Assembly (NCBI GenBank): GCA_027858995.1
Contig: JAQIBP010000054.1
Coordinates: 44,018 to 108,017, forward strand
From: Deltaproteobacteria bacterium
GTDB taxonomy: Bacteria; Desulfobacterota; Desulfobacteria; Desulfobacterales; Desulfobacteraceae
Direction of reading: 5' to 3'
Length of the DNA: 64,000 bases
Both the position numbers and the translations under genes were made by a program. The notes beneath the pieces are model-generated. The model worked only from the letters and a program-made list of their open reading frames with translations, made no database searches and was not told where the DNA came from. Of the stretch, positions 1-64,000 are shown piece by piece (position 1 is the stretch's first letter; the number at the start of each line of letters is the position of its first letter).

Positions 1-1
1 T

Positions 2-982
2 GCAGGTTTTTATAAACTGAAAAAGGCTCCCTGGGCAGTTATTATGTTTGCACAGGGAAATGAAATCTTAAAACCCATTATCCTGTACCGGAATTCTTTT
101 GTCATTGGAGGAGTTGTATTAGCCATAGTAATTATTGTACTCATACGATTTCAGGCAGGCAAGATAGTAAAAAAAATCGAAAAACTGTCTGAAAAAGCTG
201 AAAAAATTGTAAAGGGTGACTATGGAGAACCCATAACAATTAATTCAGAAGATGAGATAGGCCTGTTAATCCAAAGTTATAACGCCATGGTCAAAGGACT
301 TAAGGAGCGTGATTTTATAAGAGATTCCTTTGGAAGATATGTTGATCCTGATTTTGCAAAATTTCTGCTCCAGCATCCCGATGCAGGCAGACTGGGAGGT
401 CAAAGGAGGGAGGTTGCCATTATGATGTCGGATATAAGGGGTTTTACTGCTCTTTCAGAGACTTTCAGCCCTGAAGCAATAATCACTGTTTTAAACCAGT
501 ATTTCTCTCATATGATAAATATTATTCAAAAACATAACGGCATCATTGTTGATTTTTTTGGAGACGCTATTCTGATATTTTTTGAGCCTTTGTCATGTTC
601 CTTAAAAGAGACAATTAAAGAATGCATCCAGTGTGCCTATGATATGCAAAAGGAGATGCTTGTGTTCAACAGTGAAATGGATAATCAGGATTTACCTGAA
701 CTGAATATGGGTATCGGCATAAATGCAGGACAGGTAATTGTGGGCAGCATAGGCTCTGAAAAAAGGGCTAAATATGGAATTGTAGGCCCTGCAGTTAATA
801 TCACAAGCCGGATTCAAGCCAAAGCAGAGGCACAGGAAATCATTATCTCCGATGCCGTATATAAATATTTAAAATATTTAAAAAATGAAATAAACATTCA
901 AAGATCCTTTAATGCATCCATGAAGGGAGTTGATCATCCAATGACTTTGCATGTATTAAAAAAAGAGAGTGATAAGTCTTAA
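2..982 (+). CDS. HAMP domain + class III adenylate/guanylate cyclase, 5' truncated by the window edge
   Basis: Frame is open to base 2 (AGFYKLKKAPWAVIMFAQG...); TM, HAMP-like segment, then MMSDIRGFTALSE...VDFFGDAILIFF...GIGINAGQVIVGSIGSEKRAKYGIVGPAVNITSRIQ typical of cyclase catalytic domain. Confidence 0.9.
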   Translation, partial: AGFYKLKKAPWAVIMFAQGNEILKPIILYRNSFVIGGVVLAIVIIVLIRFQAGKIVKKIEKLSEKAEKIVKGDYGEPITINSEDEIGLLIQSYNAMVKGLKERDFIRDSFGRYVDPDFAKFLLQHPDAGRLGGQRREVAIMMSDIRGFTALSETFSPEAIITVLNQYFSHMINIIQKHNGIIVDFFGDAILIFFEPLSCSLKETIKECIQCAYDMQKEMLVFNSEMDNQDLPELNMGIGINAGQVIVGSIGSEKRAKYGIVGPAVNITSRIQAKAEAQEIIISDAVYKYLKYLKNEINIQRSFNASMKGVDHPMTLHVLKKESDKS

Positions 983-1040
983 TTTAAAAGGTTCTCTTTG
1001 TATGCTCTAAAGGCAAGTTGTGTAGTACTATCCTGACTAT

Positions 1041-1060
1041 ATTGTAGAATATTCTGCAAT
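1041..1060. promoter_or_regulatory. near-perfect palindrome ATTGTAGAATATTCTGCAAT, candidate enhancer/UAS
   Basis: 20-bp inverted repeat with one mismatched pair, extendable by one T/A pair (1040/1061); ~90 bp upstream of -24/-12 element. Confidence 0.55.
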
Positions 1061-1133
1061 AACCTGTTTTACTACTCTATCTGATTTTAATTTTGTTTTA
1101 TAATATCAATAAGTTATTGATAAATTTCCTTTC

Positions 1134-1149
1134 TGGCACAACATATGCA
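1134..1149 (+). promoter_or_regulatory. sigma-54 -24/-12 promoter TGGCACAACATATGCA
   Basis: Exact GG (1135-1136) to GC (1147-1148) spacing and TGGCAC/TGCA core; 78 bp upstream of the tolC-like start. Confidence 0.6.
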
Positions 1150-1226
1150 GAGTTTTATTGTATAATTAAAATTACCATTGAAAAATATTAATGTGATTTA
1201 TATTAAATTTAATAAAGGCAATAATT

Positions 1227-2603
1227 ATGAAACAAGTGATTTATCTGGCAGCCATGTTCTGGATCATTATTATATCTTTTCCCCAGGGTCTCTCCTTTGC
1301 CGACGATGCAAAAAGGATGGAAGGTGTTGGAAACAGGCTTTCAACCGAGATTTCTTTATCTGACTTGTTAAATTATGCCTATTTGAATAATCCTTCAATT
1401 ATTGCATCAAAACAAGACTGGAAAATTTCAATTGAAAATTACAACCTGGGTAAAAGTTATCCAGATCCCCAGATAATGAGTACATATTACCCATCACCAC
1501 TTGAAACCAGGCTTGGTCCACAGGATTGGAATTTGACATTGTCCCAGCAGTTTCCTTTTCCAGGCACCCTGTCACAAAAGGGCAAAGTCCTTGAATCCGA
1601 TGTGAAAATTTCAAAATTCAGACTGGATAAAACGGTCAGGGACATTGCCGCATCAATTATTATCTCTTTCCATGAACTTATATATGTTCAAAAGGCAAGC
1701 CATTTTGCTCAATCAAATTTCAAGCTTGCCCAGGAAATGTTAAAATTAAGTGAAAATCTTTATACAAATGACAAAGCTCTTTTTTATGACATTTCAAAGG
1801 CAAGGGCACAGACGGCACAGATCCAGTATGATATTCTCCTTTTAAAGGAGCTTGAGCAGAGTGAAAAAGCACGTATTAACACTCTCTTAAACAGAAATCC
1901 CCATGCCAGACTGGGAATTGCCAGGGATCTTGCTTTCAGAAAGGTTGTTTATGAAATTAGTGAAATCTATGAATTGTCCAGGGATAACCTGGAAAATATC
2001 CTGATTGCCGAGGAAAAGATCAACCAGTCTACCCAACGTATGAAACTTGCTAAGCTTGAGAATCTTCCATCATTTAAACTTGGCCTTTTTTATGCTTCAA
2101 TCGGAGATCCTGATGTTCCAACACCTCCGCCTGATGCTGGCGATGATGCCATTGGCATCCAGCTTGGTTTTAATATTCCTCTATGGTTAGGTAAAAACCA
2201 AAGCAGAACATCCATAGCCTTTGCCATGAAACAAAAAGCCAGGGCCCAAAAGCTTGAAATAATAAACAAAACCAGTGCCAAAATCAGCAGGCTCTGGTTC
2301 AAACTTCAAAATTCTAAAAGACTTATAACTCTTTATGCAAAAGAGATGATCCCCCAGTCATTAAGATCTGTCCAGACAGCAGAAACCTGGTATCGCCAGG
2401 GTGAGGGAAGTTTTTCAGATTTTCTGGAACTCCAGGCCACAGCCTATAATTTCCAGATATCCCTTGAACGGGCAAAAGCAGATTATGGAAAAACCCTTGT
2501 AAAACTTGAACTTTTCACAGGAGTTTCCCTTGACAAAAGAATAAGTGGTAAAAAAATAACTGGTAAAAAATCAATTGCTCCAAAAGGAGATGATAAATCA
2601 TGA
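1227..2603 (+). CDS. TolC-family outer membrane efflux protein
   Basis: Signal peptide; LSDLLNYAYLNNPSI..., repeated OEP coiled-coil pattern; first gene of RND operon. Confidence 0.88.
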   Translation: MKQVIYLAAMFWIIIISFPQGLSFADDAKRMEGVGNRLSTEISLSDLLNYAYLNNPSIIASKQDWKISIENYNLGKSYPDPQIMSTYYPSPLETRLGPQDWNLTLSQQFPFPGTLSQKGKVLESDVKISKFRLDKTVRDIAASIIISFHELIYVQKASHFAQSNFKLAQEMLKLSENLYTNDKALFYDISKARAQTAQIQYDILLLKELEQSEKARINTLLNRNPHARLGIARDLAFRKVVYEISEIYELSRDNLENILIAEEKINQSTQRMKLAKLENLPSFKLGLFYASIGDPDVPTPPPDAGDDAIGIQLGFNIPLWLGKNQSRTSIAFAMKQKARAQKLEIINKTSAKISRLWFKLQNSKRLITLYAKEMIPQSLRSVQTAETWYRQGEGSFSDFLELQATAYNFQISLERAKADYGKTLVKLELFTGVSLDKRISGKKITGKKSIAPKGDDKS

Positions 2604-4153
2604 AAACCAAATTATCATTAATATTCATAATATTAACCACATACACATCTTTTGTGTATGGGAATTATGACAATATGCATGAATCCCTGGAAAAATACCA
2701 GCCTCCTTTGTATTTCACAGAATCTTTAAAGTTTAAAGAGATAGAAAACAATTTTTATTTAAAATCTGATAAAGATTTATCACCTTTAATTGCAAGCATT
2801 GAGAAACTTAAGCTTGACTTTGAAAACAGAATTAAAAAAGACCGGAAAATTGAATTTTTATCAGATTATGACAATAAACTTTTTAAACATCTTCTAACCA
2901 CATCAGATAGTATCAAAGCAGTAAAAAAACTTGTAAAAAAGAAATTTTCCTTAGAAGAGATAGAAATTATTGCTGCTTTAAGAAACCCTGCAATTCTTGC
3001 AGCACAAAAAAAAGTCAAGGCAGAACTTGCTTCCTTTAATCAGATCATGGATCTTGATGAAAATTTAAGGCAGTACGCTGCATTTACAAAAGACCTTGAT
3101 AACAGTGCCGGACCATTAAAAATGAATGATTCCATTCAATCCGGATATCCCTATCCAGGAATGACTGCACTCAAAGGCCAGGTCATAAATTCCCAGGTTT
3201 CAATCCTGTTTGAAAAAATGAAAATTATTCAAAAAAATATTATCACCGATATAAGGAATTCCTTTTGGAACTTGATTTATATTGATAAAGCCTTTGACAT
3301 AACATCTGAAATAATAGAGGCTTTCAATCGCCTTAAAGCCGTGGCAACCATATTGTATAAAAGTGGAAAGACAAGTTTTCAGGATATCATCAAAATCAAC
3401 ATTAAAATATTTAAGTTAGATGAAGATCTTATTACGCTTACCCGCAAAAGAAAAAATATTGAAATAAAAATACTCGAACTTTTAAATCTCTCTGCTGATA
3501 CACTCGTAGGCCAACCTGTAAAGAAAAACACCCATAAAAAAATAGCTGGACCAACAGATCTTTATCCGGTGGCAAGACAACAAGGACAAGAACTTAAAGT
3601 CTTAAGGCTTTCCATTGCAAAAACTAAAAAAATGATAGAACTGGCTGAATCCATGATATTGCTGCCCTTTACCCTTAACCTCTCTTTAAATGAGGATGAT
3701 GCTGTTGCAAGTGTGGGAACAGGCGCCGATAGAATGCCCTTCCCGGAAAAAACCATGGCTTCAATGAAGAATGGCACTCCTGAAAAATCATGGTATGGGA
3801 TTGATGATCCATGGCTCAGGGAAACAAAACTTAAACTTTCAAGCCTGGAACACACCCTTGTAAAAGAAGAAAACAAAACAGACCGTATGATACAGGATGC
3901 CTGGTTCAATATGGATAAAAGCAATAGAGAGCTTGAATTATATGAATCAAAAATAAGACCGCTGGCAATATCTGCCCTTAATGTCTCAACAAGGGCATAT
4001 GAATCCGGATCAATTCCATTTTCAGATGCCATTGATTCATACACGTATTGGTTAAAGATAAAGCTTTTAATCGCACAGAAACATAAAGAGATTGGAACCA
4101 GTGTGGCAAAACTTGAAAATATTATGGGCAAGAGTTTTGAGGATGAAAAATAG
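2600..4153 (+). CDS. second, divergent TolC-like outer membrane efflux protein
   Basis: Signal peptide; OEP-like helical repeats, AYESGSIPFSDAIDSYTYWLKIK; overlaps the preceding stop by 4 nt. Confidence 0.75.
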   Translation: MKTKLSLIFIILTTYTSFVYGNYDNMHESLEKYQPPLYFTESLKFKEIENNFYLKSDKDLSPLIASIEKLKLDFENRIKKDRKIEFLSDYDNKLFKHLLTTSDSIKAVKKLVKKKFSLEEIEIIAALRNPAILAAQKKVKAELASFNQIMDLDENLRQYAAFTKDLDNSAGPLKMNDSIQSGYPYPGMTALKGQVINSQVSILFEKMKIIQKNIITDIRNSFWNLIYIDKAFDITSEIIEAFNRLKAVATILYKSGKTSFQDIIKINIKIFKLDEDLITLTRKRKNIEIKILELLNLSADTLVGQPVKKNTHKKIAGPTDLYPVARQQGQELKVLRLSIAKTKKMIELAESMILLPFTLNLSLNEDDAVASVGTGADRMPFPEKTMASMKNGTPEKSWYGIDDPWLRETKLKLSSLEHTLVKEENKTDRMIQDAWFNMDKSNRELELYESKIRPLAISALNVSTRAYESGSIPFSDAIDSYTYWLKIKLLIAQKHKEIGTSVAKLENIMGKSFEDEK

Positions 4154-4164
4154 AGGAGCTGATC

Positions 4165-5661
4165 ATGGTAAAAAAATATAAAACAAAATCCTTTTACATA
4201 ACGACTATTGTGGCAGCCCTGATAGCGATTTCTGCCTTGTTAACTTTGCCGGAAAGGAACAGCTTCAGTGCCGATTCAGATAATCATGACCAAAAACCTG
4301 CAGCCCGCAATACTTCTGTTCAAGATTCAAACCAGAAAAAAATAATCTATTGGCGGGCCCCCATGGACCCTTTTGAAATTTATGATGAACCAGGCCAGAG
4401 CAAAATGGGGATGGATCTTGTCCCTGTTTACGAGGACGATGCTGTAGATGATTCCGGTACAAAAGAGAGGAAAATAGTTTATTGGCGGGCCCCCATGGAT
4501 CCAAGCGAAACATATGAAAAACCCGGGAAAAGTAAAAAAGGTAAAAAACTTATCCCTGTGTATGAAGATGAGCTCATGGGAGGTGTTAATATTAAAATAG
4601 ACCCGGTGGTTGAGCAAAACATGGGTCTTATAACGGAAAAAGTTCAAAAAGGGCCTTTAAAACATACCATCAAGACCTATGGAAATATCACCTTTGATGA
4701 AACCAGGACTGGAGTGATCAGCCAGAAATTTGACGGATGGATAGAAAAACTTTATGCAGACTTTACAGGGTATTATGTAAAAAAAGGAGACCCATTGTAT
4801 GAAATTTATTCTCCGTTACTGCTTGCAGCCCAGGAAGAATACCTGTCTGCATTTAAAAACTATCAAACGCAAAAAACAGTTTTCAATAATGATATCTTAA
4901 ATTCTGCCCGCATGCGGTTGATGTATTTTGATATTGCAGACTTAGAAATAAAATCTATTGAAAAAACCAAACAGGTAAAAAAGACCATCATTATAAGGTC
5001 ACCTTTTACAGGTTTTGTAACCCGCAAAAATGCCGTGGAAGGATCTTTTGTTAAAACAGGGGCCAGTCTTTATACCATCTCAGATCTGTCCCATGTCTGG
5101 GTTGAAGCCCATATTTTTGAATATGAGCAAAACCTTGTTTTCAAAGGCCAGGAAGTTGAAATGACCCTCACCTATAACCCGGGCAAAGTATACAAAGGGA
5201 ATATCGCTTATATTTTCCCATATCTGCAGCAAAAAACAAGGGATGTCATAATCAGGATTGATTTTTTAAATGAGAACAATGAACTAAAGCCTGACATGTT
5301 TGCAAATATCAAAATTAAAACAACAGCTGATGAAAAGATCATTTATATCTCCTCCCAGTCAGTCATTTATTCCGGTAATAAGAAAATTGTTTTTGTGTCC
5401 AAGGGCAATGGAAAATACTCTCCCCGGGAAATCAGTACAGGTATCCATCTTGATGACGGTATGGTACAGATTTTAACCGGGCTTGCAAAGAATGAAATTG
5501 TTGTTACTTCAGGCCAGTTTCTTCTTGATTCCGAATCAAAACTCAAGGAAGCAGTTCAGAAAATGATTGAGGGCAAAAGAGGACCGACATCAAAAAAAAT
5601 TGAAGAAGATTTTTTCGATGATATGGGGTTTGAAGAAGATTTATTCGATAATATAGAATAA
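4165..5661 (+). CDS. efflux RND periplasmic adaptor (CusB/CzcB-like) with two N-terminal heavy-metal-binding repeats
   Basis: YWRAPMDPxExYxxPGxSKxGxxLxPVYED twice; HlyD-type barrel-sandwich (IIIRSPFTGFVTRKNAVEGSFVKTGASLYTISDLSHVWVEA). Confidence 0.9.
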   Translation: MVKKYKTKSFYITTIVAALIAISALLTLPERNSFSADSDNHDQKPAARNTSVQDSNQKKIIYWRAPMDPFEIYDEPGQSKMGMDLVPVYEDDAVDDSGTKERKIVYWRAPMDPSETYEKPGKSKKGKKLIPVYEDELMGGVNIKIDPVVEQNMGLITEKVQKGPLKHTIKTYGNITFDETRTGVISQKFDGWIEKLYADFTGYYVKKGDPLYEIYSPLLLAAQEEYLSAFKNYQTQKTVFNNDILNSARMRLMYFDIADLEIKSIEKTKQVKKTIIIRSPFTGFVTRKNAVEGSFVKTGASLYTISDLSHVWVEAHIFEYEQNLVFKGQEVEMTLTYNPGKVYKGNIAYIFPYLQQKTRDVIIRIDFLNENNELKPDMFANIKIKTTADEKIIYISSQSVIYSGNKKIVFVSKGNGKYSPREISTGIHLDDGMVQILTGLAKNEIVVTSGQFLLDSESKLKEAVQKMIEGKRGPTSKKIEEDFFDDMGFEEDLFDNIE

Positions 5662-5682
5662 TTAAAAACAGGGTAAAATTCA

Positions 5683-8600
5683 ATGATAGAAAAAATAATA
5701 GTATGGTCAATAAAAAACAGATTCATGGTTATCATTATGACCCTGTTCATCATTGTGGCAGGAATCCTTGCCATGCTGAAAACACCTCTTGATGCCATTC
5801 CAGACCTGTCTGATGTCCAGGTAATCGTGTACACTGAATACCCTGGTCAGGCCCCACAGGTTGTTGAAGACCAGGTGACATACCCTCTTACCACTGCTAT
5901 GCTCAGTGTTCCCTATGCAAAGGTTGTCAGGGGATACTCCTTTTTTGGATATTCCTTTGTATATCTTATCTTTGAAGACGGAACAGACATATACTGGGCA
6001 AGATCAAGAGTTATGGAATATCTTAATTTTGTTTCAGGAAGGTTGCCTGCAGGTGTAACTCCAAGTCTTGGGCCAGATGCCACAGGTGTTGGCTGGATAT
6101 ATGAATATGTATTAAAAGACACCACTGGTCAAAATGATCTGCAAAAACTTCGATCCATCCAGGACTGGTTTTTAAGATATGAATTAACTGCTGTGCCAGG
6201 TGTTTCAGAAGTTGCCAGCATTGGAGGATTTGTTAAACAATACCAGGTGGAAGTTGATCCCAATAAACTGGTTTCATACGATATTCCCATCTCAAAAATA
6301 AAAAATGCCATTAAAAAGTCCAATTCCGATGTCGGGGGAAAACTTATTGAAATGGGGGAAACCGAATTCATGGTACGGGGCCTTGGATATATACAATCCC
6401 TTGAAGACATAAAAAACATTGTCATCTCCTCTGACGAAAAAGGTACCCCTATTCTTTTAAAAGACATTGCCGATATCCATATCGGGCCGGAGTTAAGGCG
6501 CGGTATCCTTGAATGGAATGGTGAAGGAGAGATTGTGGGTGGTGTTGTAATTATGAGATATGGGGAAAATGCCCTTGAAGTAATAAAAAAGGTAAAACTC
6601 AAACTTGCACAACTCCAAGATGGCCTTCCTGAAGGTGTTGAAATCCTGACAGGATATGACCGTTCCTCCCTTATCCAAAGAGCTGTTGAAACCCTTAAAA
6701 CAAAACTTACCGAAGAGATGATTGTGGTGGCTCTGATATGCATTTTGTTCCTTTTGCATTTCAGATCTGCCTTTGTTGCTATTTTCACCCTTCCCGTTGG
6801 GATTTTGATGTCTTTTCTGATCATGTATCTTCTTGGAATCAATGCCAACATCATGAGCCTGGGCGGTATTGCAATTGCCATAGGAGTTATGGTGGATGCC
6901 TCCATTGTTCTGGTGGAAAATGCCCACAAACACCTGGAAAGAGACAGGGATAAAAAAAACCATACACAGATTATTATTGACGCGTCAAAAGAAGTAGGCC
7001 CTGCCCTTTTTTTCTCTCTATTGATTATTACAATCTCATTTCTTCCTGTATTCAGTCTCACAGAACAATCAGGAAGGCTTTTCAAACCCCTTGCCTATAC
7101 CAAAACAACTGCCATGGCAGCCTCTTCTCTGCTTGCGATTACCATTATCCCGGTTCTCATGACCTTTTTTGTAAAAGAGAACCCCATTGACCCTGAGTTC
7201 TCCAGGAAGAAGAAAACATGGATCTGGATAATGACTCTTGCAGGACCGCCGGCTCTGGTTTTCCTTGCAGGTCTTTTTGGAATCAATCTTCCTGACTACA
7301 GCCTTGTACTGGCATTTGGCGTTTCAATATTGCTTTACTTTTGTCTTTGTCCCCAGAAAATAATTTCAGAAAAGAAAAATCCCATATCCAAAAGTTTAAT
7401 CCGGCTTTATCTTCCCTTGATAAGAGTTGTTTTAAAATGGCGGAAAACAACCATTCTTGTTGCTTTGCTTGCCCTTGCAGTCACCTGGTATCCAATGTCC
7501 CGTATAGGAAGTGAATTCATGCCTCCTCTAAATGAAGGGGACCTTCTTTATATGCCCACAACCCTGCCCGGTATATCCATTACCAAGGCCAAAGAACTTT
7601 TGCAGCAGACAGATAAAATTATTCAAAAATTTCCGGAAGTTGAAACCGTCCTGGGTAAAATAGGCCGGGCAGAAACCTCAACCGATCCAGCTCCCCTTTC
7701 AATGATAGAAACAGTAGTCACGCTTAGGCCCCAGGTCCAACATGAAATTATTTTACATGATCGTTTTTTTTCAGACTGGCCCGGGTGGCTTAAAAAACCT
7801 CTTACCTTTATATGGCCTGAACAATATAAAGGGGTAATCCTCCACGAGTGGAGAAAAAAATATATTAATCGTTTTTTTTCAAACTGGCCCGGATTTTTAA
7901 AAACTCCTTTGTCATGGATAATGCCCGAGGAGAGATACATTACAATAAAAGAGCTTGCCAATGATCTTGATAAGGCTGTGAAATTTCCAGGGCTTACAAA
8001 TGCCTGGACAATGCCTATAAAAACCCGGATTGATATGCTGTCAACGGGCATAAAAACTCCTGTGGGCATCAAAATCATGGGGCCTGATCTTGGCACCCTG
8101 TCCAAAATCGGGGAAAACATAGAAGCATTCCTGAGAAATCAACCAGGCACCTTGTCTGTATTCTCAGAACGTGTCACAGGAGGTAATTATCTGGATTTTA
8201 AAATTAACCGTGAAAACATTGCCCGTTATGGACTTTTTGTCCAGGATGTGCAGGATATTATCACAACTGCCATAGGTGGAATGAATGTTACCGATACTGT
8301 TGAAGGCCTTGAAAGATATCCTGTCAACTTAAGGTACAACCGTGAGTTCAGGGACAATATTTACATGCTGAAAAGGGTCCGGGTATCAACACCAACAGGA
8401 GCCCAGATTCCCCTTACCCAGCTTGCAGATATATCTATCCACAAAGGCCCTGCAGGCATTAAAACCGAAAATTCAAAAAAAACTGCCTGGATATATATAG
8501 ATCTCAAAGGCATTGATATAGGTACATATGTTAAAAATACAAAAAAACTGGTTGAAGAGAAGATTCAACTGCCTTCAGGATATTCAATTGTATGGTCAGG

Positions 8601-9150
8601 CCAGTATGAATACATGGAAAAAGCAAGAAAAACCCTGAACATCATAGTTCCGGCAACCCTGCTTGTGATTTTTTTACTTCTTTATATTCATTTTAAAAAT
8701 TTTGTAGAAGTTATCATAGTAATGGCAAGCCTGCCATTTGCACTGCTTGGAGGGATCTGGCTTATTTATATGCTTGGCTACAACTTTTCGGTTGCCGTTG
8801 GTGTGGGATTTATCGCACTTGCAGGACTTGCAACTGAAACCGGTATAGTCATGCTTGTTTATCTTGATGCAACATTTAAAAAGAACAGAGAAGCAAAAAA
8901 AATGAGCTCTTCAATTGAGCTTTTTGATTCAATTATTGAAGGTGCTGTGGAAAGGGTCAGACCTTTAATTATGACCGTTGCAACAACTTTGATAGGCCTT
9001 TTGCCTGTAATGTACGGGTCTGGGGCCGGTTCACAGATAATGAAACGAATAGCAGCACCAATGGTTGGCGGCCTTGTTTCATCAACCATAATGACTCTTA
9101 TTATCATTCCTGTGGCCTATAATTTGTGGAAAATAAGAACAATTAAATAG
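5683..9150 (+). CDS. CusA/CzcA family heavy-metal efflux RND transporter
   Basis: 1155 aa; MIEKIIVWSIKNRFMVI, TPLDAIPDLSDVQVIVYTEYPGQAPQVVEDQVTYPLTTAMLSVP, RIDMLSTGIKTPVGIKI; 12-TM RND layout. Confidence 0.95.
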   Translation: MIEKIIVWSIKNRFMVIIMTLFIIVAGILAMLKTPLDAIPDLSDVQVIVYTEYPGQAPQVVEDQVTYPLTTAMLSVPYAKVVRGYSFFGYSFVYLIFEDGTDIYWARSRVMEYLNFVSGRLPAGVTPSLGPDATGVGWIYEYVLKDTTGQNDLQKLRSIQDWFLRYELTAVPGVSEVASIGGFVKQYQVEVDPNKLVSYDIPISKIKNAIKKSNSDVGGKLIEMGETEFMVRGLGYIQSLEDIKNIVISSDEKGTPILLKDIADIHIGPELRRGILEWNGEGEIVGGVVIMRYGENALEVIKKVKLKLAQLQDGLPEGVEILTGYDRSSLIQRAVETLKTKLTEEMIVVALICILFLLHFRSAFVAIFTLPVGILMSFLIMYLLGINANIMSLGGIAIAIGVMVDASIVLVENAHKHLERDRDKKNHTQIIIDASKEVGPALFFSLLIITISFLPVFSLTEQSGRLFKPLAYTKTTAMAASSLLAITIIPVLMTFFVKENPIDPEFSRKKKTWIWIMTLAGPPALVFLAGLFGINLPDYSLVLAFGVSILLYFCLCPQKIISEKKNPISKSLIRLYLPLIRVVLKWRKTTILVALLALAVTWYPMSRIGSEFMPPLNEGDLLYMPTTLPGISITKAKELLQQTDKIIQKFPEVETVLGKIGRAETSTDPAPLSMIETVVTLRPQVQHEIILHDRFFSDWPGWLKKPLTFIWPEQYKGVILHEWRKKYINRFFSNWPGFLKTPLSWIMPEERYITIKELANDLDKAVKFPGLTNAWTMPIKTRIDMLSTGIKTPVGIKIMGPDLGTLSKIGENIEAFLRNQPGTLSVFSERVTGGNYLDFKINRENIARYGLFVQDVQDIITTAIGGMNVTDTVEGLERYPVNLRYNREFRDNIYMLKRVRVSTPTGAQIPLTQLADISIHKGPAGIKTENSKKTAWIYIDLKGIDIGTYVKNTKKLVEEKIQLPSGYSIVWSGQYEYMEKARKTLNIIVPATLLVIFLLLYIHFKNFVEVIIVMASLPFALLGGIWLIYMLGYNFSVAVGVGFIALAGLATETGIVMLVYLDATFKKNREAKKMSSSIELFDSIIEGAVERVRPLIMTVATTLIGLLPVMYGSGAGSQIMKRIAAPMVGGLVSSTIMTLIIIPVAYNLWKIRTIK

Positions 9151-9174
9151 CATTATATTAAAAGGAGCCTTTCA

Positions 9175-9663
9175 ATGAAAAAGCAATTTAAATTAATTAT
9201 CAGTGCAGTACTTTTGTCCATTGTTTTCATGACAGGATATGCCTTGGCCATGGAGGGAAATGATATGGATGAATCAGAAAAAATAGGAGACCTTATCCAT
9301 GAGTCAGTCATTGACGGGTATGTTCTCTCCCATTACTTCATGGATCTTCGCGATCAGAAAACAGCAAGCCATGCTGATGATACCAAAATCGGCACTCCGA
9401 ACTTGGATAAAGAAGAGATGGACAAACCCCATCACATCATGGTTTACATCATGGACAAAGACCATAATCCTGTTTTAAAGGGAAAAGTTGGTTTCATGAT
9501 AAAAGATGCTGCCAACAATAAACAAACAGCAATGGGAATGTTCATGAGCAAAGGTTTCGGCACAACTGCCGACATGAAAAAAAAGGGGAGTTATACTATT
9601 TTCACCAAAATTGTTTTAGAAAACAAGATCTTAAAAGACAGCTTTAAGTATGAAATAAATTGA
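9175..9663 (+). CDS. small secreted Met/His-rich protein of the metal efflux operon
   Basis: Signal peptide (LIISAVLLSIVFMTGYALA), many Met/His; 24 nt after cusA-like gene. Confidence 0.65.
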   Translation: MKKQFKLIISAVLLSIVFMTGYALAMEGNDMDESEKIGDLIHESVIDGYVLSHYFMDLRDQKTASHADDTKIGTPNLDKEEMDKPHHIMVYIMDKDHNPVLKGKVGFMIKDAANNKQTAMGMFMSKGFGTTADMKKKGSYTIFTKIVLENKILKDSFKYEIN

Positions 9664-9683
9664 TTCTTTTCAAATAAATTGGG

Positions 9684-9726
9684 GACACCAGGATTGAAGC
9701 TAATAATTATATTAAATCCTGGTGTC
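9684..9726 (+). terminator. 12-bp perfect-stem hairpin after the efflux operon
   Basis: GACACCAGGATT (9684-9695) / AATCCTGGTGTC (9715-9726). Confidence 0.6.
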
Positions 9727-9840
9727 TTATTTCCTGTCCTTTTATGATTTAAAATGATGAAATTTATAACTCAAGCTACCAAGGAAAACACCCAAAAAAG
9801 GGTTTTTATAATGGAAAATTAAAAAAAAGGAGAAGAGATT

Positions 9841-11022
9841 ATGATTAGATTATGTAAAATACCAATAATGGTTTTAATCTTGATATGTTTCATTGGAAGT
9901 TTTTCTTGGGCCGGATTCAAATTTAAAATTAATGATAGCACAAAAGGAGAAATTGATTTTTGGACCCAAGCTTGGTATCAATATGCTGAAAAAGCCAGTG
10001 ATAGTAACGGAGATAATATTCTGGATGAAGATGTTAATGATTTTATGATCCGAAGAGCATATTTCAGCATCAGCGGTGAGTCAACACCATATCTAAGTTT
10101 TTTTACTCATATTGCCGCAGACAGGATCGGTCAAAACAATCTGAATGATTCTTCATTGGGCCTTGGAAGCGGGGTTGCATTTAGGGATCTATGGATTACA
10201 CTCAAACCATCCGATGCCTTAAAACTTCAAGTAGGGCGAATGTATGTTCCCTTTACACGAAATTACGGTACCACATCAACAAAATCTCTTCTTACAACAG
10301 ACCTCGACTGGGCCCAGGGAGGAATAAGAGGTAATATTTTTTATCCCAGTAAGGTTGGTCGTGATGATGGCGCCACTCTTTGGGGGAACCTCATGGAAGA
10401 TAAGTTTCAATATCGGTTTATGGTTGGTGAAGGTGTTGAAAACACCTCGCAAAATCCTGATGATAATTTAAGATTTGCGGGAAGAATCAGTGCCAATTTT
10501 TTTGATGCTGAAACCGGTTGGTTCAATCAAGGTACTTATTTGGGTAAGAAACGAATTCTTGCTATAGGTTTTGGAGCCGATTCGCAAGAATTGGTATTTG
10601 GATCCCGGACTGATGACTATTTAGCTTGGACCGTAGACGTTCACTATGATCAACCTTTAAGCAATGGAGGAGCTATCACTGCTGAAGCTGCCTACATTGA
10701 TATTGAGAATGTAGCCAATAGTATAAAATACACCCAACTTGTGCCCGGAGATAACGGTTCAATCGTTTCTTTGAAAGCTGGGTATCTCTTTCCCGGTAAT
10801 TTTGGTATAGGCAGGCTTCAACCCTTTGCTCATTATGAACTTATTAACGTAGATAAAACAGGTAAAGACGACACACAGGTATATGGTTTGGGTTTAAACT
10901 ATTTTTTCAAAGGACATGCAAATAAATTGAGCTTAGATATTTCAAACGTTGATCAAGAACAGGAAACGATATCTGTACAGGATCATTTTGTTGTTACAGT
11001 TCAAATTGCCGCAGGTTTCTAA
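9841..11022 (+). CDS. outer membrane porin (phosphate-selective porin O/P-like)
   Basis: Signal peptide, beta-barrel-like alternation, RRAYFSISGESTPYLSFFTHIAADRIG, C-terminal aromatic (AAGF). Confidence 0.7.
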   Translation: MIRLCKIPIMVLILICFIGSFSWAGFKFKINDSTKGEIDFWTQAWYQYAEKASDSNGDNILDEDVNDFMIRRAYFSISGESTPYLSFFTHIAADRIGQNNLNDSSLGLGSGVAFRDLWITLKPSDALKLQVGRMYVPFTRNYGTTSTKSLLTTDLDWAQGGIRGNIFYPSKVGRDDGATLWGNLMEDKFQYRFMVGEGVENTSQNPDDNLRFAGRISANFFDAETGWFNQGTYLGKKRILAIGFGADSQELVFGSRTDDYLAWTVDVHYDQPLSNGGAITAEAAYIDIENVANSIKYTQLVPGDNGSIVSLKAGYLFPGNFGIGRLQPFAHYELINVDKTGKDDTQVYGLGLNYFFKGHANKLSLDISNVDQEQETISVQDHFVVTVQIAAGF

Positions 11023-11088
11023 AACATGAAACATTGATGAAATTTTAGAGCACTATTTCTGGCCAGGTATAGAACGACCATGATTTAC

Positions 11089-11160
11089 ATCAACCAAAGC
11101 TGATAAGATGGGCCGCTCAGCGCTCCATCTTATAGCGGCTTAACAGCCCGGCACGTTAGA
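11089..11160. other. structured intergenic element with mutually exclusive hairpins and attC-like 3' end
   Basis: ATAAGATGG (11103-11111)/CCATCTTAT (11125-11133); GCCGCT (11112-11117)/AGCGGC (11134-11139); ends GCGGCTTAAC...CGTTAGA. Confidence 0.35.
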
Positions 11161-11185
11161 AACAACATCAATAATTGGTATTATA

Positions 11186-11632
11186 ATGAAAAAATTTAAA
11201 ATGGTTTTCCTTCTGTTATCTGTTCTCTTTTTTTTAAGTTTACCTTCCAATATCTGGGCACATGGCAAAGAGGGTCATAAATCGTTAAAAAAAGAAAAAA
11301 AGAGAGAACATTGGGCTGCACCTGTAGAAGAGATAAAAAGGGTAAACCCCGTAGAAAAAACTTTGAGATCAATTCAAAACGGGAAGAAATTGTTCCTCAA
11401 TAATTGTTCAGGCTGCCATGGTTTGACTGCCCGGGGGGACGGCCCTGACGCAGAATTTTTGGAGCCAACGCCAACTGATCTGAAAGCCATGGCCGGTCAC
11501 CATAGTGACGGGGATCAGGCATGGAAAATTACAAATGGTAAGGACCCTATGCCGGCATGGGGAGATATGTTTTCTGAAAATCAGGTATGGGATATTGTAA
11601 ATTTTATTCAAAGCCTGAAGAAAAACCATTAA
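11186..11632 (+). CDS. class I c-type cytochrome (single CxxCH)
   Basis: Signal peptide; NCSGCHGLTARGDGPDA...PMPAWGDMFSENQVWDIVNFIQSL. Confidence 0.88.
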   Translation: MKKFKMVFLLLSVLFFLSLPSNIWAHGKEGHKSLKKEKKREHWAAPVEEIKRVNPVEKTLRSIQNGKKLFLNNCSGCHGLTARGDGPDAEFLEPTPTDLKAMAGHHSDGDQAWKITNGKDPMPAWGDMFSENQVWDIVNFIQSLKKNH

Positions 11633-11661
11633 ATCCAATCTATTTATATTGAGGCTGCTAA

Positions 11662-12303
11662 ATGAAGAGAGACCCCTATAAAAATTCAGTAAAATTTTAT
11701 GATACATTTATTGGACCGGCTACTATTGTATTAAGAAAAATTGTATTGAAAATGAATCTGCCAAAAAAAGGGATGCGGGTTCTTGAAGTCGGATGTGGCA
11801 CAGGCTTAAATTTGAAACTTTATCAAGAGGCAGAATGTAAAATTCATGGGATTGATTTGTCCCCCTCAATGGTGAATGCTGCAAGCAAAAAACTTGATGA
11901 AAAGGCTGACATAAGAGTGGGAGATGCATCCTTGATGCCTTATCAGGATAATTCTTTTGATCTGGTTGTTGCCATGTTTACTTTACATGAGATGCCAGGT
12001 TCAATAAGGTTGCCTGTAATAAATGAAATGGCCAGGGTAATGAAAATGGATGGGCATTTATTGCTTGTTGATTTTCATCCCGGCCCTGTCCGCTTTCCAA
12101 AAGGCTGGTTGTATAAAGTTGTTATTTTCTTTATTGAAATGTCTGCCGGACGAGAACATTTCAGAAATTATAGAAATTTTATTGCAAACAAAGGCCTTCC
12201 ACCATTAATAGAAACAAATAATCTACATATCGAGAAAAAGAAAATTGTCGGCAATGGTAATTTAGCTTTATTTTTAGTGAGCGAGGCATACCAAAACCGT
12301 TAG
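11662..12303 (+). CDS. class I SAM-dependent methyltransferase (UbiE-like)
   Basis: [42 protein letters not shown]. Confidence 0.85.
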
Positions 12304-12310
12304 GATTAAT

Positions 12311-14254
12311 ATGACCGACGACAAAATAAATTCTTCAAGCCCCACTTATCTTTTAGAAGAGGGGATGACCATTAAAAACAGGTGGAAAATACAAAATTTT
12401 ATTGCCAAAGGCGGCAAAGGAGAGGTTTATCTTGCCCAGCAGCTTAATTTAGACCGCCAGGTTGCATTGAAAATTATGTCCCAGGAATTCATTAAGAGCC
12501 TGGAAGATGATGAAGAAGAGATCACCTCTGAAACTATGCGTTTTCACAGGGAGGTGAAAGTCATGGCAAGGATGCAGCATCCTAATATTCTCCAAGTCTA
12601 TGATTTTGACCAGCTGGAAATGAATGGTTTAAAACTGGATTATATTATTATGGAATATGTTCCAGGCCCGACATTACGCCAGGAAATGCCTGAAAAAGGC
12701 TTTGGGCATGACAAAAACAAAGTAAAAAAATGGCTTAAAAAATATTTTTTCCCGATTCTTGATGGGATGAAAGCTGTTCATGATAAAGGAATTGTACACC
12801 GGGATATGAAGCCTGAGAATGTCCTTGTTGATGATGAAACACCCAAAATTATGGATTTTGGAATTGCCGGGGGCTATCATATGGACAATGTAACTCAAAC
12901 CCATCATATGCTGGGAACAATAACCTATATGCCAGAAGAGCAATTCGTGGACCTGGCCTTAACAGACGTGCGAGTTGACATATATGCCCTTGGTAAAATT
13001 CTTTATGAAGTTGTTGAAGGAAAAATGAGAAAAGGCCGGGATAAACCCTTTAACAGCGTTGCCCTGAAAGAACCGGAAACCAATTTTTTTAAAATCCTTG
13101 ATCTGATAATCCAACAGACGACAGCTAAAGATCGCAATCAGCGAACTCCCTCTGTCAAAAGGCTTTATGATTCTTTGGAAGAGCTTGTCTTGGAGTCGGA
13201 AGAAAAAAAATATTCACCAACAAACTTAGTTCACAAATACTGGAAATATTTATTTGGCATAAGTGCTGTAGTAATTCTCATTTTTATCAGTGCCGTGACA
13301 ATGCACCTTAATTCAGAAAAAACAGAACCGGCACCTGATAAAAACTATATTCAAAATCAACCCCCGGCAACAAAATCAGAAACGATTGCCTTACCCTTTT
13401 CCAGATTTAATTTTAAAAATAACCAGCCAACAGCTATTCCTGATATTCATACATCGAAAAGCCTTCCTGCCAGTTTACTTGCCACAGATGGCATGACAAT
13501 GATTCTGTTAGATGGGGCCAAGGTTATGTTACCCGTTGATGACACCACAATATTGGAAAGGGAACAAATTAAACAAAATATAACCGTACCAACATTCTAT
13601 ATGGATAAAACCAAGATTACGAACCATTTGTATGTTCAGTTCCTCAATGAAATTGATGAAATAGAGGTGAAAGGTAAATCTGTTTTATTGAACACAGATT
13701 TACTTCTCCTTCTTGGCGAGGTGCTGGAAGGCTATGAACCCATTACATTCAAAGATGGAAAATTCAGAGTAAAATCCAATGATATTGCAAGACCTGTGCT
13801 GCGTTTGACACCTATCGGTGCTCTGGCATATGCACAATTTTACGGCAAGGCACTGCCTATGATGGAGCAGTGGTGGCTCGCCGTTCAAACCAGCCGTGGT
13901 AAGATGTCACTGGAAAACAGGGTTTCCTCTTCACAATCTCAGACAAAAGCATTGAATGGAAATTCAATGATGATGCATGGCAAAAGTTCCGAGGTTAAAC
14001 CTTTGAGTAATTCCCATAGTTCTGAAATTCAGGCTGTTACCCAAACAACAGCCAGCCAGGCAGGTATTCAAGGACTCGAACAAAACGTGAATGAATGGAC
14101 AATGGGCATCTCTTCAGACGGGACGCCACAATTCCATATTCATGGTGGTATCGGAGAATTAGGCAACAGAGAGTCCTACCTTGAACGTCAACCTTGGGAA
14201 GCTTTTTCCAGGGTTGGTTTTAGAACCGTTCTAAATATAGATGGGAGAAAATAA
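12311..14254 (+). CDS. membrane Ser/Thr protein kinase with C-terminal FGE-sulfatase-like domain
   Basis: [50 protein letters not shown]-term NVNEWTMG...GFRTVL. Confidence 0.85.
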
Positions 14255-14978
14255 TATGGTTTCAAAAAATGTCGGGGTCTGGGGAGGAAGCCATATAGGC
14301 TATAAGCGGGAAAATAATGAAGATCAATTTTTAATAAAAGAGCTACGGGAAATTATTATACTTGCCGTTGCTGACGGAATAGCAGGTTGTGCCGGTGGAG
14401 AAGTGGCCGCACAAACTATCATAGATGTATTTCAAGAATATGAATTTTCTAAAGAAAATTTAGAAAAAGATCTGAGTATGGCTCTTTTGAAGGCAGAAAA
14501 ACAGATCCTTAACAAAGTAAAAAATAATTCCAGCCTGGAAGGCATGGGAACTACAGCAACTATTGCTATTTCATATAACAACAAGATCTTCTGGGAACAC
14601 GTTGGAGATAGCCGACTCTACCTGTTTCATGATAAAAAAATCAAGCAGATTACAACGGATCATACATTTATACAAGATCTGATTGATGACAGCACCCTCA
14701 CTCTTGACCAGGCAAAAAAACATCCTTTAAGAAACATGTTAGACCAATGTGTGGGGTGTGATGAAATGGAACCGGACAGCGGTATGTTTAAAATAAAAAA
14801 AAATGATCGATTATTACTTTGTTCGGATGGCCTTACAAAACACCTGTCTGATTTACAAATAGAATCCATATTACAAATAGGATCTATTCAGGAAGCAGGC
14901 CAAAAACTTATAAAGACAGCATTGAAGATGGGTGGAACTGACAATGTGACTGTCATAGTTAAAGAATTTAAGAAATGA
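14241..14978 (+). CDS. PP2C-family protein phosphatase
   Basis: [58 protein letters not shown]; overlaps kinase by 14 nt. Confidence 0.93.
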
Positions 14979-15437
14979 CTATTTTACTCCGGATGCCTTA
15001 TCTATGTTTAATTTTCCTTCAAGCTCTGCCAAACGTTTTATTATCTGCTTCTCTTGCTTGACAAGTTCCTCGATATAAGGCCGGTTCTGATATTTTCTTT
15101 TTTCTCTTCTCTTTTGAAAACTTTTATTATTATCAAGGGCTTGTTTTTCTTTAAGAAGAGCGCTGTATTCTTTTTCAAGGGCTTCTTTCTGATAGGCTTT
15201 GTTTGCAGACGGCAAAGGGGGAGAAACAGAAGATGGCGATTTAACCGGAGGAATCGAATCATCGTGTTGGATTTCGTCGTATTGCAAAGCTTCTGACATT
15301 TTATCTGCAGGAATCGTGGAAAAATCATTGGTAAAAGTTACCATGCCATTCTTGTCCACGTACTGATATATCTTTGCTGATACTCCTGCCGGCCATATCA
15401 GCGCAATCATAAAAATTATCATCCAGATCTGTTTCAT
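14979..15437 (-). CDS. DUF4124 domain-containing protein
   Basis: Signal peptide, AKIYQYVDKNGMVTFTNDFSTIPA. Confidence 0.75.
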   Translation of the reverse strand: MKQIWMIIFMIALIWPAGVSAKIYQYVDKNGMVTFTNDFSTIPADKMSEALQYDEIQHDDSIPPVKSPSSVSPPLPSANKAYQKEALEKEYSALLKEKQALDNNKSFQKRREKRKYQNRPYIEELVKQEKQIIKRLAELEGKLNIDKASGVK

Positions 15438-15583
15438 TTCGTCTCCTTTAGGGGTATTTTAGCATTATTTAATAAATTTTCAATATTTTTTTCAATTTGA
15501 TTTTTGGTGTTTATTGACAGCAATGGATTATTAACATATTTATAATTCTGATAGATCGTGACCTTTAAAGGAGAAAATTAATT

Positions 15584-16549
15584 ATGTTCATCCTCGGCTT
15601 GCAGGGAAGCCCCAGGAAAAAGGGCAACACCCATGATATTCTTTCCATGTTCATGGAACAAGCCAAGCAATACGGGGCTGTCACTCAGACCATCACACCT
15701 CACACTCTTGATATCAAACCATGCAGGGAACTTATTGTGTGCGAAAAAAAAGGATTCTGCCCTATAAAAGATGATATGGAAAAAAGCATTTACAAACTTG
15801 TGAAAAATGCTGATATCATTGTAATTGCTGCACCCGTGTTTTTCTATAATGTACCTGCTCAACTAAAGGCACTTATTGACAGATGCCAGATGTTCTGGGC
15901 CAGGAAATACAAACTGAAGCTGGAAGACCCCAATGCAAAGAACCGCCAGGGTGTTTTGTTATCCTGCGGCGCATCAGGTGGGAAAAAACTGTTTGACGGG
16001 GTTGAATTGACTGCCAAAATCTTTTTTGATGCTGTAAGTGTAAAATACCAGGGTTCTCTTACCTATCGGCACATTGAAAATCCTGGAGATATGGTAGCCC
16101 ATGCCCAGGTAAAAGGTGATATCCAACAGATGGTGAAAAATCTGTGCCGCCCTTTTGTATCCAAAAAAAAGATTCTTTTTATCTCCAGAAATGATGCCTG
16201 TAGAAGCCAGATGGCAGCAGCCTTTTTTAAATCATATGACCAGGGTCATTTCCGGGTTATGACAGCGGGGTATGATCCAGCAAAAGAGATAAGAACTGAA
16301 ACAATAAAAATAATGGCAGAAAAAAGGCTGGATCTTTTATACTTATCCCCCTGCTCCATTAAAAATTTAGACATGGAACAAAACTTTGATACTATTATCT
16401 ATCTTGAAGAAAAGAGTGATGAATCACTCTTTTCTGCCCTGCAAGTTCAAATCTGGAAGATCAATCCTCCTGAAAAGCTGTCACTGAAAAATATCAGGGC
16501 ACTCAGAGATGAGATTGAATCCCGGGTCAAATCTCTGTTCTTATTGTAG
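15584..16549 (+). CDS. flavodoxin-like NAD(P)H/FMN reductase fused to LMW phosphatase/ArsC-like domain
   Basis: N-term LGLQGSPRKKGNT, APVFFYNVPAQLKALIDRCQMFW; C-term KKILFISRNDACRSQMAAAFFKSY. Confidence 0.8.
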   Translation: MFILGLQGSPRKKGNTHDILSMFMEQAKQYGAVTQTITPHTLDIKPCRELIVCEKKGFCPIKDDMEKSIYKLVKNADIIVIAAPVFFYNVPAQLKALIDRCQMFWARKYKLKLEDPNAKNRQGVLLSCGASGGKKLFDGVELTAKIFFDAVSVKYQGSLTYRHIENPGDMVAHAQVKGDIQQMVKNLCRPFVSKKKILFISRNDACRSQMAAAFFKSYDQGHFRVMTAGYDPAKEIRTETIKIMAEKRLDLLYLSPCSIKNLDMEQNFDTIIYLEEKSDESLFSALQVQIWKINPPEKLSLKNIRALRDEIESRVKSLFLL

Positions 16550-16646
16550 ATTTAACATATCTTATCAAAGTCTATCAAAAAACTTACCATGGCAAATCTC
16601 AGTGCTGTAAATAATATTTTGGGGTAAGGCAAAAATTTTTACGGCT

Positions 16647-18023
16647 TTAAGGCATAACACCGAAATCCTTTAGTTTTAAATGCAGCGTTCTCCGGGCAAT
16701 CCCCAAACGACGAGCGGTTTCACTTTTATTGTTACCGGTTTTATCCAACATTTTTAATATGGCCATTTTTTCGACTTCATATAAGGTTTTGTCTCCCAGA
16801 TCAAACATCTGTTCAGTAGCACTTTGCGCCCTGCTGGACATTATTACCTTCTCTTCAATTTGAAGTTCATCTTTCCCAAGGTATTCCCGAGTGGAGAGGA
16901 TCACACCCCTTTCTATGGTGTTCATCAGTTCACGGACATTGCCCGGCCAGTTATGGCTGACGAGCTTATCCATGCCATCCGGGGTAAACCCTTTAATTTT
17001 CCGACTGTTTTTTTGGGTATATAGTTGTAAAAAATGCTGGGCCAACAGTTGTATATCCCCGGATCTTTCCCGTAAAGTCGGCACCTTAAGATTAATCACA
17101 TTTAAACGGTAGTATAGATCTTCTCTGAAATCTTCCTTTTCAATGAGATCCACCAGATTTTTATTGGTCGCAGCAATAATACGTGTATCAATATTAATAG
17201 ATTTTTCACCACCCACCGGTGTGATTTCTCTCTCCTGCAATGCTCGGAGCAGTTTAACCTGCATAGCCATTGATGTTTCACTGATCTCATCTAAAAATAT
17301 ACTTCCTTTATCTGCTAGTTGGAATTTCCCTTCTTTCCGACGAGTAGCACCTGTAAACGCCCCTTTTTCATGACCAAACAACTCTGATTCCAGAAGAGTC
17401 TCTGTAATGGCAGCGCAGTTAATCTTGATAAACGGACCATCTTTTCTGTTACTGTTATAGTGGACCGCACCTGCGATCAACTCCTTGCCTGTACCAGATT
17501 CACCATGTATTAAAACAGTGGCGTCGGTTCCAGCCACCTGGGATATGGTCTTGAGAAGCTTTCGCATTGTTTCATGTCTGCCGATAATTTTGCTGCTGTC
17601 AAATTTTTTCCCAAGGCTATCCTTTAACTGGGAATTCTCTTTTTTCAACCGGGTATGTTCAAGGGAGCGCTGGATAGTAATTTTTAATTTTTCAAAATCA
17701 AAGGGTTTAGTCAGATAATCATATGCCCCTTTTTGCAATGCATCGACAGCTGTTTGAATTGAAGAAAAAGCAGTCATGATGATAACCGGGATGGCCGGGT
17801 TGATCTTTTTTATCTCTTCCAAGGCAACAAGTCCGGATACTTTGATCATTTTAATATCCATTAAAATCAGATCATAGGTTTTTTTTGTCACACACTCTAT
17901 GGCAACCTGACCGTCATCTGCCTCTTCGAGAACATAGCCCCATTTGCCAAGCAATATTTTCAGCATATTTCGATGGCTCTGGTCATCATCAACGATCAAA
18001 ATTGTGCTTTTGGTCTGATTCAT
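16647..18023 (-). CDS. NtrC/ZraR-type sigma-54-dependent response regulator
   Basis: Receiver (ILIVDDDQSHR, ILMDIKM), GESGTGKE, GAFTGA, C-term HTH (NKSETARRLGIARRTLHLKL). Confidence 0.95.
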   Translation of the reverse strand: MNQTKSTILIVDDDQSHRNMLKILLGKWGYVLEEADDGQVAIECVTKKTYDLILMDIKMIKVSGLVALEEIKKINPAIPVIIMTAFSSIQTAVDALQKGAYDYLTKPFDFEKLKITIQRSLEHTRLKKENSQLKDSLGKKFDSSKIIGRHETMRKLLKTISQVAGTDATVLIHGESGTGKELIAGAVHYNSNRKDGPFIKINCAAITETLLESELFGHEKGAFTGATRRKEGKFQLADKGSIFLDEISETSMAMQVKLLRALQEREITPVGGEKSINIDTRIIAATNKNLVDLIEKEDFREDLYYRLNVINLKVPTLRERSGDIQLLAQHFLQLYTQKNSRKIKGFTPDGMDKLVSHNWPGNVRELMNTIERGVILSTREYLGKDELQIEEKVIMSSRAQSATEQMFDLGDKTLYEVEKMAILKMLDKTGNNKSETARRLGIARRTLHLKLKDFGVMP

Positions 18024-19769
18024 TTAAGATGTCTCCATGGGTAAAATAATAGAAAAGACGGTTCCTTTCCCGGGTTCGCTTTTTACATCTATCCTGCCCT
18101 TATGCGCCTTGATGATATTATGAACAATGGCAAGTCCAAGCCCGGTCCCGGATATTTTTGTGGTGAAATATGGTTCAAAGATATTGTCTGATTTGTTTGT
18201 TTCCATGCCGCATCCTGTATCTGAAACTATGATTATGATGTTTTCAGCAGTTTTAGATTTTTTAAGTTGAATATCAAGATTCCCTGATCCATCCATTGCC
18301 TGTAATGCATTGAGGCATAAATTCAACACTACTTGTTTCAGCCTGTCCGCATCTGCATGGATCTTAGGTAAATTTGTCTCAACCTTGGTTTTAATAGTGA
18401 TATTCTCGGCACCAGGTTCATAGCTGATAAGCTGTGTGCATTCTAAAACAAGCGCTTCAAGGTCAATGGGTTTGCCTGAAACCGCCACTGGTTTTGCCAG
18501 TTCAACAAGTTCACTCACCACGCGGTTAAGCCGGTCCACCTCTTTTGTCATGACATCTGCAATGCCATAATTTTCCGACCCTGCATCAAAGGTTTCCTTA
18601 AAAAAGGTGGCATACCCTTTTAAGGAACTTAGCGGGTTTCTTATTTCATGGGCCACCCCTGCTGCCAACCTGCCAATGGCAGCAAGCCTCTTATTATGTT
18701 CCATTTCAGTTTTCAAGCGGTTCAACTCGGTTTTATCCCTTAAAATCAGCAAAGCTCCTAAGGGATCGCCTTGTTTATCATACAGTGGGCTGGCTATAAC
18801 ATCGAGAATAATTGTCATATCTATCATATCTTTAATGTGAATCTCTTTTTCAACCAGATCTTTTGTGTTCCAGATTGATGCCAGCATTTTTTCAATCTCC
18901 CCAGGAATGAGCGCGGCAATATTTCCGGCTCTATCATCAGGTTTGCTACTAAGAATTGACGAGGCTGCAGGGTTGACTGAAAGAATCTGATTATTCATGT
19001 CAATTGCAATCAATCCAACAGGCATATTTTCCACCAGATTGTCTGAAAAAATCTGTATCTTAGAGAGAGAAGACCTGGTTTGTGCATAGCGCTGGACAAT
19101 AAAAACAAGGACAAACCCTGTGAAACCGATCAATGCCAGGATTACTGCCATCATTATCGTGTGCTGTGTATCACTTTTATCTGCCTGGACAATCGATTCC
19201 ATATCAAGCCCCACAAAAATAACTGTATTTTCATAGGTATCAGTCTTTTTAAATGTATTTGCATGCATCCTTTGGTGCATTGTCATCATTCCCCTTGAAC
19301 CGGACATTCCTGTTCGATTTGTGGGGGAAAACTTCTTATGGACTTCAAAAACTTTGCTGCCCTTGTTATCTGTTATAATTCGCCAGACAGACTGTTTGGC
19401 ATTCATTAGGGTTTTAAAATCCAGTTTTCTGCCATAGGCCATTCCAATTTTCTCTTTTTGATTGTGGGCAAGGGTAATACCGTCCTGATTCACAAGAAAC
19501 AGGTAGGCAATATCGGGCAGTGCTGCTGTCTCACTGAGGAGGTTCTCCATGGCACTGCTGCTCCAACCCATATTCATCATGCCGGTATATGTGCCAGCTT
19601 CAAATGCCCTGATCAGAGCTGTGCTTTTTTCAAGCAACAATTTTATGCTCTGGGCTTTTTGTTTGTTGATCCTGTCAATGGTCATAAAAACAAAAATTGG
19701 AAAGATAACAATAATGGTACCGATAAGAATAAGCGGTGGAATGCCTGTTGTAAATTTTAAATTTTTCAT
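18024..19769 (-). CDS. sensor histidine kinase, ZraS-like, with PAS
   Basis: Two TMs, Met-rich extracytoplasmic region, PAS, GVAHEIRNPLSSLKGYATFF, NLCLNALQAM, GTGLGLAIVHNII; abuts regulator. Confidence 0.92.
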   Translation of the reverse strand: MKNLKFTTGIPPLILIGTIIVIFPIFVFMTIDRINKQKAQSIKLLLEKSTALIRAFEAGTYTGMMNMGWSSSAMENLLSETAALPDIAYLFLVNQDGITLAHNQKEKIGMAYGRKLDFKTLMNAKQSVWRIITDNKGSKVFEVHKKFSPTNRTGMSGSRGMMTMHQRMHANTFKKTDTYENTVIFVGLDMESIVQADKSDTQHTIMMAVILALIGFTGFVLVFIVQRYAQTRSSLSKIQIFSDNLVENMPVGLIAIDMNNQILSVNPAASSILSSKPDDRAGNIAALIPGEIEKMLASIWNTKDLVEKEIHIKDMIDMTIILDVIASPLYDKQGDPLGALLILRDKTELNRLKTEMEHNKRLAAIGRLAAGVAHEIRNPLSSLKGYATFFKETFDAGSENYGIADVMTKEVDRLNRVVSELVELAKPVAVSGKPIDLEALVLECTQLISYEPGAENITIKTKVETNLPKIHADADRLKQVVLNLCLNALQAMDGSGNLDIQLKKSKTAENIIIIVSDTGCGMETNKSDNIFEPYFTTKISGTGLGLAIVHNIIKAHKGRIDVKSEPGKGTVFSIILPMETS

Positions 19770-19991
19770 ATTATTTTCAATTAATTAAAACCAAACCGAA
19801 ATCCCGGCTCCCCATTTATATTCAGAATGCCATTGAACAGTCAATGATATATTTTTATAGAGCAAATAAGATATCCCAGTTATATTTTTTAAAAAATTGA
19901 GTTTTCCTTTTAAGCCTCTGGATGCATATTAAGGACAGGACACATGGCCAATTCCAGCCCATCTAAAACTTAAATTTAAGCTATCACCACA

Positions 19992-20744
19992 CTATCTCCT
20001 CTTATTCAGATTCAATCCTTTTTCATAAATCGCATTCATTCTAATATCAGACATACCGAATAGAAAACATATCTTCATTATCTGGTTCATAATGCTCTGT
20101 ATTAAAAATCTATTTTTCTCAAATCTTACACAGCTTGTAATAGAATCATTTTTCAGCAGCAGTGGTTTTAAAAATTTGTGCATTCTCCTAGAAAAAACAG
20201 TATCCTCAAAGATCTCTCTTTCGGGAAAGCCTCCGGCTTTTTCAATTAAATTTCTGGTTGCAAAAATACAGTGATCCAGATAGATAATCCCAAAAATTCT
20301 TCTCCTGATGTGATTTGAATACCATGAAGTAAATCTCAGCCCTTTGGAATTTCTATCAAACTTATGGGTAAAACCTCCCCAGAAATCCTGCCCTGCATCA
20401 GCATAAAATTTTTTCAGTTCATCTACTGCATGTTTTGATATAAAACTTCTTGGATGGTGAAAAAGAAGGATTTCTCCCTTTGACATCTTATATCCATAAT
20501 TCATCCTCTGCCCGCGGCTGGAGTTTTGTATCAAAAAACAGCAGTCTGCCAGAGATTTACATAATTTTTCAGTTCCGTCGCTGCTCCCTCCATCAACAAT
20601 AACAATCTCAACACCTTCAATGCCGCAAAGCTCATCAAGGATTTTTTTTAAATATCCATGCCTCACCTCATTAAAGGTCGGAATGATTATTGACAGGCTG
20701 TTACAGCATGGCATACTGGTACGCAACATCACAGCCGCAGTCAT
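19992..20744 (-). CDS. family 2 glycosyltransferase, TIGR04283-like
   Basis: LSIIIPTFNE, VEIVIVDGGSSDGT, NSSRGQRMNYGYKMSKGEILLFHHPRS; overlaps MTAP gene by 44 nt. Confidence 0.8.
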   Translation of the reverse strand: MTAAVMLRTSMPCCNSLSIIIPTFNEVRHGYLKKILDELCGIEGVEIVIVDGGSSDGTEKLCKSLADCCFLIQNSSRGQRMNYGYKMSKGEILLFHHPRSFISKHAVDELKKFYADAGQDFWGGFTHKFDRNSKGLRFTSWYSNHIRRRIFGIIYLDHCIFATRNLIEKAGGFPEREIFEDTVFSRRMHKFLKPLLLKNDSITSCVRFEKNRFLIQSIMNQIMKICFLFGMSDIRMNAIYEKGLNLNKRR

Positions 20745-21507
20745 CCCAGGATTTAATATGTTTTAAAACATCAAAAATCAATTTTTCCCCACTGCTTGTA
20801 TTTTTCTCTATGGTGGCCATGATTTCATCAACACTCAGCCCTCCATCACGTTCTTTCCAGCAGTCATAATCAGTTACCATGGCAATACTTGCATAGTGGA
20901 TACCAACCTCCCTTGCCAGAATACACTCAGGGACAATTGTCATATTTACCACGTCACAGCCCCACTGCCTGAAAAGATGGCTCTCAGCTTTTGTTGAAAA
21001 ACGCGGTCCTTCAATGCTCACCATGGTTCCTTTTTCATGAAATGGAACCTTCATCTTTTTTGCTCCATTCATAAAAAGTTTTCTAAGATTAAAACAAAAC
21101 GGTTCGGCCATTGTGATATGACACGTCAGTGTACCCTCATAAAAAGTCTGTTCCCTCTTATAGCTCCTGTCAATAAATTGATCCACAAACACAAGATCTC
21201 CTGGTTTGATATCTTCCCTAAGCGAACCACAGGCTGTTGTTCCAATTATATGGGTAACACCAAGATCCTTCATTGCCCATATATTAGCTCTGAAATTGAC
21301 ATTGCCCGGGATCAGAGTGTGTGACTCACCATGTCTTGAGATAGCGGCAAGATCTACACCGTCAATGGTTCCTGTCACTACAAGATCCGAAGTTGCGCCA
21401 TATGGAGTGTGCACCTTTTTCTTCTCATAATTGCTTAAAAGGTCTGCATCTTCAAACCCTGTCCCGCCAATAATGCCTAATTTTATTTTTCTGATGTTTT
21501 CAGTCAT
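20701..21507 (-). CDS. mtnP: S-methyl-5'-thioadenosine phosphorylase (MTAP family)
   Basis: KLGIIGGTGFEDADLL, ISRHGESHTLIPGNVNFRANIWAMKDLGV, GPRFSTKAES, MVTDYDCW. Confidence 0.92.
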   Translation of the reverse strand: MTENIRKIKLGIIGGTGFEDADLLSNYEKKKVHTPYGATSDLVVTGTIDGVDLAAISRHGESHTLIPGNVNFRANIWAMKDLGVTHIIGTTACGSLREDIKPGDLVFVDQFIDRSYKREQTFYEGTLTCHITMAEPFCFNLRKLFMNGAKKMKVPFHEKGTMVSIEGPRFSTKAESHLFRQWGCDVVNMTIVPECILAREVGIHYASIAMVTDYDCWKERDGGLSVDEIMATIEKNTSSGEKLIFDVLKHIKSWDDCGCDVAYQYAML

Positions 21508-21555
21508 TGTCTCCTACCTTATTTAGTGCTCGATCAAAAACCGCTAATTTAAACT

Positions 21556-22107
21556 TTATAATGGCCAGAAATCATTGTCATTCCAGACTTTTTCCATCAA
21601 GGCATCCTGTATAGCCATCAATTTTTTAAGATGGGTTCTTTCCCAGGCAGATAACCATTTGTATATCTTTTTTTCATTGGTATCATCAGCCTCTTTGGCT
21701 CTTCTGGCATAAAGTTTGACAGCTTTATCCTCAAAACTTATGGCAGCCGTGATGGCAGTGGCTTCAAAGCTGGCTGCATTGATTTTATCTATCAAAACAT
21801 TATCAAGGATATCTGATGCTGCTTCATCTGTATCATCTGTTTTATAATCTCCTGCAATAAAATTTCCGGTTTCCATGATGGCTTTGAGCTGTTTTTCAAG
21901 AATATCCATATGCTCCTGTTCATCCTGGACAAGTTCCTGAAAAAAAACTTTGACCTCTTCACTGCCGGCTTTATCCCTTGCAGTTTCATAAAGATTTTTT
22001 CCCTGCTGTTCCATGAAAAAAGCTTTCTTAAGTATTTGCAAGGTATTTGACTGGTTCATGGTATGGGTATCTCCTATCTGATTTCCGATTAAAGTGTTTA
22101 GTATCAT
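21556..22107 (-). CDS. ferritin-like diiron protein
   Basis: Helical ExxH motifs (VQDEQEHMDILEKQL); likely start at 22059 (MNQSNTLQIL). Confidence 0.75.
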   Translation of the reverse strand: MILNTLIGNQIGDTHTMNQSNTLQILKKAFFMEQQGKNLYETARDKAGSEEVKVFFQELVQDEQEHMDILEKQLKAIMETGNFIAGDYKTDDTDEAASDILDNVLIDKINAASFEATAITAAISFEDKAVKLYARRAKEADDTNEKKIYKWLSAWERTHLKKLMAIQDALMEKVWNDNDFWPL

Positions 22108-22122
22108 AAAAAGAGTGCAATA

Positions 22123-22140
22123 TGTAACAACCTGTCGGTT
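22123..22140. repeat. solo terminal inverted repeat of MITE-like family (copy D)
   Basis: TGTAACAACCTGTCGGTT vs copy A right TIR TGTAACAGCCTGTCGATT. Confidence 0.5.
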
Positions 22141-22143
22141 CTG

Positions 22144-22491
22144 TTAAAAAGTTATTAATTCAAAATCATTACTCCTGTATTCTACCATTGAAGGGTGTCC
22201 TGACATATCACCCAATAGTGTTAAACCCTGTTTTTCAGCATCTTTAAGGGTGCCAAGCTTATTGGAACAGGCTTTGCAGACCCCCTCCACCAAATCCTGA
22301 TCAAGAACTCTTGTCCACAATTTATTAAGTGGATTTGCTGCATTTACTAATTCAGGCAGAAGCTTAACACTTGCACCTTCAAGGATAATTCTCGGTGCAT
22401 GACCTTTTTCTTTCATATCCAGAGCATTTAACAATACATGTACAAAACACATTGGATCGCCATTAAACACAAACAAAGCAAATTTTTTCAT
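22144..22491 (-). CDS. DsrE-like small cytoplasmic protein
   Basis: MKKFALFVFNGDPMCFVHVLLNALDMKEKGH...ILEGASVKLL. Confidence 0.6.
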   Translation of the reverse strand: MKKFALFVFNGDPMCFVHVLLNALDMKEKGHAPRIILEGASVKLLPELVNAANPLNKLWTRVLDQDLVEGVCKACSNKLGTLKDAEKQGLTLLGDMSGHPSMVEYRSNDFELITF

Positions 22492-22660
22492 GGTAGTATC
22501 TCCTCTATTGATTTATCTTAATTTAAATCTGAACTTATTTAAGTCTCAGTTTATACAAGTTGTATGCCACAAGTCACAGATTTATCTTGACTATATTAAT
22601 TTGAAAACCTTAATATAACTTTTCTATTTTAATCAATAACACTTAAGGAGTAAAATTAAA

Positions 22661-23518
22661 ATGTTGTATGACAAAAAAATAGGGTTTATTGGAAGCGGGA
22701 ATATGGGGGAAGCATTGATAAGTGGTCTGGTCCTCTCCAAGGCAGCAAACCCTGAAAATATTATCTGTTCAGATATTGCAGAAGATCTTCTGGAAGAGAT
22801 TCAAACCAAATACAAGGTCTCAACAACAACAGATAATATTGAAGTGGCAAAAAAATCTGAAATTATTGTCTATGCCACAAAACCTCAGATCCTGGGCTCG
22901 GTTTTAAAAGAGACTGCTCATGCCCTTGATCAATCCAAACTGATAATTTCAATTGCAGCTGGAGTTCCCCTTGCAGCAATTGCAGCAGGTCTTCAAAAAG
23001 AACTCCGCCTGATCAGGGTCATGCCTAATATATGCGCATTTGTAAAAGAGAGTGCAACAGCCATTGCAGCCGGTGAATATGCATCAAAAGAAGATATTGC
23101 TCTTGCCAGGGCTATTTTTGATTCAGTTGGGAAAACTGTTTTTATCCAGGAAAATGTCCTCATGGATGCTTTTACAGGATTAAGCGGCAGCGGACCTGCC
23201 TATATATTCACCATTGTTGATGCCATGGCAGATGCTGGTGTTAAAATGGGACTATCAAGAAAAGACTCTCTCTTCTTATCCACACAGACAATTCTTGGGT
23301 CAGCAAAACTTCTGTTAGAATCAAAAGAGCATCCAGGACAACTCAAAGACAGGGTGGCATCTCCCGGCGGAACAGCTATCACAGGAATTCATACCCTTGA
23401 GCAGGGAGGTCTTAGAACAACATTGATAAATGCCGTGGAATCTGCTTCAAAACGCTCAAAAGAGCTGGGAGATATGATGGTAAAAGATTTTATGGAAAAC
23501 AGCAAAAAAAAGAGTTAA
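22661..23518 (+). CDS. proC: pyrroline-5-carboxylate reductase
   Basis: IGFIGSGNMGEALISG, RVMPNICAFVKESATAI, TGLSGSGPAYIF, SPGGTAITGIHTLEQGG. Confidence 0.96.
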   Translation: MLYDKKIGFIGSGNMGEALISGLVLSKAANPENIICSDIAEDLLEEIQTKYKVSTTTDNIEVAKKSEIIVYATKPQILGSVLKETAHALDQSKLIISIAAGVPLAAIAAGLQKELRLIRVMPNICAFVKESATAIAAGEYASKEDIALARAIFDSVGKTVFIQENVLMDAFTGLSGSGPAYIFTIVDAMADAGVKMGLSRKDSLFLSTQTILGSAKLLLESKEHPGQLKDRVASPGGTAITGIHTLEQGGLRTTLINAVESASKRSKELGDMMVKDFMENSKKKS

Positions 23519-23524
23519 AAGAGC

Positions 23525-23561
23525 GGGGCAGAAATATGGTGGAGGATTATATTTCTACCCC
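23525..23561 (+). terminator. hairpin downstream of proC
   Basis: GGGGCAGAAATAT/ATATTTCTACCCC, one mismatch. Confidence 0.5.
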
Positions 23562-23577
23562 AGACATTGTGCAAAAA

Positions 23578-23728
23578 AATCGACAGGTTGTTACATAATG
23601 CAAAATTTTCCAAGTTCAAGGCGGAAAATAAATTTGACCACAGGCATACATACAGTATTCCGAGGATCAAATTTATTTTTCCAACGTAGAAATTGGGAAA
23701 ATTGGTGCTGTGTAACAGCCTGTCGATT
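23578..23728. repeat. MITE-like element, copy A (151 bp)
   Basis: TIRs AATCGACAGGTTGTTACA / TGTAACAGCCTGTCGATT, internal 13-bp stem AAAATAAATTTGA/TCAAATTTATTTT, 29-nt loop. Confidence 0.75.
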
Positions 23729-24092
23729 AAACTTCAAGTTCTTTTTTAAGCCAGTCTCTTACATCTCCCTCAACAGCATATACTCCCTTATACTGTCCAA
23801 TTTCCTTCATAAAATCATCTTCAAGATTTTTGGGAAGTCTGAAATTACCAATATCTTCAGAATCAAAACCTTTTCTTCTGATGAGAGTTAAAACAGGTGG
23901 TTTTTTCCATGTATTTATAACAAAATAAACAGTTTCGTTTTCATTATCCCTTGAATTATAATAGGCCTGTGATCTTAAGGGACCCCATTCAAGATGAAGT
24001 GCAATGGCTTCTTCGGGTGTCATCTCCCAGTCAACTGAATTAACCAGATCAAAGTCATCTTTTATCTCATGTATATTCATATCATACTCCAA
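23727..24092 (-). CDS. conserved hypothetical, DVU0772-like family
   Basis: VDWEMTPEEAIALHLEWG...YFVINTW...VLIRRKG-like pattern. Confidence 0.6.
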   Translation of the reverse strand: MEYDMNIHEIKDDFDLVNSVDWEMTPEEAIALHLEWGPLRSQAYYNSRDNENETVYFVINTWKKPPVLTLIRRKGFDSEDIGNFRLPKNLEDDFMKEIGQYKGVYAVEGDVRDWLKKELEV

Positions 24093-24271
24093 TTTTTAAG
24101 GGTTGAATCAAGCTTTAATAAACGCTAATGATTTAAATAGCAAATAGTGTGCCTTAATTATCATTTTGATCAAAAATATTTTATGTTTGACCTTTAGGTT
24201 AAATATAAGCTTTAAATGGTTACAGACAAGACAATAATAGGAAGGATAAAAATATATGAGACAGACATGAG

Positions 24272-24309
24272 ACATGGCAGACGAGGCATACTTGTCTCGT
24301 TTGCCATGT
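24272..24309. terminator. 14-bp-stem hairpin followed by T5 on + strand
   Basis: ACATGGCAGACGAG / CTCGTTTGCCATGT, one G.U. Confidence 0.55.
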
Positions 24310-24318
24310 TTTTAAAAT

Positions 24319-24894
24319 TTACCAGTTTTCGTAAAGCAGTTCAAAATAACCTGTTGGCTTTACACAGGCGGGACACTTTTCAGGCGCTGATTTTCCAGTA
24401 TGGAGGTATCCACAGCTCAGACAGCGCCAGACCTTCTCTTCATCTTTTTGGAAAACTCTTTCTTTGGCAATATTTTCAGCCAGTTCAAGATAGAGCTTTT
24501 CATGATGCTCTTCAGCTACAATAATATTATTAAAGGTATCTTCTGCCCTTTCAAAACCCTCCTCTTTTGCTGTTTTGGCAAACCTGGCATACATATCTTC
24601 ACTGACATATTTTTCCAAAGCTGCAGCTGAAAGAAGGTTGGCACGGGTATCTTTAATCACACCAGTGGGAAAAACCCATTTCATCTCAAGTTCTCCCCCG
24701 TTAAAAAATTTAAAAAACCGTAGGGCATGTTCAAACTCCTGGTCAGCAGTTTCTTTAAATATTTTTGCAATCTGGATATATCCGTCATCTCTTGCCTTGT
24801 TTGCAAAAAAATCATACCGGGTTCTGGCCTGGGTTTCTGCCCCAAAGGAGATATGAAGATTTTTTGCAGTCTGGCTTTCCCTGAATTTTACCAT
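24319..24894 (-). CDS. rubrerythrin
   Basis: Ferritin-like ExxH helices and C-terminal rubredoxin-like domain WRCLSCGYLHTG...CPAC. Confidence 0.93.
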   Translation of the reverse strand: MVKFRESQTAKNLHISFGAETQARTRYDFFANKARDDGYIQIAKIFKETADQEFEHALRFFKFFNGGELEMKWVFPTGVIKDTRANLLSAAALEKYVSEDMYARFAKTAKEEGFERAEDTFNNIIVAEEHHEKLYLELAENIAKERVFQKDEEKVWRCLSCGYLHTGKSAPEKCPACVKPTGYFELLYENW

Positions 24895-24906
24895 GGATAC
24901 CTTCTC

Positions 24907-25098
24907 TTACTCTTCAATTTCGATGGCATCTGCACCGCATTCATCTGCTGCCCTACGGACAATATCTTTCAGATGTTCTGGTATTTCATCTATCTTAATT
25001 GTGGATATCAGCGTATCTTCATCATACTCAAAAATTTCCGGACAAAGTTCATTGCAATTCCTGTCGCCCATACACTGTTTTGTAACTGTTACTTTCAT
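24907..25098 (-). CDS. small ferredoxin with C-x2-D-x2-C-x3-C-P cluster motif
   Basis: MKVTVTKQCMGDRNCNELCPEIFEYDED...ADECGADAIEIEE. Confidence 0.75.
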   Translation of the reverse strand: MKVTVTKQCMGDRNCNELCPEIFEYDEDTLISTIKIDEIPEHLKDIVRRAADECGADAIEIEE

Positions 25099-25152
25099 TT
25101 TAAATCCTTTCTCTTCTTTTTTAGTAGTTAGTTTTAATTCCCTATAACCTAT

Positions 25153-27303
25153 TTAGTTCCGCATCCAGGTGTGAAACTTTTCAATCCATGCAAGTAACTT
25201 TTCAGGTGCATGCTTTTTTTTCCACAAACCTGCTGCATATTTATTGGCTTCTGCCATTGTGGGATAAATATGAATTGTTGCCAGGATTTTATTTAACCCG
25301 ATTCCATGCTTCATTGCAAGGACAAATTCTGCAATAACATCAGCTGCATGATTTCCAACAATGGTAACACCCAATATCTTATCCTTTCCAGGAACAGTCA
25401 GAACCTTTACAAACCCGTGATCTTCAGAATCTGCAATGGCTCTGTCAAGGTCATCAATTCCATATTTGACCACTTCATATTGGATCCCTGCCAATTTGGC
25501 ATCTGTCTCATTCAGGCCAACCCTTGCCACTTCAGGATCAGTATAGGTAGCCCATGGAATAACACCATAATTTACCCTGAATTTTTTAAAAGAGCCAAAC
25601 AGTGCGTTAACAGAGGAATACCATGCTTCGTGGGCAGCAGTATGGGTAAACTGGTACCTGCCATGGACATCTCCGCTGCAGTAAATATTGGGAAAATTGG
25701 TCTGCAGAAAATCATTGGTTTCAATATGTCTGGCACCTGTGAGCTCAACACCAATCTTCTCAAGGCCGAATCCTTTAACATTGGGAGTTCTGCCCAGAGC
25801 TATCAGGATCTCATCAAACTCTATTCTGACCTCTTTTCCTTCATGTTCACAAATTAACAGTTTTTGCCCGTCCAGAACTTCCACTGCTGTTGCCGGATGA
25901 TTTAAATGCAGATCAATCCCTTCTGACTTAAACCTCTCTATAATTATCCCGCTTGCATCAGGGTCTTCTTTTTTCATTATTTGAGCCCCTCTCTGCACAA
26001 GGGTAACCTTTGATCCCAGCCTTGAAAAGGCTTGTGCCAGTTCACACCCAATGGGTCCTGCCCCCAATACCACAAATTTTTCAGGCAGGGTTCTGATATC
26101 CCAGATATTATCTGAAGTAAGATAATTTATCTTTGCCAAGCCCGGCAAACCTGGAATTATTGGTTTTGCACCGGTGGCAATGATAATATTTTTTGTTGTT
26201 AAGACTCTGTCGTCTATTTTTACTTCAAAGGGAGACACCACCTCTGCTCTGCCTTTGATGCAATCCACACCCAGTCCTGTGAAACGTTCAGCAGAATCAT
26301 GGGGTTCAATTCTTTTAATTATAGATTGAATCCGCTCCATAACTTTTGCAAATTGAAAGTCAATTGTGATTTTATCCAGCCCGAATTCTTCTGCCCTTTT
26401 TGCACGGGAAAGAAGTTTAGCACTGGCAATCAGGGCTTTGCTGGGCACGCACCCTGTATTAAGGCAGTCTCCCCCCATTTTGTGCTCTTCAATTAAAGCA
26501 ACCTTTGCCTTGACAGCAGCAGCAATCAGGGATGCCACAAGCCCGGCAGACCCTGCTCCGATTACAACCATATTGTAATCAAAGGTTGCAGGTTTGGAAA
26601 ATTTTGCAAACACTTTGCGCTGTCTTGCCATTTGTGTGAAGCGTTTTGCTATAATGGGAAAAACACCCAGTAAGGCAAATGACAAAATAATATTCAATGA
26701 TAAAATCCCGCTTGCTGATTCTATTTTTGCAAGCTGGGTTCCTGCATTGACAAATACAATGGTTCCAGGGAGCATTCCAACCTGGGATACAATATAAAAC
26801 ACAAAGGTCTTAATTGTAGTCAAACCCATAACAAGATTTATAACAAAAAATGGAAAAATCGGAACTAGTCTTAATGTGAACAGATAAAACCCCCCCTCTT
26901 TTTCCATGCCTTTATTAATAGCGGCAAGCTTTGAAGCAAATCTGTTTTGTACCCACTCCTTGAACATATATCTAGAGAATAAAAAAGCCAGAGTGGCACC
27001 TATGGTGCTTGCAAAAGAGACAAGCAATATCCCGTAAAAAATGCCGAACAGAGCACCGCCGACCAGGGTCATGACAGCAGCCCCGGGAAGAGACAAGGCT
27101 GCCATAAGAATATAGACAATCATGTATATCCCCATGGTGATAATTTTATGCTGTCCGTAATACTCTTTAAAGGCCGTGAGTTCATTTTTAAGATTGGAGA
27201 ATGAAAAATAGTGATCCAGGTCAAACAGAAAAAACATCCAGATTAAACATATGATAACCACCAGTAAAATAATCTTAAATCCAGGACGTTTTTTCATCTG
27301 CAC
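25153..27303 (-). CDS. TVP38/TMEM64 (VTT) domain fused to mercuric-reductase-like pyridine nucleotide-disulfide oxidoreductase
   Basis: N-term 6-TM with GAAVMTLVGGALFGIFYG; C-term VIGAGSAGLVASL, GGDCLNTGCVPSKALIA, dimerisation domain TIHIYPTMAEA. Confidence 0.92.
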   Translation of the reverse strand: MQMKKRPGFKIILLVVIICLIWMFFLFDLDHYFSFSNLKNELTAFKEYYGQHKIITMGIYMIVYILMAALSLPGAAVMTLVGGALFGIFYGILLVSFASTIGATLAFLFSRYMFKEWVQNRFASKLAAINKGMEKEGGFYLFTLRLVPIFPFFVINLVMGLTTIKTFVFYIVSQVGMLPGTIVFVNAGTQLAKIESASGILSLNIILSFALLGVFPIIAKRFTQMARQRKVFAKFSKPATFDYNMVVIGAGSAGLVASLIAAAVKAKVALIEEHKMGGDCLNTGCVPSKALIASAKLLSRAKRAEEFGLDKITIDFQFAKVMERIQSIIKRIEPHDSAERFTGLGVDCIKGRAEVVSPFEVKIDDRVLTTKNIIIATGAKPIIPGLPGLAKINYLTSDNIWDIRTLPEKFVVLGAGPIGCELAQAFSRLGSKVTLVQRGAQIMKKEDPDASGIIIERFKSEGIDLHLNHPATAVEVLDGQKLLICEHEGKEVRIEFDEILIALGRTPNVKGFGLEKIGVELTGARHIETNDFLQTNFPNIYCSGDVHGRYQFTHTAAHEAWYSSVNALFGSFKKFRVNYGVIPWATYTDPEVARVGLNETDAKLAGIQYEVVKYGIDDLDRAIADSEDHGFVKVLTVPGKDKILGVTIVGNHAADVIAEFVLAMKHGIGLNKILATIHIYPTMAEANKYAAGLWKKKHAPEKLLAWIEKFHTWMRN

Positions 27304-27317
27304 ACTCCTCTAAAAGC

Positions 27318-28439
27318 CTATAATATCTGTTCAATTGCCTGAAACTGTTTCATAAACCTACGATCAATATAATCCTTGATCATGAATGCAATTTTCCCGC
27401 CAAATACGAGCTGCTTTTTTTTAAATACGCCAAGACCACTGCCAATATTAAAAATCAAAAGATATTCCGGCCCTGGATCAAATACTTCAAGGTTGCTGCC
27501 TTCAAGAGTTGCCATCAAATTATGTAATAAAACAGTATTTTCCCGCACAGCATATACCCCCACTTTGTCAAGGGGCTGCTCCTGGAAACAGATACAATCC
27601 CCGCCGCCGAAGATATCCGGGTATTTTACAGACTGCAGATATCTGTTTACCAGAAGTCCTTTGTCTGATCCCACAGGCAGACCAGATTCTTCAAAAATAG
27701 TAGAAGGCTTTACACCAAGGGCCATGAAAATGAAATCTGTGGAAAATCTCTCCCCTGATTCAAGGCTGATTTCATTGGATTTAATCTCTTTTACATAACC
27801 TGTTTCAAAAATCTGGATACCCCGTTTTTTAAGGGATGAAATAACTCTTGATCTGACATTTTCAGGAAACTTTGCCATCATTTTTTTACCGGCAAAAATT
27901 TGAATATCAGGCATATATTTATCAATCTTTTTTGCAAGCTGAAGAACATTACCAGCCACTTCCGCAGATGATGGCCCACCGCCTACAATAGTGACAACAA
28001 TCTTTTTTTGCATGAACAGTACTTTTAGTTTTTCTGCTGCCTCCATGAGTTTTTCAATGGGTTTTACAGAGTAGATATGGTCACAATCCCTTGGAGCCTT
28101 CTGCATTGGTACATAACTGCCGGCATTAAAGGAGAGCACATCATAGGAGAGAGTCTGCCCTGTTTTAGTATAAATCTCTTTTTTATCCGGATCAATTTTG
28201 ACAACTTTGTCTTTTACAAAAATACCACCCTGTTTTTCCACCACATCTTTTGTGGCAAAGCGGATATCCTCAGGAGTGTATGTCCCGCCCAGCATACCCG
28301 GCCCCATACCGGAATAGTAGTGAAAAAAAGAGGGGCCTATCACTGTTACTTTAAATCCCTTTTCAACAAATCTACCTATATTTTCCATGGTCATCATGTG
28401 GGCATGACCACCCCCGATGAGTACAAGATGTTTTCCCAT
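27318..28439 (-). CDS. NDH-2/SQR-like FAD-dependent NAD(P) oxidoreductase
   Basis: HLVLIGGGHAHMMTMENI, VTIVGGGPSSAEVAGN, IFGGGDC. Confidence 0.85.
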   Translation of the reverse strand: MGKHLVLIGGGHAHMMTMENIGRFVEKGFKVTVIGPSFFHYYSGMGPGMLGGTYTPEDIRFATKDVVEKQGGIFVKDKVVKIDPDKKEIYTKTGQTLSYDVLSFNAGSYVPMQKAPRDCDHIYSVKPIEKLMEAAEKLKVLFMQKKIVVTIVGGGPSSAEVAGNVLQLAKKIDKYMPDIQIFAGKKMMAKFPENVRSRVISSLKKRGIQIFETGYVKEIKSNEISLESGERFSTDFIFMALGVKPSTIFEESGLPVGSDKGLLVNRYLQSVKYPDIFGGGDCICFQEQPLDKVGVYAVRENTVLLHNLMATLEGSNLEVFDPGPEYLLIFNIGSGLGVFKKKQLVFGGKIAFMIKDYIDRRFMKQFQAIEQIL

Positions 28440-28516
28440 TGTATCCTTTTATCCTCTCTTTTTACATGTGGCCCTCAGGTTATGTATAACCTTAAAGCTG
28501 CATGTGATCCTAAGAT

Positions 28517-29347
28517 TTAAAGGCTGTCCATAAGTTTACCAAGACTTGCAAGATGCGCTTTTTCTTCTTTGGCAATCTTATTGATAATATCCCTTGATTG
28601 TCTGTTTCCAACTTTTAAGGAGAGCCTTTGATAAAGATCAAGGGCCTGGGCTTCTATTGACATGGCAAGTGAAATAACCTGAGTTTCAGAATCCAGGTCA
28701 GAACCAAAAAGTTCAAGGTATTCCCTTGTTGAAAGGCCACCTTCCAACGCCTTTATTTCAACCATTTTTTCAAATTCATCCTTACTCACTTCTTTAGTAC
28801 TGATGTCATTATAGGCAATATAGATAGACATCTGATGCTTTACTTCAATTTCAGACAATTTGGCGAAAAGATCTTCTATTTTTGGATTTTCTGCCTCTTT
28901 TCCCATCTGCAGGTAGAATTCACGCAATCCCTGTTCAAGAGAATATGCAACCTTTAATACATCCAGGGGTTCTTCTTTTCCCGTAAAAAGATCCAGTCCG
29001 AGATCCTGTGGACCAATGGCAGTTTTAGCATGCCATGCCTTGATTCCACCTGAAACATTAAATACTTTTTGAAATCCTTTTCCTGAAAGCATCTGGGCAG
29101 CAACACGGCTGCGCCCGCCAACAGCTCAATAGACCAGGACAGGCTTTTGGGGATCAAGCTCGCCAAGCCTGTCTGAAAGCTGGGGCAGTGGAATCAGGTT
29201 AGCTCCGGGAATATGGCTTTCCTTATATTCCGATAGCTGTCTGACATCCAAAATGGTAATCTCATCTCCAGGATGATTAGCAATAAATTTTTCTGTTTCG
29301 TTAAAATCCAGAGATTTAGCCGGGGTAAAAAACTGCATCCACTTCAT
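28517..29347 (-). CDS. rhodanese-ferritin-like fusion, probable selenoprotein (UGA at 29126-29128 read as Sec)
   Basis: One reading frame interrupted only by TGA: ...DPQKPVLVY-U-AVGGRSRVAAQMLSGKGFQKVFNVSGGIKAWH..., then ferritin-like ExxH domain. Confidence 0.8.
29095..29116 (-). promoter_or_regulatory. candidate bacterial SECIS hairpin
   Basis: GGGC[GC]AGC-CGUGUU-GCUGCCC, apical loop begins 18 nt after the UGA. Confidence 0.55.
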
Positions 29348-29396
29348 GCCATATACTCCTTTTGCTTTTTTAATATTTTAACTTGACCTTTAGTGT

Positions 29397-29525
29397 TTGA
29401 CAGAAAAGCTGCTAATTTGTTCAAGTACAAGGCGGGAGAAAATTTTAACCACAGGCATACAAGCAGTATCCCAAGGATTAAAATTTTTTACCAATGCTGT
29501 AATTAGGCAAATTTGCGCTTTTCAG
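29397..29525. repeat. MITE-like element, copy B
   Basis: Stem AAAATTTTAA (29439-29448)/TTAAAATTTT (29478-29487) enclosing 29-nt loop 25/29 identical to copy A. Confidence 0.7.
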
Positions 29526-29535
29526 CGAGTACTAC

Positions 29536-29733
29536 TTAACCAAGCGGTTTAAATGCTTTAACACTGGCTCCACAGATCGGGCATTTCCAGCCCTCAGGCA
29601 GGTCTTCAAATTTTGTTCCCTTGGCAATTTTACCTTTTCTGTCTCCTTTATCGGGATTATAGATAAACCCGCAATTAACTGTCTGACATTGATACATTTC
29701 ATGAGGCTCTGCCATTTCAATTTCCTTTTTCAA
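29536..29733 (-). CDS. rubredoxin with C-x4-C first knuckle
   Basis: MYQCQTVNCGFIYNPDKGD...FEDLPEGWKCPICGASVKAF. Confidence 0.9.
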   Translation of the reverse strand: MKKEIEMAEPHEMYQCQTVNCGFIYNPDKGDRKGKIAKGTKFEDLPEGWKCPICGASVKAFKPLG

Positions 29734-29756
29734 ATTCTATTCAATACAAAAGTGTC

Positions 29757-29832
29757 TCAACAGGCTGCTGCACAACCCTAAATTGCCCAATTTCTGCATT
29801 GGAAAAATTTGCATTATGTAACGGCCTGTCAA
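29757..29832. repeat. MITE-like element, internally deleted copy C
   Basis: CAACAGGCTGCTGCACA ... TATGTAACGGCCTGTCAAT with shared CCCAATTTCTGCATTGG-like arm. Confidence 0.5.
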
Positions 29833-29966
29833 TCTAAAGACCTAGTCTGGCTTAATTATATCTTATTCGAACTAATTAAACATAATTTAATACCTATCAA
29901 AAAACATGCCACATTGTCATAGAAATTCACAATTGCAATTCCAATTAGCCTGACCTGCCACAAGGG

Positions 29967-30755
29967 CTACCTGTTTAAAGACCAGTCATAATCCAGGTAT
30001 CTGATCGTCATACTGCCTTTTTTCAAATTGAGTTTTTCTTTTAACTCTATGGATGCATATTGTTGGATAAACAGGAGAGGATTATCTGAAAAATCTTCTT
30101 TAAACCATTGAAAAATTTTGCTGATAAAAAGAGTGTCACCTTTAAAAAAAGTATTCTTTGGATCATTAATAAATTTTCTTGCCTGGTTGTCTAACTGATT
30201 CTCGAGGATATTGCTTTCATATGGTTCATTCAAAAGAGGGGGACAGCTTTTCGATGCACAATTTATGGCAAAATGAACCCGGGGGTCTTTAAACTCCGGC
30301 CTGAGGATATCATGTTCAATATAATCAAGGGAGACTTTTCTTCCCTGGAGTAAAATAAATTTCTTACTCCAGGGATTGGAAAAAAACCCGCCGATTTCTT
30401 TTATGGAATTAATTCCGGGAAATTTTGTCAATACAAGTTTTATGGTAAATGCATTATAAGCATTGATGTAAAAAGCAAACCGTCTATTTCCAGTGAGAGA
30501 TTTAACATCAGTATTGCTCAATATGGTTAGATACTTGTCCAACAATGCTTCATCTTTTTTTAACCCGTCATAATAGACTCTATTATCACTGACATGTTTT
30601 TTAAAAAGCAATGCATAAATTCTATTGTCAACATCTCCTTTTGCCATGGAAAAGCTGTTGGAAAACAGACCTAAAACCGTAATTAAAATAAAATATTTGA
30701 ATATTATTTGGAGCATACATAAAATCTCTTTAAACTTGAAAAGTTGTACTATCAT
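29967..30755 (-). CDS. DUF547 domain-containing protein
   Basis: RRFAFYINAYNAFTIKLVL...IEHDILRPEFKDPRVHFAINCASKSCPPLLNEPY. Confidence 0.88.
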   Translation of the reverse strand: MIVQLFKFKEILCMLQIIFKYFILITVLGLFSNSFSMAKGDVDNRIYALLFKKHVSDNRVYYDGLKKDEALLDKYLTILSNTDVKSLTGNRRFAFYINAYNAFTIKLVLTKFPGINSIKEIGGFFSNPWSKKFILLQGRKVSLDYIEHDILRPEFKDPRVHFAINCASKSCPPLLNEPYESNILENQLDNQARKFINDPKNTFFKGDTLFISKIFQWFKEDFSDNPLLFIQQYASIELKEKLNLKKGSMTIRYLDYDWSLNR

Positions 30756-30834
30756 TCAAAAACATTAAGGGATCACTTTTTGGTTTTTCAATGTTTTACA
30801 ACCTGAATGATTTTTTGAATTTGCAATGATGGGG

Positions 30835-30863
30835 CTCAACAGGTTATAAATACCTGTCAATTG
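30835..30863. repeat. short MITE-TIR-like hairpin (copy E)
   Basis: CTCAACAGGTTATAAATACCTGTCAATTG. Confidence 0.4.
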
Positions 30864-30902
30864 TTAAAATCAGGATGTTATGGTTTGATAATCCCAGCCT
30901 TA

Positions 30903-31088
30903 CTAACCTGCATCATAGGTACACGAAGTGAAATCTATCTCCTCTCCGCATTGATCACATTTATGATTTTTTTCAAATTCATCTGAAAAAATTTCTTTGA
31001 CTGCATTGCATTTAGGGCAGTTACAGGTAAAGGATTGCAAATTTTTAAACTGTTCGAAACCTGGGCAGTGTTTTGGGGTTGTTTCCAT
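30903..31088 (-). CDS. small zinc-ribbon-like protein
   Basis: CNCPKCNAVKEIFSDEFEKNHKCDQCGEEIDFTSC; partial copy at 36190. Confidence 0.6.
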   Translation of the reverse strand: METTPKHCPGFEQFKNLQSFTCNCPKCNAVKEIFSDEFEKNHKCDQCGEEIDFTSCTYDAG

Positions 31089-31332
31089 GGTATCCTCCTT
31101 TTGCTGATAATTATTCAGTGTGAGCTTTGTTAATAATTATCAAGTTAATTTGACATCATTGTCAAGTTAAAACAAAAACTTAATCTAAATTTATCCATGC
31201 GAATCCTCTTTAAATTGAGTTTTTGATGCATATACATCAAAAAGATATCTGTTCTTTGTTAAAAGCTCTTCAAAAAGAGCAATACTTGTGAGGATATCAC
31301 ATAATTTTTCCATGTAAAGGTTCTTGAAAAAA

Positions 31333-31911
31333 TTAATAATTTTCAGGATTTAATTCAAAGTGAGCCTTTGGGTGGGCACAGGCCGGACATGTATCGGGAG
31401 GCTCATTTCCTTCATGGTTATATCCACAGTTCCTGCATCGCCATTTCACATTCATTTCTCTTTTAAATACACGATCTTTTTCAATATTCTCCACAAGGGC
31501 AAGATATCTCTGCTCATGGTAAAGCTCGGCTACAGCGATGGATGCAAAGGTTGTTGCAATATCATTAAATCCCTCTTCTCTTGCCTTGGCTGCAAACTCT
31601 GGATACATGGATGTATTTTCATAGTGTTCACCAGCAGCAGAAGCCTTGAGATTGTCCACTGTTGCTCCAATATTGCCAGCTGGAAAACCTGCTGTGATTT
31701 CTACCTCTTCGCCTGACTCCAGATACTTGAACAGTCTTTTAGCATGCTCTTTTTCATGGTTTGCAGTCTCTTCAAAAATAGATTGAATCTGGACATACCC
31801 CTCTTTTTTTGCCTGTGAAGCAAAGTAGGTATATCGGTTGCGTGCCTGTGATTCCCCTGCAAAAGCAGTTAACAAATTCTTTTGGGTTTGTGTTCCTTCT
31901 AATTTTGCCAT
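31333..31911 (-). CDS. rubrerythrin
   Basis: ESQARNRYTYFASQAKKEGY, FEETANHEKEHAKRLF, WRCRNCGYNHEGNEPPDTCPACAHPKAHFEL. Confidence 0.95.
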   Translation of the reverse strand: MAKLEGTQTQKNLLTAFAGESQARNRYTYFASQAKKEGYVQIQSIFEETANHEKEHAKRLFKYLESGEEVEITAGFPAGNIGATVDNLKASAAGEHYENTSMYPEFAAKAREEGFNDIATTFASIAVAELYHEQRYLALVENIEKDRVFKREMNVKWRCRNCGYNHEGNEPPDTCPACAHPKAHFELNPENY

Positions 31912-32145
31912 GTTTGCCCCCTTAATCTAAGTTATAAATTAATTGTGAAAATTATTATTGGCAACCTGTGATTCCAGTCTTCTTTGAGCAATGCATCACT
32001 AAAACAGTCAATGATCTTATGCCCAGGACATAAACAAGTTGCTCATCAGATGCGCCTTTATCCTAAAGGAGTTCCAGCTATAAAACAATCTTTTTTTTTG
32101 ATAATCTTGGGAGAATTGTCATACATCCCAAAAAAGCCAGGGAGA

Positions 32146-32195
32146 TTAAAACACTCATAAATATCAAGTAAAAGATATGGTTTTCTTATTGTAAT
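32146..32195. repeat. direct repeat copy 1 upstream of cooS
   Basis: AAAAGATATGGTTTTCTTATTGTAATTCAAAT, matches 34966-35015. Confidence 0.5.
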
Positions 32196-32448
32196 TCAAA
32201 TAGAGATGCTCCATCCCCATGATGAGCAGCCGGATAAAAATATTACTCCTGCCACCTTGTACCACAGTGTGATATGTATTATATTATAATAAATAACTGG
32301 CTTTAAGGGTTTATTTGTTTTGTTGAGTTATATTCATGGTTGCTTGATTGACAAAAGGCATCTCTTTGTATGGTATTATAATTTTTTCAACTCTTAATAT
32401 GCCTAAAATAAACCTGACAGCTTGAATCAGAAAAAAGAGGAGAATATA

Positions 32449-34413
32449 ATGGCCAAAGAAATCATTACCAAAAAACAGGTTCCAGCATCAGATCGAACCA
32501 TGTGCGATGCAACAGCTCAAATGCTTGAAAAAGCCAGAAGGGATGGGGTCATAATTGATCTTGACCGTGGTTATGATATGAAACCATGCCCCATAGGTGT
32601 TCAATCTGCTTGCTGCAAGCATTGCTTTATGGGGCCGTGTCGTTTAAACCCGAGAGATCCATACAAAAAAGTTGGTGTTTGCGGAGCAACAATTGATACT
32701 ATCATGTCAAGAAATTTTGGAAGAATGGTTGCTGCAGGATCTGCCTCCCATAATGATCATGGAATGAATATACTTGAATTGTTTAAGGGTATAATTGACG
32801 GTAAAGTAAAGGATTTTAAGATAAAAAACACTTTCAAACTTGAAGAACTTGCAAAATCGATTGGCATTGATATTGAAGACAAAGAAATTCTTGAAGTTGC
32901 AAAAGAGCTTTACACAGAACTTGAAAAGACATTTTCCAATGTTGAAGGGGAGATGCCTTTCACAAAAAGAGTTCCCAAAGAAACTCTTGAACAATGGCGC
33001 AGGGAGGGTGTTGTTCCAAGAGGTGCCATGCGTGAAATAATGGAGCTCATGAGCAGGACTCATATCGGTTGTGACCAGGATTATAATAATCTTTCAAAGC
33101 AGATTACACGTACTGCCCTTGCCGACGGATGGGGCGGTTCAATGATTGCAACAGAACTTTCAGATATAATGTTTGGAACACCATCTCCCACGCTGGCTGA
33201 CGTTAACATGGGTGTTTTAAAAGAAGATCATGTAAATATTATTGTCCATGGACATGAGCCTGCCATGTTTGAAGCCATGCTTGCCGGTGTTAATGATAAG
33301 TTTTTCATTGATGCAGCAAAGGAAAAGGGTGCCAAAGGGATTAATCTGGTCGGCATGTGCTGTTCCGGTGCTGAAATGATGTCCAGACACGGTGTTCCAC
33401 ATGCAGGAAGTTTTGGGTCAACTGAAGCTGTTATAGTAACAGGTGCAGTTGATGCTATGGTTGTTGATATCCAGTGTATTAAACAGGGGCTTGCCTCGGT
33501 TGCGAAATGTTATGATACATACCTTATTACAACAAATCCAAGGGCACATATTGAAGGTGCAACTCATATTGAATTTGAGGAGACTAATCCAGGCAAATGT
33601 ATTGATGATGTTCTTTCCAAAGCCATTGCAAGATTCGGTACCAGAAGCATGCCTGTGGAAATTCCTCAAATAACCCAATCCGGTATCCACGGATTTTCCC
33701 ATGAATATATAGAGTATATGCTGGGTGGTGTTTACAGAGGCAGTTATACACCCCTTAATGATAATATTATTAATGGAAGAATCCGGGGGGTTGCAGGTGT
33801 TGTTGGGTGTACAAATCCAAAAGTTAAACAGGATTCAATTCATATAGAGCTTGTCAAAGAGTTAATAAAAAATGATGTATTGGTACTTCAGACAGGATGC
33901 TCACAGATTTCACTTGCCAAGGCAGGCTTTCTTGTGCCCGAGGCTGCATGCCTTGCCGGAGATGGACTTGCAGAAGTATGTGAAACTGTTGGTATGCCTC
34001 CTGTCCTGGGCTTGGGCTCCTGCGTTGATAATACCAGAATTCTAATTGCAGCATCAGCAATGGTTAAAGCAGGCGGCCTTGGTAACACGATTGCCGACCT
34101 GCCGGTTGCAGGATGTGCTCCTGAGTGGATGAGTGAGAAAGCAATTGCCATTGGTCAGTATTTTGTGGCTTCAGGTGTATATACGGTTTTTGGTATTGGT
34201 CTTCCAATTGTAAAAGGCACCAAGTATTATGATTATCTTTTCAATGGTATGGAGAAGCAGGGTTTTGGGAAATGGGGTACAGCGTCAGACCCCCATGAAA
34301 TTGCACAGATGATGATAGCTCACATTGATAAAAAGAGAAAACAGCTTGGGATTGACAAGGCAAGAGAGAGGACTCTCGTTGATATGTCAGATAGAAGACA
34401 GCTTACTGCTTGA
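32449..34413 (+). CDS. cooS: anaerobic carbon-monoxide dehydrogenase catalytic subunit
   Basis: CKHCFMGPCRLNPRDPYKKVGVCGATIDTIMSRN, HGHEPAMFEAM, GAVDAMVVDIQCI, VVGCTNPK; start M at residue 10 of the ORF, with RBS AGAGGAG. Confidence 0.95.
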   Translation: MAKEIITKKQVPASDRTMCDATAQMLEKARRDGVIIDLDRGYDMKPCPIGVQSACCKHCFMGPCRLNPRDPYKKVGVCGATIDTIMSRNFGRMVAAGSASHNDHGMNILELFKGIIDGKVKDFKIKNTFKLEELAKSIGIDIEDKEILEVAKELYTELEKTFSNVEGEMPFTKRVPKETLEQWRREGVVPRGAMREIMELMSRTHIGCDQDYNNLSKQITRTALADGWGGSMIATELSDIMFGTPSPTLADVNMGVLKEDHVNIIVHGHEPAMFEAMLAGVNDKFFIDAAKEKGAKGINLVGMCCSGAEMMSRHGVPHAGSFGSTEAVIVTGAVDAMVVDIQCIKQGLASVAKCYDTYLITTNPRAHIEGATHIEFEETNPGKCIDDVLSKAIARFGTRSMPVEIPQITQSGIHGFSHEYIEYMLGGVYRGSYTPLNDNIINGRIRGVAGVVGCTNPKVKQDSIHIELVKELIKNDVLVLQTGCSQISLAKAGFLVPEAACLAGDGLAEVCETVGMPPVLGLGSCVDNTRILIAASAMVKAGGLGNTIADLPVAGCAPEWMSEKAIAIGQYFVASGVYTVFGIGLPIVKGTKYYDYLFNGMEKQGFGKWGTASDPHEIAQMMIAHIDKKRKQLGIDKARERTLVDMSDRRQLTA

Positions 34414-34423
34414 ATGATGTTGC

Positions 34424-34463
34424 CAGGGCACCAAGAGATTGTTATATATTTTTTGGTGCCCTG
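34424..34463 (+). terminator. terminator after cooS
   Basis: CAGGGCACCAA / TTGGTGCCCTG then ATGTTTT. Confidence 0.7.
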
Positions 34464-34468
34464 ATGTT

Positions 34469-34645
34469 TTAGGTTAAAATACAGGTTCTTGCTTTCGTTC
34501 CACTCTCTTTAGCAGCTTTTCTATAGCAAAGATGCCGATCTTCAATACTGGTTGTACCATAATCACAAGCAAGAAGGACTTCCATTAGACTCTCTTTTTC
34601 AAGGGAGCAGCATTTTATTGCTTTTTCACTGATTATTTTTTTCAT
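34469..34645 (-). CDS. 58-aa hypothetical protein
   Basis: MKKIISEKAIKCCSLEKESLMEVLLACDYGTTSIEDRHLCYRKAAKESGTKARTCILT. Confidence 0.35.
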   Translation of the reverse strand: MKKIISEKAIKCCSLEKESLMEVLLACDYGTTSIEDRHLCYRKAAKESGTKARTCILT

Positions 34646-34668
34646 TTGCCCACCCCTCTACTCTTTTG

Positions 34669-34917
34669 TCACATAGATTTTATATTATCTTTTAGCTGAG
34701 CTATCTGCAAGCCTAAGCCTAAACACTTATTTTCATCAATACATTCATTTACATCCAAAGGCTCAATAAATGTTTTTAATTTTTTATTCCCTTTGTTCAT
34801 ATTAACTGTCCAGGCCTTATTAGATCCATCAAAATTTACATTTATATCAACACCGCATTCTCCCACATCAGAGGAGATGGATCGGATTTTTTCACATATC
34901 TGATTTGCATTATACAT
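34669..34917 (-). CDS. hypothetical protein, 82 aa
   Basis: Complete ORF with RBS-like GGGGGG upstream; no recognised family. Confidence 0.5.
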   Translation of the reverse strand: MYNANQICEKIRSISSDVGECGVDINVNFDGSNKAWTVNMNKGNKKLKTFIEPLDVNECIDENKCLGLGLQIAQLKDNIKSM

Positions 34918-34965
34918 GAGATTTCCCCCCTTTTTTTAGAAAATAAATAGGTATAAAATATGGGA

Positions 34966-35015
34966 TTGAACCACCCATAAGTATTAAACAAAAGATAAGG
35001 TTTTCTTATTGTAAG
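34966..35015. repeat. direct repeat copy 2 upstream of YhdH-like gene
   Basis: AAAAGATAAGGTTTTCTTATTGTAAGTCAAAT. Confidence 0.5.
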
Positions 35016-35194
35016 TCAAATTAAATTGTCAATCTCTCATTGACTTACTATAAATAACTGGCATATTATTCCTCAGTTCAAGAAAAATAGATATCAAAGG
35101 AGAATCAGATAAACTTACAGGCATAACAACTCTATGGCTATACGGATTATGCTTATAAAATTTTTCAAAGTATTCAAAAACAGAGAGGGGAAAC

Positions 35195-36187
35195 ATGGAT
35201 AAACTTTCATACAGAGCATTGATTGTTGACGAAACTAAAAAAAACAGATTTTCAAGACAGATCAAAGAGGCATTTATTAAGGATCTGCCGGATAATGATG
35301 TTCTCATCCGGGTTCACTACTCTTCTCTGAACTATAAAGATGCCCTGTCAGCAACTGGAAATCGTGGTGTTACAAAAGAATACCCGCATACCCCCGGGAT
35401 TGATGCTGCAGGAATTGTTGAAGAGAGCCGCGTTGATACTGTAAAAAGAGGGGAGAAGGTCATTGTTACAAGCTATGACCTCGGTATGAACACAAAAGGC
35501 GGGTTTGGACAATATATATGTGTACCAGCGGACTGGGTAGTTAAGCTGCCACGAGAGTTGAACTTAAAACAGAGCATGATTTATGGAACTGCTGGATTTA
35601 CAGCCGGCATGTCCATTTTCAAACTGACCCGAACCATCAGGCCTGAGCATGGAGGTATCCTTGTCACAGGTGCCACAGGCGGCGTAGGAAGTCTTGCTGC
35701 TGCAATTTTATCCCACCTTGGATACAGAGTGACAGCGGTCTCCGGGAAAACAGATACTACTTTTTTAGAAAAGCTGGGTGTCAATGACATAATTAATAGG
35801 GATGATTTTCTTAAAAACACAGCCCCGCCCATTTTAAAACCTCAGTGGGCAGGTGCTATAGACACTGTGGGGGGACAGATCCTGGCAACGGCCATTAAAT
35901 CCATAAAGCCGGATGGAATCGTAACATGCTGCGGTAATGTCGCTTCTCCTGATCTTCCCATCAATGTATTCCCTTTTATCTTAAGGGGTGTTTCTCTTCT
36001 CGGGATAGATTCACAGCATTGCCCCATGGAATTTCGGCTAAAAATCTGGGAAAAACTCGCAACAGATTGGAAATTTAACCTTCTTGAAAGCATTTACAAT
36101 GAGATTTCCTTAGATAAATTAAATAATAAAATCGACCACATTTTAAAAGGAGATCTGAAAGGCCGCACCCTGATAAATTTAGATTAA
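35195..36187 (+). CDS. MDR-superfamily oxidoreductase, YhdH/YhfP (acrylyl-CoA reductase-like)
   Basis: VHYSSLNYKDALSATGNRG, TPGIDAAGIV, VTGATGGVGSLAAAILSHLGY. Confidence 0.9.
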   Translation: MDKLSYRALIVDETKKNRFSRQIKEAFIKDLPDNDVLIRVHYSSLNYKDALSATGNRGVTKEYPHTPGIDAAGIVEESRVDTVKRGEKVIVTSYDLGMNTKGGFGQYICVPADWVVKLPRELNLKQSMIYGTAGFTAGMSIFKLTRTIRPEHGGILVTGATGGVGSLAAAILSHLGYRVTAVSGKTDTTFLEKLGVNDIINRDDFLKNTAPPILKPQWAGAIDTVGGQILATAIKSIKPDGIVTCCGNVASPDLPINVFPFILRGVSLLGIDSQHCPMEFRLKIWEKLATDWKFNLLESIYNEISLDKLNNKIDHILKGDLKGRTLINLD

Positions 36188-36189
36188 AT

Positions 36190-36330
36190 TAAATTTTTTC
36201 AGATGAATTTAAAAAAAACCATAAATGTGATCAATGCGGAGAGAAGATAGATTTCACTTCGTGTATGTATAATAAAGGTTAGTAAGGCTGGGATTATAAA
36301 CCCATAACACCCTGGTTTTTAACACTTGAA
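36190..36330 (+). pseudogene. truncated duplicate of the 30903-31088 zinc-ribbon gene plus its 3' flank
   Basis: FSDEFKKNHKCDQCGEKIDFTSCMYNKG* and GGTTAGTAAGGCTGGGATTAT 3' flank shared with minus-strand copy. Confidence 0.75.
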
Positions 36331-36400
36331 CCTATCATGTTTGGCTCAAATGAATTAAAAACCAGGATATCTTTTGAAATGGACACTCTTCACTACTCTT

Positions 36401-36631
36401 TTATTTCATAGGCTGTGGATCACAGAGAGCATCTTCTTTAACAGCACCTCTTCCGCATCCACCACAAAAATAATCAAATTTTGCGACCTCTGGTTTGCAA
36501 AGATGCTTTTTCTTTTTAGCTTGTTGACCACAGCTTTCACAGCTATATAGTTTTCCTGCATCTGTAGGATCACATAAATGTCCTCCCTCAGATGATATTT
36601 TCCCACATGATTTACAAGTATAAGTAGTCAT
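36401..36631 (-). CDS. small protein of three tandem CxxCG-x7-9-C zinc-ribbon-like repeats
   Basis: YTCKSCGKISSEGGHLCDP / YSCESCGQQAKKKKHLCKP / YFCGGCGRGAVKEDALCDP. Confidence 0.75.
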   Translation of the reverse strand: MTTYTCKSCGKISSEGGHLCDPTDAGKLYSCESCGQQAKKKKHLCKPEVAKFDYFCGGCGRGAVKEDALCDPQPMK

Positions 36632-36933
36632 ATTTCCCTCCTAAAGGTAAAAAAAGTAAAAACCGAGAACCTCTGTCCATAAAAACCTTTATGAATAAAT
36701 ATACAGTCTAAATTGTGAAAGTCAATTTTATTTTCTTTATCAATAATATTTACATTACCAGAAAAAGAATTATTTTTAGATCATAACTCAGGCAATTTAG
36801 TTACAAAACTCCTGAAGACAACAAGGAGTAAAAAAGATGTATAATAAAAGCCAACTATGCGAAAATAAGATTTATATACTTCTTTAAGACAACATAAAAC
36901 ACAGATGAAGTATTCATAGAGGAAATAAAAGCC

Positions 36934-37104
36934 ATGAAATCAAAAACAATATGCAAAAGGTGTAACGGAAGAAAAATCATTGAAGGGCATTGTGAATGCA
37001 ATATGGAGTGGCGCAGCAGTGGAGATGGTGACTATTGGGACGACTGTATATGTGAACCTGACTTGGAATGCCCTGATTGCAAAGGAACCGGCTTTATTGA
37101 ATAA
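36934..37104 (+). CDS. 56-aa Cys-rich (DnaJ-zinc-finger-like) protein
   Basis: MKSKTICKRCNGRKIIEGHCECNMEWRSSGDGDYWDDCICEPDLECPDCKGTGFIE; not in ORF track (<60 aa). Confidence 0.6.
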   Translation: MKSKTICKRCNGRKIIEGHCECNMEWRSSGDGDYWDDCICEPDLECPDCKGTGFIE

Positions 37105-37167
37105 AACAAACCCTGTAGCCAATTGATATGACAGATTACTATACTGGTGGTAAAGTGAGGTTGATGC

Positions 37168-38787
37168 ATGATGTATCCCATGGGATATCCTGATATGATT
37201 AAATCTATAAAATTTGACAATAGCTTTGTCCGGGAACTGCCGGAAGATCCTGAAACGACAAATACACGGCGACAGGTTCTGAGTTCCTGTTATTCCAGGG
37301 TAAATCCGACAATTGTCTCTTCTCCCAAGCTGGTTGCTTATTCAAGGGAAGTTGCAGCTCTTCTGGGTTTTTCTAAAGAGTTTTGTGAATCAGATTATTT
37401 TATCCAGGTGTTTGCAGGCAATCTGATGATGCCTGGCATGGATACATATGCCACTTGTTATGGCGGGCACCAGTTCGGAAACTGGGCGGGTCAGCTCGGG
37501 GATGGAAGAGCCATCAATCTTGGAGATATTGTAAATAAACAATCAAAACGCTGGGGGTTACAGCTTAAAGGAGCAGGCCTGACACCTTATTCCAGAACAG
37601 CAGACGGGCTTGCCGTGCTGCGGTCCTCCATACGGGAATTTTTATGCAGTGAAGCCATGTTTCATCTTGGGATTCCAACTACCCGCGCTTTAAGCCTTAT
37701 TTTAACAGGAAAAATGGTTGAGCGGGACATGTTTTATGATGGCCACCCCAGGCTGGAACCCGGTGCCATTGTCTGCAGGGTGGCTTCCTCATTTACAAGG
37801 TTCGGCAATTTTGAAATTTTTACCTCCCGTGGTGAAATAAGTGTATTGAAACAGCTGGTTGATTACACTATCAGCAAAGACTTTCCCCACCTGGGCAAAC
37901 CTTCACCCGAGGTTTATATAAAATGGTTTGAGGAAATTTGCAGGACAACTGCTGATATGATTATTCACTGGATGCGGGTGGGATTTGTTCATGGGGTGAT
38001 GAATACGGATAACATGTCCATTTTAGGCCTGACTATTGATTACGGGCCATATGGCTGGTTGGAAGATTATAACCCTGCATGGACTCCCAATACGACTGAT
38101 GCAGGGACAAGGCGGTATTGTTTTGGAAACCAGCCGCAGATTGCCCAGTGGAATCTTGCAAAACTTGCAACTGCAATCTACCCGCTTATCGAAAAAACGA
38201 AACCTTTGCAGGCAGCTGTAGAGCGTTTTGAACATCACTATCAAAGCGGGTGGCAGACCATGATGGCAAAAAAACTGGGTCTGATTGCCTATGATACTGG
38301 AAAAGATGGGAGCCTGATCAAAGAACTCCTCGAAATTCTGTCATTGGCGGAAACTGACATGACCATTTTCTTTAGAAAGCTTGCTTTACTCGATATACCA
38401 GGATTTATGAATAATTTCGAAATACAAGCTCTAACAACACCTTTAATGGATGCTTATTATATTCCTGATCAGATTACCAGCGGGTATAAAAAACGCATTT
38501 ATGGCTGGCTTGAAGGGTATATCCAGCGCCTCAACAAGGATAATTTGTCTATGAAAAAAAGACGCAAAAAAATGGATGCAGTCAATCCCAAATATGTGCT
38601 TAGGAATTATCTTGCTCAGCAATCCATTGATAAAGCTGAGCAGGGCGACTTTTCAATGATCCATGAACTGCTCGAAGTAATGCGTCGTCCCTATGATGAG
38701 CAGCCGGACAAAAAAATATTTGCAGAAAAACGCCCGGACTGGGCTCGCAGCAAACCCGGCTGCTCCATGCTGTCTTGCAGCTCATGA
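37168..38787 (+). CDS. selO: SelO/YdiU family protein adenylyltransferase
   Basis: CYGGHQFGNWAGQLGDGRAINLGD, LQLKGAGLTPYSRTADGLAVLRSSIREFL, HGVMNTDNMSILGLTIDYGP; C-term CSMLSCSS. Confidence 0.94.
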   Translation: MMYPMGYPDMIKSIKFDNSFVRELPEDPETTNTRRQVLSSCYSRVNPTIVSSPKLVAYSREVAALLGFSKEFCESDYFIQVFAGNLMMPGMDTYATCYGGHQFGNWAGQLGDGRAINLGDIVNKQSKRWGLQLKGAGLTPYSRTADGLAVLRSSIREFLCSEAMFHLGIPTTRALSLILTGKMVERDMFYDGHPRLEPGAIVCRVASSFTRFGNFEIFTSRGEISVLKQLVDYTISKDFPHLGKPSPEVYIKWFEEICRTTADMIIHWMRVGFVHGVMNTDNMSILGLTIDYGPYGWLEDYNPAWTPNTTDAGTRRYCFGNQPQIAQWNLAKLATAIYPLIEKTKPLQAAVERFEHHYQSGWQTMMAKKLGLIAYDTGKDGSLIKELLEILSLAETDMTIFFRKLALLDIPGFMNNFEIQALTTPLMDAYYIPDQITSGYKKRIYGWLEGYIQRLNKDNLSMKKRRKKMDAVNPKYVLRNYLAQQSIDKAEQGDFSMIHELLEVMRRPYDEQPDKKIFAEKRPDWARSKPGCSMLSCSS

Positions 38788-38861
38788 TGGAGCAAACCTA
38801 ATTATTAAAAAAAATAGACATGGTTATAGTGACAAGTCACGGTGAAAAAGGATAAACAAAT

Positions 38862-39782
38862 ATGAAACATATACTCATCACAGGTGCTTCAGGATTTATT
38901 GGAAAAAAACTTGCCAGGCTTTTTTTAAAAAAAGGATATAAGGTAACTGGCATTGGAACATCTCTAAAACATCCATTTTCCATGGAATTCGAAAATTTCG
39001 ACTGGATCAGCGCTGATACTACAATTGAAGGTGATTGGCAAAATTGCGTTGCAGTTTCAGATATCATAATTAATCTGACTGGCCGGAATATTTTCCGTTA
39101 CTGGACAAAAAAATACAAAACAGCTATTTATGACTCTCGCATATTAACAACACGGAATATAATCAATGCTCTTGCAGATAATGGAAAGACTCAAAAGCTT
39201 TTAACCGCATCTGCTGTGGGAATATATGGAGACTGCAGGGAAGAGTTGTTAACTGAAGATAAACTGCCTGGACATGATTTTCTGGCTGAGGTATGTCAGG
39301 AGTGGGAAAAAGAGGGATTAAAAGCCAAAAAAAAAGGTGTCCGGGTTGCTGTAATGAGGTTTGGTGTTGTCCTTGGCAATGGAGGAGGGGCATTGTCTTT
39401 AATGGCCCCTCTATTTAAACTTTTTGCAGGCGGCCCACTTGGAAAGGGTCAACACTGGTTTCCATGGATACATATTGAAGATCTTGAAAGGGCAGTTGAA
39501 TTCATCATTGAAAACAATGATATTGACGGCATCTTCAATTTTACAGGGCCAGAGCCTGTACAACAAAAGCAATTTGCCATATCATTGGGGAAAGCACTTC
39601 ACAGGCCATCATTCATGCCTGCACCATCCTTTATAGTAAAGGCAATAATGGGCGAACTTGGTAGTTCTCTTTTGCAAAGCCAAAAAGCAATTCCTAAAAA
39701 TCTTACAGATTCAGGATATCATTTTAAATTTTCAGATGTGAAATCAGCACTTCAAGATATTTTCAAGGAAAGAGACCTTTGA
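38862..39782 (+). CDS. TIGR01777-family NAD-dependent epimerase
   Basis: ILITGASGFIGKKLARLF, SAVGIYGD, RFGVVLGNGGGAL, FPWIHIEDL. Confidence 0.9.
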   Translation: MKHILITGASGFIGKKLARLFLKKGYKVTGIGTSLKHPFSMEFENFDWISADTTIEGDWQNCVAVSDIIINLTGRNIFRYWTKKYKTAIYDSRILTTRNIINALADNGKTQKLLTASAVGIYGDCREELLTEDKLPGHDFLAEVCQEWEKEGLKAKKKGVRVAVMRFGVVLGNGGGALSLMAPLFKLFAGGPLGKGQHWFPWIHIEDLERAVEFIIENNDIDGIFNFTGPEPVQQKQFAISLGKALHRPSFMPAPSFIVKAIMGELGSSLLQSQKAIPKNLTDSGYHFKFSDVKSALQDIFKERDL

Positions 39783-39901
39783 TTAAAATCATACTGAATG
39801 GCTCATTGCAATGTGTCGCTTTTTCATTTATAATTTAATTTTTCTGAACTACAGTATAGTATATATTATGAATAATATTTTGAGTTTTAAGGAGATTTAT
39901 T

Positions 39902-40063
39902 ATTGATAAATATGTATGCGGCCTTTGTGGATATATTTATGACCCAGCCCAGGGTGACCCGGACAATGGTGTTGATCCAGGAAAAAATTTTGATGATATT
40001 CCAGATGACTGGACCTACCCTGTCTGCGGTGCAGGCAAAGAAGACTTTTCAAAAGAAGAGTAA
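39902..40063 (+). CDS. rubredoxin-like ORF with apparent ATT start and Cys-to-Tyr third ligand
   Basis: (I/M)[61 protein letters not shown] 9-14 nt upstream; absent from ORF track. Confidence 0.7.
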
Positions 40064-40088
40064 ATAAAATTTTATTAAAGGGGGAAAA

Positions 40089-40667
40089 ATGACAAAATTA
40101 AAAGGAACACAAACTCAAAAAAATTTGTTAACTGCTTTTGCAGGGGAATCACAGGCACGCAACCGATATACCTACTTTGCTTCACAGGCAAAAAAAGAAG
40201 GCTATGTCCAGATTCAATCTATTTTTGAAGAGACTGCAAACCATGAAAAAGAGCATGCTAAACGACTGTTCAAGTATCTGAAGTCAGGCGAAGAAGTCGA
40301 AATCACAGCAGGTTTTCCAGCCGGCACTATTGGATCAACAGTGAACAATCTCAAGGCTTCTGCTGGTGGCGAAAACTATGAAAATACATCCATGTATCCT
40401 GGGTTTGCAGCCACGGCAAGAGAAGAGGGATTCAATGATATTGCAACAACCTTTGCATCCATTGCTGTAGCCGAACTTTACCATGAGAAGAGATTTCTTG
40501 CCCTTGTGGAGAATATTGAAAAGGATCGTGTATTTAAAAGAGAAATGAATGTGAAATGGCGATGCAGGAACTGTGGATATAACCATGAAGGAAATGAACC
40601 ACCTGGTGTATGTCCGGCTTGTGCCCACCCAAAAGCTCACTTTGAATTAATTCCTGAAAATTATTAG
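40089..40667 (+). CDS. rubrerythrin, near-identical paralogue of 31333-31911
   Basis: 192 aa aligned end to end with few substitutions. Confidence 0.95.
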   Translation: MTKLKGTQTQKNLLTAFAGESQARNRYTYFASQAKKEGYVQIQSIFEETANHEKEHAKRLFKYLKSGEEVEITAGFPAGTIGSTVNNLKASAGGENYENTSMYPGFAATAREEGFNDIATTFASIAVAELYHEKRFLALVENIEKDRVFKREMNVKWRCRNCGYNHEGNEPPGVCPACAHPKAHFELIPENY

Positions 40668-40813
40668 ATCCTGTGATGCACCTGAAACAACTTTTTATAC
40701 TGATGCTGCCAAGGTAACAGCAAGATAATATTGTAACCTTCATGGCCTTTGGGAATACTAACGGAACAATATTTAATACAAACTTGTTTCCACCTTATAA
40801 AAGGATAACTTTT

Positions 40814-41416
40814 ATGAAAACAGAAGAAGCAATTAATGCCCGAAGATCTGTCAAGCATTATGATCCTGCCCATCAGATGAACAATGATGAGATTAACAAA
40901 CTCCTGTCTTTAGCGATACTGTCTCCCACTGCCTTCAACATTCAAAACTGGCGTTTTGTTATTGTATCTGATCCAGAGTTAAGAAAACAAATCAGAAAAG
41001 TAGCCTGGGATCAATCACAAGTAACAGATACATCCTTGTTCATTGTGATATGTGCAGACTTGAAGTCATGGGAAAAGCCAGGCCGTTATTGGATTGATGC
41101 ACCCAAAGAAGTTCAGGACTTTATGATTCCTGCCATTGATGATTACTATCGCGGCAAAGAGCAGGTTCAAAGAGATGAGGCAATGAGATCCTGTGGTATT
41201 GCAGCTCAAACATTAATGCTGGCTGCAAAATCAATGGGATATGATTCATGTCCCATGGATGGTTTTGATTTTGGTAAAGTTGCAGAACTGATTAAACTTC
41301 CGGATGATCATGTCATTGCCATGTTTGTGGCAATTGGCAAAAAAATTAAAGAAACATGGCCCCGGCCCGGACAATTAACCCTGGATGAGGTTGTTATAAA
41401 AAATTCATTTGGATAA
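40814..41416 (+). CDS. nitroreductase family protein
   Basis: EAINARRSVKHYDP, LSPTAFNIQNWRFVIV, MLAAKSMGYDSCPMDGFD; ORF track start 40742 is probably too early. Confidence 0.9.
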   Translation: MKTEEAINARRSVKHYDPAHQMNNDEINKLLSLAILSPTAFNIQNWRFVIVSDPELRKQIRKVAWDQSQVTDTSLFIVICADLKSWEKPGRYWIDAPKEVQDFMIPAIDDYYRGKEQVQRDEAMRSCGIAAQTLMLAAKSMGYDSCPMDGFDFGKVAELIKLPDDHVIAMFVAIGKKIKETWPRPGQLTLDEVVIKNSFG

Positions 41417-41506
41417 AAAAATATCACCTCGGTATGGACAGGGATATGTTGGAAAGTCACCATATTTTATTATCATTACGCAATATATTTGGCCGATAAA
41501 CCATAA

Positions 41507-41785
41507 GGAGATACCTATGATTCCAAAGATAGACTGGAAGACTTTTGCGAGGAAATGGATTCCCAAATTGACTCCTGCCGTCTTCTGATTGAAGATATCA
41601 GGATAACAAAAGGAAATCCCACAGAAGTAATTCTTAACACTACAAAAGATATCCATTCGGATATGATTGTTATGGGAAGTTACGGACACAATATACTGCA
41701 AGACGCCCTCACCGGCGGGACAGCCAGACGGGTAGTCAAAAAAAGCGAAACCCCTGTGTTTGTCGTCAGACTTCCAAAAAAATAA
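41507..41785 (+). pseudogene. decayed universal stress protein, C-terminal half only
   Basis: DMIVMGSYGHNILQDALTGGTARRVVKKSETPVFVV preserved; N-terminal MIPKID start at 41517 is in another frame, with the nucleotide-binding half missing. Confidence 0.65.
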
Positions 41786-42185
41786 TTATCATCATTGGGA
41801 TTGATAAGGTTGGTGCAGACAGCAGAAAAGGCATTGAAACTCTTTAAATTTTATTAAACAGACTTCCCCTGTAATAAGCCAGTTCCTGTGCCATTTGTAT
41901 ATATGGTTTCATTATGATCATCCTTTTTCCCAGGCTTCAACAAAACAGTGAGGACGAAATTGTTCTGATTTGAGAGACCAATTCGTTTGTCATGGTTTTT
42001 CTCCTTTATGCTTTACCCCTTTTTATAATATCAATATTCTAAATTCAATCTTTAAAATAGTTTGGTAAATTTAAGTTTGTCAAAAAAAAGTTAATGATTA
42101 TTCTATAAGTATATCCGATTTTGGATGAGAATATCAGCTTCGGAATATACTATAAATAAAAAACACATTGTTCCGGGAGGTTATC

Positions 42186-42323
42186 ATGGAAAAAAAATCT
42201 GAAATAAAAGAGATGAACTGTTCAATTAAATGCAACCACAAATATTTTGAATGCATTGATAAAGGCGAACACGAATCGGTTTGTAATATGCAACGAGCCC
42301 AATGCAATTGTTCTTGTAAATAA
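42186..42323 (+). CDS. 45-aa Cys-rich microprotein
   Basis: MEKKSEIKEMNCSIKCNHKYFECIDKGEHESVCNMQRAQCNCSCK, RBS GGGAGG. Confidence 0.6.
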   Translation: MEKKSEIKEMNCSIKCNHKYFECIDKGEHESVCNMQRAQCNCSCK

Positions 42324-42390
42324 TAAACCTGTCGCATTGTCTTTGTCAAAATCAACAAACATAAAGATTGTTTTAAAGGAGATAAATATC

Positions 42391-42702
42391 ATGGAAAAAT
42401 CAAATCATAAAAAAAAAAGGTTAGCTGCTGAGCTCTGTTCCTGCGTTGATGACAAAAATTCCACACTACATCTTGAATTTACAATACCTGGAGTAAAAAA
42501 AGAAAATATTAATCTTAAACTGAATGATGACAGTTTCAGCCTGCGAGCTGAAAAGAGTGATGTTGAATATGTATCTACAGGTTCTTTTTGCTGCCCAGTA
42601 GAGATCAAAAGTAGTAAAGCCAATTATGAAAATGGACTTCTTCTTATTAATGTTCCTTTGAAGGATCCATGGAAAAACGCATACAATGTAAAAATTGATT
42701 AG
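42391..42702 (+). CDS. Hsp20/alpha-crystallin family protein
   Basis: LHLEFTIPGVKKENINLKLNDDSFSLRAEK...YENGLLLINVPLKDP. Confidence 0.8.
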   Translation: MEKSNHKKKRLAAELCSCVDDKNSTLHLEFTIPGVKKENINLKLNDDSFSLRAEKSDVEYVSTGSFCCPVEIKSSKANYENGLLLINVPLKDPWKNAYNVKID

Positions 42703-42755
42703 ATATGTACACACTTAAAAAGTGTGATTAAAATCAAACTTGTTGCAAATTAGAA

Positions 42756-42790
42756 AACAGGCCAAACTTTTAATGCTTTGGCCTGTTTTT
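42756..42790 (+). terminator. rho-independent terminator after hsp20
   Basis: AACAGGCCAAA / TTTGGCCTGTTTTT. Confidence 0.85.
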
Positions 42791-42858
42791 GGATATTGAC
42801 TGTCCAGGTCATTGATATCTGAACGGGAATGTAACACTCTGTAACGGTTATTATGTAT

Positions 42859-42883
42859 AGAATATTTTTACATAAAATATTCT
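42859..42883. promoter_or_regulatory. 10-bp perfect inverted repeat upstream of mntP
   Basis: AGAATATTTT-TACAT-AAAATATTCT. Confidence 0.5.
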
Positions 42884-42946
42884 GAAGCATCATAAAAAAA
42901 TCTTTTATCCGTTGAAGTGCTTTAACAAAAAAATATATAATAAAAT

Positions 42947-43507
42947 ATGACAACATTTGAAATTATTATCATTGCCGTGGGGCTTGCCATGGATGCCTCA
43001 GCAGTCTCTCTTGCAGCTGCTGCTGCAGGATATGCCAAGGATGCCAGGGCAATGTTCCGATTATCTTTTCATTTCGGACTGTTTCAATTTTTAATGCCAG
43101 TACTGGGCTGGTTTCTGGGCATTGGTTTTGCTTCTCATTTTAAAACATTTGATCACTGGATTGCTTTTTTTCTTCTGGCATTTGTAGGTATAAGAATGAT
43201 TCGTGAAGGTATGGACAGATCCCCTGGAAAACAAAAAAATGATCCATCCCGGGGTATGACCATGGTAATGCTCAGTGTGGCCACAAGCATTGATGCCCTG
43301 GCCATAGGCTTAAGCCTTGCAATGCTGGAAGTAAATATCTGGTATCCAAGTATCATGATTGGTGTTATCACAACTTTCATGTCATTTTTGTCCATTAAGA
43401 TTGGAGCAAAGCTGGGAGCATTATTTGGTAAAAAGATGGAAATTTTGGGTGGAATTATTTTGATTTTTATCGGTACCAGGATTCTGTTTTTTCATCTGTT
43501 TCCGTAA
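42947..43507 (+). CDS. mntP: manganese efflux protein MntP
   Basis: VGLAMDASAVSLAAAAAGY, SVATSIDALAIGLSLAML, DUF204 architecture. Confidence 0.93.
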   Translation: MTTFEIIIIAVGLAMDASAVSLAAAAAGYAKDARAMFRLSFHFGLFQFLMPVLGWFLGIGFASHFKTFDHWIAFFLLAFVGIRMIREGMDRSPGKQKNDPSRGMTMVMLSVATSIDALAIGLSLAMLEVNIWYPSIMIGVITTFMSFLSIKIGAKLGALFGKKMEILGGIILIFIGTRILFFHLFP

Positions 43508-43519
43508 ATCAATCATCTA

Positions 43520-44362
43520 TTATCCCAAAGCTACATCAAGAATCATCATAACTGAAAAACCTATCATTGTTGCCATTGTTACAAGATCAATGTTTGCATA
43601 ATTTCTTTGAGATTCTGGAATCAGCTCCTCCACCACAACAAAAATCATGGCTCCTGCAGCAAAACAGAGGGCATAGGGGAGGATGTGCTGCATTTTCAGG
43701 ACAAACATTGCTCCGATCACTCCGGCAATGGGTTCAACCATGCCCGAAGCCTGTCCCATGAAAAAACTTTTCCCTTTGCTCATACCTTCTCTTCTCAATG
43801 GCATTGATACGGCAGTTCCTTCAGGAAAATTCTGGATCCCAATGCCTATTGCCAGAGCCATGGCCCCTCCAATTGTGGCAGAAGGAAGATTAGCTGCCAC
43901 AGCTCCAAAAGCGACACCCACAGCCAATCCTTCAGGTATATTGTGAAGAGTTATGGCAAGTACCAGAAGTGTACTTTTCTGCCATGAAGTTTTTATCCCC
44001 TCTTTTTTATCAATACTCAAACCTGGATGGAGATGAGGCAGGAATTTATCAGTCAGTCTCATGAAAACTCCACCACCCATAAATCCTATAACTGCGGTAA
44101 GCCAGGGAATCTGTCCCATCTGGTGTGCCATCTCTATGCCTGGTGCAAGAAGAGACCAGAAGCTTGCAGCAATCATTACACCAGCAGCAAAGCCAAGCAT
44201 TGAATCCATAACTTTATGGTTTACACCTTTTGTAAAAAAGACAAGTGCTGCCCCTGCCGCAGTTACGCCCCAGGTAAAGAGTGTGGCAATAAACGCCTGC
44301 ATCACAGGGTGAAATTGTTGTAAATAATCTATCATTGCTGTAGTCTCCGCAAATTTATCCAA
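43520..44362 (-). CDS. ZIP family metal transporter
   Basis: GFAAGVMIAASFWSLL, ITLHNIPEGLAVGVAFG, GIQNFPEGTAVSMPLR. Confidence 0.93.
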   Translation of the reverse strand: MDKFAETTAMIDYLQQFHPVMQAFIATLFTWGVTAAGAALVFFTKGVNHKVMDSMLGFAAGVMIAASFWSLLAPGIEMAHQMGQIPWLTAVIGFMGGGVFMRLTDKFLPHLHPGLSIDKKEGIKTSWQKSTLLVLAITLHNIPEGLAVGVAFGAVAANLPSATIGGAMALAIGIGIQNFPEGTAVSMPLRREGMSKGKSFFMGQASGMVEPIAGVIGAMFVLKMQHILPYALCFAAGAMIFVVVEELIPESQRNYANIDLVTMATMIGFSVMMILDVALG

Positions 44363-44386
44363 TTACAGCGTTGGGAAGAAATCCTC

Positions 44387-46783
44387 TCAATCGTTAAATA
44401 CGATTTTAAACACATCTTTATATTTTTTAACAAAATGAAATGTGATGCCTTCTCGAATGTGCTCTGGCAGTTTTTTAAAATCAGGAATACACCCGTCGGG
44501 TAAAATAATCTCTTTAATACCTGATCGCCTGGCTGCAATAATTTTTTCTTTAATCCCACCAACAGGAAGAACTTTACCCGTCAAAGTGATTTCTCCTGTC
44601 ATGGCAAGGGCACGGTTAATTGTCTTTGCCCTGCCAAGTGAAACAAGAGCTGTAACAATAGTGATCCCTGCACTTGGACCATCCTTTGGGGTTGCTCCTT
44701 CAGGTACATGGATATGGATGAATGCATTATCAAAATATTTTTTATCAATTTTAAAGGATGCAAGATTTGACCTTACATGGCTGTAAGCTATTGATGCGGA
44801 CTCCTGCATCACTTCTCCAAGCTTTCCTGTAAGTTTAAATCCTGAATTTTTCCCATGAACCTTTATTGCCTCAATGGGCAGTGTTACCCCGCCAAGCTGG
44901 GTCCAGGCAAGGCCGGTTACAACCCCAACACCTGACATCTGCTCCTCTTTTTTAAAGATTGGCGGCCCAAGAAGCTCTTCCAGAGATTTCATATTGATAT
45001 GAATCTTCTTATTCTTCTCTTTTAATATGGTCACAATACTTTTTCTGATAATTTTATTTAAAAGCTTTTCAATGGTTCTGACCCCGGCTTCCCTGGCAAA
45101 ACCCTCAATAAGAAGGCGGATGGTAGGATCTGTGATGGTGATGACTTTGGATGTCAGCCTGTTTCTTTTTAAAAGTTTTGGCCAGAGATGCTTTCTTGCA
45201 ATCTGAATTTTTTCCCGGGTAATATAGCCCGAGAGATTAATCCTATCCATCCTGTCCAGCAGCGGTCTTGGAATAGTGTCAAGCTGGTTGGCTGTACAGA
45301 TAAACAAAACCTTTGACAAATCAATGCGAAGATCCATGTAATGATCGAGAAATTCAAAATTCTGTTCAGGGTCAAGCACTTCAAGCAAGGCAGATGCAGG
45401 GTCACCCTGGTAAGATGATCCGATTTTATCCACCTCATCCAGCATGATAACAGGATTTGCCACCTTAGAATCTTTCAAGGCCTGGACCATTTTGCCGGGC
45501 AATGCTCCCACATAGGTTCTTCTATGCCCCTTTATCTCTGCCTCATCCCTCATCCCACCAAGACTGAACCTGAAAAATTTTCTTCCAAGAGCCTCTGCTA
45601 TTGATTTTCCAATGGAAGTTTTACCCACACCAGGAGGGCCGACAAACAATATAATGGAGCCGGCAATATCTTTTTTATAAATTCCTGCTGCAAAAAATTC
45701 AATTATCCTCTCTTTTACATCGGTGAGTCCTGCATGATCCCGGTCAAGAATTTTCTCAGCCCTTTTAATATCAACATTATCCTTAGAATAGACTCCCCAG
45801 GGAAAGGATGCTACCCAATCGATGTAGTTGCGGGTTACCCCGTATTCTGAAGATCCTGTCTCAAGCACAGATAGTTTTTCAATCTCTTCTTCAAATCTTT
45901 CAACCACATGTTCAGGTGGAGTAAGTTTTGCAAATTTCTCTTTAAACTTATCCACATCTGACGTTTTATCATCTTTTTTCAATCCAAGCTCTTGTTGAAT
46001 TGCTTTAAGCTGCTCTTTTAAAAAAAATTTACGCTTGTTCTCATCCATCTGGACATTAAGTTTTTTTTGTATTTTGTTTTGAATCTTTGTGATTTCTATC
46101 TCTTTTTGCAGCAGTGTCATAACTTTTTTCATCCGCTCCATGACAGAGGTGAGTTCTAAAACTTCCTGTAAATCATCACCGGAAGCCGTTGTAATACCTG
46201 CTGCAAAATCAGTCAGGGGCGATGGTTGATCCGGGCTGAACATCCCGAGGTACTGCTTTAAGGCTTCAGAGTATAATGGATTTAGTGAGAGCAGCTGCTT
46301 GATGGAATTAATAATTGCAATGGCATAGGCTTTAATCTCATCTTCATTTTCTTTAATTTTTTCAAAATACTCCACCTGCACTACAAAAGGTGGTTTGTCT
46401 GAAAGAAATTTTTTGATTTTAAATCTTTCAAGCCCCTGGGCAATAAACTGGATATTTTCCTGAACATCCACGATATTCATCATTCTGACAATGCAACCCA
46501 CCTTGGGAAAATCTTTTTTGTACACATGTTTACCTTTGACTTCCTTTAGATATGAAAGACCTAAAAGATTATGAGAATCTTTGGATGCCTTCCTCAGAGT
46601 CTCTTCCCATCTTTTTTTATTTATCACAAGGGGCTGAACCTGTGCAGGCATATGGGGACGGCCTGTGATGGGAAGAAGATATAAAATATCGGGTTTTACG
46701 TTTTGTGGAACCAGTTGACCGCCTTTTTTTTCACTATCGTCTTCAACTATTTCCGCCATAATGGGTTTGCTGTCATCAGTCAT
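44387..46783 (-). CDS. lon: ATP-dependent protease Lon
   Basis: GPPGVGKTSIGKSIAEALGRKFFRFSLGGMRDEAEIKGHRRTY, PKDGPSAGITI catalytic Ser. Confidence 0.98.
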   Translation of the reverse strand: MTDDSKPIMAEIVEDDSEKKGGQLVPQNVKPDILYLLPITGRPHMPAQVQPLVINKKRWEETLRKASKDSHNLLGLSYLKEVKGKHVYKKDFPKVGCIVRMMNIVDVQENIQFIAQGLERFKIKKFLSDKPPFVVQVEYFEKIKENEDEIKAYAIAIINSIKQLLSLNPLYSEALKQYLGMFSPDQPSPLTDFAAGITTASGDDLQEVLELTSVMERMKKVMTLLQKEIEITKIQNKIQKKLNVQMDENKRKFFLKEQLKAIQQELGLKKDDKTSDVDKFKEKFAKLTPPEHVVERFEEEIEKLSVLETGSSEYGVTRNYIDWVASFPWGVYSKDNVDIKRAEKILDRDHAGLTDVKERIIEFFAAGIYKKDIAGSIILFVGPPGVGKTSIGKSIAEALGRKFFRFSLGGMRDEAEIKGHRRTYVGALPGKMVQALKDSKVANPVIMLDEVDKIGSSYQGDPASALLEVLDPEQNFEFLDHYMDLRIDLSKVLFICTANQLDTIPRPLLDRMDRINLSGYITREKIQIARKHLWPKLLKRNRLTSKVITITDPTIRLLIEGFAREAGVRTIEKLLNKIIRKSIVTILKEKNKKIHINMKSLEELLGPPIFKKEEQMSGVGVVTGLAWTQLGGVTLPIEAIKVHGKNSGFKLTGKLGEVMQESASIAYSHVRSNLASFKIDKKYFDNAFIHIHVPEGATPKDGPSAGITIVTALVSLGRAKTINRALAMTGEITLTGKVLPVGGIKEKIIAARRSGIKEIILPDGCIPDFKKLPEHIREGITFHFVKKYKDVFKIVFND

Positions 46784-46901
46784 AAAACCACCTTTAAGAA
46801 AAATATGTTATTGTAATGGTACTATACTTGTTTTATCATCTGTGTTCAATTCTGATATCACTATTTACCTAAGATTTCAAACCTTCTGAGTTTTTGCAGC
46901 A

Positions 46902-47732
46902 TTATAGTATATCCTTTAAAATTTCATACCTGTCAAATGGAGGCATGATGCAGGCACCTGAGAACATGGTTTTTGCCAGATCTAGCATCTCTTTTGCCTG
47001 GGATACTCCATAATTTACCGGGTTTTTACTCTTCTTCATCTGCTGCTGCAGGAATTTTGGCACAGCAATACCATCCACTTTATCATGCAAAAATTTTGCA
47101 TGTTTATAAGACAATAGCGGAAGAATACCCATAATTACAGGAATGTTCAGGTGTCTAATCCCACTGAAAATTGCTTTTGCTGTATCTTCGTCATAGACTG
47201 GCTGGGTAACAACAAACTGGCACCCTGCGGCAACTTTTTGTTCAAGGCGTTTTATTTCATGGTCAAGTCCGTTAACTTCAGGTCTGAAATCAAGCACTGC
47301 ACCTGTATAAAGATCGGAATTTTTAATCAGGGTGATTAACTCAAACACATTTAGATCTCCAACAAATTCTGTGGGATTATCTGCCCCTGATGCGGAAGGA
47401 TCGCCGGTTACCGCAATAACAGTATCAATTCCCATGGCCTTTGCGCCCCAAAGCTCGCTTTGCAGTCCCAGCCGATTGTGGTCACGTATTGTGCAATGCA
47501 GAATGGCTGGTTTTCCAGTTACCTTCTGTATAAGATGGGAAAACACCATTGCAGACATCTTTGGTTTTGCTACAGGATTTGATGCAACACTGAAACCTTT
47601 AAAGGAGAGGCCTGCAAGGTTAGATAATTTTTCAAGGACATTGTCGCCACTGTTACCTTGCGGAGGCACTACTTCAATGGTTACGATAAATTCGTTTTTA
47701 TTTGAAAACAGATATGCCTGTTCTTTATCCAT
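46902..47732 (-). CDS. metF: methylenetetrahydrofolate reductase
   Basis: FIVTIEVVPPQG, HCTIRDHNRLGLQSELWGAKAMGIDTVIAVTGDP, VVTQPVYD. Confidence 0.9.
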   Translation of the reverse strand: MDKEQAYLFSNKNEFIVTIEVVPPQGNSGDNVLEKLSNLAGLSFKGFSVASNPVAKPKMSAMVFSHLIQKVTGKPAILHCTIRDHNRLGLQSELWGAKAMGIDTVIAVTGDPSASGADNPTEFVGDLNVFELITLIKNSDLYTGAVLDFRPEVNGLDHEIKRLEQKVAAGCQFVVTQPVYDEDTAKAIFSGIRHLNIPVIMGILPLLSYKHAKFLHDKVDGIAVPKFLQQQMKKSKNPVNYGVSQAKEMLDLAKTMFSGACIMPPFDRYEILKDIL

Positions 47733-47860
47733 ATCACTGCCCTCCTTATCATTGATCTATACTTTTGTTTTATCTGCTTTAATCTTAATACCTCTCTTAA
47801 GTTTTAATATCTTTGATTGCATATTTGGTGCCAGACAAAACAAATATTTTCAGCAGCAAA

Positions 47861-49639
47861 TCATAGAGGCATGGTCTTATCCTTGAGCCATAGCGCTGCA
47901 TTCTGTTTCAGAAGAGGGGATAGCTTTTCATATACTTCTGCATGGTAAGCATTGATCCACTCTATCTCTTTTTGAGACAATATAGTCTCATCAATGAGAT
48001 TTTTTTCAAAATGGCAATATGTCATGTTTCTGAATTTCATGAATGAACCAAAATCATTTTCAAAGGCCTGTTCCACAAGAATCATGTTTTCCAGCCTTAT
48101 GCCGTACTCACCTTCTCTGTAGACACCTGGTTCATTGGTCAGCACCATGCCCTGTTCAAGTTTAACATCAACAGGATGGGGACTTATTTTTGCAGGGCCT
48201 TCATGGACACATAAAAAGAAACCAACCCCGTGACCTGTACCATGGCCAAAATCCATTCCCATATTCCACAAATACTGCCTTGAAAGTGTATCAATTTGAT
48301 AACCTCTCGTACCTTTGGGAAACAGAGTTGCTGCAACAGCAATATGACCCTTTAATACCAGGGTATAATCTCTGATCTGCTGTTTTGTCGGTTTGCCCCT
48401 GCAGATGGTTCTGGTAATATCTGTTGTACCGGTAAGGTAATTACCGCCGGAATCTGTTAAAAACATGCCCCTGCCACCTATGGCAACATCAGTTTCGCTG
48501 TTAGCACAATAGTGACACATGGCTGAGTGATCCCCAAAGGCCATGATGGGATCAAAACTGTTATCAATAAACAGATCCTGCTCTCTGCGAAATTCATAAA
48601 GCTTATCTGCAACAAGCATTTCAGTTAAATGCTTATTTTCATCCTGGTTCTCAAGCCAGAACAGAAAATTTGTTACAGCTGCGCCGTCTTTTATGGCTGT
48701 CTGTTTTAAATGAGCTGTTTCAATATTATTTTTTATGGCTTTAAGCGCAATAGCAGGATTTGCTTTCTCAATGATTTTACATTTTTTGTTTATGGAGCGA
48801 TAAAGTCTGTAGTTAATATTTTCAGGATCAACAAGTATTGTTTCTCTGTTTTGAATTTGAGATAAAGCATTAGATATATCTTCATATTCAAGAATCTCTA
48901 TACCATCGTGTTTTAACTCTTTTGCAAGTTCACTGTCTATTTTTCCCGAATTTAGAAACAGAGTCGCTGTTTTGGGAGAAATCAAAACAAAAGCAATATT
49001 AACAGGATTTGTATGGATGTCTTCTCCACGCAGATTCAATGTCCATGCGATATCATCAAGTGTAGCCATTAAATGAATGGATGCACCGGCATCATCCATA
49101 CGATCCAGGACCTGTTCAAGTTTTTCAACCCTGCTTTTGCCTGCATATTTTTTAGAAAAAGAGAAGGCTTTTGACACTGGTATTGAGGGACGATCTTTCC
49201 AGATGTGTTTTATAAAATCAATATTGGTATTTAATAAAATTCCTCTCTCCTTAAACATGATTTTATATTTTTTCACCTTTACCATGCTGAACAGATTCCC
49301 ATCAATACCAATGGTATCTCCTGGTTTTAATGCATCAGCAAGATATTTTTCAAAGTCCGGAACATCTGGTTCCCCCATTTTGTATAATTCAAATATAGAT
49401 CCTTTTATCTGTTCTGCAGCCTGTATGTAATATCGAAAATCCGTCCATAAAATTGCATGTTCAAATGTAATAACAGCTGTTCCTGCAGATCCAAAAAACC
49501 CTGTAAGCCACTGCCTTGCCTGCCAGTGTTCAGCTATATATTCACTTTGATGGGGATCGCTGCTTGGAATAATAACAGCAGTAATATTGTTGTCTTGCAT
49601 CAATTGTCTGATATGAGTAATTTTTTCATCTGTATGCAT
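47861..49639 (-). CDS. Xaa-Pro aminopeptidase (M24B)
   Basis: IIPSSDPHQSEYIAEHWQARQWLTGFFGSAG, LTDSGGNYLTGTTDITRT, GHGTGHGVGFFLCVHEGP. Confidence 0.95.
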   Translation of the reverse strand: MHTDEKITHIRQLMQDNNITAVIIPSSDPHQSEYIAEHWQARQWLTGFFGSAGTAVITFEHAILWTDFRYYIQAAEQIKGSIFELYKMGEPDVPDFEKYLADALKPGDTIGIDGNLFSMVKVKKYKIMFKERGILLNTNIDFIKHIWKDRPSIPVSKAFSFSKKYAGKSRVEKLEQVLDRMDDAGASIHLMATLDDIAWTLNLRGEDIHTNPVNIAFVLISPKTATLFLNSGKIDSELAKELKHDGIEILEYEDISNALSQIQNRETILVDPENINYRLYRSINKKCKIIEKANPAIALKAIKNNIETAHLKQTAIKDGAAVTNFLFWLENQDENKHLTEMLVADKLYEFRREQDLFIDNSFDPIMAFGDHSAMCHYCANSETDVAIGGRGMFLTDSGGNYLTGTTDITRTICRGKPTKQQIRDYTLVLKGHIAVAATLFPKGTRGYQIDTLSRQYLWNMGMDFGHGTGHGVGFFLCVHEGPAKISPHPVDVKLEQGMVLTNEPGVYREGEYGIRLENMILVEQAFENDFGSFMKFRNMTYCHFEKNLIDETILSQKEIEWINAYHAEVYEKLSPLLKQNAALWLKDKTMPL

Positions 49640-49772
49640 GATTCATCCTGCCCACTATTTGTTAAAAAGTATTTTTAATATTTATCACAATTTTTTTTTA
49701 TAAAACATATCTTTTATTTTTATATTTTCATGTTAGAATAACCATTTTTAATAATAAGCAATTTAATGGAGT

Positions 49773-50921
49773 ATGATGACGATGAAATATAATTTTGACG
49801 AAATAATCAACAGAACCCACACATCTTCAATGAAGTGGGAAAAATACAGAGGCAGAGACATAATTCCCATGTGGGTGGCTGATATGGATTTCAAAGCACC
49901 TCAGCCTCTTCTTGATACTCTCCGGCAAAGTATTGAACATGGAATCATGGGGTATACTCTCATCCCTGACAAACTAAATGAACTCATTATTGAAAATCTC
50001 TATACTCTCTATGATTGGAAAATTGAAAAAGAGTGGCTCATATGGACTCCCGGAGTTGTAAGTGCGTTAAATGTTGCCTGTGCAGTCTGCGGTTCCTCCT
50101 TTGATAAAATTGTTACAACAACTCCTGCATATCCTCCCTTTCTCACTGCTCCCTCAAATCATGGAAAGCTTCTTGCAACTGTTCCCATGATTGAAATCAA
50201 TCAGCGTGCAGCCCTTGATTATCACGCACTTGAAAAAGAATTTAAAAGCAATAATACCAGCCTTTTCATGTTCTGCAACCCGTACAACCCGTGCGGCAGT
50301 GTCTTTACAAAAGATGAAATAAATCAGCTTGTAGAACTTTGTACAAAATATGATGTTATCATCTGCTCAGATGAAATACACAGCGATTTTGTACTGGATC
50401 AGAATAAGTACCATATTCCGACAGCATCTATATCAAAAACAGCTGCAAACCAGACCATTACTTTAATGGCTCCTTCCAAAACATATAATATCCCTGGGCT
50501 TGGATGTTCTTTTGCCATTATTCAGGATGAAAATTTAAGGAAAAAATTCAAATCCAGATCAAAGGGTTTGATCCCTGAAGTAAACCTTCTCGGACTTTTT
50601 GCAACCAAGACTGCCTACAAAGAGTGTCATGAATGGCTTGCACAGTTAATTGTCTATCTTAGAAAAAATCGCGATATTGTTCAAGAGCATATAAATAAAA
50701 TGCCGGGGTGCAGACTCAACCCCATTGAATCCACCTATCTTGCCTGGATTGATGTAAAAGATACCAATATAGACGATCCCATAGCTTTTTTTGAACAGGC
50801 AGGAGTAGGTCTTTCAGATGGTAAATTTTTCGGTCAAAAAGGATTTGTCCGGCTCAATTTCGGCTGTCCCAGATCTGTTCTTGAAAAAGGTTTAAGAAGA
50901 ATGGCTGCTGCGCTTTTATAA
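49773..50921 (+). CDS. MalY/PatB family PLP-dependent C-S lyase/aminotransferase
   Basis: SMKWEKYRGRDIIPMWVADMDFKAP, CNPYNPCGSVF, SDEIHSDFV, SPSKTYNIPGL-like Lys motif. Confidence 0.93.
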   Translation: MMTMKYNFDEIINRTHTSSMKWEKYRGRDIIPMWVADMDFKAPQPLLDTLRQSIEHGIMGYTLIPDKLNELIIENLYTLYDWKIEKEWLIWTPGVVSALNVACAVCGSSFDKIVTTTPAYPPFLTAPSNHGKLLATVPMIEINQRAALDYHALEKEFKSNNTSLFMFCNPYNPCGSVFTKDEINQLVELCTKYDVIICSDEIHSDFVLDQNKYHIPTASISKTAANQTITLMAPSKTYNIPGLGCSFAIIQDENLRKKFKSRSKGLIPEVNLLGLFATKTAYKECHEWLAQLIVYLRKNRDIVQEHINKMPGCRLNPIESTYLAWIDVKDTNIDDPIAFFEQAGVGLSDGKFFGQKGFVRLNFGCPRSVLEKGLRRMAAALL

Positions 50922-50929
50922 TTGACAGT

Positions 50930-51058
50930 ACGGTTGTCCCAAAAAAACGAACAATGTGTTAAGCTCTAAATCAACCCCCAATGAAAGGAGTTGAAATGAG
51001 TAGAAAAAGGAAACAGTACAGTTCGGAATTCAAAGCAAAAATTGCCTTGGCTACATAA
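50930..51058 (+). mobile_element. IS3-family insertion sequence left-end remnant
   Basis: Short orfA start MSRKRKQYSSEFKAKIALAT* (50996-51058) with upstream IS-like leader; no rest of transposase. Confidence 0.65.
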
Positions 51059-51253
51059 TAAATAAATTTTCCCTTCACATGGAAGGTATTCTTATGGTAA
51101 AATCAGAGAATTCATGTGCTACAAGAACCGGACATTTTCTATTTACTACTAATAAGGTATAACTTATTTCTTGCAACATTAATATTAGTCTGCTATTAAA
51201 AATAAGTTTATTAAAGTTTAATTGGACAATGGGTTAATTATAAAGGACTGCAT

Positions 51254-52030
51254 GTGATTAAGGTTAGCAACATTTCCAAACACTTTGGCGGGATCAAAGC
51301 TGTTGATAAGGTAGATCTGCATATTCAAAAGGGTTTAATTACAGGCCTTGTTGGTCCCAATGGAGCAGGTAAAAGCACTCTATTCAATCTTATTGCAGGA
51401 CTCTACCCTCCGACATATGGTGAAATTTATCTTGAAGGAGAAGAGATAACTGAATTAAATTCCCACGAGCTTTTTCATAAAGGGCTTTTAAGGACATTCC
51501 AAATTGCCCATGAATTTCCAACTCTCACTGTATTTGAAAATTTAATGATGGTTCCTGGCAGTCAGCTTGGAGAAAATATCATAAATTCCTGGTTAAAACG
51601 CGGGCAGATTCGCAAACAGGAGAGAAAACTGCAGGAAAAAGCTGAAGAAGTATTGGAGTTTTTAAACATTATACACCTTAAAAATGAGCTGGCAGGAAGG
51701 CTTTCCGGAGGGCAGAAAAAGCTATTGGAACTTGCACGGACCATGATGGTTGATGCAAAAGTAGTATTGCTGGATGAAGTTGGTGCAGGAGTAAATCGTA
51801 CCCTTTTACGCCACATTGGGGATGCTATTATAAAACTCAACAAGGAGCAGGGTTATACATTCTGCATGATTGAGCATGACATGGATTTTATTTCAAGATT
51901 GTGCAACCCTGTGGTTGTGCTTACCAACGGCAGTGTTTTGACAACTGGCACTCCAGAAGAAATTATCAATGATGAAGAGGTTATTGATGCTTATCTTGGA
52001 AAAGGCATCAAAGAAGAGGAAACAGCATAA
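51254..52030 (+). CDS. livG: branched-chain amino-acid ABC transporter ATPase
   Basis: GPNGAGKSTLFNLIAG, LSGGQKKLLELARTMM. Confidence 0.92.
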   Translation: MIKVSNISKHFGGIKAVDKVDLHIQKGLITGLVGPNGAGKSTLFNLIAGLYPPTYGEIYLEGEEITELNSHELFHKGLLRTFQIAHEFPTLTVFENLMMVPGSQLGENIINSWLKRGQIRKQERKLQEKAEEVLEFLNIIHLKNELAGRLSGGQKKLLELARTMMVDAKVVLLDEVGAGVNRTLLRHIGDAIIKLNKEQGYTFCMIEHDMDFISRLCNPVVVLTNGSVLTTGTPEEIINDEEVIDAYLGKGIKEEETA

Positions 52031-52738
52031 ATGGCTTATTTATCAGGAGAAAATATAACAGCTGCATATGATTACAGCGTACCCATACTCAATGACTGTT
52101 CTGTAGAAGTCAATAAAGGCGAGCTTGCTGTTATTGTAGGACCTAATGGAGCAGGCAAGTCAACTGTTATGAAAGTATTGCTGGGCATGCTTAAACAGAG
52201 CAAAGGTTCAGTGATGCTAGAGGGCAAAGATATCTCCAAGTTATCTGTACAAAAAAGAATCACTCTCGGTCTTGCATTTGTACCACAAACTGACAATGTA
52301 TTTCCCACAATGACAGTAGAGGAAAATCTTGAAATGGGAGCTTTTCTAAGAACAGACGATATATCAAAAACCATGGAAGAGGTATATGAACTCTTTCCAA
52401 TCCTTTATGAGAGAAGTAATCAGCTGGTAGGGCAGTTATCAGGGGGACAGCGCCAGCAGGCAGCATTTGGCAGGGCAATGATGACAAAACCCACAGTGAT
52501 GCTGTTAGATGAACCAACCGCAGGAGTTTCACCGATTGTAATGGATGAAATTTTTGGAAATATTTTACGTCTGAAAAAATCAGGCAGGGCAGTGCTGATG
52601 GTAGAACAAAATGCCAAGCAGGCGTTGACAATTGCAGACAAAGGTTATGTCCTGGTTTCAGGAAGCAATGAACATACTGGCACAGGGAAAGAACTTATTG
52701 CAGACCCTGTGGTACGAAAATCTTTTCTTGGAGGATAA
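52031..52738 (+). CDS. livF: branched-chain amino-acid ABC transporter ATPase
   Basis: GPNGAGKSTVMKVLLG, LSGGQRQQAAFGRAMM, MLLDEPTAGVSP. Confidence 0.92.
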   Translation: MAYLSGENITAAYDYSVPILNDCSVEVNKGELAVIVGPNGAGKSTVMKVLLGMLKQSKGSVMLEGKDISKLSVQKRITLGLAFVPQTDNVFPTMTVEENLEMGAFLRTDDISKTMEEVYELFPILYERSNQLVGQLSGGQRQQAAFGRAMMTKPTVMLLDEPTAGVSPIVMDEIFGNILRLKKSGRAVLMVEQNAKQALTIADKGYVLVSGSNEHTGTGKELIADPVVRKSFLGG

Positions 52739-53761
52739 ATGCCTTGGTTTACAGACATTCTTAACGCTGTTGTTTTAATGTGCAATTTCATGATTGTTCC
52801 TGCTTTATCATATGGTTCCCAGCTGGCTCTTGGTGCACTTGCAGTAACCCTGGTTTATTCTGTTTTAAGATTTGCCAATTTTGCCCAGGGTGATACCATG
52901 GCATTTGCCACTGTTGTTACTATTCTATCTACATGGGTACTGCAAAATTCCGGCATAAGTTTCGGATTTATGCCCACAGCTATTCTTGCCATGCCCATAG
53001 CAGTTATTGCATGCCTGGCTTATGTTCTGTTGATTGATAAATTTGTATATGAATACTATAGAAACCAGAACAGCAAACCCATCACCATAGTCATGGCATC
53101 TGTCGGTGTTATGTTTATTACAGGCGGTATTGTAAGATTTGTACTGGGGCCCAGCCATCAAATCTTTTCAGATGGAGCACGGTTTATCATAACAACAAGA
53201 GAATTCAAGGAGATGACCGGACTTTCAGAGGGGCTTGCAATTAAAACCTCGCAATTTTTAACAGTGACCATTGCAATTATGCTTGTGGGCTTTGTGTTTT
53301 ATTTTTTACAGAAAACAAAAACCGGAAAAGCCATGCGTGCCTATTCTGACAATGAAAACCTGGCATTGTTGTCCGGGATTGACCCTGCAAAAGTAGTACG
53401 TGTTACATGGATACTGGTAGCGGTTTTAACAACAATAGCAGGAGTTTTATATGGCCTTGATAAAGGTTTTATGGCCATTTCATACCACCAACTGTTATTA
53501 CCGACTTTTGCAGCAGTTATCGTTGGAGGCATAGGTTCTCCAATAGGTGCCATTGTCGGAGGTTTTGTAATCTCTTTTTCTGAACTGACAATGACCTATG
53601 CATATAAAAAATTTTTAATTTATCTGCTGCCGGAAGCTTTGGAACCAAGTGGTCTGGTACAATTTCTTTCCACTGAATACAAATTTGCCATCTCTTTTGT
53701 AATCCTTGTTATTGTACTACTATTAAGACCCACAGGAATTTTTAAAGGTAAAGTGATATGA
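52739..53761 (+). CDS. livH: branched-chain amino-acid ABC transporter permease
   Basis: LVYSVLRFANFAQGDTMAF, AFAAVIVGGIGSPIGAIVGGFVI. Confidence 0.92.
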   Translation: MPWFTDILNAVVLMCNFMIVPALSYGSQLALGALAVTLVYSVLRFANFAQGDTMAFATVVTILSTWVLQNSGISFGFMPTAILAMPIAVIACLAYVLLIDKFVYEYYRNQNSKPITIVMASVGVMFITGGIVRFVLGPSHQIFSDGARFIITTREFKEMTGLSEGLAIKTSQFLTVTIAIMLVGFVFYFLQKTKTGKAMRAYSDNENLALLSGIDPAKVVRVTWILVAVLTTIAGVLYGLDKGFMAISYHQLLLPTFAAVIVGGIGSPIGAIVGGFVISFSELTMTYAYKKFLIYLLPEALEPSGLVQFLSTEYKFAISFVILVIVLLLRPTGIFKGKVI

Positions 53762-55116
53762 ACCAGTATAAAGCAAGACTATTTATAAGTTTTTCCATGA
53801 TGATTTTATTGCTTCTGCTGGTTGGTTTTTTTCAATCATGGGCATTGTGTCTGACCATAGTGAATTTATGTCTGATTTCAGCAATAATGGCACTGGGGGT
53901 CAATATTCAATGGGGGTATGCAGGTCTTTTTAATGTTGGAATAATGGGATTTGCCGCTCTTGGAGGAATGAGTGTAGTCCTGATTTCAAAAAACAGTGTA
54001 CCGGAAGCTTTGCAGGCCGGCGGATTGAAGATGTTTATCGCCCTGTTTATTCTCGCAGCCACTGTGGCAGCTGCTGTCTATCTCCATAAAAAATTTCAGC
54101 GAAAATCCCTTGTTATTTTAACCATTTTAATCGGCTATTTTATAACAAGATATTTCTATTCTGATGCCTCTCAATCCATTGAATCTGTCAATCCAGCCCT
54201 GACCGGATATCTTGGAGGGCTTGGTCTGCCAGTACTTTTTTCATGGATTGCAGGCGGTTTTCTTGCAGCAGCAGCTGCCTGGCTCATTGGAAAAATTACC
54301 CTTGGACTGCGTACAGATTATCTTGCCATTGCAACCCTTGGAATTTCGGAAATCATACTGGCTGTAATCAAAAATGAAGACTGGATGGTCAGAGGAGTAA
54401 AGAATGTAACATCCATTCCAAGACCTGTGCCCTATGAAATTGATTTGCAGCAGACTGCCTGGTTTCAGGATATGATTGCAAAATTTTATTCAAAAAGCTT
54501 AGACATACTGCCTGTAGCAGACCAGGCAGCAGCTTTAAAGGATTATATAAGCGAAGCTTCAATTTTAATGGTGAAACTTAGTTATACAGGGTTGTTTACA
54601 TCAGTTTTACTGCTTCTTATAATTCTTGCCACCTTAGCGCTTAACTCACCATGGGGGCGGATGATAAGAGCAATCCGAGATAATGAGACAGCAGCTTCTG
54701 CCATGGGTAAGGATATCACCAAAAGACATCTGCAGATATTTGTTATCGGCTCTGCCATTGTTGGAGTAGCCGGAGCCATGCTGGTTACCTATGACGGACA
54801 GTTCACCCCTGGTTCATACATACCCTTGCGATTTACATTCCTTATCTGGGTCATGGTGATTGTTGGGGGATCCGGCAATAATCTCGGATCTGTTATTGGC
54901 GGATTTGTAATCTGGTTTCTCTGGATTATGGCAGAACCTGTCGGCTTCTGGCTGGCAGATTTGTCAACATCCTTTTTAAATAGTGAAAACTTTTTCAGGC
55001 AGCATTTATTGGAGCATGCACAGTATATAAGACTTATATTCATGGGGCTTGTCTTATTGCTGGTTATGCGGTTCAGTCCAGACGGCATACTGCCTGAGAC
55101 AAACAAAAAATTGTAA
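53758..55116 (+). CDS. livM: branched-chain amino-acid ABC transporter permease
   Basis: ALGVNIQWGYAGLFNVGIMGFAALGG, RAIRDNETAASAMGKDI. Confidence 0.92.
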   Translation: MNQYKARLFISFSMMILLLLLVGFFQSWALCLTIVNLCLISAIMALGVNIQWGYAGLFNVGIMGFAALGGMSVVLISKNSVPEALQAGGLKMFIALFILAATVAAAVYLHKKFQRKSLVILTILIGYFITRYFYSDASQSIESVNPALTGYLGGLGLPVLFSWIAGGFLAAAAAWLIGKITLGLRTDYLAIATLGISEIILAVIKNEDWMVRGVKNVTSIPRPVPYEIDLQQTAWFQDMIAKFYSKSLDILPVADQAAALKDYISEASILMVKLSYTGLFTSVLLLLIILATLALNSPWGRMIRAIRDNETAASAMGKDITKRHLQIFVIGSAIVGVAGAMLVTYDGQFTPGSYIPLRFTFLIWVMVIVGGSGNNLGSVIGGFVIWFLWIMAEPVGFWLADLSTSFLNSENFFRQHLLEHAQYIRLIFMGLVLLLVMRFSPDGILPETNKKL

Positions 55117-55133
55117 TTTAACAGGAGGATTGT

Positions 55134-56330
55134 ATGAAAAAATGTTTAAAAATTATTGTAGTTTTACTTTTTGCAATGAGCTTCAGTGTTGCAGGTTTTG
55201 CAGCCGGAACTGTAAAAATAGGTATTTTACAGGGCTTTACTGGTCCCATTGAATCATTAACCCCACCAATGGCATTAGCAGCTGAGCTTGCAATTAATGA
55301 GGCATCTGATTCCGGAGCATTCCTTGGTGGAACAAAAATTGTATCGGTTCGTGGTGACTCTACCTGTATTGATGCATCTGCTGCAACTGCTGCAGCTGAA
55401 AGACTTATCAATTCAGAAAAAGTTATTGCAATTGTGGGAGCAAGCTGTTCAGGCTCTACTACTGCTGTGGTAAACAATGCATCTGTACCAAACGGCATAA
55501 CAACCATCTCATCATCTGCCACTTCTTCTGCTCTAACCATGATAAAGGATAATGGCTTTTTTTTCAGAACTGCTCCTTCAGATGCAAGACAGGGTCAAGT
55601 TCTGGCCAATATAGTGATTGACAGAGGTATTAAACAAGTTGCTATAACCTATACCAATAATGACTATGGTAAAGGTCTCTCCAACGCATTTACAGGAGTG
55701 TATACAAAACTGGGCGGCAAGATTTTAATGACAGCTTCCCATGAAGACGGCAAAGCTGATTATGCTGCTGATGTAGCTTCTTTGTCAGCTTCAGGAGCCA
55801 ATGATCTTGTTGTTTTTGGTTATCTTGATCAGGGTGGCAAAGGTATTATTCAGGCATCCCTTGATACTGGAGCATTTGACCGTTTCATCTTGGCTGATGG
55901 TATGATTGGCCCTGGTTTAACTGACGATCTTGGTAAAGGTATAAACGGCTCATTTGGTACAATGCCTGGTGGAGAGAGTGAAGCAGCCCAAAAATGGGCA
56001 AAAGTTGGCAAAGCATCCGGAATTCCACTTGACGGTCCCTTCAGGGATGGATCCTATGATGCGGCAGCTTTGATTATTCTTGCTGCCCAGGCAGGCAATT
56101 CAGCTGATAGAGCAAGCATCCAGAAACATATAATGGATGTTGCCAATGCACCGGGTGAGAAGATTTTTGCCGGTGAATTGAAAAAAGGCCTTCAAATCCT
56201 CGCCAAAGGCGGAAAAATTGACTATGTTGGTGCAAAGGATATTGAATTTAATGAAGTTGGTGAAATTTTCGGTTCCTACCAGGAGGTGGAAGTTAAAAGC
56301 GCTAAATTTGAAACCATCAAGGTTCATTAA
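55134..56330 (+). CDS. branched-chain amino-acid ABC transporter substrate-binding protein
   Basis: Signal peptide, VKIGILQGFTGPIESLTPPM, Peripla_BP_6 pattern. Confidence 0.92.
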   Translation: MKKCLKIIVVLLFAMSFSVAGFAAGTVKIGILQGFTGPIESLTPPMALAAELAINEASDSGAFLGGTKIVSVRGDSTCIDASAATAAAERLINSEKVIAIVGASCSGSTTAVVNNASVPNGITTISSSATSSALTMIKDNGFFFRTAPSDARQGQVLANIVIDRGIKQVAITYTNNDYGKGLSNAFTGVYTKLGGKILMTASHEDGKADYAADVASLSASGANDLVVFGYLDQGGKGIIQASLDTGAFDRFILADGMIGPGLTDDLGKGINGSFGTMPGGESEAAQKWAKVGKASGIPLDGPFRDGSYDAAALIILAAQAGNSADRASIQKHIMDVANAPGEKIFAGELKKGLQILAKGGKIDYVGAKDIEFNEVGEIFGSYQEVEVKSAKFETIKVH

Positions 56331-56346
56331 TTAATTTTATACTACT

Positions 56347-56384
56347 GCATAGTAAAATCTGTTTTAAAGCAGATTTTACTATGC
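56347..56384. terminator. 15-bp perfect hairpin between convergent genes
   Basis: GCATAGTAAAATCTG-TTTTAAAG-CAGATTTTACTATGC. Confidence 0.55.
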
Positions 56385-56438
56385 CTACTGCCATAGTTAA
56401 ATTTTCATCACAGTCAGTTTAATTCGCCATCACTCTGA

Positions 56439-56879
56439 TTATAACTTTTTTTTCAGATTGATAAATTCACTTCTTTCAAATCCAAGTTTTTTAAAAAAAG
56501 ATAGCACATCTGTGGAATCCCAGCGAACAGATGAGTATATATGCTCAACCCCTCTATTTTTATATATTTCACAAATTTTTCTGGCAAGTGCAAGGCCTAT
56601 GCCTTGCCCCATATAATCAGGATGTACTCCAATAGCCATTATCCAGGCACTTTTTTTAATGCCAAAGCCTGCATAAAGAGTTGTACTTATCATATAGCCC
56701 GCAACATTTCCATTAACTTCAGCAACCAGGCTTGCTTTTCCATGATCATCCCGAACCTGCTGCCCAATAAGCTTTTCCGAATCAATGTCGGCATCATCGG
56801 CTGTTATGGCTTCTCTTATATTCTGGATCGCCTCTGCATCATTCAGAGTGATTTCTCTAATATCCACTGTACCTTTCAC
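56439..56879 (-). CDS. GNAT family N-acetyltransferase
   Basis: VHPDYMGQGIGLALARKICE...DVLSFFKKLGFERSEFI. Confidence 0.9.
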   Translation of the reverse strand: MKGTVDIREITLNDAEAIQNIREAITADDADIDSEKLIGQQVRDDHGKASLVAEVNGNVAGYMISTTLYAGFGIKKSAWIMAIGVHPDYMGQGIGLALARKICEIYKNRGVEHIYSSVRWDSTDVLSFFKKLGFERSEFINLKKKL

Positions 56880-56894
56880 AAAAAAACCTCCCTG

Positions 56895-57071
56895 TTATTC
56901 TACCTTGATAATCTTCACAGTATGACCGACCCAATTGGGTGGCAGATAAATTCTGCCGCTGTTGCCACTGGACTTTACCTCTTTTTCAATCATCTCTTCA
57001 CCATAAACCTCAAATTTTACCTTGGCCGATGATATGGATTGTTTTACAATATCTTTCTTATTATCTGCCAT
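56895..57071 (-). CDS. 58-aa DUF2080-like (AbrB/SpoVT-like) protein
   Basis: MADNKKDIVKQSISSAKVKFEVYGEEMIEKEVKSSGNSGRIYLPPNWVGHTVKIIKVE; not in ORF track (<60 aa). Confidence 0.7.
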   Translation of the reverse strand: MADNKKDIVKQSISSAKVKFEVYGEEMIEKEVKSSGNSGRIYLPPNWVGHTVKIIKVE

Positions 57072-57207
57072 ATACCACCTGTATTTGCAATTTCAAAGTT
57101 TTTATCTCTATCATAATCCTTAGTAGCACAATATTCAAAAATCTTATAGCTCTATTTTATCTATTATATAGCTATATCCAAATAGATTTACAATAGTAAA
57201 TTTAATA

Positions 57208-57252
57208 AAAAAAGGCACAGAAAAGAGATAATATTCTTTTCTGCACCTTTTA
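57208..57252 (-). terminator. terminator after the Psr-like operon
   Basis: CAGAAAAGA/TCTTTTCTG plus AAAAGG/CCTTTT, T-run on the minus strand. Confidence 0.6.
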
Positions 57253-57306
57253 TGAATTATCAATCAGGTTATTATTAAACAGCTGGTTTTATAAAAACCT
57301 CTCAAT

Positions 57307-58209
57307 CTAAATCAATGGTTTATATACAGCACTCTTCATAATAACAAATCTCATGGCAAGATCCCCTGCACAAACAGATGCCAGTCTTAAAAAGATCAAA
57401 AAGCCATTGGTGTCTCCACCCCACATGATCAGGGTTAAAATCAGGGGAAGGACAACACCGAGTCCGACCACGCCAATTAAAGAGATCTTTAAAAGCTCTT
57501 CATTTGTTAAATTTTTAATGGATTCCTTTCCAATATCACTTGCATGCCAGGTTCCCCATACATAGAGAAGCAGACATAAAAAGTAGGCAAAGAAAAAGAC
57601 TTCAGCCCAGATTTCCATTCCCGAAGCAAACCCTGCAGTACCGGACACTGCAGCCATTAACTGCAGTACCTGCTGACCCACCCAGATGCCGGATATAACA
57701 GACAAAGGCAGAACCATTGTTGAACTCCAGGCTGGAAGTGCTTTGATGACATTCATGGTGGCAAAACCATGGGAAATAATTAAAAGGCATAAAATTGCCA
57801 TAATAGTATTAAATACCATATTAAAGCCACCTGCAGTTACAATCTGTAAAAAGCCCAAAGCTGCGAACGCCCCAATTATCCACATACCGCGAGCCAATTC
57901 CGAGGTGTTGGGTTTCATGAACATTCGCCAGGCTCTTGTTGGCTGACCAAGGTACAATACATGGATAAGTCCGCCAAGAAACAAAGTTATCAGCCAGCCA
58001 AGGATAAGACCAGCCTTATATTCATAAAAAAGTGAAACAAAATAGAGTCCGGCTCCAATTTCAGAAAAAAAGAACGCCAGCCACAGAAATATACCTTTTT
58101 TATCAATCCACTCCCGCTGACGGGTTGGATTCATCATCCACTCATAGGGTTTGAGTCCGCTTCCATCAGGAGGAAACATTGTCTGTACAAGTTCGTGTAT
58201 TTTACCCAT
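57307..58209 (-). CDS. NrfD/PsrC-like membrane subunit
   Basis: Multi-TM, LYLGQPTRAWRMFMKPNTSELARGMWII; start MGKIHE chosen because of the GGAGGA RBS. Confidence 0.88.
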   Translation of the reverse strand: MGKIHELVQTMFPPDGSGLKPYEWMMNPTRQREWIDKKGIFLWLAFFFSEIGAGLYFVSLFYEYKAGLILGWLITLFLGGLIHVLYLGQPTRAWRMFMKPNTSELARGMWIIGAFAALGFLQIVTAGGFNMVFNTIMAILCLLIISHGFATMNVIKALPAWSSTMVLPLSVISGIWVGQQVLQLMAAVSGTAGFASGMEIWAEVFFFAYFLCLLLYVWGTWHASDIGKESIKNLTNEELLKISLIGVVGLGVVLPLILTLIMWGGDTNGFLIFLRLASVCAGDLAMRFVIMKSAVYKPLI

Positions 58210-58222
58210 TTTATCTCCTCCT

Positions 58223-60829
58223 CTAATCTTTATAAATTTTAACTGCAACAGCAGTTTCAATATTACCGGTTATTGGATCATAATGCCTCAGATATGAAGG
58301 CAGCAGTTTACAAAAATTGGACCCTTTGCCTTTGGCAATTGGCCTGCCATCTGCCCAGAGACCACCCTGACCAGATATACCTACAACTCTCGGGCTTTGA
58401 GCTTCCATGGTTTTAACAATACCATTTTCTTTGACGCCATACCTGTTTTCAAGCCAGATAACATCCCCATCCTTCATTCCTCTTTCTCGTGCTATATCAG
58501 TATTCAAAGTGATAGTGAACGTATAGGGACACATCTTTGAAACTTCATCAATATAAGGATTTTGAAAAGTAGTATTATTAGTATGAAGGATATCTCTATA
58601 GGAAAAAGCCAGAAGATCATATTCATTGTCAAGCTCTCTATAGGAAATTGGCACAAACCAGGATGGTATTGGCGTATATTGATCCAGTTCCATCTCAAGG
58701 TCAAACCCGGTATCTTCTATAATTTTATCAATAGCTCTTCTATCATGGATCAAAAACTCCATATAAATAGGACAACGACTTTCAGTATTCCATCTCCAGT
58801 AGACATCTTCAATGGGTTTATGCCATGTTGCATAGCCACGCTCTTCTATCATCTCTTTATCATCGCCATAGACCCATCTCATATACCGCTCCCCAATCTC
58901 TTTCCAGGTCAAAAATTCCCCTGGTTTGATCTTGAGTTCTTCATCGGTGACACCATAGTAATTGTTCAGGCTTTCATTAAATTTATCAAGAACACCAACT
59001 CTGTGGGCAACATCCATATAAACATCCATGAAAAATCTTGATTCTCCAATTGGTTCGGCAACCGGATTTTGCAGATGCACATACCAATCTTCATTGGAAG
59101 GAGATCCTGAAAAGAAGAATGCATCAATTTCAGAAGACCAGCAGTCTTTTTCAAGATATGAAACATCGGGCAGAATAATATCGCCAATTGCCTGGTCAGT
59201 CTCATTGACCCAGAGATCATTTTGAACAACAAAACAGTCTTTAAAATTTTCAATGGCAACATCCCAGTCTGACTGGCTGATGATAAAGTTGGCGGCAATA
59301 CCAAATATCATTTCAGGTTTAGCACCCATGCCGAATTTCTCGTGGATATAATCTTTCTCTTTAACATAGGGAATATGGGAAAGAGTACAGTGTGTCCAGA
59401 AATTCACACATCCACTATTATCACATGGAACAGAAGGTGTATGTACAGGCCATGGATCATGTGAAAAAAATACAGCTGGAATCAGAACGCCATCTTTACC
59501 AATTCTTGGCATACGTTCATACTGCCCGCCAGGATATTTTCTTCTCTTGGAAGGCCATCCCATTGTTCCTCCTGGAACATCTTCCGCACCCACAAGCTGA
59601 CTTATGAGATCGATTGAAGCCACCTGGTGAATACCGTTGGTATGTCCTTGAGAACCTCTAAAGGTAACTGAAGATACTGGTCTGTACGGAAATGTCTGTC
59701 CTTCAATTGTTATTGTTGAACCAATCTGAGCATTATCCACCCAGTCTTTGGCAATCTGGAGAATAGTTCCAACAGGAACTGTTGATATCTCTGATGCCCA
59801 TTCAGGAGTAAATTGTTTTAAATGCTCTTTTACAGCCATGAAACATGGTCTGCATTTTTCTCCATTATGCTCATAATCACCCTCAAGGCTGAAATCTTCA
59901 TAGGCTATGGATTTATCGTCGAATTCCTTGATTTTTTGTGCTTTGTTATCAAAAACAAGGGGTTTATCACTGTTCTCATCACGAATAAAGGTGCCATCTT
60001 CTCTGATAAGATATACATAATTTGTCTTGGCTTTCAAATAAAACTCATCAATTTCGCCCCGGGTATTCAAGATATAATTTGCAATTGCAAGCCCTACTGT
60101 TGTATCAGTTCCAGGAAGAATTGGCACCCACTCTGTAGCTTTCCCGCCTGCAAAGTTACCCATTGGATCAAATACAACTTCTCTGGTGCCACGTCTGATG
60201 GCATCAGCTCTAAGCCTTGCATTTGTCATGGCAGAGTGTCCGGAACCTGTACCTTTACTTGAACCCCATTTAAGAACATATTTGGTATAGCGCCAGTCAG
60301 GAGCTATGGACCATGCACCATGGATCAAACCACCCAGCATATGGGCTGCATTTCCACAATGAAGACTGCCGCCGCCGATAATAAAGTTACCATTATTTTT
60401 AACACCAAAAGCCTGGGCATAAAAATAAGGGTGATTATGAGGGCCGTCACTGGCTCTCATGGTCTGGTTTGTAAAAAGAATCTTGTTGGGATCATCTTCC
60501 ATGATTTTTTTCTTTTTAGTGGATATGATCTCAAGGGCTTCTTCCCACTCAATCTCTTTCCATTTAGGATCAACTCCAATACCTTTTTCAGGGTTGGTCC
60601 TCAATAGCGGCTTTTTAATCCTGTTGGGATCATAATAATACATAAGTCCTGCCACGCCTTTGCCACAAAGACTGGACCCGGTTCCTCCCATGGTACTGTC
60701 TTTAATACCTTCAATTTTGACAGGCATGCCATTTACCACTCTGACTCTTGCAGAACAACCGCAATAACATACGCCACAGGTGGTATTTACCCATTTATCT
60801 TCCCATATTTCATCTGTTTTATAGGTCAT
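58223..60829 (-). CDS. molybdopterin oxidoreductase catalytic subunit (Psr/Phs/Ttr-like)
   Basis: TTCGVCYCGCSARVRVVNGMPVKIEG...SLCGKG [4Fe-4S]; MGD-binding repeats; C-terminal molydopterin dinucleotide domain. Confidence 0.92.
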   Translation of the reverse strand: MTYKTDEIWEDKWVNTTCGVCYCGCSARVRVVNGMPVKIEGIKDSTMGGTGSSLCGKGVAGLMYYYDPNRIKKPLLRTNPEKGIGVDPKWKEIEWEEALEIISTKKKKIMEDDPNKILFTNQTMRASDGPHNHPYFYAQAFGVKNNGNFIIGGGSLHCGNAAHMLGGLIHGAWSIAPDWRYTKYVLKWGSSKGTGSGHSAMTNARLRADAIRRGTREVVFDPMGNFAGGKATEWVPILPGTDTTVGLAIANYILNTRGEIDEFYLKAKTNYVYLIREDGTFIRDENSDKPLVFDNKAQKIKEFDDKSIAYEDFSLEGDYEHNGEKCRPCFMAVKEHLKQFTPEWASEISTVPVGTILQIAKDWVDNAQIGSTITIEGQTFPYRPVSSVTFRGSQGHTNGIHQVASIDLISQLVGAEDVPGGTMGWPSKRRKYPGGQYERMPRIGKDGVLIPAVFFSHDPWPVHTPSVPCDNSGCVNFWTHCTLSHIPYVKEKDYIHEKFGMGAKPEMIFGIAANFIISQSDWDVAIENFKDCFVVQNDLWVNETDQAIGDIILPDVSYLEKDCWSSEIDAFFFSGSPSNEDWYVHLQNPVAEPIGESRFFMDVYMDVAHRVGVLDKFNESLNNYYGVTDEELKIKPGEFLTWKEIGERYMRWVYGDDKEMIEERGYATWHKPIEDVYWRWNTESRCPIYMEFLIHDRRAIDKIIEDTGFDLEMELDQYTPIPSWFVPISYRELDNEYDLLAFSYRDILHTNNTTFQNPYIDEVSKMCPYTFTITLNTDIARERGMKDGDVIWLENRYGVKENGIVKTMEAQSPRVVGISGQGGLWADGRPIAKGKGSNFCKLLPSYLRHYDPITGNIETAVAVKIYKD

Positions 60830-60843
60830 ATTTTCCCCTGTTA

Positions 60844-61500
60844 TTAATCTATATAATACACTGCTGGTTCAGTGCCAAATTCTTTTCTAAGTTGTTTGCC
60901 CTTTTTCTCCATGATCAGACGATTTACTTCACTGTCAGGATCATTAAGGTCACCAAACACCCTTGCGTTGACCGGGCAGATAGTGACACAGGCAGGAGTT
61001 GCCTCTTCATCCTTACCAGGTTCAAGGCCTTTTTTCATGCCGTCTTCCAGTCTTTCTGAACAGAAATTGCATTTAATAACTGTCCCGACTTTAAAGGGAT
61101 AAAGTTTTTCTCCAAGCAATTCCAGCTGTGTTTTACCCTGACCTGGAAAATATTCCCTGTCCTTGACTTCCTGGTCATAATAAGTTCTCTGCTGGTAGGG
61201 ACAACTTACAAGACATGCCCTGCATCCAACACATTTGTCATCATCAACCTCAACAATACCGTCTTCTCTGATATAAGTTGCTCCTGTTGGACATGCTTCC
61301 ACGCATGCCGCTTCAGAGCAATGATTACAAAGAATCGGATAGATCAATTTGCTTGATGACGGAAATTTCCCGGTTTCTCCAATCAGCACCCTGTTAAAAA
61401 ATACTCCAGGAGGAAGAAAGTGTTCCTCTTTACATGCTATTGTGCAGCCCCAACAAGCGATACACCTTTTTACGTCGATTACCATTCCCCATCTCGGCAT
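60844..61500 (-). CDS. PsrB-like 4Fe-4S ferredoxin subunit
   Basis: CIACWGCTIACKEEH, CNHCSEAACVEACPTGATY, CVGCRACLVSCPYQ, CVTICPVNARVFGD. Confidence 0.95.
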   Translation of the reverse strand: MPRWGMVIDVKRCIACWGCTIACKEEHFLPPGVFFNRVLIGETGKFPSSSKLIYPILCNHCSEAACVEACPTGATYIREDGIVEVDDDKCVGCRACLVSCPYQQRTYYDQEVKDREYFPGQGKTQLELLGEKLYPFKVGTVIKCNFCSERLEDGMKKGLEPGKDEEATPACVTICPVNARVFGDLNDPDSEVNRLIMEKKGKQLRKEFGTEPAVYYID

Positions 61501-61545
61501 AACAGCTCCTTTATTTTTTGTAGTTTTAAAATGTGAAATTTTTTA

Positions 61546-62094
61546 TCACATCTCGTATATTTTAACCTCTTCAAATCCTCTTTTTGTACACACAATATTT
61601 GCTGCAAGCTTTTTACCGGAAAAATAATCCTGCAAAGCCTCACAGCACGGTTCAATATCCAGCAGACCCGACATTTTTGCAAATGCTCCTGCAATTACAG
61701 TATTGGGTATTGGAAGACCGATCTCTTCAAGGGCAATTTTATTGGCATCAATAATACCCACTTTTTTCAAATTTTCATGGGAGACACTCAAAGTATCAGC
61801 ACTGTCATTGAGCAGCATCATGCCGCCCGGTTTCAACCCTTTAAAAACAAGCTCTGAGTCTCTCTGGCTTGGGTCAAGCACCACAAGAATATCTGGATTA
61901 TAGATTTGTGTTTTTTCCCTGACCGGCTTATCTGAAAATCTTCCAAATGCTGTAACAGGTGCTCCCCTTCTCTCAAACCCGAACATTGGAAAACTTGCGC
62001 CAAACTGTCCTGTTCTGGCAAAAGCATTGGCAAGAATTTTTGATGTCGTAACAACACCCTGGCCTCCTCTGCCATGGAATCTGACTTCACTCAT
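61546..62094 (-). CDS. 2-oxoacid:ferredoxin oxidoreductase gamma subunit
   Basis: VRFHGRGGQGVVTTSKILANAF; start MSEVRF preferred over ORF track 62142. Confidence 0.9.
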   Translation of the reverse strand: MSEVRFHGRGGQGVVTTSKILANAFARTGQFGASFPMFGFERRGAPVTAFGRFSDKPVREKTQIYNPDILVVLDPSQRDSELVFKGLKPGGMMLLNDSADTLSVSHENLKKVGIIDANKIALEEIGLPIPNTVIAGAFAKMSGLLDIEPCCEALQDYFSGKKLAANIVCTKRGFEEVKIYEM

Positions 62095-62111
62095 TTTTAA
62101 GTTTCCTCCTT

Positions 62112-63068
62112 TTAATCTTCTGCAGATACAGGAAGCTGACACTCTGCTTCCAATACACTCAAACCGCCCAGTATACAGTATTCATAATCTATATCTTCCT
62201 GGAGAATCTCAAGATCTTCTTCATTAAGATGTGCAAATTTTTTAATTAATTCAGTATAAGTTGATACAGGTTTGGGTTTTTTAACGGTTTGGGTCATCCT
62301 GACTTTACCATTTTCTGCTTCCCAGAGCGGGAAATAATTGGACTTTACTGCTCTTCTACATACTTCAACGGTATTTTCAGGGGCATATCCCCACCCGGTT
62401 GGACAGGGGGCAAAAACATGCAGGAATGCAAAACCTCTCTCTTTGGCTTCCTTTGCTTTAAGCAGTTTTTTCGCAAGATCTTCCAGATTGCTCAAAGTTG
62501 CAGTGGCAGTATATGGAATCTTATGCATTGCCATTTTTAAAGCAAGATTCATTCTTCTTAAATTTTTACCTTTGGCAATTAATCCTGCAGGTGTGGTGGT
62601 TGTACTTGCTCCAAATGGAGTTGTACCACTTTTCTGGATACCGGTATTCATATATCCTTCATTATCATAACAGATGTAGATAAAGGGTTCATTTCTTTCA
62701 GCTGCTCCTGAAAGATTGCCAAACCCAATATCCGCAGCTGTTCCATCACCGTTAAAACATACCACTGTATTATCAATGCCGGCTTTTTTATAATATCTTG
62801 CAAGACCTGTTGCATTTGCAGCAGCTCCGGTCATCAAAGTTCCAAAATAGGAGAGCGTATGCCATGACTGTTTATTCTGCCCAAGGAGTACAGGAGCAGA
62901 GCATGAAGGAGTACCTGTAATTACAATATCATTGCCCAGAATTTTTGGTATCAATCTTATCAAAAGTTCAAGACTGCAGCCGGGGCAGAATGCAACACCT
63001 TTTGAAAAAGGATCATCATGTTTGAAATAATCCAGGACTTTTGTAAGTTTGCCTTTTTTTTGTGTCAT
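62112..63068 (-). CDS. 2-oxoacid:ferredoxin oxidoreductase beta (TPP) subunit
   Basis: FCPGCSLELLIRLI, NGDGTAADIGFGNLSGAAERN, CYDNEGYMNTGIQKSGTTPFGA. Confidence 0.92.
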   Translation of the reverse strand: MTQKKGKLTKVLDYFKHDDPFSKGVAFCPGCSLELLIRLIPKILGNDIVITGTPSCSAPVLLGQNKQSWHTLSYFGTLMTGAAANATGLARYYKKAGIDNTVVCFNGDGTAADIGFGNLSGAAERNEPFIYICYDNEGYMNTGIQKSGTTPFGASTTTTPAGLIAKGKNLRRMNLALKMAMHKIPYTATATLSNLEDLAKKLLKAKEAKERGFAFLHVFAPCPTGWGYAPENTVEVCRRAVKSNYFPLWEAENGKVRMTQTVKKPKPVSTYTELIKKFAHLNEEDLEILQEDIDYEYCILGGLSVLEAECQLPVSAED

Positions 63069-63070
63069 AA

Positions 63071-64000
63071 TTAAAGCCCTCCTTCTTTTGAATCACTTGC
63101 TCTCTGGGCTTCGGGATATGAAACCCATGTGACTTCTCGGACATCTTTGCCCGTAGCAAGATCACAGATTGTGTCGATCATCTGACCGACATTGGCTGTT
63201 GTTATATCTGTATTTGCAATACCATCAATAAAACTTACCATCCTGGCGCCCTCAAGCTGTGTCTCAAAGGCTTTTAACTCAGTATAAATGGGACCGCCCT
63301 TAAATCCAAAATTAAGGCTTCTGTCCACAACACCGATTGCTTTTTTACCCTTAAGAGCCTTAACCATTACCTCTGAAGGAAATGGTCTGTACATTCGTAT
63401 CTTTAAAAGACCAACCTTGATACCTTGATTTCTCTTCTCATCAATAACAGTTTTAATTGTGCCGCACATGGATCCGGAGCCCACAAGTATAACATCTGCA
63501 TCATCCATGCGGTACTCTTCAATCTGACCGCCGTAACTGCGGCCGAAAATATCCTCAAACTCTCTGTCAATCTGTTCAAATTTGGCCTTAGACCTCTCCA
63601 TGGCTGAAACATGCTTATATCTAAGTTCAAGATAGCCACCAAGAATTCCATGGGAGCCGCAGCCAAGTTTTCCACCAGGTGTAAGTTTAACTCTCTCAGG
63701 CTGATCTTTTAACACAGAGAGAAATTTATCTACATCTTCCTGAAAAGGGACATCCACACCCTCGGAGAGATAGGAGAGATAGAATCCGTCATAATGTACC
63801 ATTACAGGCACCTGGATATCATAATCTTCAGCAAGGCGATAGGCCTGAATAACAAGATCAATAACTTCCTGACAGTCTTCTGCAATGAGAAAAATCCAGC
63901 CTGCATCCCTTGTGGAAATCATATCCTGCTGTCCTGAAGAGACAGCAATAATTCCGGGAGTTTCACGGTTTACATTAACCATGACCACAGGAGCTCTTGC
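63071..64000 (-). CDS. 2-oxoacid:ferredoxin oxidoreductase alpha subunit, 5' truncated by window edge
   Basis: Frame open to the window end (ARAPVVMVNVNRETPG); VLVGSGSMCGTIKTVIDEKRNQGIKVGLLKIRMYRPFP. Confidence 0.92.
   Translation of the reverse strand, partial: ARAPVVMVNVNRETPGIIAVSSGQQDMISTRDAGWIFLIAEDCQEVIDLVIQAYRLAEDYDIQVPVMVHYDGFYLSYLSEGVDVPFQEDVDKFLSVLKDQPERVKLTPGGKLGCGSHGILGGYLELRYKHVSAMERSKAKFEQIDREFEDIFGRSYGGQIEEYRMDDADVILVGSGSMCGTIKTVIDEKRNQGIKVGLLKIRMYRPFPSEVMVKALKGKKAIGVVDRSLNFGFKGGPIYTELKAFETQLEGARMVSFIDGIANTDITTANVGQMIDTICDLATGKDVREVTWVSYPEAQRASDSKEGGL

Follow-up and report, generated by a model that had tools for sequence, protein, structure and literature searches.

A candidate sigma-54 promoter with an upstream dyad in front of a CusA-type efflux operon in Desulfobacteraceae and its likely two-component regulator

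In Escherichia coli, the copper/silver pump encoded by cusCFBA is controlled by the CusSR two-component system, with CusR being an OmpR-type regulator that acts with sigma-70. Another two-component system of the same species, ZraSR, is a sigma-54-dependent metal system with zinc as its signal. The closest functional precedent found for the locus described here is CorSR of Myxococcus xanthus, compared at the level of the published description. Deletion of CorSR abolishes copper induction of the curA copper-tolerance operon; the response regulator carries a sigma-54 interaction domain, a cupredoxin is among the targets, and the CorSR genes are located inside their own target operon together with those for a P-type ATPase and a multicopper oxidase (PMC3707914). 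In the sigma-54 regulome of Desulfovibrio vulgaris, sigma-54 activators are numerous and genome comparison predicted AT-rich palindromic sites for them; neither "copper" nor "efflux" occurs in the main text of that study (PMC4641369). No matching copper circuit was found in the literature searched on Desulfovibrio regulators, which is weak evidence of novelty since the coverage of that search is incomplete.

The locus compared with these systems lies at the beginning of a 64,000-nucleotide stretch of DNA, hereafter the window, from a member of the Desulfobacteraceae (assembly GCA_027858995.1, contig JAQIBP010000054.1, positions 44,018 to 108,017). It resembles CusSR/cusCFBA in that the pump belongs to the same CusA-type family and has the same Met triad, and differs from it in the predicted use of sigma-54 and an NtrC-type regulator. 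Like CorSR, the two-component pair proposed here, encoded on another contig (C2) of the same genome, includes a response regulator with a sigma-54 interaction domain and has a cupredoxin among its predicted targets. In contrast to CorSR, this pair has a CusA-type pump as its predicted target, is not linked to the cus operon in most genomes and includes a kinase with a small membrane sensor, whereas CorS has a periplasmic sensor and a HAMP domain. As for ZraSR, it is resembled by a second pair, encoded in the window at 16647-19769, while the C2 regulator scores higher with the AtoC model than with the ZraR model and is far under the cut-off of the latter.

The efflux operon and the elements in front of it

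The operon occupies positions 1227-9663 on the plus strand. Its first gene, tolC1 (1227-2603), and the second one, tolC2 (2600-4153), code for outer-membrane efflux proteins of the TolC family and are followed by genes coding for a CusB-like adaptor with a heavy-metal-binding domain (4165-5661), a CusA-type RND metal pump of the CusA/CzcA family (5683-9150), and a small protein of 162 aa without a Pfam match, which is conserved behind cusA (9175-9663). Among the structures compared, the pump gave its best alignment with the solved CusA, and the residues aligned to CusA M573, M623 and M672 are all methionine. In CusA, this triad serves the handling of copper(I) and silver(I), so that its presence here favours copper(I) or silver(I) over zinc, cobalt or cadmium as the substrate. 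Directly after the operon, at 9841-11022, there is a gene for a porin matching the NCBIfam model of ExtI, the porin of a selenite/tellurite reduction operon, with 160.4 bits, just above the cut-off of 150. Just before the operon lies a gene coding for a 594-aa protein with HAMP and adenylate/guanylate cyclase domains (L049:13216-15000), the C-terminus of which is encoded at 44-982 of the window.

A sigma-54 -24/-12 promoter is predicted upstream of tolC1 at 1134-1149 on the plus strand (TGGCACAACATATGCA), with GG-N10-GC spacing and one mismatch to the pattern TGGCAC-N5-TTGCA; going by the usual -24/-12 spacing, transcription is expected to start at about 1159-1161. The predicted upstream activator dyad at 1040-1061 (TATTGTAGAATATTCTGCAATA, with the core TGTAGAATATTCTGCA at 1043-1058) is 22 bp long, gapless and has one mismatched pair, and there are 83 bp from its centre to the first base of the -24 element. 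A preliminary description of this DNA had proposed both elements, and the dyad with its one mismatched pair as well as the -24/-12 spacing were confirmed at these positions. The sigma-54 gene itself is encoded in the genome (PF04552 match, 204.9 bits). Between the dyad and the promoter there is a doubtful IHF-like site at 1104-1116 on the plus strand (TATCAATAAGTTA) matching the consensus exactly, as do about 1% of shuffles; a conserved IHF site at this location was rejected, given that relatives do not keep TATCAATAAGTTA.

Taken alone, neither the dyad nor the promoter is remarkable, because their counts in the window fall within chance: there are three promoter-like sites with at most one mismatch against 1.9 expected, a number reached in 28 of 100 shuffles, and four 22-bp dyads with at most one mismatched pair against about 1.1 expected, with simulated sequence giving up to five. 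A further good -24/-12 match is located at 47818-47833 on the minus strand (TGGCACCAAATATGCA). Two more dyads, one at 50330 of the window with three mismatches and the other on contig C48 inside an ORF, were taken as chance occurrences. The window also has short identical sequences at 31543-31842 and 40158-40457, placed on opposite strands (TGCAACAACCTTTGCA, AGGTATATCGGTTGCG), which suggests an inverted duplication with copies about 8-9 kb apart.

It is conservation at orthologous operons, together with the regulon context described below, that lifts the dyad and the promoter above chance. Phylogenetic footprinting upstream of homologous operons, a check named in the preliminary description, was performed with orthologous cus-type operons from related genomes (Desulfobacula and near relatives). 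All eight of the genomes G023, G011, G014, G003, G008, G007, G018 and G001 have, upstream of tolC1, a -24/-12 site as well as a dyad resembling TGTAGAATATTCTACA. Both are also kept before the cus operon of G013 and in G034, in which the promoter is separated from tolC1 by an additional signalling gene, while the cus promoter of G028 has the dyads together with a weaker -12 element (TTGA) and a longer spacing. In ten genomes, this one included, a -24/-12 site of the same spacing is located 55-78 bp before the tolC1 start, the -12 element being ATGC and not TTGC in most genomes, and the sequence around the dyad and the promoter has drifted among relatives. No such dyad was found at the cus-type operons of the four genomes without a C2-type regulator (G026, G027, G033 and G044). 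The proposal of a sigma-54-type promoter with an enhancer-type dyad before the efflux operon is thus supported by its conservation among relatives.

The centre of the dyad is located 80-84 bp before the -24 element in 9 of the 11 cus promoters. G018 has the dyad at 94 bp, G007 a weaker extra copy at 104 bp, and G034 copies at 79 and 101 bp; in the cupredoxin operons discussed below, the distance is 116-117 bp. Most of these steps are about 10-11 bp or a multiple of it, which fits looping activation from one helix face, if we infer it correctly, and the cus promoters have their dyads within the range of about 80-200 bp upstream on a constant helical face.

The C2 two-component pair and its predicted targets

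In this genome, a pattern search for the dyad gave three sites with at most one mismatch: 1040-1061 of the window, C2:12820, followed at 22 bp by a second, weaker copy, and C18:18208. The C2 dyads sit between an operon coding for HMA, FtrD-like, FtsX-type and ABC proteins and the gene of an NtrC-family response regulator (L066:6862-8202) with receiver, sigma-54-interacting AAA+ and Fis-type HTH domains, beside which there is a gene coding for a kinase with a small membrane sensor (L066:8214-9389). The C2-type regulator was found in 23 of the 291 genomes sampled from the class, and its HTH is nearly invariant among orthologues. We counted the loci in which a third or more of the regulator gene was available (a 58-residue fragment in L122 being set aside), and 29 of these 30 have the dyad next to the regulator, usually with tandem copies at 22 bp and, in other genomes, mostly arranged as on C2; the only locus without a dyad nearby belongs to G140 and is on a 4-kb contig. 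In G034, the kinase and regulator genes diverge from the cus operon, and the region separating them contains the dyads and the promoter. The association extends to 11 genomes of other genera, families and orders, where all ten matches to a degenerate dyad are located either beside the regulator (within about 1.3 kb) or before a cus operon, the reversed control pattern giving one match.

As an independent test, the 250 bp preceding each cus promoter were scanned with a weight matrix whose training set consisted solely of sites next to the C2-type regulator. The dyad was recovered in 11 of 11 cus promoters, at scores that no more than 1 of 1000 shuffles attained, as well as in all four cupredoxin-operon promoters; the window dyad at 1040-1061 scores 24.4 of 25.4, a value reached by 0 of 1000 shuffles. 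The C2 regulator is present in 12/12 genomes with the dyad at the cus operon vs 0/4 without it (p = 0.0005, a guide only, as are all co-occurrence p values here, the genomes being related). This count takes G013 as having the regulator; it has the dyad, its contig ends just past FtsX, and the regulator gene was not found in it.

The conserved set of five genes beside the regulator (L066:3287-6635) codes for an HMA protein, which is HMA/CopZ-like, an FtrD-like protein, an unknown 145-aa protein, an FtsX-type permease and an ABC ATPase, and is possibly a metal or haem/iron-sulfur transport system. Along with the dyad, it carries a conserved TGGCAC-N5-TTGA-type site of its own. A cupredoxin/cytochrome operon on contig C18 (L067:1513-8099) is likewise preceded by this dyad and a -24/-12 site; it consists of genes coding for a 119-aa protein, a CuA/cupredoxin-like protein, a multihaem cytochrome, a copper-binding-like protein, DsbD-type and thioredoxin-type proteins and a 4Fe-4S membrane protein; in four genomes, operons of this type have the dyad together with either TGGTATTGTTCTTGCT or TGGTATCGTTCTTGCT. 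In G023, G011 and G008, a separate dyad and -24/-12 site belong to the HAMP-type signalling gene located upstream of the cus operon (L031:9171-11056, L032:10246-12131 and L035:2803-4752), and for its counterpart in this genome, L049:13216-15000, no dyad of its own was found. No convincing promoter was seen at the expected distance from the dyad sites in L118, L123, L125 and L127.

While the genomes directly show both elements, how they are conserved and spaced, and that the dyad is associated with the regulator, the circuit itself is a prediction from sequence. Most probably, the sigma-54 promoter and enhancer at 1040-1149 are run by the C2 two-component pair in response to a metal signal and drive the tolC1-tolC2-cusB-cusA-162aa operon. 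The C2 kinase would sense the metal, most likely excess copper(I) or silver(I), and the phosphorylated regulator would bind the dyad TGTAGAATATTCTRCA, after which the DNA would loop and the AAA+ domain of the regulator would open the sigma-54 promoter of the operon. The same regulator would also drive the neighbouring HMA/FtrD-like/FtsX/ABC operon and the cupredoxin/cytochrome operon.

It is from the target genes that we infer a metal signal, and copper or silver is the likely one because of the CusA Met triad and the HMA/CopZ-like and cupredoxin-like targets. The same targets speak against the possibility, which we consider rather unlikely, that the promoter, the dyad and the C2 regulator work as proposed and the signal is another thiophilic metal, redox or envelope stress, as might be suggested by the small membrane sensor of the kinase, which has no recognised metal-binding domain, and by the abundance of cytochrome and thioredoxin-type proteins in one of the target operons.

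Other candidate regulators and the proposed regulon

The preliminary description had pointed to an NtrC-type sigma-54 activator with its kinase at 16647-19769 as completing the circuit. Such a ZraSR/AtoSC-like pair is present on the minus strand, consisting of an NtrC-family response regulator (16647-18023) and a histidine kinase (18024-19769), although its scores with the curated models are below the cut-offs (510 bits vs 760 for ZraR and 414 vs 479 for ZraS). It is a proper activator-kinase pair that follows the operon after about 7 kb; in G003, the pair and the cus operon share a contig. Despite that, its assignment to the promoter at 1134-1149 found no support. Orthologues of its regulator (at least 76% identity) occur in G003, G004, G005, G011, G014, G018 and in part G013, but are absent from G023, G007, G008, G001, G034 and G028, all of which keep the dyad, and this gives a co-occurrence of 6/12 genomes with the dyad vs 0/4 without it, which is not significant (p = 0.23). 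The zraSR loci contain no dyad save one weak match in L131, and the HTH with its recognition helix differs from that of the C2 regulator. With orthologues missing from half of the 12 dyad genomes and its own loci lacking the dyad, the window pair was rejected as the regulator of this promoter, and it is very unlikely that it binds the dyad and activates transcription there. The sites L128:9001-9016 (G014) and L131:2711-2726 (G018) just before zraS are -24/-12-like, and the window-type pair may itself be under sigma-54; a binding site of its own was not found at the zraSR loci.

Binding of an unrelated repressor or metal sensor to the dyad in place of an enhancer-binding protein, with a fortuitous -24/-12 match, hardly deserves credence, for even though each element taken singly is within chance in the window, the two are conserved jointly, with the dyad a long way upstream of the start and at a constant spacing in phase with the helix, and across families the presence of the dyad goes with that of a sigma-54 activator gene.

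Returning to the C2 pair as the preferred regulator, we lean, by a small degree, towards a hitherto undescribed sigma-54 regulon for copper/silver in the Desulfobacteraceae and their relatives, with its own dyad and sensor type, which would coordinate the Cus-type pump, the HMA/FtrD-like/FtsX/ABC operon, the cupredoxin/cytochrome operon and, in some genomes, the HAMP-type signalling gene before the pump operon. The activator nearest to the promoter in the window is not its likely partner, and it is the genomic neighbours of the motif that identify another regulator. For marine sulfate reducers, this would pin down the components of a metal response: the exact cis-site, the promoter, the regulator and a list of targets.
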